DNA of 36,656 bases, taken from assembly GCF_016526145.1 (NCBI RefSeq), contig NZ_JADDUE010000022.1, positions 1 through 36,656 on the forward strand, read 5' to 3'. Origin of the DNA: Saccharopolyspora galaxeae (GTDB lineage: Bacteria; Actinomycetota; Actinomycetes; Mycobacteriales; Pseudonocardiaceae). Position numbers and translations under genes: made by a program. A model generated the notes under the pieces. It was not told the DNA's origin, searched no databases, and was given only the letters and a program-made list of their open reading frames with translations. Each line of letters begins with the position of its first letter. Position 1 is the stretch's first letter. This document shows, one piece after another, positions 1 to 36,656 of the stretch.

Positions 1-60
1 AGGACCTCCATCGTTCGGTGCGTGATGTGGTGATCCACACCGAACCTGGGGGTCCTTCCT
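1..60. terminator. Imperfect long hairpin, possible terminator
   Basis: An imperfect inverted repeat fills the first 60 bases. The left arm (1-20) starts AGGACC and ends GTTCGGTG; the right arm starts CACCGAAC and ends GGGTCCT, with GTGG/CCAC pairing nested inside. It lies about 115 nt beyond the stop codon of the leftward gene at 176-646, so it could end that transcript or a transcript entering from the left. Seen: the pairing. Inferred: terminator function. An end of a mobile element cut by the window edge is the alternative, but no transposase is visible. Confidence 0.4.
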
Positions 61-175
61 ATTCCAAGATCATCCAACCGCATGTTCCAAATTCACAACC
101 TCCCGAGGCACTACAGCTACCCGACCCGCTACGCAAACCATTTCCTAAACGCTCCTAGGGGCCGCGGCCCGGGCG

Positions 176-646
176 TCAGTACTGGTTGTGCTGCGCCGCC
201 TGCGAACCCAGCGGGCCGAACTGCCCCGCGGGCCGCTGCGCCTGGTACGGGTTCGGCGGGAGTTGCTGGCCGAGCTGGTCCTGGCCGTACTCCTCGACCG
301 GCCAGCCGTACTGCTCGGACTGCTGCCCGCCGCGCTGCTGCCCGTACTGGCCGCCCTGCTGTTGGCCGCCCTGCTGCGGACTGCCCTGTTGCTGGCCGTA
401 CTGCTGCTGACCGCTCTGCTGCTGCCCGTACTGCTGCGACGTGCCCTGCGGACGCTCCGGGCGCCCCAACGTCCGCGTGGCGTTCGGGTCGTGACCGGCA
501 CGGTCCGCGGCGTCCACCACATCGCGCGGGATCCGCACCGTGTTCGAGGCGTCCATCGGCGACGTGGCGCTGTCCGGCGTGACGACGAACCTGCCCCGTG
601 CCCGCGCACGAGCAAGTGTTTCGTCGGCTCGGTCCCGCGGGTCCAT
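176..646 (-). CDS. Q/G/Y-rich low-complexity protein with charged N-terminal segment
   Basis: A 156-residue protein of unknown function. Residues 1-45 are ordinary and charged (MDPRDRADETLARARARG, then a VTPD-SPMDASNTVRIPRDVV stretch), and look like a conserved short module. Residues 67-156 are almost entirely Q, G, Y, P and S with repeated QQYGQQQ and QQGGQQQG units, a prion-like composition. It has no signal peptide, no membrane helix and no cysteine. The start ATG (644-646) is preceded by GGAGAGG at suitable spacing. It is transcribed divergently from the GDP-mannose pyrophosphorylase gene. I do not recognise a characterised family; the real frame is supported by the RBS and by the ordered N-terminus, whereas opposite-strand frames read as biased shadow. 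Confidence 0.75.
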   Translation of the reverse strand: MDPRDRADETLARARARGRFVVTPDSATSPMDASNTVRIPRDVVDAADRAGHDPNATRTLGRPERPQGTSQQYGQQQSGQQQYGQQQGSPQQGGQQQGGQYGQQRGGQQSEQYGWPVEEYGQDQLGQQLPPNPYQAQRPAGQFGPLGSQAAQHNQY

Positions 647-1116
647 AGCGGTGCCTCTCCATGCTTTCGCCGTCGGATCTTCCGCCGCGCGCTGCGTGCC
701 CGCCGGGCGACGCCTCTTGGGCCGGTCCGCACCCGGCGCGCGGGGGCAGGGCCGGTCGAAGTCGTGGTGCGGCTTCGATGTTCGCGCTCATGTTGCCACT
801 GCGACGTTGCCCGGTGCGACGCCGCCGCATTCGGTTTCGACTCGGTATCGGGGTTCGTTCAGGTCGGTCACGCGAGGCGGAACCGCTGGTGGCGGACCGC
901 GGATGCCGGGCTCGTCGGGAGTGATCCAGCCCACCGAGGCCGACCCTGGGTCCATTATGCCGCCGCTGTTGGCACAGTATTCCTCCCAACGGGTTTTCGT
1001 CAGGATCGACGCACGCCCGGCCGCGACCGCGGCCGGGTCGTCGCGGCCCGAGGCGGACCGCCGGGGCCGCGGCCGGCGGCTCGCCGGCCACCCGGCCCGG
1101 AGAAAGGAGGCCCGGT
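647..1116. promoter_or_regulatory. 470-bp divergent intergenic region with GC hairpin
   Basis: No convincing gene is visible in this gap between the Q-rich gene (-) and the pyrophosphorylase gene (+), so it should carry both promoters. I found no clear -35/-10 pair. A 9-bp perfect stem CCCGGCCGC/GCGGCCGGG (1016-1024 with 1029-1037, loop GACC) lies 80 nt before the right-hand gene. The strong ribosome binding site AAAGGAGG (1103-1110), 6 nt before the ATG, fixes the start at 1117. Confidence 0.4.
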
Positions 1117-2220
1117 ATGACCGCCGGACCCGCAGGTCCCGATCCGCTGCCCGGCGCGGAGGCGGTGGTGCTCGTCGGCGGCAAGGGGATGCGCCTGCGC
1201 CCGCTGACGCTGTCCGCCCCGAAGCCGATGCTGCCCACCGCAGGCGTGCCCTTCCTGAGCCACTTGCTGGCCCGCATCCGCGACGCGGGCATCGAGCACG
1301 TGGTGCTCGGCACCTCGTACAAGGCGGAGGTGTTCGCCGAGCACTTCGGCGACGGCTCCGAGTTCGGCCTCGACCTGGAGTACGTCGTCGAGGAGGAACC
1401 GCTGGACACGGCGGGCGCTATCCGCAACGTCGCGCACCTGCTGCGGGAGGACGACGTGCTGGTGTTCAACGGGGACATCCTCTCCGGCCTGGACCTGCGC
1501 GGGCTCGTCGACACGCATCGCGCGAACGCCGCGGAGGTCACGTTGCACCTGGTCAAGGTGGACGACCCGCGGCAGTTCGGGTGCGTGCCCACGGACTCCG
1601 ACGGCCGGGTCGAGGCGTTCCTGGAGAAGACCGAGGATCCGCCGGTGGATCAGATCAACGCCGGTTGCTACGTGTTCCGGCGCCCGGTGATCGAGGCGAT
1701 CCCGGCCGGGCGCCGGGTGTCGGTGGAGCGCGAGACCTTCCCCGGCCTGCTGGAATCCGGCGCGCGGGTGCAGGCGCACATCGACTCGTCGTACTGGCTG
1801 GACATGGGGACTCCGGCCGCGTACGTGCGCGGTTCGGCGGATCTGGTGCGCGGTGCGCTGCCGTCCGCGGCGCTGCCCGGTCGGCCGGGGGAGGCGCTGC
1901 TGCTGCCGGGAGCCGAGGTGGCCGCCGATGCCCGGGTCGACGGCGGCAGCACCGTCGGCTCCGGCTGCGTCGTGGCCCCGCGGGCGCAGGTGACGGGCTC
2001 GATGCTGTTCGAGGGGGCGCGCATAGGATCGGAGACCGTGGTGGAACGTTGCGTGCTCGGCGCGGGCGCCCGCATCGGCGACCGGGTCACGCTGCGCGGC
2101 GCGGTGATCGGTGACGGTGCGGTGATCGGCGACGACTGCGAGCTGCTGGACGGCGCCCGGGTGTGGCCGGAGGTGGCTATCCCGGCGGGCGGAGTGCGCT
2201 TCTCCGCGGACCGCGGATGA
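1117..2220 (+). CDS. manB: Mannose-1-phosphate guanylyltransferase (GDP-mannose pyrophosphorylase)
   Basis: Makes GDP-mannose from mannose-1-phosphate and GTP in the cytoplasm, the donor for mannosylated envelope lipids, glycans and proteins. The 367-residue protein has an N-terminal nucleotidyltransferase domain with the signature GGKGMRLRPLT at 21-31, LSAPKPMLP at 32-40, EEEPLDTAG at 92-100 and the metal-binding FNGD (Asp120). A C-terminal left-handed beta-helix of hexapeptide type runs from about 265 to 360. The usual Thr of GGKGTRLRPLT is Met25 here. The start is set by AAAGGAGG. The symbol follows the M. tuberculosis name for Rv3264c; the family also contains glucose-1-phosphate enzymes, but phosphomannomutase and mannose-6-phosphate isomerase genes in the same block favour mannose. 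It overlaps the next gene by four bases. Confidence 0.88.
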   Translation: MTAGPAGPDPLPGAEAVVLVGGKGMRLRPLTLSAPKPMLPTAGVPFLSHLLARIRDAGIEHVVLGTSYKAEVFAEHFGDGSEFGLDLEYVVEEEPLDTAGAIRNVAHLLREDDVLVFNGDILSGLDLRGLVDTHRANAAEVTLHLVKVDDPRQFGCVPTDSDGRVEAFLEKTEDPPVDQINAGCYVFRRPVIEAIPAGRRVSVERETFPGLLESGARVQAHIDSSYWLDMGTPAAYVRGSADLVRGALPSAALPGRPGEALLLPGAEVAADARVDGGSTVGSGCVVAPRAQVTGSMLFEGARIGSETVVERCVLGAGARIGDRVTLRGAVIGDGAVIGDDCELLDGARVWPEVAIPAGGVRFSADRG

Positions 2221-3131
2221 CCGAGCCGATGCGCACGAGCTGGCAGCCGCCGGAACCGTTCGACCTGGCCCGGGTGCTTTCGCCGCTGCGCCGCGGCCCC
2301 GGCGATCCGACCAGCAGTGTGGAAACCGGCGGCGCGTGGTGGCTGGCGACGACGACTCCGCACGGACCGGCCACGCTGCGCTGCACCGCGGACCGCGACG
2401 GTCGGATCACCGCGCAGGCTTGGGGCGATGGCGCCGAATCGGCGCTCGGCCGGGTACCCGGCCTGCTCGGCGCCGCCGACGACGACACCGGCTTCGTCGC
2501 CGCGCACGACGTGGTGCGGCGCGGCAGGCGAGCGGCTCGCGGGATGCGGCTGTGCGCCTCGGGACGGGTCTGGGACGTGCTGGTGCCCGCCGTGCTGGAG
2601 CAGAAGGTCACCAACCGGGAAGCGTGGCGCTCCTGGCGGGAGCTGTGCCGCCGGTTCGGCACGCCCGCGCCCGGTCCTGCCCCGGACGGGCTGCACGTGG
2701 TGCCGAATCCGCGCCAGCTGCGGGAGATCCGGGATTGGGAGTGGCACAAGGCGGGCATCGACGGCGCCCGCAGGCGCACCTTGATCGCCGCCGCCGGAGT
2801 CGCCCGCAGGCTGGAGCGGGCCGTCGAGCTGCGCGGCGCCGAAGGCCGCGACCTGCTGCAGAAGCTGCCCGGCATCGGCCCGTGGACGGCGGCCGAGGTC
2901 GCCCAGCGGGCATGGGGCGATCCGGACGCGGTCAGCGTCGGCGACTACCACCTGCCGACGATCGTCGGAACGGCGCTGGCCGGCCGCCCGATGGACGACG
3001 CCGAAATGCTCGAAGCCCTCGCCCCTTACGCGGGCCACCGGCACCGCGCGGTCCGCTACCTCGGCGCCGCGGGAGTCTCCCGCCCCCGCTTCGGCCCCCG
3101 CCTACCGGTCCGCGACTACCGGGCCAGCTGA
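2217..3131 (+). CDS. DNA-3-methyladenine glycosylase II-like (AlkA/HhH-GPD family)
   Basis: A base-excision repair glycosylase of the HhH-GPD superfamily, expected to remove alkylated bases. It has 304 residues. The helix-hairpin-helix is seen at about 213-225 (LLQKLPGIGPWTA), followed by a V-x-V-G-D-YHLP segment in which Asp243 is the likely catalytic aspartate. There is no iron-sulfur cysteine cluster after it, as expected for the AlkA branch rather than Nth/MutY. The ATG at 2217 overlaps the pyrophosphorylase stop as ATGA, with no strong RBS, suggesting translational coupling; ATG 2229 is an alternative start. In M. tuberculosis the matching position holds a DNA methylase (Rv3263), so this gene is a lineage difference. 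Confidence 0.85.
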   Translation: MTEPMRTSWQPPEPFDLARVLSPLRRGPGDPTSSVETGGAWWLATTTPHGPATLRCTADRDGRITAQAWGDGAESALGRVPGLLGAADDDTGFVAAHDVVRRGRRAARGMRLCASGRVWDVLVPAVLEQKVTNREAWRSWRELCRRFGTPAPGPAPDGLHVVPNPRQLREIRDWEWHKAGIDGARRRTLIAAAGVARRLERAVELRGAEGRDLLQKLPGIGPWTAAEVAQRAWGDPDAVSVGDYHLPTIVGTALAGRPMDDAEMLEALAPYAGHRHRAVRYLGAAGVSRPRFGPRLPVRDYRAS

Positions 3132-3173
3132 TCACCCGGATACGAGCACGCGGCGAAGCCTCCGGACGTGCGA

Positions 3174-3740
3174 CTACGAGTGATCCAGCCGGGCGCGGGC
3201 CGCGGTGACCATGCTGTCCAGGCCCGATTCCGGCGGTAGCCCGTCCAGCGGCCACCAGCGCAGGTCGAGGGACTCGGCGCTGCGCACCGGCTCCGCTCCG
3301 GCGGGCGCGCGCACCACGTAGCGGACGTCGAAGTGCCGCGTGGGCACCCCCAGCGAGCAGGTGATCGGGTGCACTTCCACGTGCACCGGCACCGGATCCA
3401 CCGCCAGACCGTCCATCCCGGATTCCTCGGTCGCTTCCCGCAGCGCGGCACCGGCCAGCGAAACGTCCTCCGGCTCGCAGTGCCCGCCGACCTGCAACCA
3501 CTTGCCGACCCGCGGGTGCAGGGTCAGCAGCACCCGCTCCGCCGCCGCGTCCAGCAGCACGGCCGATGCGGTCAGGTGGCCCGGCTCGCACGCGCGCAGG
3601 CAGGCGTCCGGGCGCGCGTCGAGCAGCGTGAGGAAGGCGTGCTTGAGCGTTTCCTGCGACCGTTCCGCCGGTTCCCACTCGCGGAGGCTGCGCGTCGCGT
3701 CCGCGTGCAGTCCGTCCGAGTCGTCCCGCTGGTTCGTCAC
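3174..3740 (-). CDS. Nudix hydrolase
   Basis: A 188-residue Nudix-fold protein, likely hydrolysing a nucleoside diphosphate derivative; the substrate cannot be read from the sequence. The Nudix box reads GGHCEPEDVSLAGAALREAT followed by EESGM. Relative to the consensus G-x5-E-x7-REUxEExGU, an Asp stands at the first acidic position and one extra residue precedes RE; the REATEESG core is intact. I chose GTG 3740 because GGGTGGGG lies just before it; a TTG at 3752 would add four residues. It converges with the glycosylase gene across 42 bp and lies just downstream of a probable terminator for fbiAB. Confidence 0.82.
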   Translation of the reverse strand: MTNQRDDSDGLHADATRSLREWEPAERSQETLKHAFLTLLDARPDACLRACEPGHLTASAVLLDAAAERVLLTLHPRVGKWLQVGGHCEPEDVSLAGAALREATEESGMDGLAVDPVPVHVEVHPITCSLGVPTRHFDVRYVVRAPAGAEPVRSAESLDLRWWPLDGLPPESGLDSMVTAARARLDHS

Positions 3741-3747
3741 AACCCCA

Positions 3748-3782
3748 CCCAAAATCGTGTCCGGCCCGGTTCACCCGGGCCG
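3748..3782 (-). terminator. Probable Rho-independent terminator after fbiAB
   Basis: An 8-bp perfect stem CGGCCCGG/CCGGGCCG (3762-3769 with 3775-3782, loop TTCAC). On the minus strand it is followed by a short T-rich stretch containing ATTTTG. It lies about 130 nt past the fbiB stop and directly before the Nudix gene, so it probably separates the two transcription units. The rest of the gap 3741-3911 shows nothing else. Confidence 0.5.
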
Positions 3783-3911
3783 CAGCTCGTGTCGCGGCGC
3801 ACGCGCACCGTCATGTCGAGTTTCCCGCGCCGCCGTCAGACCCGGGTTCGGTTCCGGCTCATCGCCGGGCTCGGGAATCGCCCAGGAGCACATCCGCGAA
3901 CCGGGACGTGC

Positions 3912-5255
3912 TCAAAGCTCCAGCAGCCCGTCGTCGAGGTCCCGCGGCGGCCGCGGCCCCTCGACCGGCTCGGCCGGGTTCCCGACCGCGACCGCGCCCA
4001 GCGGCTCCCACGAATCCGGCAGTTCCAGCGTCGCGCGCACCACGTCCGGGCAGAACAGCGTCGACGAGACCCAGCACGAGGCCAGCTCCTCGGCCGCCAG
4101 CGACACCAGCAGCCCCTGCACCGCGGCACCACCGGCGACGGTGAACATCGACCGCTCCGCTTCCGCGCGCCGCGCGTCCGGGTAGTCGTGCGCGCCCTCG
4201 CGGACCAGGAACGGCAGCACCACCTCCGGCGCCGCGTACAGCAGGTCGCCGCGGCCGGTCCGGCGCTGCGCGGACTCCTCGGACCGCCCGTCGCCGCGCA
4301 GGTCCTCCAGCCACGCGGTGCGCATCGCGTCCAGCAGCTTCGTCCGAAGTGGACGGTTGCGGAGCCAGACGAACCGCACCGGGCGGGTGTGGTGCGGCGC
4401 GGGCGCGGTCAACGCCGCACCCACCGCGCGGCGCACCGCGTCGGCGTCCACCGGCTCCGCGCCGAACGAGCGCTCCGAGCGGCGCAGCAGCACCGCCTCC
4501 TTGCGGCCCTGCGCGACGGCTTCCTGCGTGCCGAGCCGGAACAGGTCCTGCTCCACCGGGCGCACCAGATCGGAGGCGCCGGAGCCGTCGTCGTCCGTGG
4601 TCAGCCCGCGCAGCACCGCCACCGGTACGCCGCCGAGCTTGCCCTTGACCAGGTCCGCGGCCGCGGCCACCTCGTCGGCGATCGCGACCTCGGTGACCGC
4701 GAGCTCGTTGCCCTGCCCGTCCGTGCTGCCCGCGTACTGGTGCAGCACCCGCAGCCCGGCCGCGCCGATCGCCGCGTCGGTCTGCCCGTTGCGCCAGGTG
4801 CGGCCCATCGTGTCGGTGATCACCACGCCGACCTGCACGCCGAGCCGCTCGGCCAGGCCCGCCCGCAGCCGCCGCGCCGAGGCGTCCGGGTCCTCCGGCA
4901 GCAGCGCGATCTGGTCCAGCGCCACGTTCGAAGCGTCCACGCCCGAAGCGGCTTGCACGATGCCCAGCCGGTTCCGGGTGATCAGCGTGTTCCGGAACCG
5001 CGCCAGCACGTCGGTGGCCTCCGAGCGCACCAGGTCGCGGCGCAACCGCTCCCGCTCGTCCGGATCGCGCGGGGTGCGGACCGTGCGGCCCTCCGCCTTG
5101 GAAATGATCTTGCTGGTGACCACCACGACGTCCCCGTCGGACAGCCACGGGGCGGTCGCCGCGATGGACGCCGCCACGTCGTCGCCGGGGCCGAACTCCG
5201 GCAGCCCGGGCACCGCGAACAGCCGCAACCCGCCGGTCGCCGCGTGATCGGTCAT
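3912..5255 (-). CDS. fbiB: Coenzyme F420 gamma-glutamyl ligase / dehydro-F420-0 reductase (FbiB)
   Basis: Adds the gamma-linked glutamate tail to coenzyme F420-0 and, through its C-terminal flavin domain, reduces the dehydro precursor. The 447-residue length matches two-domain actinobacterial FbiB (about 448 in M. tuberculosis). The N-terminal CofE-like ligase covers about 1-245, with [19 protein letters not shown] near 39-57 and the conserved [15 protein letters not shown] segment. The C-terminal nitroreductase/FMN domain covers about 255-447, with [20 protein letters not shown] and the glycine-rich [17 protein letters not shown] region. Its ATG overlaps the fbiA stop as ATGA, so the two form a coupled operon. 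fbiC and fbiD are not in the window. Confidence 0.95.
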
Positions 5256-6250
5256 GCTGCTCCCTCCGGCGCGGCCAGCCCGGCCACATCGAACGCCGCC
5301 CGCGCCATGTCCGCGGACGCGTTCACGTCGGACATCAGCAGCGGCACGTCGCGCACCGTCGCACCCGGCACGTCCGCGGAGTCACCGGTGTGCACCAGCC
5401 ACGCGTCCAGGATGCCGTCCGCGGAGCGGGCGCCGTAGTGCCTGCCCACCGCCTCGGCCGAGGTCTCCACCCCGATCGCGCTCAGGCAGGCGTCGGCCAT
5501 CCCGCGCAGCGGCTTGCCGCCGATGATCGGCGAGAGCCCCACCACCGGCGCCTTCGTCTCGCGCAGCGCCTTGCGGAACCCGGGCACCGCCAGCAGCGTC
5601 CCCACGCTGACCACCGGATTCGACGGTGCCACCAGCACCACATCGGCCTCGTGGATCGCTTCGGCCACGCCCGGTGCGGGCTCGGCCTCCTCGGCGCCGA
5701 CCGGCACGATCGCGCTGGCCGCGGGCTCCGCGCGGTGGCGCACCCACCACTCCTGGAAGTGCACCGCGGCCGGTTCGCCCGTCGTCGGATCCTCGATCGC
5801 GACGTGCGTCTCCACCCGGTCGTCGGAGACCGGCAGCAGCCGCACCCCCGGCCGCCAGCGGTCGCACAGCGCCTCGGTCACCGCCGAGAGCGGATACCCG
5901 GCGCGCAGCATCCGGGAGCGGATCAGGTGCGTGGCGATGTCCCGGTCACCGAGCCCGAACCAGCTCGGCTCCGCGCCGTAGGCGGCGAGCTCTTCCTTCA
6001 CCGACCACGTCTCGTCGACCCGGCCCCAGCCCTTCGCGGTGTCGATGCCGTCGCCGAGCGTGTACATGCAGGTGTCCAGGTCCGGGCAGACCCGCAGCCC
6101 GTGCATCCACACGTCGTCGCCGATGTTGACCACGGCGGTCACCTCGTGCGGGGATTCCTGCTCGCCCAGCGCGGGCATGCCCAGCGCCGCCTTGATACCC
6201 AGCAGGAACCGGGCGCCGCCGACCCCGCCGACCAGTGCTACGACCTTCAC
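5252..6250 (-). CDS. fbiA: 2-phospho-L-lactate / phosphoenolpyruvate transferase (FbiA, CofD family)
   Basis: Joins the activated phospholactyl or enolpyruvyl group to the deazaflavin Fo, giving (dehydro-)F420-0. The 332-residue length is typical. Seen motifs are the N-terminal [15 protein letters not shown] (residues 4-18), [20 protein letters not shown], the [10 protein letters not shown] segment and [20 protein letters not shown]. The start is GTG 6250, preceded on the minus strand by GAGGATCGGAG. It is the first gene of the fbiA-fbiB pair, immediately downstream of the M50 peptidase gene (142 bp). In M. tuberculosis fbiA is likewise close to whiB2. Confidence 0.95.
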
Positions 6251-6392
6251 GCTCCGATCCTCGCACGTGGCCGACCCCGCGCCGTTCCCGCGCTCCGTTT
6301 CCGCCCGCTGCCGACGCGCCGGCGCCTTCCCCCGATCCGGGCGGATCTTGCGGAGTGAACGGCTCGCCGGGCCAGCGGGCCCGCTCCGGGGC

Positions 6393-7154
6393 TCAGAACT
6401 CCCAGAAGCGGAACGCCTCCTGGCCGAGGAAGGCGTGCGTCTGGCTGCCGCCGACCAGCGCGAACACGAAGTAGGCGAGTCCGAAGAACGCCTGCCCCAC
6501 CGGCCGCACCGCGAACAGCAGCACGAACAGCGCCAGCGGCGCCCACGGCCGCGCCTTCTCGCCCAGCTCGCGGGCGCGGCCGGACAGCCACGGCTCCAGC
6601 GCGCCGTACCCGTCCAGCCCCGGGATCGGCAGGATGTTCAGCACGAACGCGATCACCTGCAGGAACGCCAGGTAGGACAGCCCGCTGGAAAGCCCGATCG
6701 GCATCGGGAACACCGCCACCGACAGCGTCAGCAGCAGCCCGATCGCGAGGTTCGTGAACGGCCCGGCCAACGAGACCATCGACTCGTCCCGGCGGGTCCG
6801 AAGCGCGTGGTGGTTGATCCACACCGCACCGCCGGGCAGCGGGATGCCGCCTGCGATGACGAACAGCAGCGGCAGCACGATGCTCACCACCGGGTCGGTG
6901 TAATGCCGCGGGTCCAGCGTCAGATAACCCTTCGCGCGGACCGCGAGATCGCCGCCGCGGTAGGCGGTGATGGCGTGCCCGAACTCGTGCAGGCACAACG
7001 AGGTGGCCCAGCCGCCGAGGACGATCAGCACGATGCCCGTCACGCGGGCGACGGTGTTGTCCACGGTGGCGAGCACACCTCCCGCGACCGTGGCACCGAG
7101 CAACGCCAGGAACAGGGGACTCACACGCTTGTTCACGTCTCCCAGTGTCCACAC
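6393..7154 (-). CDS. Site-2 protease family (M50) membrane metallopeptidase
   Basis: A polytopic intramembrane zinc peptidase of up to 253 residues. The zinc motif is CLHEFGHAITAYRGGD (HEFGH), and the third ligand motif is NILPIPGLDGYGAL, in which the Asp of LDG completes the site. About six hydrophobic helices are seen. It lacks a PDZ domain, so it resembles the short bacterial S2P branch rather than RseP. The start is uncertain: GTG 7154 is the longest, GTG 7136 has GGGAG only 2 nt upstream, and GTG 7124 begins RVSPLFLAL-like sequence. It may cleave regulators of membrane origin; the substrate is unknown. Divergent from whiB2. Confidence 0.85.
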   Translation of the reverse strand: MWTLGDVNKRVSPLFLALLGATVAGGVLATVDNTVARVTGIVLIVLGGWATSLCLHEFGHAITAYRGGDLAVRAKGYLTLDPRHYTDPVVSIVLPLLFVIAGGIPLPGGAVWINHHALRTRRDESMVSLAGPFTNLAIGLLLTLSVAVFPMPIGLSSGLSYLAFLQVIAFVLNILPIPGLDGYGALEPWLSGRARELGEKARPWAPLALFVLLFAVRPVGQAFFGLAYFVFALVGGSQTHAFLGQEAFRFWEF

Positions 7155-7302
7155 CGCTCACCGCGCGCGGTGGGCGATGGGGTGATATGCCTTGATCACC
7201 GATGATCAGCACCGCCGTTCGGAGCAGCGGACCGAGTCCGTTCGGCCGGTGCCGCTGCGTCATGCGGGGCTCTGGCGGCGTCCCTCTACGGGTTGTCTCC
7301 GC

Positions 7303-7331
7303 TTGACCGCATGGAGCTACAACGGTGTAAT
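7303..7331 (+). promoter_or_regulatory. Predicted sigma-A-type promoter of whiB2
   Basis: TTGACC (7303-7308), a 17-bp spacer and TGTAAT (7326-7331) form the best canonical promoter in the window. The -10 lies inside GTGTAATCAC, and a second related element AGTGTCATTC follows 14 bp later, giving a direct repeat of GTGTNAT at 7325 and 7339. Predicted transcription start is about 7338, which leaves a leader of roughly 465 nt before whiB2. The position of the repeat over the -10 and start site suggests an operator. Confidence 0.5.
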
Positions 7332-7337
7332 CACAGC

Positions 7338-7802
7338 AGTGTCATTCCCCGCTGAAACGATTGCTCCCCGCCGCCTCGACCGGCTCTTCGGGTGCTCGCT
7401 CGAAGACGTGGGCGGGCCGGTGGCCCGGTTGATCGACCCGGTTGACCGGCGCTCCGGCGCTGGGTGGGCGGTCATCGGCGGCCCGTCCGGGTGCTCCCGG
7501 CCGGGTGGTGGAGTGCAACAGCGGCGAGGTCCATCGCAGGCGGGCTCCTCCGGGATCGGATCCCGGTAGCCGCCCGCCGCTGCGCCGGGGTGAACGACCG
7601 GCGGTGATCGGGCCTTCGCGGCGGTCGTCGGCGGGCGGTCGGGGAAGGGAGCCCCGGCCGGACCACGGTCGGACGGGCGGTGCCGGTGAGAGGGCCGGAA
7701 CTGCGCCCGGCCGGCGATGCGGGCCGCGGTCCGCATCCGGAGTGCATCCCGAACGGTCCTGGGGAGGACCGCAGGGAAAGGGAGCGATCGGGGGAGGACC
7801 AG
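7338..7802 (+). promoter_or_regulatory. Long structured 5' leader of whiB2
   Basis: No convincing gene is visible between the predicted promoter and whiB2. A nested inverted repeat is clear: an outer 10-bp perfect stem (7570-7579 with 7629-7638) encloses a 6-bp stem CGACCG/CGGTCG (7595-7600 with 7622-7627). The GGGGAGG ribosome binding site just before 7803 fixes the whiB2 start. Seen: the pairing and the lack of a gene. Inferred: a regulatory leader. A second promoter nearer the gene is possible. Confidence 0.4.
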
Positions 7803-8177
7803 ATGTGGGAGACAGGTCAAGCCCACCTGATGGAACAGGGCAGCTTGATGGAACAGAACCGGCTCACGCAGCCGCACTTGGTGCGGTGGGGGGATTCGCG
7901 CGAAGCGGACAGCACCGACGTCGACGTGCTCGCCCAGCTCTTCGAACTCGGCGAGCAGGAACAGGAATGGCAGGAGCGCGCGCTGTGCGCGCAGACCGAT
8001 CCCGAGGCGTTCTTCCCGGAGAAGGGCGGCTCCACCCGGGAGGCCAAGCGCATCTGCGCCGGCTGCGAAGTGCGCTCGGAGTGCTTGGAGTACGCCCTGG
8101 AGCACGATGAGCGGTTCGGCATCTGGGGCGGTCTGTCCGAACGGGAACGACGCAGGTTGAAGCGGCGCGCGGGATGA
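7803..8177 (+). CDS. whiB2: WhiB-family iron-sulfur regulator, WhiB2/WhmD type
   Basis: A small [4Fe-4S] transcription factor which, in this orthologous group (whiB of Streptomyces, whmD of mycobacteria), works with WhiA in sporulation septation and cell division. The 124-residue protein has four cluster cysteines at C62, C85, C88 and C94 (C-x22-C-x2-C-x5-C), the GIWGG turn at 106-110 and a basic ERERRRLKRR tail. The start ATG 7803 is chosen because GGGGAGG sits 5-6 nt upstream; longer frames to 7680 have no such support. Position next to fbiA and near the Rv3259/Rv3258c homologues supports the WhiB2 assignment. Expression is probably controlled through the promoter at 7303 and the long leader. 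Confidence 0.93.
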   Translation: MWETGQAHLMEQGSLMEQNRLTQPHLVRWGDSREADSTDVDVLAQLFELGEQEQEWQERALCAQTDPEAFFPEKGGSTREAKRICAGCEVRSECLEYALEHDERFGIWGGLSERERRRLKRRAG

Positions 8178-8311
8178 GGTGCTGAGGCGGCCGCTTCCGG
8201 CCGCGGCCCCCTGCGCGCAACGAGAACCGAGACGGCCTGCGGGGTCCGGTCCGGCGCCGTGTTCGACTACCGTCGTGCCGAGATCGGTGAACGGCGGCAG
8301 GGGAGGACAGA

Positions 8312-11300
8312 GTGGTCGGGACCGCGCGCTCCAGCACCGCGCCGCGTCGCAGCACCGCGCCGGTGCTGGCCGTGCTGGTGTGCCACGACGGCGACACCGC
8401 GCTGGCCGAGGTGCTGTCCGCGTTGCGCGGGCTCACCGTCCGGCCCCGCCACGTGCTCGCGGTGGACACCGGTTCCGCTGATCGCACCGCGGAGATCCTC
8501 GCGGCCGAGGACGCGCTGGACGGGGTGCTCACGTTGCAGCGCGACACCGGTTTCGGCACCGCGGTCGCCGCGGCGGTCGAGCACGCGAACGCGCGTTGGG
8601 GCGATCCCGGCCGGTGGTTGTGGGTGCTGCACGACGATTCCGCGCCGGAACCGGACTGCCTGCGGAACCTGCTCGGGGTGGCGGAGCTGGATTCGTCGGC
8701 CGCGGTGCTGGGACCGCTCGGGCTGGATTGGGACGATCCGCGGCTCGTGGTGGACGGCGGGCTGTCCACGGATGCGTCCGGGCACCGGCAGACCGGCATC
8801 GGAGCGTCCGAATTGGACCCTGCGCTGGTGGGCGGTGCCGGTGAGTCCGAACTGGACGGTTCCGGGGGTTCGGATCGTCCGCTTTCCGGCGGTGTGCCGG
8901 AGGATTCCGGCGGGTCGGTCGACGCGGTCCCGGACGATCCCGGGATGGAGCGAGACGGCTCGGAGCCGGGTTCGGCCGGTGGCGATGCGGGTGGCGCCGA
9001 TGCGGGCGGCGCGGACCGGGCTGGTGCGGACTCGGTCGGCGAGGGCTCGGCCGACGACGCCTCGGTCCAGGACGATTCGGCCGGGGACGATTCGGCCGAG
9101 GTCGAATACGCCGGGTCCGTCCCTAGTCGGTCGGTAGCCGTCGATTCCGATCCGGCGGTCTCCGTTTCGGTCTCCTCCGAATCGGCATCCTCCGTTTCGA
9201 CCCTGGCCGATTCGACTCCGTCCGATGCCGCGTCCTCCGATGCGGCCCCGTCCGATTCGGCTCCGTCCGATCCGGCTCCGTCCGATTCGGCGCGAACCGA
9301 TCCTGTCGAGCCCGATCAAGCCGAGGTGGATTCGCCGGACCGCGAGTTATCGGCCGCGGAGTCGGACGACGCCCAGCACGGTCCGGACCCGGTTGATCAA
9401 GCTGCCGCGGAACCTGACGCGGAGCCGAGGACCGCGGGCCTGCCGGTCTCCGAAGTCCTCGCCGTGAGCACGGCCGGTGTGCTGATCCGCCGGGACGTGT
9501 TCGAGCGGCTCGGCGGCTTCGACACCGCTCTGCCGATCGGTTTCGAGGACGTCGACTTCGGCTGGCGGGTCAACTCCGACGGACACCTCGTGCTGTGCGT
9601 GCCGGGCGCGCGGATGCGCCACGCCGGCCTCCTGCGACGCGGTGAGCGCGCGCCGGATGCCGCTGCGCAGCGCACCCTCCGGGCCGCCGAGCGGGTCGGA
9701 GGTGTCCGGACGTTCCTGGTGAACTCGGCGGTCTTGTCGTTCGTGCTGGGCGTTCCGCGCTTGCTGGTGCTCGCGACGCTGCGCGCCGCCGGGTTCGCGC
9801 TGCTGCGGCGCTGGCCGGACGCGGCCGCGGAACTGTCGGTGCTCGCCGGGATCTGCACCGGCCGGATGGGCCTGCGCAAGGCGCGGGCGGCCCGCCGCGA
9901 AGTCACGCCGCGGCGCTCCGAAGTGCGCGGGTTGCTGACCAGCAGGCTCACCCGGCTGCGCAACGGGCTGCGCGCGGCGTTCGCCTGGCTGGTGCGCGAG
10001 CGGGTGCGGCGCGACGTCGTGCTCGGCAGGGTTCCGTCTTCCGCGGCGATACCCGGAAGCGCGGCGATCACCAGCAGCGCAGCGCCGCGCCCGGTCGGCC
10101 CGGAAGCCCTGCCCGCAGGTGCGCTGCCCGCGGGAGCTGCCGGACCGGAGAAGCAGCGCCGCGTCGCGGGCCTGCGACGCCCGGCCGGACCTGTCGTGGT
10201 GCCGCTGGAATCCGCCGAGGCCCCGGCCGAACCCGCTGCACCTCAGCGACCGTCGCCGGTTCCGCGCGGGGCGCGGCCCGAGCCCGCCGAACCGGACCGG
10301 CAGCTGCTGCTGGTCGAGGTGAACCGCTGGCGGGTGCTGCGGGAGCTGCTGCTGGCTCCACCCGTGGTGCTCACCGCAGCGCTGGTGGTGCTCGCGCTGG
10401 TCACGCACGGGCTGGTCGCCGAGTTCCCCCGCTTCGGCGGCACCTTGCAGGGCGGGCGGCTGCTGCCGGTCGCGGACCTGAGCACCACCTGGCGCGACTA
10501 CCTCGCTTCGTGGCATCCGGTGAACGGCGGGACCGGCTCTCCCGCACCCGCCGCGCTGCTGGTGCTCGCCATCGCGGGCACCGTGCTCGCGCCGATCGGC
10601 GGACCGGCGGCGGTGGTGGGGGCGCTGCTGCTGTTCGGGATACCGCTGGCCGGGCTGAACACTTACGCGGCCACTCGAGCGCTGCCGATGTCCGGCCGCA
10701 GCCGGGCGCTGGCCGCCGGTGCCTACGCGCTGCTGCCGCTGGCCACGTTGTCCGCGGGGCAGGGTCGGCTGGACGTCGTGGTCGCGCACGTGCTGGTGCC
10801 GCCGCTGCTGGCGGGTATCGCCGCGGTGATCGGGCTGACCCGGATGGCCGCGATGGGCCGCTCGCGGCATTGGCTCAGCACTGCCTGCCTGACCGCGCTC
10901 GGGCTCGCCGTGCTGGGTGCCTTCGCGCCGCTGGTGCACGTGATCCTCGTGGTGCTGGCGCTGGTCGGGTTCGTCGCGGTGCCGAGCGAAGCGCGCCGCG
11001 CGCCGCGCCGGGTCGCCGGGTTGGCCGCGCTGGTGCTGCTGCCGGTGGCGTGCCTGCTGCCGTGGCCGGTGGTGCTGCTGCGGCATCCGGAGATCTTCGC
11101 GCACGGGCTCGGTGCCCGGTTCACCGAAGCAGCGGCGGGTGGCTGGCTGGCCGCGTTGAGCCCGGCACCCGCGGGCCTCGCCGGTGCGCTGCTGGTGCTG
11201 ACCGCGCTGTTGGCGCTGGTGCTCGCCCCGCGCAAGGCGATGCTTCCCGGCGCGGTCACCGCGCTGGTCGGCTGGGCGGCCGCGGTCTGCGTGGACCTGT

Positions 11301-12265
11301 TCGCGCTCGCACCGATCGGCGGTGGTCCCGCCACGACCGGTGCGACCGGGGCAGCGCTCACCGTCGCGGCGGCCGGGCTGCTGTGGATGACGCTGTCGGC
11401 GGGGCCGATCAACCGGCTGCCGCGCCGCGCGGGAGTTGCGCTGCTGACGGCCGCGCTGCTGGTCACGGGCGTGAGCGCGGTGCTGGCCGGGCGCGGTCCG
11501 CTGCGCACCGAGCCGGGTGGGGGAACCCCTGCGCTCGCCGCGGAACTCGCCGGACCCGGCGCGCTGCTGGTCCTGGACCCGGGGCCGCAGCCCGCCCGGC
11601 TGGTGGACGGCAGCGGTCCGCGTTTCGGCGACGACGATCTGGTGCCGGTGAGCAGCGCGGTCGACTGGCTCCGGCAGTCCGAGGCGGACGTGCTCTCCGG
11701 CGATCAGCAGCGGGTGCGGTCGGCGCTGGCCGCCGCGGCCGCGCGCGGCGCCGGTCACGTCGCCGTGCCCGCCGCCGCTTCGGCGGAGGTGCAGCGCGCG
11801 GCCGGGGAAATGGTCGTGGAGCACGGCAGGCTCGGCGACGGCTCGGTGGTGCTGCGCGTGCTGCTGCCGACCGGGCCGGTGCAGCTGCTCGGGCCGGACC
11901 TGGCGCGGCAGGCGCGGCTGGAGGCAGCCCCGTCTCCGCAGGCCCGGCCCATTCCGGTGCCCGCAGCGACGCCGGAGGTCGCGGTCCGCGTGTCGGCGGG
12001 CGGCGTCGGGCGGGCGCTGGTGCTGGCCGCCGAGCACGAGCCCGGCTGGCAGGTGGTGATCGACGGGCGGGAGGCGCCGCTGGCGAAGGCGTGGGGGCAC
12101 CAGGTCGCGGTGCCGCTGCCGGAGGAGGCGGGCGAGGTCCGGGTGGACTACAGCGACAGCTCGCGCGCCGCGCTGCTGGTGGTGCAGGCCGCCGCCTTGC
12201 TGTTCACCGCGATCGCCGCGCTGCCCTCCCGCCGCTCACGTGAACCGCAGCGCCCGCCGGCGTGA
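8312..12265 (+). CDS. Giant membrane glycosyltransferase, GT2 domain split by a low-complexity insert
   Basis: A 1317-residue protein started by GTG 8312 with GGGGAGG 6 nt upstream. A GT-A/family 2 domain begins at about 17 (VLAVLVCHDGD); the DxD-like HDDSAPEPD begins at 107 and the later acidic motif FEDVDFGWR at 411. Between them, about 155-375, lies an Asp/Ser/Ala/Pro-rich stretch with tandem five-residue repeats, so the catalytic fold is interrupted. After a hydrophobic segment near 470 and a basic/proline linker to about 680 come some 12 membrane helices (about 690-1075), an extracytoplasmic domain (about 1085-1280) and a last helix. It is probably an envelope polysaccharide glycosyltransferase; the neighbouring GDP-mannose genes make a mannosyl donor possible, but donor and product are not visible. 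No matching gene lies between whiB2 and Rv3259 in M. tuberculosis. Confidence 0.85.
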   Translation: MVGTARSSTAPRRSTAPVLAVLVCHDGDTALAEVLSALRGLTVRPRHVLAVDTGSADRTAEILAAEDALDGVLTLQRDTGFGTAVAAAVEHANARWGDPGRWLWVLHDDSAPEPDCLRNLLGVAELDSSAAVLGPLGLDWDDPRLVVDGGLSTDASGHRQTGIGASELDPALVGGAGESELDGSGGSDRPLSGGVPEDSGGSVDAVPDDPGMERDGSEPGSAGGDAGGADAGGADRAGADSVGEGSADDASVQDDSAGDDSAEVEYAGSVPSRSVAVDSDPAVSVSVSSESASSVSTLADSTPSDAASSDAAPSDSAPSDPAPSDSARTDPVEPDQAEVDSPDRELSAAESDDAQHGPDPVDQAAAEPDAEPRTAGLPVSEVLAVSTAGVLIRRDVFERLGGFDTALPIGFEDVDFGWRVNSDGHLVLCVPGARMRHAGLLRRGERAPDAAAQRTLRAAERVGGVRTFLVNSAVLSFVLGVPRLLVLATLRAAGFALLRRWPDAAAELSVLAGICTGRMGLRKARAARREVTPRRSEVRGLLTSRLTRLRNGLRAAFAWLVRERVRRDVVLGRVPSSAAIPGSAAITSSAAPRPVGPEALPAGALPAGAAGPEKQRRVAGLRRPAGPVVVPLESAEAPAEPAAPQRPSPVPRGARPEPAEPDRQLLLVEVNRWRVLRELLLAPPVVLTAALVVLALVTHGLVAEFPRFGGTLQGGRLLPVADLSTTWRDYLASWHPVNGGTGSPAPAALLVLAIAGTVLAPIGGPAAVVGALLLFGIPLAGLNTYAATRALPMSGRSRALAAGAYALLPLATLSAGQGRLDVVVAHVLVPPLLAGIAAVIGLTRMAAMGRSRHWLSTACLTALGLAVLGAFAPLVHVILVVLALVGFVAVPSEARRAPRRVAGLAALVLLPVACLLPWPVVLLRHPEIFAHGLGARFTEAAAGGWLAALSPAPAGLAGALLVLTALLALVLAPRKAMLPGAVTALVGWAAAVCVDLFALAPIGGGPATTGATGAALTVAAAGLLWMTLSAGPINRLPRRAGVALLTAALLVTGVSAVLAGRGPLRTEPGGGTPALAAELAGPGALLVLDPGPQPARLVDGSGPRFGDDDLVPVSSAVDWLRQSEADVLSGDQQRVRSALAAAAARGAGHVAVPAAASAEVQRAAGEMVVEHGRLGDGSVVLRVLLPTGPVQLLGPDLARQARLEAAPSPQARPIPVPAATPEVAVRVSAGGVGRALVLAAEHEPGWQVVIDGREAPLAKAWGHQVAVPLPEEAGEVRVDYSDSSRAALLVVQAAALLFTAIAALPSRRSREPQRPPA
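9209..9313 (+). repeat. Seven 15-bp tandem repeats inside the glycosyltransferase gene
   Basis: Seven consecutive in-frame 15-bp units start with GAT and end mostly in TCC; the best-conserved is GATTCGGCTCCGTCC (9254-9268). They encode five-residue units such as DSAPS, DPAPS and DAAPS. The unit length preserves the frame, so copy number could change without destroying the protein. Confidence 0.85.
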
Positions 12266-12292
12266 GTGAGCGGCCTGCTCGTCCGAACAGAT

Positions 12293-12307
12293 CGGACCAG
12301 CGGTCCG
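12293..12307. repeat. 15-bp palindrome in convergent gap, copy 1
   Basis: CGGACCAGCGGTCCG (6-bp stem, 3-nt loop) lies between the convergent glycosyltransferase and zincin-like genes. The same 15 bases recur at 20586-20600, also between convergent genes. It may act as a weak bidirectional terminator; there is no T-tract. Confidence 0.55.
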
Positions 12308-12336
12308 TGCACCCCTTTCCGGCCGCGGGGAAGCGG

Positions 12337-12807
12337 CTACTGGCCCTCGATCACGTCGGGGTCCAGGCCCAGGTAGGTCGCCACCTGCTCGATCAGCACG
12401 TCGTGCAGCAGGTCGGCCATGTCCTGCCCGTCCCGGGCGCGCGCCTCCAGCGGTCGCCGGTACAGCACGATCCGCGCCCGGGTGGGCAGCCCGCGGCGAT
12501 CCACCCCGGACGGCACCAGCCGGGCCAGCGGCACGTTCGCGTCGACCACCACGTCGTCGTCCCAGACGATCTTCTCCGGAGCGGTGGCCTTGACTTCCGG
12601 AACCTCATCCACCGCCACGTCGAGCTCGGTCAGCTCGGCGTGCCAACGCTGCTCGATCGGCTCCAGCGCCTCCAGCACCAGCGCGTCGAACCGCTGGGAG
12701 CGGCTGCGCGCGACGGGGACCGACGATGGGTACAGGGGGCCGCGCAGTCCGCGGCCTCGACGGTCCCGCCGGGCTAGCGTCCGGCGCCGATGTCCACGTG
12801 CGGTCAC
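12337..12807 (-). CDS. Zincin-like (metallopeptidase family) protein, Rv3259 homologue
   Basis: About 156 residues with the start at GTG 12807, chosen because homologous proteins begin with a short basic segment before RGRGLRGPLYP; GGAGGG lies upstream but at long spacing. The core reads RSQRFDALVLEALEPIEQRW, then a LARLVPSGVDRRGLPTRARI block and a C-terminal LLHDVLIEQVATYLGLDP. In true zincin_1 proteins that helix carries HExxH; here it is H135-D-V-L-I-E-Q, so the usual catalytic Glu and second His are missing. The protein is therefore probably not an active peptidase of the standard type, or is a divergent relative. Function unknown. Divergent from DUF3499, as Rv3259 and Rv3258c are in M. 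tuberculosis. Confidence 0.82.
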   Translation of the reverse strand: MTARGHRRRTLARRDRRGRGLRGPLYPSSVPVARSRSQRFDALVLEALEPIEQRWHAELTELDVAVDEVPEVKATAPEKIVWDDDVVVDANVPLARLVPSGVDRRGLPTRARIVLYRRPLEARARDGQDMADLLHDVLIEQVATYLGLDPDVIEGQ

Positions 12808-13022
12808 CACGGGCTGAGGGTACGCCCTCCGCCCCGCGGCGGGGATGCCCGTTCGGGCGCCTGTCGCGCCACGGTCGGTGACCGCAGCGCCCACCGAGGT
12901 GTTCAGCGCACCGCGAACAAACCCGCTCACCTGGGCGAACGCCGGGCGAACAGTCTTGAAAGGGCCCGCGGCGCGAGACGATTCCGCGTGCCTGCGGCAC
13001 GCACTGGACCGAGGGCGCTATC

Positions 13023-13382
13023 GTGCGGGTCGTGCGGAGCGTGAGGCGGTGCTCGCGGACCGGGTGTACCAACCCGGCCGTTGCGACGCTCACCTATGCC
13101 TATGCGGACTCCACCGCCGTGGTCGGACCACTGGCCACCTATGCCGAACCGCACAGCTACGACCTCTGCGAAGACCACGCGCTGAAGCTGACCGTGCCGA
13201 AGGGCTGGGAGGTCGTGCGGCACGAGGGCGAGTTCGGCATGCCGGAAGCCTCCGCCGACGACCTGACCGCGCTGGCCGAGGCGGTCCGGGAAGCCGGCCG
13301 CGATTGCGACCCGCCGGACTTCACCGTCGGCGACGGTCGCCGCGGCCACCTGCGGGCGCTGCCGGACCCGCGGGACGAGTGA
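13023..13382 (+). CDS. DUF3499 small metal-binding protein, Rv3258c homologue
   Basis: A 119-residue actinobacterial protein of unknown function. It opens with a basic stretch and a cysteine-containing knuckle, C10-SRTG-C15, followed by a beta-rich middle with a TLTYAYADSTAVVGPL segment and by C49-ED-H52; the C/C and C/H pairs probably bind zinc. The acidic C-terminus is less conserved. GTG 13023 is preceded by GAGGG at 7-nt spacing; GTGs at 13032 and 13041 are alternatives. It sits directly upstream of phosphomannomutase with about 110 bp between, where a separate promoter is likely. Confidence 0.88.
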   Translation: MRVVRSVRRCSRTGCTNPAVATLTYAYADSTAVVGPLATYAEPHSYDLCEDHALKLTVPKGWEVVRHEGEFGMPEASADDLTALAEAVREAGRDCDPPDFTVGDGRRGHLRALPDPRDE

Positions 13383-13418
13383 TTCACCCACACCCGGCCC
13401 GAACGGCTCGCCGACCCC

Positions 13419-13446
13419 TTTCAAGATCACCGATCGCCGGTAGGCT
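13419..13446 (+). promoter_or_regulatory. Possible promoter of the phosphomannomutase gene
   Basis: TTTCAA (13419-13424), a 16-bp spacer and TAGGCT (13441-13446) resemble actinobacterial -35 and -10 boxes. The -10 is good and the -35 weak. It would start transcription about 40 nt before the chosen GTG. Confidence 0.35.
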
Positions 13447-13491
13447 CTGCAGCGCAAGCGAGGTTGGTCGGACTACGTAGGGGTGTGCCGC

Positions 13492-14841
13492 GTGCGGGAC
13501 CTGTCGGAGATCGTCAAGGCGTACGACATCCGCGGGGTGGTGGACGAGCAGCTGGACGCCGACTCGGTGCGCGAGATCGGCGCGGCTTTCACCAGGCTCG
13601 TCGGCGGACCAGCCGTGATCGTGGGCCACGACATGCGCGAGTCGTCGCCCCGGCTGGCCGCCGCCTTCGCCGAGGGCGTCACCGGCCAGGGCGTGGACGT
13701 GATCTCGATCGGGCTGGCGAGCACGGACCTGCTCTACTTCGCCTCCGGCACGCTGGAGCTGCCGGGCGCGATGTTCACCGCCAGCCACAACCCGGCCCGC
13801 TACAACGGCATCAAGCTGTGCCGCTCGGGCGCGGCGCCGGTCGGGCAGGACAGCGGGCTGTCCGAGATCCAGGAGCTGGTCGCGCACGGCGTGCCGGAGT
13901 TCCTCGGCGCCAAGGGCAGCGCCACCGAGCGCGGCATGGTCGCCGACTACGCGAACTTCCTGCGCGAGCTGGTGGACCTGCGCGGCGTGCGTCCGCTGAA
14001 GATCGTGGTCGACGCGGGCAACGGGATGGCCGGGCACACCGTGCCGACCGTGTTCGAGGACCTGCCGATCGAGGTCGTGCCGCTGTACTTCGAGCTGGAC
14101 GGCACGTTCCCGAACCACGAGGCGAACCCGCTGGACCCGGCGAACCTGGTGGACCTGCAGGCGAAGGTGCGCGAGGTCGGCGCGGACGCCGGGCTGGCCT
14201 TCGACGGGGACGCCGACCGCTGCTTCGTGGTCGACGAGAACGCCGACCCGGTCGCGCCGAGCGCGATCACCGCGCTGGTCGCGGTGCGCGAGCTGGCCAA
14301 GGAGCCGGGCGCGACGGTGATCCACAACCTGATCACCTCGAACGCGGTGCCGGAGATCGTCGCCGAGCACGGCGGCGAGCCGATGCGCACCCGGGTGGGG
14401 CACTCGTTCATCAAGCAGACCATGGCCGAGACCGGTGCGATCTTCGGCGGCGAGCACTCCGCGCACTACTACTTCCGCGAGTTCTGGAAGGCCGACTCCG
14501 GGATGCTGGCCGCGCTGCACGTGCTGGCCGCGCTCGGCGGGCAGGACGGCCCGCTGTCGGCGCTGATGGCCGACTACTCCCGCTACGCGGCCTCCGGTGA
14601 GATCAATTCGACGGTCCAGGACCCGGACGGCAGGCTGCGGGCGGTCGCCGAGACCTACCGGGATCGCAACGGAGCTCGAATCGACGAACTGGACGGGCTT
14701 ACCGTGGAGCTGGCGGACGGTGCCTGGTTCAACCTGCGTCCCTCGAACACCGAGCCGCTGCTGCGGCTGAACGTGGAGGCACCGGACGCCGCGGCGGTGG
14801 CCGCGTTGCGCGACGAGGTGCTCGCGGTGGTGCGGGGCTGA
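13492..14841 (+). CDS. pmmA: Phosphomannomutase / phosphoglucomutase
   Basis: Interconverts mannose-6-phosphate and mannose-1-phosphate, linking ManA to GDP-mannose synthesis. With the start at GTG 13492 it has 449 residues, beginning RDLSEIVKAYDIRGVV; GTG 13483 would add three. All four alpha-D-phosphohexomutase signatures are present: the phosphoserine loop TASHNPARYNG (Ser98), the metal loop DGDADR (238-243), the sugar-specificity loop GGEHSAHYYFRE and the phosphate loop RPSNTEPLLRLN. The GEHSAHY form of the sugar loop is typical of bifunctional PMM/PGM enzymes. It is first in a rightward run with Trm112-like, SIS and manA genes, as in M. tuberculosis Rv3257c-Rv3255c. GGGG lies 8 nt before the start. 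Confidence 0.93.
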   Translation: MRDLSEIVKAYDIRGVVDEQLDADSVREIGAAFTRLVGGPAVIVGHDMRESSPRLAAAFAEGVTGQGVDVISIGLASTDLLYFASGTLELPGAMFTASHNPARYNGIKLCRSGAAPVGQDSGLSEIQELVAHGVPEFLGAKGSATERGMVADYANFLRELVDLRGVRPLKIVVDAGNGMAGHTVPTVFEDLPIEVVPLYFELDGTFPNHEANPLDPANLVDLQAKVREVGADAGLAFDGDADRCFVVDENADPVAPSAITALVAVRELAKEPGATVIHNLITSNAVPEIVAEHGGEPMRTRVGHSFIKQTMAETGAIFGGEHSAHYYFREFWKADSGMLAALHVLAALGGQDGPLSALMADYSRYAASGEINSTVQDPDGRLRAVAETYRDRNGARIDELDGLTVELADGAWFNLRPSNTEPLLRLNVEAPDAAAVAALRDEVLAVVRG

Positions 14842-14882
14842 GCGCCGCCGCAGCGGGTGCGATCTTGGGAGGGAAAGTGGCC

Positions 14883-15107
14883 GTGGACCTGGAACCGAAG
14901 TTGCTGGAGATCCTGGCCTGCCCGGGCGAGGGCGGTGCGTTGCGCGCCGGTTCGGCCGGTGACGCGCAGGCGGACTACCTGACCTGCAGCGAATGCGGTC
15001 GCGGTTTTCCGGTGCGGGACGGGATCCCGGTGCTGCTGCTGGAGGAGGCCGTTGGAGGCCCCGACGCGGGCGGTTCCGGGGACGCGGGCAGTCCCGGGGA
15101 GAGGTGA
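14883..15107 (+). CDS. Trm112/UPF0434-type zinc-ribbon protein
   Basis: A 74-residue protein with LEPKLLEILACPGEGGALR followed by LTCSECGRGFPVRDGIPVLL, the Trm112 pattern; C13, C35 and C38 are seen, with only one cysteine in the first knuckle. In eukaryotes Trm112 activates methyltransferases; bacterial function is unsettled. I chose GTG 14883 because GGGAGGG is 9 nt upstream; GTG 14877 is only 3 nt from it. The Gly/Asp-rich tail after residue 57 is dispensable-looking and contains the RBS of the next gene, which begins seven bases after this stop. Confidence 0.82.
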   Translation: MDLEPKLLEILACPGEGGALRAGSAGDAQADYLTCSECGRGFPVRDGIPVLLLEEAVGGPDAGGSGDAGSPGER

Positions 15108-15113
15108 CCCCCG

Positions 15114-16181
15114 GTGCTCGACGACAGCCTGTTCGACGACCCGGACCGGATCGCGGCGGCGGATGCGCGCGGACTGCTGCGCTCGGCCGCGCTGGCCGGC
15201 GCGCAGGTGCGCGCGACGGCCGAAGCGGTGGCCGGCTTGGACGACATCGCCGATGAGCGTCCGCGGTCGCTGGTGCTGGCCGCCCGTCCCGGTGTCGGAC
15301 CGGCGGTGTGCGAGCTGCTGGCGGCGCTGACCGGCCCGTCCTGCCCGGTCCCGGTTTTCGTGGGGGAGCGGGTTCCCGCCTGGGTGGGCCCGCTGGACGT
15401 GGTCTTCGCGCACACCGCCGACCCGGGCGATCCGGTGCTGGCGGAGTCGGTGGCGACCGCGGCCCGCCGGGGCACGTCGGTGGTGCTGGCGGCTCCGGAG
15501 GAAGGGCCGGTCGCAGCTTCCGGAGCGGGCCGCGCGAAGGTCGTGGCGCCGCGGATCCCGGTGCCGGACGAACTCACCTTCGCGCACGTGCTCACCGTCG
15601 GTCTCGCCGTGCTCGACGCGCTCGGGCTGGTGCGCTGCGACACCGACGCGCTGGCCGACGAGCTGGACCAGGAGGCCGAACGCGCGAGCCCGCGGCACGA
15701 GCCGCTGACGAACCCGGCGAAGTCGCTGGCGCTGCGACTGGCCGAGCACGCGCCGTTGCTGTGGGGCCTGGACCCGGTGTCGACGGCGGTGGCCCGGCAC
15801 GGCGGCTACGCGCTCGGCGCGCACGCCGGGATGGCCTGCGATGCGGTCGGCTACCAGCAGGCGGTGGCGCGTCCCGCGTTGTACCGGCAGGCGGCGGAGG
15901 CCGGTTCGGACGTGTTCGCCGACCCGGACGAGGTCTCGGCGGCCGCGCACCGGATCTTCCTGGTCAGCGCCCGCTACGACGCTCACGCCGAAGCGGCGGA
16001 GCGGGCCGCGGTGCAAGCGCTGCCCAGCGCCGACCTGATCAGCCCGGGCGAGGCGGTGCGCGACGACGCGGTGTTGCGCTCGGCGCTGCTGGCCGCGCGG
16101 TTCGACCTGGCCGCGGTCTACCTCGGCTTGGCGACGGGCACGCTGGGCGGGCCCGGCAGGCAGGCGCTGGCGGTGCACTGA
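15114..16181 (+). CDS. SIS-domain phosphosugar isomerase-like protein, Rv3256c homologue
   Basis: A 355-residue sugar-isomerase (SIS) family protein. The N-terminal half shows SLVLAARPGVGPAVCELLAA and a VVFAHTADPGDPVLAESVA segment, the pattern of the glucose/mannose-6-phosphate isomerase-like SIS fold. The C-terminal half (VSTAVARHGGYALGAHAGMA, then DLISPGEAVRDDAVLRSALLAARFDLAAVYLG) matches the bifunctional PGI/PMI C-terminal region. Its place between phosphomannomutase and manA suggests a role in fructose-6-phosphate/mannose-6-phosphate supply, possibly regulatory rather than catalytic. GTG 15114 follows GGAGAGG located inside the end of the Trm112-like gene, so translation is probably coupled. 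Confidence 0.82.
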   Translation: MLDDSLFDDPDRIAAADARGLLRSAALAGAQVRATAEAVAGLDDIADERPRSLVLAARPGVGPAVCELLAALTGPSCPVPVFVGERVPAWVGPLDVVFAHTADPGDPVLAESVATAARRGTSVVLAAPEEGPVAASGAGRAKVVAPRIPVPDELTFAHVLTVGLAVLDALGLVRCDTDALADELDQEAERASPRHEPLTNPAKSLALRLAEHAPLLWGLDPVSTAVARHGGYALGAHAGMACDAVGYQQAVARPALYRQAAEAGSDVFADPDEVSAAAHRIFLVSARYDAHAEAAERAAVQALPSADLISPGEAVRDDAVLRSALLAARFDLAAVYLGLATGTLGGPGRQALAVH

Positions 16182-16230
16182 CCGGCGGTTCGCGCTGTGC
16201 TGCCGGAATCGACCCTGGTGCAGTGCTTAC

Positions 16231-16282
16231 GCGAGTGGGCTTAAAGCGAGTGGGCTCGAAGCGAGTGGGCTGAGGCGAGTGG
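16231..16282 (+). repeat. 15-bp tandem repeat upstream of manA
   Basis: Three and a half head-to-tail copies of GCGAGTGGGCT plus a variable ending: 16231-16245, 16246-16260, 16261-16274 (one base short) and a partial copy 16275-16282. It occupies the gap between the SIS gene and manA, about 60 nt before the manA start. Confidence 0.9.
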
Positions 16283-16342
16283 ACGGCGCGGCGGTGCCGC
16301 GGTTCGCGTCCGAGGAGAGCCGCGAAGGAAGCGAGAACGACT

Positions 16343-17575
16343 GTGGAGTTACTGCGGAACGCGGTGCGCCCCTACGCGTGGGGCTCGCGTACCGCTATCG
16401 CGGATCTGCTCGGGCGGCCCGTCCCCACCCCGCATCCGGAGGCCGAGCTGTGGATGGGCGCGCACCCGGGCGATTCGTCGAAGCTGGTGCGCCCGGACGG
16501 CACCGAGGAGTCCTTGCTGCAGCTGCTGGGCGCCGACCCGGCGCACCACCTCGGCGCGGAATGCACCGGCCGCTGGGGCCACCGGCTGCCGTTCATGCTG
16601 AAGGTGCTCGCCGCCGACGAGCCGTTGAGCCTGCAGGCGCACCCGTCGGCGGAGCAGGCCGCGGAGGGCTTCGAACGGGAGGAACGCGCCGGGCTGCCGC
16701 GCAACGCCCCGGACCGCAACTACCCGGATCCGACCGCGAAGCCCGAGCTGATCTGCGCGCTGACCGAGTTCCACGCGCTGGCCGGCTTTCGCGACGCGCA
16801 CCGCACCGTGCGGTTGCTGGGCGAACTGGACGTGCCGAGCCTGCGCGCGCACACCGGTCTGCTGGCCGCCCAGCCGGACGCGGAGGGGTTGCGCGCCCTG
16901 TTCACGACGTGGATCACGCTGCCCGAGCACTACCTGCGCGAACTCATGCCGGAGCTGTTGGACGCCTGCGTGCGGCACGTGCGCGAGCACGGCGAGTTCG
17001 CCCTGGAATGCCGAACGGTGCTGGAGCTGGGGGAGGCGTACCCGAACGACGCGGGCGTGCTGGCGAGCCTGCTGCTGAACCGGCTGGTGCTGCAGCCGGG
17101 CGAGGCGATCTTCCTGCCCGCCGGGAACCTGCACGCCTACCTGCACGGCACCGGTGTGGAGATCCTCGCGAACTCGGACAACATCCTGCGCTGCGGGTTG
17201 ACGCCGAAGTACGTCAACGTGCCGGAGCTGCTGCGGGTGCTGGACTTCACCTGCGCGGACATGCGGGTGCACAAGGGCGAGTCGCTGGACGCGAACCTGA
17301 CCGTCTACCGGACGCCCGCCGAGGAGTTCGAGCTGTCCCGGGTGGACTGGTCCCCGGCGGCTTCGGCACCGGTGCGGCTGGACTCGGGCGGCCCGCAGAT
17401 CGTGCTGTGCACCAAGGGCGGGGTGCGGTTGCGCACGCAGGACGGTTCGCTGCCGGATCTTCAGCTGGCCAAGGGCGAGTCGGTGTGGCTGGCCGCGTCC
17501 GACCCGGAGGTGCTGGCGACGCCTGCTTGCGTGGACGGCACGGCGCAGATCTTCCGCGCGGCGACCGGCAATTGA
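16343..17575 (+). CDS. manA: Mannose-6-phosphate isomerase, class I
   Basis: Zinc enzyme converting fructose-6-phosphate to mannose-6-phosphate, the entry to GDP-mannose. The 410-residue protein begins at GTG 16343 with NAVRPYAWGSRTAI, the usual type I start. Zinc ligands are seen in LSLQAHPS (Gln98, His100), the NYPDPTAKPELICAL segment (Glu) and the ILPAGNLHAYL-type cupin motif FLPAGNLHAYLHG (His), followed by NSDNILRCGLTPKY. GGAAG lies upstream, though at long spacing. It is the Rv3255c equivalent and closes the mannose group that starts at 13492. Confidence 0.95.
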   Translation: MELLRNAVRPYAWGSRTAIADLLGRPVPTPHPEAELWMGAHPGDSSKLVRPDGTEESLLQLLGADPAHHLGAECTGRWGHRLPFMLKVLAADEPLSLQAHPSAEQAAEGFEREERAGLPRNAPDRNYPDPTAKPELICALTEFHALAGFRDAHRTVRLLGELDVPSLRAHTGLLAAQPDAEGLRALFTTWITLPEHYLRELMPELLDACVRHVREHGEFALECRTVLELGEAYPNDAGVLASLLLNRLVLQPGEAIFLPAGNLHAYLHGTGVEILANSDNILRCGLTPKYVNVPELLRVLDFTCADMRVHKGESLDANLTVYRTPAEEFELSRVDWSPAASAPVRLDSGGPQIVLCTKGGVRLRTQDGSLPDLQLAKGESVWLAASDPEVLATPACVDGTAQIFRAATGN

Positions 17576-17659
17576 GGGCTGTTCGCCCGGTACGCGCGGA
17601 TCCGCGGATACCGGCTCGGCGCCACGGGGCGCGCAGGTACATTCCCAGGCAACTCGTGA

Positions 17660-17684
17660 CGATCTAGGAACTTCGGCGATCTAG
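17660..17684 (+). repeat. Direct repeat CGATCTAG before the CDF gene
   Basis: CGATCTAG occurs at 17660-17667 and 17677-17684, a 17-bp period that straddles the region just before the RBS of the transporter gene. A regulator-binding site is possible; a perfect 12-bp palindrome CGCGGATCCGCG also lies further upstream in this gap. Confidence 0.35.
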
Positions 17685-17702
17685 TGGTTGGGGAGCGACA
17701 TC

Positions 17703-18638
17703 GTGTCAGCAGGCGGCGGTACCAAGGCGATCCTGGCGGCCCTGTCCGCGAACGCGGGCATCGCGGTGGCCAAATTCGGCGGGTTCCTGTTCACCGGTTC
17801 CTCGTCGATGCTGGCGGAGTCGGTGCACTCGGTCGCGGACACCGCCAACCAGGGCCTGCTGCTGGTGGGCAAGAAGACCTCGCAGCGCAAACCGACCGAG
17901 GAACACCCGTTCGGCTACGGCCGGGACCGGTTCTTCTACTCGTTCGTCGTGGCGCTGCTGCTGTTCAGCCTCGGCTCGGTGTTCGCCCTCTACGAGGGCT
18001 TCCACAAGATCGAGCACCCGGAGCCGTTGACCAGCCCGCTGGTCGCGGTGGTGATCCTGCTGATCGCGATCGGGCTGGAGACCTACAGCTTCCGCACCGC
18101 GATCATGGAGTCCCGCGAGCTCAAGGGCGGGCTGAGCTGGTGGCAGTTCATCCGGCAGGCCAAGACCCCGGAGCTGCCGGTGGTGCTGCTGGAGGACGCA
18201 GGCGCGCTGCTCGGCTTGGTGTTCGCGCTGGGTGGTGTGGGGCTGAGCGTGCTGACCGGTAATCCGGTCTTCGACGGCATCGGCACGATGGGCATCGGCG
18301 TGCTGCTCGGCGTGATCGCGGTCGTGCTGATCGTGGAGACGAAGAGCCTGCTGATCGGGGAGGGCGCCGCCCCGGCCGTGCTGGACGACATCGTCGCCGG
18401 GCTGCGCGGTGACCGGGTGCGCAAGGTGATCCACATCCGCACCCAGTACCTCGGGCCGGACGAGCTGCTGGTCGCGGCGAAGATCGAGCTGGAGCCCGCG
18501 CTGCCGGTCGCGGACGTCGCGCTGGAGATCGATGCCGCGGAGGCCCGGGTGCGGGAGAAGGTGCCCGCGGCCAAGCTGATCTACCTCGAGCCGGACCTGG
18601 ACCGCACGTCCGAGCAGAAGACCGCGAAACAGGACTGA
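17703..18638 (+). CDS. Cation diffusion facilitator transporter, SLC30A9-like
   Basis: A 311-residue CDF-family membrane protein with about six helices and a C-terminal cytoplasmic domain (about 215-300) of the CDF dimerisation type. The first metal half-site is intact in SSSMLAESVHSVADTANQG (His42, Asp46). In the second, the usual HxxxD is replaced by LLEDAGALLG (Glu164, Asp165), as in the SLC30A9/ZnT9 branch, so classical zinc antiport is doubtful. HPFGYGRDRFFYSF matches that branch too. GTG 17703 is chosen because GGGGAG lies 7 nt upstream. It has no equivalent at this position in M. tuberculosis. Substrate not determinable from sequence. Confidence 0.88.
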   Translation: MSAGGGTKAILAALSANAGIAVAKFGGFLFTGSSSMLAESVHSVADTANQGLLLVGKKTSQRKPTEEHPFGYGRDRFFYSFVVALLLFSLGSVFALYEGFHKIEHPEPLTSPLVAVVILLIAIGLETYSFRTAIMESRELKGGLSWWQFIRQAKTPELPVVLLEDAGALLGLVFALGGVGLSVLTGNPVFDGIGTMGIGVLLGVIAVVLIVETKSLLIGEGAAPAVLDDIVAGLRGDRVRKVIHIRTQYLGPDELLVAAKIELEPALPVADVALEIDAAEARVREKVPAAKLIYLEPDLDRTSEQKTAKQD

Positions 18639-18940
18639 TCCGACCGCGCGACGAATGCGATCGGCCGCTTCTGCCCGGACCCCGCCGTCGCTTTCGCGGA
18701 GATCGCGGGAATACCGGGAATTTGTTCAGCCCCAGCCGCGCCTACCTGCGACGGCGCGGGTCGTGTGTGCGCAATGTGATCGATCGGTAGCAATCGGACG
18801 ATCACGGTGTCCGCCGGGTGGCCGGAGCGGTCACAGAGCATTAACGAATGGTGCGGCCCACACTGTTTTTCAGCGCTTCCGGTGCAACACTCCCGCGTTA
18901 GGGTGCGTTCCACCATTCGGGTTGGAAGAGGAGGGCGACA
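18639..18940 (+). promoter_or_regulatory. Intergenic region with dyad and -10 box before the permease
   Basis: This 302-bp gap has no gene. A perfect 7-bp dyad GTGATCG/CGATCAC (18776-18782 and 18799-18805) and a good actinobacterial -10, TAGGGT (18899-18904), are seen; no convincing -35 accompanies it. The RBS GGAAGAGGAGGG precedes the permease GTG. The dyad may be an operator for the permease promoter. Confidence 0.4.
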
Positions 18941-20455
18941 GTGCCAGGAACTGGGCTGTGGCGGACCAAGTCGGTCGAGCAATCGATCAAGGACACCGAC
19001 GAGCCGGACACCAAGCTGCGCAAGAACCTCGGCGCATGGGACCTGATCGTGTTCGGTGTCTCGGTCGTCGTCGGCGCGGGGATCTTCACCCTCGCCGCGT
19101 CGACCGCCGGGGACATCACGGGGCCGTCGGTCTCGGTGTCGTTCTTGATCGCCGCCATCGCGTGCGGGCTCGCCGCGGTCTGCTACGCGGAGTTCGCCTC
19201 CACCGTGCCGGTCGCGGGCAGCGCCTACACCTACTCCTACGCGACGTTCGGCGAGTTCATCGCGTGGATCATCGGCTGGGACCTGATCCTGGAGTTCGCC
19301 GTGGCGGCAGCGGCGGTGAGCAAGGGCTGGTCGACCTACCTGCAGCAGGTGCTGGGCCTGATCGGGCTCGAGGGCGCGCAGACGAAGTTCGACCTCGGGC
19401 CGTTGCAGTTCGACTGGGGCGCGCTGCTGCTGGTCGCGATCCTGACCACGGTGCTCGCGGCGGGGACCAAGCTCTCCGCGCGAGTCAGCCTGGTGATCAG
19501 CACCCTCAAGGTGTTCGTGGTCCTGCTGGTCGTGGTGGCGGGTCTGTCCTACGTCAACTCCGACAACTACTCGCCGTTCATCCCGCCGGCGCAGGGTGCG
19601 GTCGAGGACGCCTCGAAGCTGGACCAGTCGCTGCTTTCGCTGCTGCTCGGCGGCACGACCAGCAACTTCGGCGTTTTCGGCCTGCTGGCGGGCGCTTCGC
19701 TGGTGTTCTTCGCGTTCATCGGGTTCGACGTGGTGGCCACCACCGCGGAGGAGACCCGCAACCCGCAGCGGGACGCCCCGCGCGGCATCTTCGGCTCGCT
19801 GGCCATCGTCACCGTGCTGTACGTGGCCGTGGCGATCGTGGTGACCGGGATGGTCAACTACACGCAGCTGGCCACGCAGGGCGATGAGAAGGCGACGCTG
19901 GCCACCGCGTTCCAGATCCACGGCGTCACCTGGGCGGCGAGCGTGATCACCGTCGGCGCGCTGGCCGGTCTGACCACGGTCGTGATGGTGATGTTCCTCG
20001 GGCAGGTGCGGATCCTGTTCGCGATGTCCCGCGACGGGCTGCTGCCGCGCGGGCTGGCCAAGACCGACGAGGAGCGCGGCACGCCGGTGCGCGCCACCGT
20101 GCTGGTCGGTGTCGTGGTGGCGCTGGCGTCGGCGTTCTTCCCGGCGGACAAGCTCGAAGAGATGGTCAACGTCGGCACGCTGTTCGCGTTCATCCTGGTC
20201 TCCGCCGGGGTGATCGTCCTGCGGCGTTCCCGGCCGGACCTGCCGCGCGGGTTCCGGGCGCCGCTGGTGCCGTTGATCCCGGTGCTGGCGATCATCTCCT
20301 GCCTGTGGCTGATGCTGAACCTGACCGCGCTGACCTGGGTGCGGTTCGTGGTGTGGATGATCGCCGGCGTGGTGGTGTACTTCCTGTACGGCCGCAACCA
20401 CTCGCGGCTCGGTGCGCGCCAGCGCGGTGAGGTCTCCGCGGGCGGCTCCGTCTGA
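18941..20455 (+). CDS. APC-family amino-acid permease (cationic amino acid transporter type)
   Basis: A 504-residue polytopic transporter with about 12 membrane helices. The N-terminal cytoplasmic segment (WRTKSVEQSIKDTDEPDTKL) precedes helix 1, which carries the substrate-binding GAGIF motif at 45-49. FASTVPVAGSAYTYSYATFGE and AIIGWDLILEFAVAAAAVSKG-like sequence are typical of the CAT branch (YfnA, Rv3253c); FIGFDVVATTAEETRNPQRD is its conserved loop. It probably imports a cationic or neutral amino acid by proton symport; the substrate is not certain. GTG 18941 has a very strong RBS. Synteny with Rv3253c upstream of manA supports orthology. Confidence 0.92.
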   Translation: MPGTGLWRTKSVEQSIKDTDEPDTKLRKNLGAWDLIVFGVSVVVGAGIFTLAASTAGDITGPSVSVSFLIAAIACGLAAVCYAEFASTVPVAGSAYTYSYATFGEFIAWIIGWDLILEFAVAAAAVSKGWSTYLQQVLGLIGLEGAQTKFDLGPLQFDWGALLLVAILTTVLAAGTKLSARVSLVISTLKVFVVLLVVVAGLSYVNSDNYSPFIPPAQGAVEDASKLDQSLLSLLLGGTTSNFGVFGLLAGASLVFFAFIGFDVVATTAEETRNPQRDAPRGIFGSLAIVTVLYVAVAIVVTGMVNYTQLATQGDEKATLATAFQIHGVTWAASVITVGALAGLTTVVMVMFLGQVRILFAMSRDGLLPRGLAKTDEERGTPVRATVLVGVVVALASAFFPADKLEEMVNVGTLFAFILVSAGVIVLRRSRPDLPRGFRAPLVPLIPVLAIISCLWLMLNLTALTWVRFVVWMIAGVVVYFLYGRNHSRLGARQRGEVSAGGSV

Positions 20456-20469
20456 GTTCCGCTGCGACA

Positions 20470-20513
20470 CGGCCCCGCTCACCCGGCTCGGGTGGGCGGG
20501 GCCGCTTGTTGTT
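20470..20513 (+). terminator. Rho-independent terminator of the permease gene
   Basis: A 15-bp stem (20470-20484 with 20490-20504, one wobble, loop GGCTC) followed by CTTGTTGTT, starting 15 nt after the permease stop. The remaining part of the 332-bp convergent gap up to 20787 holds only the palindrome at 20586 and no gene. Confidence 0.85.
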
Positions 20514-20585
20514 CCGCAGCGTCTCCGCCGCGAGCCGCGCATCGCAGCTTCGCCCGGGGTGAACGACCTGTTCGCCCGTTCTTGT

Positions 20586-20600
20586 CGGACCAGCGGTCCG
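20586..20600. repeat. 15-bp palindrome in convergent gap, copy 2
   Basis: CGGACCAGCGGTCCG, identical to 12293-12307. It lies between the permease (+) and the membrane hydrolase (-), downstream of both. Confidence 0.55.
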
Positions 20601-20787
20601 TTCGCCCCGGAACGGACCCTGCTGATCAGGTGGTGCGCGGGCGCGTCGGCCCGTTGCGGCGGGCCAGCCGTGCCGGGAACGTGCGAACCGTTCGGGACGA
20701 GCCGTTCGAAGGAGCCACCGGGCGCGCGGCGTCCGCTCCGTTCCGCGCTCGCTCGCGGATGTGGGCGCGGGCCGACCGCCCAGCGGC

Positions 20788-23391
20788 TCAGTCCGCGCGC
20801 GGAGCGGTGCGCTGGGCACCGCCGCGTTCCCACGGGGCGACCCGGCCGCGCGGCTCGGTGATCTCCGGCAGCTCGGAACGCTCCGGAGCATCCGGCTGCG
20901 GCTCGTCCGCCGCGTCGTTGTCGAGCAGTTCCGGGAGCGGATCGTCGACCGGCGCCTCGGCTTCGGCCACGGCCGTCGACGTCGCGGCGGGCTTCGCCTG
21001 CCCGTGCTGCGCCACCGCCCCGAGCGGATCCGCCGCCTGCGCCACGGCCGGCGTGCGCAGCGGCAACGTCGCGCCGCGCACCGGGATCTCCAGGCCCGCG
21101 GCCATCGCGACCGCCCGATCCCATTCCGGATCACCGCTGTAATCCGAGTGCCCCAGCACCCCGGGAACCCACCGGCGGAACGAGAACGGCCCCCGCTGCG
21201 GGTCCGGCAGCCAGTGGTCACCACCGAGCACCAGCGCTCCGGTCGGCCCCCGCGTGGCGGGCGGCAGCGGTCCCTGGGTGCCGTCGGGACGCAGTCCCAC
21301 CCCGATCAGCATCCCGTCGAAGACCTGCCGGTTCCAGGTGGTGACCGCCCCGCCGAGCGGATCGGTACCGCGGCACAGCGACCGCCAGCGGCCGCCGAGA
21401 GATCCGGCGAGATCCCGCAACGACCGGTGCGGCACCACGCCCGGGAACGCGCGCGGGTAGGCCCACTGCAGTTGCGAACCGGCGGTGACCAGGCCGACCC
21501 GTTCCCGATCGGCCTCCGGCAACGATTCCAGCAGCCGCGCGGTCGCCACCGCGGCGAGCAGGCTGCCCTGGCTGTGCCCGACGAGCACCACGCGGGTGTC
21601 CGGTTCGGCGAGGTGCTCGGCGGCTCGCGCGGCGAGTTCCGGCACCACCTTCAGCGCGTAGCACGGCGGTACCACGGGATGCGCCTCGCGCGGCCAGAAC
21701 AACGTCAGATCGCACAGGATGCCCAGGTAGCGCCCGGCGGTCCGTTCCCGCGCGGCCATCTGCACCATCCGCAGCAGTCCGACCGCGAGCACGCCCAGCG
21801 CGAGCACGCCCAGCCCGCGGATCCAGTCCGCCCACTCGGCCCGCACCATCCACGCCCGCAACATCAGCGACAACGTGCTGCTGACCGCCAGCACCGCTGC
21901 CACCAGCAGCAGCACGTGGTGCGAGTAGCGGCGCTGCACGTCCGCCACGTGCCAGGAACCGGCCGCGCTGCGCTGGTCCTGCTGCCTGCCCGCGTGCAGC
22001 AGCGAGACCTGCTCGGGAACGCTGTCGTCCGGCTTGAACAACAGCCGCCGGATCCACGCCCAGGCGCCGAGCCCGGCGCTGCCGAGCGCGAGCAGGATCG
22101 CCGCGCTGCCCCAGAAGAAGGTGACCTCGTCGTAGGAGGTGGGCAGCCGCAGCTGCTCGGCGCGCAGCGCTTGGCGCAGGCTCAGCGCCAGCCCGGAGCC
22201 GAAGCCGACACCGAGCATGGCGGCCAGCATCAGCATCGGCGCCGCCATCCAGCCGCCCGCCCACGGACGCAGCTCGCGCGGCACCGAGGACCAGTTCCCG
22301 CGCGCGAGCAGCGCGGCGGGCACCAGCAGCACCGCCACGACCAGGCAGACGACCAGCAGCGCGATCACGATCGCGCTGACGGTGGGGTCCGAGCCCGGCA
22401 GCGGCCCGTTCAGCTCGCCGGGCAGGACCGCCACGCTCGCCACCAGCACGGCCGCCACGATCATCGAGCTGCGTCGCGCCGCCTTGCTCAGCAGCCCGCG
22501 CAGCAGCTGCGCGAACGCGCCCGAACCCATCCCGGTCGGGTCGTCCAGCAGCACCGTGCCGACCACCGAGAGCACCAGCAGCGCTTCGGCCAGCAGCCAG
22601 CGCGGATCGGGGCTCGGCGCGAGCGGTCCACCGAGCGCCAGCGACGCCAGCACGGCCAGCGCACCGGTCACGTGCAGCGCGCGCAGCGCCGGGGTGTCCG
22701 GGTCGGCCACCACGTTCGCACCGGGCAGCAGCGGTGCGCGGCCCGAGTGCTGCGCTTTGCCGCCTCGCTGGCCTGCTGTTTTGAACGCGTTCGACAACTT
22801 CCACGACACGCTGGAGAGCCAGTGCATCAACAGCACGAACAATCCGAGCAGGAGCATCGCGGCGATCGAACGCAGCGAGGTCAGTTCCCGCACCGACTCC
22901 GGCACGAAACTCAGGCACTGCGCATTCGGCCGGAGACATTGCGCAGCGACCATGTCCAGCAGCACCACGGCGAGCTGCGCGACGAACAGCATCGTCAGCA
23001 GCAGCGCGCCGAGCCGCAGCAGCGCCCGCAGCACCGTCCCGAGCGCCTTGCCGATGCGGTCTTCCGGCCGCGGCGGTGGCAGCATCCAGTGCGCGACGTT
23101 GCTCAACGCGAACGGGAACAGCAGCGCCCAAGTGGCCTTGGACAACCCGCCGGAAGTCATCCCGCCCCACACGTAACCTTCGACGATGCGCGGCACGGTG
23201 CGGTCGCCCGCGGTCAGCATCGGCCCGGGCACCGGCCGCAGCAGCCGGTCGGCGGGGCGCACGATGCGCCCCACCCCGTCGCCCGCGACGTCCACGGAGG
23301 CCACCGAGTCGGTGAGCTCCTCCCCGGTGGTGCCCAGGATGCCGTGCACCCGCAGTTCGACCACGCGGGTGTCCGGCCCCGGTATCTGCAC
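20788..23391 (-). CDS. Large membrane protein with split alpha/beta-hydrolase (lipase-like) domain
   Basis: An 867-residue protein not belonging to a family I can name. It starts with a soluble segment, VVELRVHGILGTTGEEL, whose His16-Gly17 resembles the oxyanion strand of lipases. About eight to twelve membrane helices (about 85-560) follow, then the hydrolase core with VVLVGHSQGSLL (nucleophile Ser607), GTDPLGG (candidate Asp677) and GGDHWLPDP (candidate His726). The tail after about 770 is acidic, proline-rich and disordered. A membrane domain thus appears inserted into the hydrolase fold. Start GTG 23391 is fixed by GGGAGG 5 nt upstream. It is the last of three leftward genes with the cyclase-like and Crp genes, though a terminator and a separate promoter lie between. 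It could be a lipase or thioesterase acting at the inner membrane face; this is inference. Confidence 0.78.
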   Translation of the reverse strand: MQIPGPDTRVVELRVHGILGTTGEELTDSVASVDVAGDGVGRIVRPADRLLRPVPGPMLTAGDRTVPRIVEGYVWGGMTSGGLSKATWALLFPFALSNVAHWMLPPPRPEDRIGKALGTVLRALLRLGALLLTMLFVAQLAVVLLDMVAAQCLRPNAQCLSFVPESVRELTSLRSIAAMLLLGLFVLLMHWLSSVSWKLSNAFKTAGQRGGKAQHSGRAPLLPGANVVADPDTPALRALHVTGALAVLASLALGGPLAPSPDPRWLLAEALLVLSVVGTVLLDDPTGMGSGAFAQLLRGLLSKAARRSSMIVAAVLVASVAVLPGELNGPLPGSDPTVSAIVIALLVVCLVVAVLLVPAALLARGNWSSVPRELRPWAGGWMAAPMLMLAAMLGVGFGSGLALSLRQALRAEQLRLPTSYDEVTFFWGSAAILLALGSAGLGAWAWIRRLLFKPDDSVPEQVSLLHAGRQQDQRSAAGSWHVADVQRRYSHHVLLLVAAVLAVSSTLSLMLRAWMVRAEWADWIRGLGVLALGVLAVGLLRMVQMAARERTAGRYLGILCDLTLFWPREAHPVVPPCYALKVVPELAARAAEHLAEPDTRVVLVGHSQGSLLAAVATARLLESLPEADRERVGLVTAGSQLQWAYPRAFPGVVPHRSLRDLAGSLGGRWRSLCRGTDPLGGAVTTWNRQVFDGMLIGVGLRPDGTQGPLPPATRGPTGALVLGGDHWLPDPQRGPFSFRRWVPGVLGHSDYSGDPEWDRAVAMAAGLEIPVRGATLPLRTPAVAQAADPLGAVAQHGQAKPAATSTAVAEAEAPVDDPLPELLDNDAADEPQPDAPERSELPEITEPRGRVAPWERGGAQRTAPRAD

Positions 23392-23415
23392 TGTGTCCTC
23401 CCGGCCGCAAGGTGG

Positions 23416-23443
23416 ATCATGATCACGTGCTGGTGATTGTCCA
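23416..23443 (-). promoter_or_regulatory. Predicted promoter of the membrane hydrolase gene, overlapped by a dyad
   Basis: On the minus strand TGGACA (23438-23443), a 16-bp spacer and CATGAT (23416-23421) form a plausible promoter 25 nt before the GTG. A dyad with outer GTGGA/TCCAC and inner GATCAC/GTGATT arms covers it, and minus-strand GTGA-N6-TCCA here resembles a degenerate Crp-type site. Confidence 0.4.
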
Positions 23444-23627
23444 CCGCGCATCGGCTCGTGGCGAGCGATTGGCCACTCGATTGTGGCGGCGCGGGCGCGG
23501 CGGTGTCCCGTTTTCGCGGCGAACGGTGGGAAAACCTCGCGCGCACGGCAGTGCCGCGGACGCCCGTTGTGCGCAAGATCGCGACGGAGTTCCCCTGCTC
23601 GCGCCGACGTCGACCGACGAACGCAAC

Positions 23628-23666
23628 GGGACCGAGGAGCCGTCCCCGCCGCGGCTCCTCGGTCCC
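23628..23666 (-). terminator. Strong hairpin terminator after the cyclase-like gene
   Basis: A perfect 15-bp stem (23628-23642 with 23652-23666, 9-nt loop; left arm GGGACCGAGGAGCCG) 26 nt past the stop of the leftward cyclase-like gene. There is no long T-run on the minus strand. The rest of the 300-bp gap 23392-23691 holds only the hydrolase promoter region. Confidence 0.75.
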
Positions 23667-23691
23667 TTCAGACGGGTTCCGCTGGAGATGC

Positions 23692-24510
23692 TCAGCGGGA
23701 CCCGGGTCCGTGTACGTCGCCCATCCGGCCGGCCTGGATCACTATTCCCGAACCGCCGTTGCCGCTGAATTCGTTGTGCACGTGCTGCGGCTTGTCCGGT
23801 TCGGCGCGGCGCTGCTGCGCTTCGGCGACGTCCTCGCTCTGCACCGGCGTCAGTCCCTCGATCTGGCCGAGCCGCTGCGGATTCGCCGACGGCTTCGGGG
23901 TGTAGAGGTAGCCGGTCCCTTGGTAGCTCTTGACCTGCAACGTGTTCTTGGCGAACTGGCTGGGCCGCTGCTTGACGTAGTCGCCTGCGACGACGTCGGT
24001 GTAGACCCGCTCGGACAGGATCGCGGCCAGGAAGGTCACGTCCGGGTCGGAGTCGGCGAGCACTGCCCGCACCGGCTCGGAGTCCAGCAGCCGGTGCGTC
24101 TCGTTCATCGCCGTCGCGGGCCCGGCTTCCGGCACCGGTCCGATGTGGACGCTCGCGCGCAGCCGCAGCCGCAGGTCCCGGCTGCGCGCGCGGACGACCT
24201 CGTCGTGGGCTTCGAGCACTTCCTGCAGCTCGCCGAGGAACGGATCCACCAGGAACGGCGTGTCCACCGCGTCCACCCCGAAGTAGTAGCCATCGCCGGT
24301 GGACGAGCCGAACACCCGGTTGTCCCAGAGCCGCCCCAATTCGCGCTGCTCGAACGCGAGCGAGAGCAGCTGCGGGATGTCCTTGCTGAGCTGTTCCTGG
24401 TGCGCGCTCGGGCTGCTGCTGAAATCCCGCACGTCCACCGCGAACACCGCGCGGTACGGCGGCAGCTGCTTGCTGCGGCGGATGTTCTGGTGCGGGTCGG
24501 GGTTCGGCAT
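23692..24510 (-). CDS. Putative class III nucleotide cyclase-like protein with glycine-rich tail
   Basis: A 272-residue soluble protein. Residues 20-205 look like a class III cyclase homology domain: AVFAVDVRDFSS puts Asp26 at the first metal position, STGDGYYFG puts Asp73 at the second, LRLRASVHIGPV matches the central strand and NETHR (Asn136, Arg140) matches the transition-state Asn/Arg pair. The residues that set adenine or guanine choice are not recognisable, so the product, if any, is unknown. A linker of about 40 polar residues leads to a C-terminal tail (245-267) of the form N-E-F-x-G-x3-G-x-V-I-Q-A-G-x2-G-D-V-H. ATG 24510 has AGAGGA upstream. It lies directly downstream of a Crp/Fnr gene, on the same strand. 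An inactive cyclase-fold sensor is the main alternative. Confidence 0.6.
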   Translation of the reverse strand: MPNPDPHQNIRRSKQLPPYRAVFAVDVRDFSSSPSAHQEQLSKDIPQLLSLAFEQRELGRLWDNRVFGSSTGDGYYFGVDAVDTPFLVDPFLGELQEVLEAHDEVVRARSRDLRLRLRASVHIGPVPEAGPATAMNETHRLLDSEPVRAVLADSDPDVTFLAAILSERVYTDVVAGDYVKQRPSQFAKNTLQVKSYQGTGYLYTPKPSANPQRLGQIEGLTPVQSEDVAEAQQRRAEPDKPQHVHNEFSGNGGSGIVIQAGRMGDVHGPGSR

Positions 24511-24592
24511 CGCGGGCGGTCCTCTCTGCACTTGCTGTTGGAAGCACCATCGGCCACCGGTGCGGTGGCTCGTGTCCGATCTCGGACGTGTG

Positions 24593-24606
24593 GTGATCGA
24601 CGTCAC
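24593..24606. promoter_or_regulatory. Crp-type palindrome upstream of the cyclase-like gene
   Basis: GTGATCGACGTCAC is a perfect GTGA-N6-TCAC palindrome, the core of the Crp-family site. It abuts the Crp/Fnr stop codon and lies about 83 nt before the cyclase-like ATG. The recognition helix of the neighbouring regulator differs from that of E. coli Crp, so binding by that protein is a hypothesis. Confidence 0.45.
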
Positions 24607-25277
24607 TATTGGCGGGAGCTTTGCACGTGCCGGCTCAGCGCGTCCACGTCCAGCAGGTGCACGCCGCCCGGCTCGGTGCGCAGCAAGCCCTCCGCGCGGA
24701 AGTCCGCCAGGCTCGCCGCCACCGAACTCCTTGCCACGCCGAGGAGTTCGGCCAGGTCGTGCTGGTAGAGCGGGACGAAACCCGCGGTGTCGCTGACCGC
24801 GACGAGCCGGCACAGCAGCCACGCGACCTTGGCCTTCACCGGAACACCGGCGAGTTCGGAGACCATGCTGCTGTTCGACCGCAGCTTCATGCTCAGGTAG
24901 CTGGTCAACATCTGATCCAACCTGCGGCGGTGCAGGAACGCCGTGAACTCGGCGTCCCGCAGCACGTGCGCCCGCACGTCGGTGACCGCGTAAACGCTGG
25001 CCGACCTCGGCTGCCGGTCCACCACTGCGAACTCGCCCAACGTGTCGCCGGGCCCGCGCACCGCGAGCAGCACCTGCCCGCGGTCCGGGCGGGCGGCGAC
25101 GACCTTGCACACCCCGCGGACCACGGCCAGCACGTGGTGGCCCTCTTCGCCTTGGTTGAGCACCGTCTGCCCGGGCTCGAAGCGGGCCTGGGTGCCGATG
25201 TCCAGCAGTGCGCGCCAATTCTGCGGACCGAGGTGGTCGCGGAAGCTGCGGTAACCGGGGGAGGGTGGGAAGGCCAC
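24606..25277 (-). CDS. Crp/Fnr-family transcriptional regulator
   Basis: A 223-residue regulator with an N-terminal cyclic-nucleotide-binding beta-roll (about 15-125), a dimerisation helix (about 118-145) and a C-terminal winged HTH (about 165-210). The phosphate-binding cassette reads GEFAVVDRQPRSAS (Gly81, Glu82, Arg91, Ser92), so ligand binding is plausible. The recognition helix VARSSVAASLADF keeps the Arg but has Ser and Ala where E. coli Crp has Glu181 and Arg185. No Fnr-type cysteine cluster is present. GTG 25277 has no clear RBS and may be leaderless or wrongly placed. It is divergent from tmk and first in the leftward group with the cyclase-like gene, a pairing that suggests it reads the cyclase product. 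Confidence 0.9.
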   Translation of the reverse strand: MAFPPSPGYRSFRDHLGPQNWRALLDIGTQARFEPGQTVLNQGEEGHHVLAVVRGVCKVVAARPDRGQVLLAVRGPGDTLGEFAVVDRQPRSASVYAVTDVRAHVLRDAEFTAFLHRRRLDQMLTSYLSMKLRSNSSMVSELAGVPVKAKVAWLLCRLVAVSDTAGFVPLYQHDLAELLGVARSSVAASLADFRAEGLLRTEPGGVHLLDVDALSRHVQSSRQ

Positions 25278-25365
25278 GGACGGTCAGTGTGCTGCACGCC
25301 GATCGGCAAGTGAATGATCTTCGAGTCAGCGCAACCCTAATGGCGGCGTACGCGCGGGCGCTGCG

Positions 25366-25371
25366 TATCGT
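25366..25371 (+). promoter_or_regulatory. Possible -10 box giving a leaderless tmk transcript
   Basis: TATCGT lies 8 nt before the tmk GTG and no RBS is visible, so transcription may start at or next to the start codon. No clear -35 is seen. Confidence 0.35.
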
Positions 25372-25379
25372 TTCCCGGC

Positions 25380-26021
25380 GTGGGGCGGCTCATCGTGATC
25401 GAAGGAATGGACGGCGCGGGCAAGCGCACGCTCGCCGAAGGTCTCGGTGCACAGCTGCGGGCGCGCGGGTTTTCCTCGTCGCACGCCGCATTTCCCCGCT
25501 ACGACACCGATGTGCACGCCGAACTGGTGCGGGAGGCGCTGCACGGCGCGCACGGTGATCTCGGTGCATCCGTGTACGGGATGGCGGTGCTCTACGCCCT
25601 GGACCGCCGCGGCGCCGTCGAAGCGCTGCGCGCGCAGCTCGCCGAGCACGACATCGTGCTGCTGGACCGCTACGTCGCATCGAACGCCGCCTACGGCGCG
25701 GCCCGCTTGCGCCAAGGCGCGGACGGCGAGTTCGTGCGCTGGGTCCACGAGCTGGAGGTCGAGCGCTTCGCCGCGCCCCGCCCCGACCTGCAACTGCTGC
25801 TGAACGTGCCGGCCACCGTCGCGGCCGATCGCGCCGAACACCGCGAACGCCGCGAGCAGGACCGCGACCGCGACAGCTTCGAGTCGGACGCCCCGCTGCA
25901 GCAGCGCGTCGGCGAGGTCTACGCGCAACTCGCCGAATCCGGGTGGTGGTCGCCGTGGCTCGTGGTCGACGGCAGCGACCGGCCGGACTACGCCGAGCTG
26001 GCCAGTTTGCTCACCCGCTGA
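25380..26021 (+). CDS. tmk: Thymidylate kinase
   Basis: Phosphorylates dTMP to dTDP for DNA synthesis. The 213-residue protein has the P-loop EGMDGAGKRT (Gly9 to Thr17, Lys15 catalytic), with Arg after GK as in mycobacterial Tmk. LLDRYVASNAAYGAARL is the DR(Y/H) substrate motif, and the Arg/Asp-rich DRAEHRERREQDRDR stretch forms the LID. GTG 25380 is the first codon that keeps the P-loop strand. It lies upstream of mtrA, as Rv3247c does in M. tuberculosis. Confidence 0.93.
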   Translation: MGRLIVIEGMDGAGKRTLAEGLGAQLRARGFSSSHAAFPRYDTDVHAELVREALHGAHGDLGASVYGMAVLYALDRRGAVEALRAQLAEHDIVLLDRYVASNAAYGAARLRQGADGEFVRWVHELEVERFAAPRPDLQLLLNVPATVAADRAEHRERREQDRDRDSFESDAPLQQRVGEVYAQLAESGWWSPWLVVDGSDRPDYAELASLLTR

Positions 26022-26131
26022 CCCGGACTCGCCCGTTCGGCGGTACACCTCGCTCGCGGTTCGGTGCATACCCGGCGACCTGCGGTGACGATCGACGGGT
26101 GGTGCAAGACCCGGGAGTGAGAAGTGCAACC

Positions 26132-26818
26132 ATGTGGGGCATGAAGGCGCGCGTGCTCGTGGTGGACGACGATCCGGCCCTGGCCGAAATGCTGACCATC
26201 GTCCTGCGCGGCGAAGGGTTCGAGACCGCCGTGGTCAGCGACGGCACCAAGGCGATGCCCGCGCTGCGCGAACTCAAACCGGACCTGGTGCTGCTGGACC
26301 TGATGCTGCCCGGGATGAACGGCATCGACGTGTGCAAGGCGATCCGCACCGAGTCCGTGGTGCCGATCGTGATGCTCACCGCCAAGAGCGACACCGTGGA
26401 CGTCGTGCTGGGGCTGGAATCCGGCGCCGACGACTACGTGGTCAAGCCGTTCAAGCCGAAGGAGCTCGTCGCCCGGCTGCGCGCCCGGCTGCGCCGCACC
26501 GACGCCGAACCGGCCGAGGTGCTGGCCATCGGCGACCTCAGCATCGACGTGCCCGGCCACGAGGTCACCCGCGAGGGAGTGCCGATAGCGCTGACCCCGC
26601 TGGAGTTCGATCTGCTGGTCGCGCTGGCCCGCAAGCCGCGCCAGGTGTTCACCCGCGAGGTCCTGCTGGAGCAGGTCTGGGGTTACCGGCACGCCGCCGA
26701 CACCCGCCTGGTGAACGTCCACGTGCAGCGGCTGCGGTCCAAAGTGGAAACCGACCCGGAGCGCCCGGAGGTGGTCCTGACGGTGCGCGGCGTCGGGTAC
26801 AAGGCAGGACCGCCGTGA
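26132..26818 (+). CDS. mtrA: Response regulator MtrA
   Basis: OmpR/PhoB-family response regulator of the essential actinobacterial MtrAB system, which couples the cell cycle, cell-wall turnover and osmotic response. It has 228 residues, the same as M. tuberculosis MtrA. The receiver domain has the acidic pocket VVDDDP, phospho-acceptor Asp56 in LVLLDLMLPGMNGIDV and the AKSDTVDVVLGLESGADDY block with the conserved Lys in VKPFKPKELVAR. The C-terminal winged helix shows LTPLEFDLLVALARKPRQVF and TRLVNVHVQRLRSKVE. ATG 26132 gives MWGMKARVL, aligning with mycobacterial MDTMRQRIL; ATG 26141 is an alternative. mtrB follows after 34 nt. Confidence 0.97.
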   Translation: MWGMKARVLVVDDDPALAEMLTIVLRGEGFETAVVSDGTKAMPALRELKPDLVLLDLMLPGMNGIDVCKAIRTESVVPIVMLTAKSDTVDVVLGLESGADDYVVKPFKPKELVARLRARLRRTDAEPAEVLAIGDLSIDVPGHEVTREGVPIALTPLEFDLLVALARKPRQVFTREVLLEQVWGYRHAADTRLVNVHVQRLRSKVETDPERPEVVLTVRGVGYKAGPP

Positions 26819-26852
26819 CCGCCCGCCGCGTGGTCCGAACAGGACTGTCGCG

Positions 26853-28613
26853 GTGAGCGGGCGGACCGTGCGCGCGAAGGCGGCGCTGCGCGAGCGGGCG
26901 CTGCTGCTGCGCGGTGAACTCCGCGAGCGCTGGCAGCGGTTCGAGCTGCTGTGGCGCCGCTCGATGCAGCTGCGCGTGGTCGTGAGCACCTTGGCGCTGT
27001 CGTCCGCGGTGATCTTCGTGCTGGGCATGGTGCTGCTGACGCAGATCACCTACCAGCTGCTGGAGGCCAAGGAGCGCGCCGCGACCTCGCAGGTCCGAAG
27101 CAGCGTGGGGGTGCTGGAGCGGGAGCTGACCGCGGTCGACCCGAACTCGGACGACGTTTCCGAGCAGCTGGAGCAGGCGCTGAACCGGCTCACCACCCCG
27201 AACTCCGGCCGGTCCACCGGCCAGCCCGTGGCAGGCGTTTTCGACCCGGTGCTGGTGGACGGTTCGTCCGCGGCCCCGGGCCGGCCGCAACCGGCCGCGG
27301 GACCGATCGGTGACGTGCCCGGTGAGCTGCGGCGGTTCGTCGAACGCGGCCAGCTCGCCCGCCAGATCACCACCGTCTCCCGCGGGCCGAACCAGGTGAC
27401 GATGCTGGTGGTCGGCACTCCGGTCGGCAGCTCCACCCGCTCGCTGCAGGCGTACCTGCTGTTCCCGCTCAGCGCGGAGCAGCGCACGCTCGACGTCGTG
27501 CAGAGCACGCTGCTGATCGGCGGGCTCGTGCTGGTGGTGCTGCTCGGCGCGATCACCAACCTGGTCACCCGCCAGGTGGTGCGCCCGGTGCGGCAGGCCG
27601 CGCAGAACGCGGCGCGGCTCGCCGACGGCGACCTCGACCAGCGGATGCGGGTGATCGGCGAGGACGACGTGGCCCGGCTGGCCGAGTCGTTCAACGAGAT
27701 GGCCGACAGCCTCAAGCAGCAGATCCAGCAGCTGGAGGAGTTCGGCCAGCTGCAACGCCGGTTCACCTCGGACGTCTCGCACGAACTGCGCACCCCGCTG
27801 ACCACGGTCCGGATGGCCGCCGACGTGCTGCACGCCTCCCGCGAGCAGTTCCCGGCCGGGCTGGCGCGCTCCACCGAGCTGCTGGTCGACGAACTGGACC
27901 GGTTCGAGGCGCTGCTGGCCGACCTGCTGGAGATCTCCCGGCTGGATGCCGGGGTCGCCGAGCTCTCGCCGGAACCGCTGCACCTGCCCGAGATCGTGCA
28001 GGGCGCGGTCGATTCGGTGCGCGCCATCGCCGAGACCAGCGGTGTCCCGCTGCGGGTGGAGGTGCCCGGCGAGAACCAGGACCTCAACCTCGTCGCCGAC
28101 GCGCGGCGGCTGGAGCGGATCGTGCGCAACCTCGTCGCCAACGCCATCGACCACGCCGAGGGCGGTCCGGTGGAGATCCGCTTCGGCTCCGGCGAGGACG
28201 CGGTCGCGGTGAGCATCCGCGACTACGGCGTCGGTCTGCGGCCCGGCGAGGCGGACCTGGTGTTCACCCGGTTCTGGCGCGCCGACCCGTCCCGCAACCG
28301 CCGCACCGGCGGCACCGGGCTGGGCCTGTCGATCAGCTCCGAGGACGCCCGGCTGCACGGCGGCGCCCTGGACGCCTGGGGCGAACCGGGCGCCGGGTCC
28401 TGCTTCCGGCTCACGCTGCCGCGGACGCCCGGGCAGGAGTTCGCCGAAAGCCCGCTGTCGTTGCCGGTCAGCCGCCGGATCGCCGCCCCGGGCGCGCTGC
28501 TGGCCCGCACCGTCGACGCGCCCAAGGAACTGGAGGCAGGCGAAGCCGAGGTCACCGACACCGGCCCGGCGCGGCTGTCCGAACCGGAACGTTCTCGGGA
28601 GGAGATCCGGTGA
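26853..28613 (+). CDS. mtrB: Sensor histidine kinase MtrB
   Basis: Membrane partner of MtrA. In 586 residues: helix 1 about 40-64, an extracytoplasmic domain to about 215 with a proline/alanine-rich stretch, helix 2 about 218-237, HAMP about 238-290, and the H-box FTSDVSHELRTPLTTV with phospho-acceptor His310. The ATPase domain has the N-box NLVANAIDHAEGG (about 425), DYGVGL and GGTGLGLS. After the kinase a disordered tail of about 70 residues continues to the end. GTG 26853 starts it, without a strong RBS, 34 nt after mtrA. Its stop overlaps the lpqB start by four bases (GTGA). Confidence 0.96.
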   Translation: MSGRTVRAKAALRERALLLRGELRERWQRFELLWRRSMQLRVVVSTLALSSAVIFVLGMVLLTQITYQLLEAKERAATSQVRSSVGVLERELTAVDPNSDDVSEQLEQALNRLTTPNSGRSTGQPVAGVFDPVLVDGSSAAPGRPQPAAGPIGDVPGELRRFVERGQLARQITTVSRGPNQVTMLVVGTPVGSSTRSLQAYLLFPLSAEQRTLDVVQSTLLIGGLVLVVLLGAITNLVTRQVVRPVRQAAQNAARLADGDLDQRMRVIGEDDVARLAESFNEMADSLKQQIQQLEEFGQLQRRFTSDVSHELRTPLTTVRMAADVLHASREQFPAGLARSTELLVDELDRFEALLADLLEISRLDAGVAELSPEPLHLPEIVQGAVDSVRAIAETSGVPLRVEVPGENQDLNLVADARRLERIVRNLVANAIDHAEGGPVEIRFGSGEDAVAVSIRDYGVGLRPGEADLVFTRFWRADPSRNRRTGGTGLGLSISSEDARLHGGALDAWGEPGAGSCFRLTLPRTPGQEFAESPLSLPVSRRIAAPGALLARTVDAPKELEAGEAEVTDTGPARLSEPERSREEIR

Positions 28614-30334
28614 CCGGCCGTGGACTCGTCGCGCTGTTGCTGGCCGTGCTGCCGATGACCGCGTGCGCCTCGATCCCGGAAAGCTCCGACCCGGTCGCGG
28701 TGTGGCCGATGGAGGAGGGCAGCAGCCCGGTTTCGATCAAGCCGCCGCCGAAGGGCGTGGACCCGCTGGACATCGTGCGCAGGTTCGTCGACTCCGGGGC
28801 GACTCCGGAAAGCGACTACGAGGCGGGCAGGCTGCACCTGACCGATGCCGCGCGGCGGGCCTGGCGGCCGTCGAACTCGCTCATGATCGTCGACGACGTG
28901 GACACCATCCCGGTACCGCCGGTGCCGAACCAGCCGGCGAACGTGCAGCTGGTGAGCCTGCAGGCGGACAAAGTCGGGCACCTGCGCCCGGACTCGTCGT
29001 TCGCCCCGGACAGCGGGCCGTACCAGGTGCAGCTGCGGGTCGAGCGGGATGCCGAAGGGCAGTGGCGGATCGCCTCGCCGCCGCCGGAGATGGTGCTCAG
29101 CCGCAGCTCGTTCAAGCAGGACTACATGCAGGTGCCGATCTACTTCGTCGACCACGAGCGCTCCCGGGTCGTGCCCGACCTGCGCTACGTCGTCTCGAAA
29201 CCGGAGAGCACGCTGCCGCGGCGGGTGATCGAACTGCTCACCGCAGGGCCGTCGGAGGGCTTCCGCGGCGCCATGTACAGCGAGCTGCCGCCCGGTACCG
29301 ACCCGAAGACCAACGTCAGCGAGGCCGACGACGCCGCACTGGTGGTCAACTTCAGCGAGCTCGGGGACCTGCCGCCGGAGACGCGGCGGCTGATCGCCGC
29401 GCAGGTCGTGCTGTCGCTGCAGACGGTCAGCAAGGCGCGGGTGCGGTTGCAGGAGGAGGGCGTGCCGCTGCTGCCGGACAAGCAGGAACTGCGGCCCACC
29501 GACGTCGTCTCCTACGAGAGCGCGAACGCGGTGAATCCGGAGCTGCCCGGTCTGGCGGTCGCCGACGAGCGGCTTTACGCGCTGGATCGGCCGGCCCGGC
29601 CGATCCCCGGACCGGCGGGAGCGGGTGCTCAGTACAAGGTCGTGGAGGCCGCCCAGTCCGCCGACGGCGGGCAGCTCGCCGCGGTCACCCGCACCGCAGG
29701 CGGCGTCGAGCTGCGCGTCGGTCCCTACGGCGAGGCGATGCCCGCGGTCGGCTTGCCCGGCAACTTCATGAGCAGGCCCAGCTGGCGCGGCGAGAACGAG
29801 GTCTGGGCCGTGGTCAACGGCCGCGACGTGTACCGCGCGGTGCGCAATGGCGGGTCGTGGACCGCAGCACCGGTGGACATCTCCGAGTTCGGCCGGGTCG
29901 GGGACATCAAGGAGTTGCGGCTGTCCCGCGACGGAACCCGGGCTGCGGCCGTGGTCGACGGCCGGTTGGTCGTCGCGGGCGTGGTGGAGAAGGACGGGCG
30001 GTTCGCGCTGCGGCACCCGGTGCAGCTGGGCGCGTACACGAACATCACCGGGGTCGACTGGCTCACGGACCGTTCGCTGGTGGCCACCACCGACAGCAAC
30101 TCCTCGCCGGTCATGAAGGTGTCGGTGGACGGCTTCGAGTGGAACGAGTACGCCTCGGCGAACCTGAACCAGCCGGTGACCGCCGTGACCGTGGGGCCGG
30201 GACGCCGGGTCGTGGTCTCCGACCAGAGCGGGTTGTGGGAGGCCGGGGAGTCGGACCCGGTGTGGAGCCTGCTGGACGGGTGGCAGCTGTTGCCCGGGCA
30301 GAGCGGCGGTTCCATCCCGTTCTTCCCCGGCTGA
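28610..30334 (+). CDS. lpqB: Lipoprotein LpqB
   Basis: Lipoprotein that associates with MtrB and modulates MtrA signalling. The 574-residue protein (583 in M. tuberculosis) has a signal peptide ending in a lipobox-like PMTAC, with Cys19 as lipidation site; Met stands at the usual Leu position. A GerMN-like domain (about 170-300, RRVIELLTAGPSEG) is followed by a beta-propeller (about 310-570) with repeated blades such as SRPSWRGENEVWAVV. The RBS GGGAGGAG precedes GTG 28610, and the overlap with mtrB shows a coupled mtrA-mtrB-lpqB operon. Confidence 0.95.
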   Translation: MTGRGLVALLLAVLPMTACASIPESSDPVAVWPMEEGSSPVSIKPPPKGVDPLDIVRRFVDSGATPESDYEAGRLHLTDAARRAWRPSNSLMIVDDVDTIPVPPVPNQPANVQLVSLQADKVGHLRPDSSFAPDSGPYQVQLRVERDAEGQWRIASPPPEMVLSRSSFKQDYMQVPIYFVDHERSRVVPDLRYVVSKPESTLPRRVIELLTAGPSEGFRGAMYSELPPGTDPKTNVSEADDAALVVNFSELGDLPPETRRLIAAQVVLSLQTVSKARVRLQEEGVPLLPDKQELRPTDVVSYESANAVNPELPGLAVADERLYALDRPARPIPGPAGAGAQYKVVEAAQSADGGQLAAVTRTAGGVELRVGPYGEAMPAVGLPGNFMSRPSWRGENEVWAVVNGRDVYRAVRNGGSWTAAPVDISEFGRVGDIKELRLSRDGTRAAAVVDGRLVVAGVVEKDGRFALRHPVQLGAYTNITGVDWLTDRSLVATTDSNSSPVMKVSVDGFEWNEYASANLNQPVTAVTVGPGRRVVVSDQSGLWEAGESDPVWSLLDGWQLLPGQSGGSIPFFPG

Positions 30335-30408
30335 TCCGGCTTCTGACCGACCTGTTTTCCGGCTGGACCGGCATTCCCGGCTGACCTGGCGTTTCCGGCC
30401 GGCCCGGT
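30323..30408 (+). repeat. Degenerate 18-bp repeats spanning the lpqB 3' end
   Basis: Four related 18-bp units of the form TTCCCGGCTGACCTGGC: 30323-30340 (over the lpqB stop), then after a 14-nt gap 30355-30372, 30373-30390 and 30391-30408. They fill most of the gap before comF. Confidence 0.5.
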
Positions 30409-30475
30409 CCGGAGCCGCGGGCGTGCGCCGACACGCGCGGGTGAGTCGGCCCGGTGGATCGCGCACGATCCCGGC

Positions 30476-31306
30476 ATGACTCGATCGACATTGTCCGTGC
30501 GTCGACACGGGCCCCGAGGAGTGCGCGACCGCGCCTTCGGTGCTCCAGGCTTCTCCGGCTTGGCCACCGCGATTTCCGGCCTGGTGGACCTGATGCTGCC
30601 GCTGCGCTGCGCCGGATGCGGCACGCCCGGAATCAGCTGGTGCCGCGGCTGCGCCCGTGAACTCGGCGGGCCGCGCCGAGTGCACCGGGAGCTGCCCGCC
30701 ATCCCCGGAGCAGGACCCGACCCGCCGGTGTTCGCACTGGGCAAGTACCGCGGCGCGCCGCGCCGGGCGGTCGTGGCCTACAAGGCTTCCGGGCGTCGCG
30801 ACCTCGCCGAACCGTTCGGCCGAGCGCTCGCCGGTGGGCTCCGCGCGTTGCTCGATTGGGCGGAGTCGCTGCCCGCCGGTGCGGACCCCGCCGACCGGCC
30901 GTCTGGTTCCCGCGAGGGAGCGCACCTGCGGTCGCCTTGGTACGTGGTGCCTGCACCGTCTCGGACGATCACCTCCCGTCGCCGCGGCGGTGCGCACATG
31001 ACGCGCGTTGCGCACCGCGCCGTCGAGGAGCTGACCGCGCTCGGCCTGCACGCCTCGGTCGCGGACTGCCTGGTGATCCGTCCGGGAGCGCGCGACTCGG
31101 TCGGGCTCGACCCGGCACAGCGGCTGCACAACCTGAGCGGCCAGGTGCTCGCGCGGCCTTCCGGGCTACCTCCGCCCGGTGCCCCGGTTCTGCTCATCGA
31201 CGACGTCCTGACCAGCGGCGCGACTCTGGCGAGCTGCGCGCACGCGCTGTCCGCGGGAGGCGCTCCCACGACCGTGGCGCTGCTGCTGACCGCGACTCCG
31301 GGGTAA
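30476..31306 (+). CDS. ComF-family phosphoribosyltransferase-like protein
   Basis: A 276-residue protein of the ComF/GntX group, named from competence but of unclear role in actinomycetes. An N-terminal zinc ribbon has C45, C48, C56 and C59 (CAGCGTPGISWCRGC). The type I phosphoribosyltransferase fold follows, with VVPAPSRTITSRRRGGAHM in the middle and the PRPP loop VLLIDDVLTSGATL at 238-251. Homologues such as Rv3242c begin near the MLPLRCAGC-like segment, so the true start may be downstream (residues 36-40); ATG 30476 has no evident RBS. A disordered insert of about 20 residues (Pro/Ala/Gly) lies around 140-155. Confidence 0.88.
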   Translation: MTRSTLSVRRHGPRGVRDRAFGAPGFSGLATAISGLVDLMLPLRCAGCGTPGISWCRGCARELGGPRRVHRELPAIPGAGPDPPVFALGKYRGAPRRAVVAYKASGRRDLAEPFGRALAGGLRALLDWAESLPAGADPADRPSGSREGAHLRSPWYVVPAPSRTITSRRRGGAHMTRVAHRAVEELTALGLHASVADCLVIRPGARDSVGLDPAQRLHNLSGQVLARPSGLPPPGAPVLLIDDVLTSGATLASCAHALSAGGAPTTVALLLTATPG

Positions 31307-31756
31307 CTCGATCGGGCGTTGTCAGCTCGTACGGCGTGCGGGTGGAACTCAGCCCGGAACGCCATTCGTTGCTTGAGTGTGCGCAGTGCGGGCGGTACGA
31401 CGACCGAAGTGCAGTGTCACGACGGCACGTGGCGCCCCGTAGTCGAGAGCCGGGCTATGTTCGCCCGATGGAGTGAGACGTGGTCGACGTCGAAGTTCGC
31501 GCAAGCACCGTTCAGTGCGTCCCGCATTCGCCCTCTCAGCCGTGCTCATCACGCTGGGTGGTGGCTTGACGTCGCTCGTCCCGGGGTCTGTTACCCGATC
31601 TCGAATCAAGCTAACGTGCAGCACATTCAGCTGTACCCGGGCTGTGGGAAGGAGTGAAGAACCCATGTCCCTGGCACCGGAGGCGAGCTGATCGCGCCGC
31701 TGTTCCGGTGCCCCGTGCGCATCGACCACGGATTACGCGAGGAACGGAGGTCGTGA
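31307..31756 (+). promoter_or_regulatory. 450-bp gap before hpf with a sigma-A-type promoter
   Basis: Short open frames here have no RBS and no recognisable protein, so I treat the gap as non-coding. TTGACG (31566-31571), a 17-bp spacer and TGTTAC (31589-31594) form a good promoter, giving an hpf leader of about 155 nt. The hpf RBS GGAGG lies 6 nt before its ATG. Confidence 0.45.
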
Positions 31757-32503
31757 ATGGACATCGTCGTCAAGGGCCGTAACGTCGAGGTTCCCGAGCA
31801 CTACCGGGAGCACGTCGCGGAAAAGCTGGCCCGAGTGGAACGGTACGACAGAAAGACCATCCGGGCGGACGTGGAGCTCAACCACGAACGCAACCCGCGC
31901 CAGGCGAAGAACTGCCAGCGCGTCGAGATCACCGTCAAAGGGCGTGGCGGCGCCGTGCGCGCCGAGGCTTGCGCAGGCGACTTCTACTCCGCCCTCGACT
32001 CGGCGACGACCAAGCTGGAGAACCGGCTTCGCCGGATGCACGACCGCAGGAAGGTGCACTACGGGAAGCGCAACCCGATCTCCGTTGCGCAAGCGACCTC
32101 GGCCAACGCCGAGCAGACCGTCGCCACGGCGAATTCCGGCGGCGTCGGCCTGCTGGAAGCGCCCGCCGAAGCTGCTGCTTCGGCAGGGTCCGGACAACAG
32201 CGGGAAGCGGCCGACGTGCCGACTGCCGGCGATCCCGGCACGGAGGCGAGCAGCACCGCACCAGACCGCGCCGGGACCGTGCCCGAGCCGCGCTGGAGCG
32301 CGGAAACCCGCGAGGACGAACCAGGCCGGATCGTGCGGGAGAAGGAGCACCCGGCGACGCCGATGACCGTCGATCAAGCCCTCTACCAGATGGAGCTGGT
32401 CGGCCACGACTTCTACATGTTCTTCGACGCCGACACCGGGCGGCCGAGCGTGGTGTACCGGCGCAGAGGATTCGACTACGGGGTGATCCGACTCGCCTGC
32501 TGA
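31757..32503 (+). CDS. hpf: Long-form ribosome hibernation promoting factor
   Basis: Binds the 30S decoding region and drives 100S dimer formation, silencing ribosomes in stationary phase. The 248-residue protein has the N-terminal S30AE domain (about 1-105: MDIVVKGRNVEVPEHYREHV, with FYSALDSATTKLENRLRR) and the C-terminal dimerisation domain (about 190-248: MTVDQALYQMELVGHDFYMF, GFDYGVIRL). The Ala/Ser/Glu linker (about 115-188) is unusually long. The start has GGAGG. Next upstream of secA1, as Rv3241c is. Confidence 0.94.
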   Translation: MDIVVKGRNVEVPEHYREHVAEKLARVERYDRKTIRADVELNHERNPRQAKNCQRVEITVKGRGGAVRAEACAGDFYSALDSATTKLENRLRRMHDRRKVHYGKRNPISVAQATSANAEQTVATANSGGVGLLEAPAEAAASAGSGQQREAADVPTAGDPGTEASSTAPDRAGTVPEPRWSAETREDEPGRIVREKEHPATPMTVDQALYQMELVGHDFYMFFDADTGRPSVVYRRRGFDYGVIRLAC

Positions 32504-32602
32504 CCGAGCGGAGCCGGGCGCAGGCCGCGGCGGGACGCCGCAGGCAGGCATCGGCACCGCACCGGCCGTAGGCGACTCTGCGCCAAGGCCGGACCCCACT
32601 CG

Positions 32603-32640
32603 CCGTCCCCCGCGTACCGTGGTGCGCGGGGGACGGTTCA
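32603..32640 (+). terminator. Terminator after hpf
   Basis: A perfect 12-bp stem CCGTCCCCCGCG/CGCGGGGGACGG (32603-32614 with 32625-32636) that can extend inwards through ACC/GGT, followed by TTCA. It separates hpf from secA1. Confidence 0.75.
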
Positions 32641-32700
32641 CGTTCAGCGGCGCCACGCCCAGCCGTTGTGATCGAACGCCGCCCCTGCAACCGGCTCTAA

Positions 32701-32706
32701 TACGAT
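32701..32706 (+). promoter_or_regulatory. Possible -10 of secA1
   Basis: TACGAT matches the actinobacterial -10 and would start transcription about 48 nt before the chosen ATG. No convincing -35 precedes it. Confidence 0.4.
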
Positions 32707-32760
32707 GACCATAAGGCGTCCGTGACGGACGCATCACGATCAGCTAGTGAGGTCGACCGG

Positions 32761-35661
<2,901 letters not shown>

Positions 35662-35686
35662 ACGTCGCCTGACGCACGAACATTCC

Positions 35687-35715
35687 CTGCCCCGCGCTCG
35701 AGGAGCGCGGGGCAG
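35687..35715 (+). terminator. Terminator after secA1
   Basis: A perfect 13-bp stem CTGCCCCGCGCTC/GAGCGCGGGGCAG (35687-35699 with 35703-35715, loop GAG) 25 nt past the secA1 stop. The T-tract is weak. It lies in a convergent gap and could serve both strands. Confidence 0.78.
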
Positions 35716-35738
35716 CGGTGTGTCCGGGCCTGGACCTC

Positions 35739-36149
35739 TCACACCGTGCACAGGAAGGTGCACAACCATCCGTGCGGACTCCTTTCCCAACGCAGCACGA
35801 CCGCGCGGGTGCGCAGGTCGGATCCGATGACGGCGCAGCCTTCGACGTGGTCCGGCGTGATCGCGCAGGCGTGCAAGGAGCACAGCCGCAGACCCGGTTC
35901 ACGCACCAGTCCGCGGAACGACGGTGCGTTGAGCAGGTTCTGCACCGGGCGGGTGATCCGCGGGCGGACCTGGCTCAGCGGCCGGCGTCCGAGCAGCACG
36001 TCCACGATCGGCCCGCCCAAGTAGCGGGCCAGTGCCGAGGAAGTACGGCCTGCCGGCTGGTCACCGTGGTCGGTCGGTTCCGGCCGAGCGGTCGAAGCCG
36101 GATCTGCCGGTGCGGGCGTCGCTTGCGGGGCGGCGATTGCGGCGGTCAT
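35739..36149 (-). CDS. Rv3235-family protein (DUF6459-like)
   Basis: A 136-residue protein of unknown function with a Pro/Ala-rich N-terminus and a conserved core, ALARYLGGPIVDVLLGRRPL followed by RPRITRPVQNLLN, then SLHACAITPDHVEGCAVI and a WERSPHGWLCTFL C-terminus. This matches the actinobacterial Rv3235 family located near secA1. The start ATG 36149 is fixed by AGGAG five bases upstream; the longer frame has no RBS. It converges with secA1 and diverges from the rRNA promoter region. Function unknown. Confidence 0.8.
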   Translation of the reverse strand: MTAAIAAPQATPAPADPASTARPEPTDHGDQPAGRTSSALARYLGGPIVDVLLGRRPLSQVRPRITRPVQNLLNAPSFRGLVREPGLRLCSLHACAITPDHVEGCAVIGSDLRTRAVVLRWERSPHGWLCTFLCTV

Positions 36150-36329
36150 CGGATCTCCTGGAACGCGGGGCGGATCGGCCGGCACTGTCCGGGCCTCGCT
36201 TGGAAGAGGAGCCGACGCCTCGATTGCGGACAGCTTCGAGGCGGGTACGACCCGAAGGTGTGAGCCAGGGTCGCCGGCATCGCCGGGTAGAACCGGCATG
36301 ACCTGCAGCTTCCTCGCTAGGAGGGGGCC

Positions 36330-36536
36330 TTGTTCAAGCGTCCGTCAGCGTCCTGTAGATTTCTCTTCGCCAGCGCGGAACGGGCCGGAAACGGACCGGG
36401 CGGTGGTCGCACCGGAACCGAGTGTTCGGGTGGTCCTCAACTTTAGAGCAGGTCGGTGCATCGGCTGACCAGGTGCGGGTGACCGCGAGGTCGACCCCCC
36501 TGAAAAAGCCGAAAAACGGTCCTGCTAAAGTAGAGA
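36330..36536 (+). promoter_or_regulatory. Probable multiple promoters of an rRNA operon
   Basis: Three -10-like boxes lie in series. The best is TTGTTC (36330-36335), 18 bp, TGTAGA (36354-36359). The others are TTTAGA (36443-36448) and TAAAGT/GTAGAG (36526-36535), without clear -35 boxes. Base composition falls compared with the genes. Serial promoters are usual for actinobacterial rrn operons; the assignment depends on the leader that follows. Confidence 0.5.
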
Positions 36537-36656
36537 ACATCAGCAAGACGAAGAGATGACTCCCCGGGGTTTTGGTGCCTGGTTGGTGCTGGGGTTCTGG
36601 TGTGGGTGTGTTCTTTGAGAACTCAACAGCGTGCCGATGATGGTGAGTGGTAGTAC
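36537..36656 (+). other. rRNA operon leader (16S gene beyond the right edge)
   Basis: A GT-rich stretch leads to TTCTTTGAGAACTCAACAGC (36611-36630), the antitermination/processing element commonly seen shortly upstream of 16S rRNA in actinomycetes; GTTCT-TTG-AGAAC (36610-36622) can form a small hairpin. No 16S 5' end is visible before the window stops. Confidence 0.75.

Follow-up and report, generated by a model that had tools for sequence, protein, structure and literature searches.

Four described systems come close to the locus analysed here. Pycsar combines a cyclase (PycC) with a PycTM or PycTIR effector. BASS/NLR amyloid signalosomes comprise BELL effectors, fungal PP and animal RHIM; in the available excerpts of PMC7889193 and PMC8086366, published BASS pairs carry the motif N-terminally on the NLR and C-terminally on the effector. 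EAD-coupled ternary systems, as described in the available parts of PMC7159879 and PMC8195603, include iSTAND2 and occasional cNMP cyclases; in these systems of multicellular bacteria, the cyclase and an inactive STAND protein share a matching adaptor. Lastly, cAMP-CRP regulation joins a class III cyclase fold, a cNMP-binding domain and an HTH output. We recognised no published account of a cyclase/STAND/Crp cassette in the literature searched; an earlier mention is possible in Dyrka et al. 2020 or in Burroughs and Aravind 2020.

The window, the whole stretch of 36,656 nucleotides from Saccharopolyspora galaxeae, holds three leftward genes between tmk (25380..26021, plus strand, start possibly at 25407), which flanks the insertion site, and an amino-acid-permease-like gene (18941..20455, plus strand). 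A Crp/Fnr-type transcription factor of 223 aa is encoded at 24606..25277 on the minus strand, followed by a class III nucleotide-cyclase-like protein of 272 aa (23692..24510, minus strand). The third gene, next to the permease-like flank, encodes a multi-TM alpha/beta-hydrolase-like protein of 887 aa (20788..23451, minus strand). The first-pass annotation had read all three as a possible signalling module, with a self-contained signal and response pair and the membrane hydrolase as a possible output.

The three genes are present as described, and in 6/6 genus genomes the hydrolase gene is adjacent to the Crp-cyclase pair on the same strand, as one module would predict. However, this gene is found in 135 of the 150 family genomes, and in other genera it resides near tmk/mtrA without Crp or cyclase genes. 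Of 51 genomes, 6 have their best hydrolase match no more than 10 kb from a cyclase, and all 6 belong to the window's genus; outside it the count is 0/45, so that the hydrolase is usually found away from the other two genes. No motif was seen at its ends on inspection by eye. A PDB profile search with the hydrolase gave two matches (E 0.18 and 0.39). On the tmk/mtrA neighbourhoods without the pair and the 0/45 count, we reject the hydrolase as a module member; it is an old resident neighbour, and a three-gene module with a membrane hydrolase output is highly improbable.

As for the other two genes, related loci were taken as the best 80 of 129 matches to one peptide pattern, and distant members are under-sampled for this reason. 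In this sample of the best 80 of 129, the Crp gene stands directly upstream of the cyclase in 64/79 loci by clusters (65/79 by phmmer labels), a STAND-like gene occupies position +1 or +2 in 61/79, and both are present in 57/79. No cyclase was called at locus L096, and locus L136 runs into a contig end. Crp and cyclase thus form a widespread actinobacterial pair of a predicted cyclic-nucleotide maker and a predicted reader of the messenger, and the proposed signal and response pair holds up. The description of it as self-contained does not: most of these cyclases have a STAND-like partner, and the motif at the N-terminus of that partner is similar to the cyclase tail. Plasmid relatives of the cyclase were found in 9 records (8 Streptomyces and 1 Embleya), all below 60% identity, and one scan of viral contigs found none.

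In terms of structure, the cyclase is predicted with confidence to have a class III fold with a cyclase homology domain. The putative metal ligands D26 and D73 and the putative transition-state arginine R140, whose roles were assigned from strand position and motif and not from residue-level superposition, are conserved in 62/62 (one gap), 63/63 and 63/63 sequences, in an alignment of the window protein with 62 of the 78 listed cyclases. The presumed transition-state Asn of N-x-x-x-R is N136 in the window; this position is N in only 33/63 and otherwise I, V or T. Pfam listed no match for the window cyclase at E<=10 and none of relevance in the 63 members, NCBIfam gave no match and PADLOC assigned 0 families. 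Searched as a profile against the PDB, the cyclase alignment returned five matches, all cyclases, with E values of 0.11-0.38 that are not significant alone. Folds absent from the VIA lists were not counted as evidence.

The regulator has a cNMP-binding domain (PF00027, 62.4 bits) and an HTH_Crp domain (PF13545, 47.6 bits), both above the Pfam cut-offs. Its phosphate-binding cassette is intact (G81 21/21, E82 20/21, R91 21/21, A93 21/21) in the window protein aligned with 20 of the 64 pair regulators. These features would suit a plain two-gene circuit, in which a constitutive or small-molecule-controlled cyclase works with the Crp factor, no receptor is involved and the tail is a linker. Crp and cyclase are the only genes standing at the site in the window genome and in five other genus genomes, with the active-site set and the cNMP cassette intact. 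Against this reading, tail and partner head are alike in relatives, and the RHIM-like tail motif is kept in 6/6 genus genomes despite the absence of the partner gene from the site. We regard the plain circuit as unlikely.

The comparison with Pycsar is a partial one. A class III cyclase fold stands beside a cNMP-binding partner in both, and the analogy has substance because 17/80 fetched loci (best 80 of 129) carry a PycTM-like gene; 15 of the 17 are from Streptomyces. Two of these genes were checked in Pfam and PADLOC, and the others were called by a model from cluster 4 and one gene. The Crp protein matches the PADLOC PycTIR models via its cNMP-binding domain (E 3e-11). On the other hand, the cyclase of the pair matches no PADLOC model, and its A24, S69, T71 and Y76 (counted from the metal Asp) differ from the clade D/E PycC residues in the available part of PMC11224242. 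The receptor here is an HTH factor, and relatives have a STAND partner and a tail motif. No TM or TIR effector was found beside the cyclase at the window locus; PycTM was not found in the own genome and is present in 4/6 genus genomes.

The C-terminal tail of the cyclase is predicted to be disordered (pLDDT mostly <50), and a RHIM/BASS-like motif at residues 243-268 (23707..23784, minus strand) was found in it by motif models that include this same tail. Pfam listed nothing for five cyclase tails. The motifs are short and diverse, and an (I/V)Q(A/V/I)G core is present in one tail class only, which is called RHIM-like after the RHIM consensus. As in the BASS/NLR signalosomes, matching motifs in relatives lie at the N-terminus of the receptor and the C-terminus of the effector, encoded by adjacent genes, and one tail class has the RHIM-like core. 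The effector differs: in place of a BELL domain there is a nucleotide cyclase, accompanied by a transcription factor. The partner, in most cases, is STAND-like and its P-loop is degraded (as judged by a simple pattern, Lys is missing from its expected position in 74). A PDB profile search with the STAND-like alignment (52 of 61 sequences) gave no convincing match.

We compared tails and heads in 61 pairs, reduced to 31 non-redundant ones at <75% cyclase identity. The mean alignment score of cognate pairs is 61.6 versus 33.5 for random pairing, and 0/20,000 permutations were as good. When the tail is compared with every other gene of its locus, the STAND head comes out as the top match in 24/31 cases, with about 2 expected by chance and 4/31 and 2/31 in controls. 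Ten of the 31 pairs are not above z 3, some of them probably from miscalled starts. Shared DNA was rejected as the cause of the match by reasoning and not by computation, since these are different genes, in different frames where they overlap.

Furthermore, when a tails-only model built from 12 tails was applied to the genes called in 81 sources, 9 matches fell outside the cyclases. Their per-domain values were weak (0.005 to 1.8). In 7 of the 9, the match lies at the N-terminus, or close to it, of a STAND-like or NB-ARC gene that is one or two positions away from the cyclase. In the six genus genomes, the same model gave 10 non-cyclase matches at E<=0.1, and in 6 of these a Walker A comes 46-88 aa after the match. 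Among Crp-less loci with RHIM-like tails, 5/10 have no NB-ARC neighbour.

The other two systems named above also differ from the cassette. A short disordered motif is found here, in contrast to the EAD, which is mostly alpha-helical, and a Crp gene is standard in the present cassette. Compared with cAMP-CRP, a dedicated regulator lies beside most cyclases, and a tail motif is present.

Of the S. indica locus, neither the STAND gene nor the gene at +2 occurs at the window locus, and no adjacent STAND partner is found there; in S. indica the STAND partner is retained at this site, with matching motifs of its own. At this one locus in Saccharopolyspora, partner absence coincides with a different type of tail. 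No intact STAND partner was found in the own genome, where a single partial match (E 1.4e-6) corresponds to the N-terminal portion of an NB-ARC protein at C33:115116, and no second cassette was found there, versus one in the same-species genome G046. These absences could point to a decaying remnant, a cassette that lost its sensor and whose pair is being lost in the window lineage. We consider this quite unlikely, as 6/6 sampled genomes of the genus keep an intact pair, and the aligned members retain the catalytic, cNMP-binding and tail motifs.

Candidates for a partner elsewhere in the own genome have weaker evidence. The tails-only model found nothing at E<=0.1 beyond the cyclase itself. A mixed tail and head model, partly circular in that it contains NLR heads, points to three NACHT/NB-ARC-like proteins that may carry comparable motifs (pairwise z 2.7, 3.2 and 5.3).

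We favour, with moderate confidence, the reading that Crp and cyclase together make up the messenger half of an immune-type cassette of actinobacteria, switched by a STAND/NLR protein through motif templating and read out by Crp. A STAND/NLR-type sensor would assemble upon a trigger, and its N-terminal motif would template a matching motif, RHIM/BASS-like and probably amyloid, at the C-terminus of the cyclase. The clustered cyclase would produce a cyclic mononucleotide, and this would bind the neighbouring Crp/Fnr factor and alter transcription, perhaps of its own operon. In some species, the nucleotide would also open the membrane effector PycTM. Since the window lineage lacks the adjacent STAND partner and has a RHIM-like tail, activation there would depend on NACHT/NB-ARC proteins encoded at other loci of the genome and acting in trans.

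Up to the templating step, the same evidence would fit receptor coupling by ordinary, non-amyloid docking of head and tail. The motifs are short and diverse, with the (I/V)Q(A/V/I)G core confined to one class, as docking would allow; the RHIM-like nature of that core, the disorder of the tails and a layout with the motif N-terminal on the NLR and C-terminal on the effector, which is that of the published BASS pairs as far as PMC7889193 and PMC8086366 are available, argue for templating. We hold docking to be possible but doubtful. The bolder form of our preferred reading is put forward tentatively: an amyloid-templated relay from receptor to second messenger, in which an NLR/STAND protein would seed the RHIM-like cyclase motif and the nucleotide would act on transcription through Crp and, in some species, on PycTM. 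Motifs that vary between lineages and match within loci would then form insulated channels.

With many diverged tail/head pairs at hand, the specificity of motif templating is directly testable. If true, this reading would bring amyloid NLR signalling together with cyclic-nucleotide defence, both of them known themes in bacterial immunity, in a single pathway, and RHIM-like signalling in bacteria would gain an enzymatic, amplifiable output. Lastly, it would account for how certain orphan class III cyclases of multicellular actinobacteria are turned on.

The window is contig C14 in full, from a genome of 6.4 Mb. The three leftward ORFs proposed there by the first-pass annotation are real: a hydrolase-like ORF at 20788-23451, a cyclase-like ORF at 23692-24510 and a Crp/Fnr ORF at 24606-25277. 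The closest named loci are those of Saccharopolyspora sp. NFXS83 and S. indica.

The hydrolase is present in 135 of 150 family genomes, covering 45 of 46 genera. Outside this genus, we looked at its neighbourhood, with 1.5 kb flanks, in the 24 loci that scored best, out of 129 other genomes with a match. At 14 of these 24, tmk and/or mtrA are found on one side, with the permease on the opposite side in 13 of the 14, and neither Crp nor cyclase lies beside the hydrolase in any of the 24. Furthermore, among 51 genomes with both the hydrolase and a strong cyclase match (E down to 8e-22), the best hydrolase match is within 10 kb of a cyclase in six, all from this genus, and in none of the 45 outside it. 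These two counts speak against the hydrolase as a member of a unit with Crp and cyclase. As it is a resident gene, which in these 51 genomes is near a cyclase only in this genus, the accessory insertion consists of Crp and cyclase, in the interval from tmk to the hydrolase. The earlier claim of an accessory insertion thus stands for these two genes and not for the hydrolase.

A cyclase-profile search of genome contigs, from one peptide pattern, gave 129 confirmed loci, and the counts that follow refer to the best 80. In 79 of them a cyclase could be called. Of these 79, 64 have Crp immediately upstream in the same orientation, 61 have a STAND-like gene in the first or second place downstream (+1/+2), and 57 have both. 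In a set of 30 cyclase loci (L009-L038), which includes the window and overlaps with the 80, a Crp match lies upstream in 23. The proposed pairing of Crp and cyclase is borne out. Residues of the phosphate-binding cassette of Crp are kept among 21 regulators (G81 in 21, E82 in 20, R91 in 21, A93 in 21). Two loci, L031 and L032, carry one Crp gene between two cyclase paralogues, which hints that a single regulator receives two inputs.

Next, the cyclase ends in a tail with mostly low confidence in the predicted structure (residues 245-272, pLDDT mostly <50). Residues 244-268 read VHNEFSGNGGSGIVIQAGRMGDVHG, and relatives carry motifs such as NIMTGTHSGTAIQVGHVHGNI. The core, IQAG/IQVG, resembles the RHIM consensus. 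It also resembles VQVG of a published BASS3 peptide, for which PMC8086366 describes amyloid-like aggregation. In BASS pairs, as described in PMC7889193, an NLR carries the motif at its N-terminus and the adjoining effector carries it at its C-terminus.

In relatives, the tails resemble the N-terminal heads of their STAND-like partners. For 31 non-redundant pairs of the 61, the last 95 aa of the tail were locally aligned with the first 120 aa of the head. True pairs have a mean score of 61.6 vs 33.5 (SD 2.1) for random pairing, and 0 of 20,000 permutations reached the true mean. Against shuffled tails, z exceeds 3 in 21 pairs and does not in 10. The cognate head ranks first for its tail in 13/31 and among the top three in 20/31. 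It is the tail's best match among all other genes of the locus in 24/31 (about 2 by chance), with controls at 4/31 (cyclase core segment) and 2/31 (STAND C-terminus). Examples are L143 (YTFRGPGYVHGGTGDQYN / YTFEGPGFVHGGTGDQHN) and L105 (GGIGSIGGDVGTAVAGAQGPVNIGGRQVN / GGIGSIGGGVGAAVAGAQGPVNIGGRQVN).

The RHIM-like class was searched with a model built solely from 12 tails, run on all called genes of 81 sources (the 80 loci and the window). Its nine non-cyclase matches all have weak values per domain (0.005 to 1.8). Seven of them are motifs that fall at or close to the N-terminus of an adjoining STAND-like or NB-ARC/TPR gene, and two are short ORFs farther away. Ten loci with RHIM-like tails lack a Crp gene directly upstream. 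Five of them (L072, L076, L078, L117 and L138; Pfam check on L072) have an NB-ARC/TPR-type protein with an N-terminal RHIM-like motif within two genes, and no NB-ARC neighbour was found in the other five. The former are close to a classical BASS pair, but with a cyclase as effector.

In terms of structure, the S. indica partner model (pLDDT 85.5) begins, in our own interpretation, with a disordered head (1-41), after which come an NTPase-like domain, a segment resembling a winged helix, and helical repeats. At the sequence level STAND is weakly supported: of five partners scanned, two matched nSTAND3, both below cut-off. The folds matched are mainly those of AAA+/ORC entries, plus a few from STAND, and the rmsd is large for many of them. 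A simple pattern for the P-loop, applied to 74 members, found Lys at the expected position in none. It found Arg in 39 (in one of them by chance, within a head) and nothing in 24, the remaining 11 being other or chance matches. In this the partners are reminiscent of the inactive STAND modules described in PMC8195603, where cNMP cyclases are also said to occasionally share an adaptor with iSTAND2. In eleven Streptomyces loci (L084, L089, L090, L098, L114, L118, L119, L124, L125, L130, L131), a second STAND-like paralogue with its own head motif (e.g. APHGTVNTGVVTGGQRQ) is found at +3/+4.

At +2 the cassette carries a gene of a conserved family. Those of clusters 10 and 12, S. indica (L070:12797-13543) and its counterpart in a second genome of the window's species (G046) belong together (hhalign E 5e-19 to 2e-13), the kinship of Streptomyces cluster 3 being doubtful (3e-4 to 0.04). 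No Pfam family was above cut-off in the members scanned. PycTM-like genes are present in 17 of the best 80 loci, two of which were checked with Pfam and PADLOC: in Streptomyces, 12 at +3, 2 at +4 and one in a locus without a called cyclase; at -2, one in S. rectivirgula (opposite strand) and one in Microtetraspora.

Within the genus, the S. indica insertion (L070) is longer than that of the window: a 157-aa ORF precedes Crp and cyclase, and a STAND-like gene (661 aa) and a further gene of 248 aa follow them, ahead of the hydrolase. There (L070:10034-12771) the STAND partner is present, and the HDGDNNFNFGS-type tail resembles the partner's head. At the same locus the window (23692-24510) and five other genus genomes are without the partner and have RHIM-like tails. 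The two arrangements are a natural joint change of partner and tail.

In the window's own genome we found one cyclase only and no intact STAND partner, and G046 has a second cassette. A mixed tail and head model, partly circular as it includes NLR heads, detected three long proteins with an N-terminal motif: C2:216815 (motif E 3e-7; NACHT E 2e-4, below cut-off), C33:311438 (2e-4; NB-ARC below cut-off, TPR above) and C33:115116 (0.014; NB-ARC and TPR above). The tails-only model recovered none of these three in this genome at E<=0.1; in the six genus genomes together it has 10 non-cyclase matches, of which 6 are heads of Walker-A proteins. Pairwise z values of the window tail against the three heads are 2.7, 3.2 and 5.3, and the three are candidate trans partners only. 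A 218-aa protein of this genome with one apparent TM segment (C21:550223; L197:2194-2850) starts with THNSISAESRGPTVQTGSARDI, which resembles genus cyclase tails (VLQIGQARDI). This protein might serve as a further output of the motif network.

Each half of this arrangement is already known, from Pycsar, BASS and EAD-coupled cyclases. In open-licence papers we did not find the combination of a family-unmatched cyclase (outside the family libraries searched), head-tail coupling to a STAND-like protein and a dedicated Crp. Pairing, fold and residues can be read from sequence, as can the motif matching in relatives. Lastly, we infer the dynamic steps, an immune role and the nucleotide: a trigger would lead to STAND/NLR assembly, whose head motif would template the cyclase tail; the templated cyclase would cluster and fire, and the resulting cNMP would act through Crp, with PycTM as an optional output.
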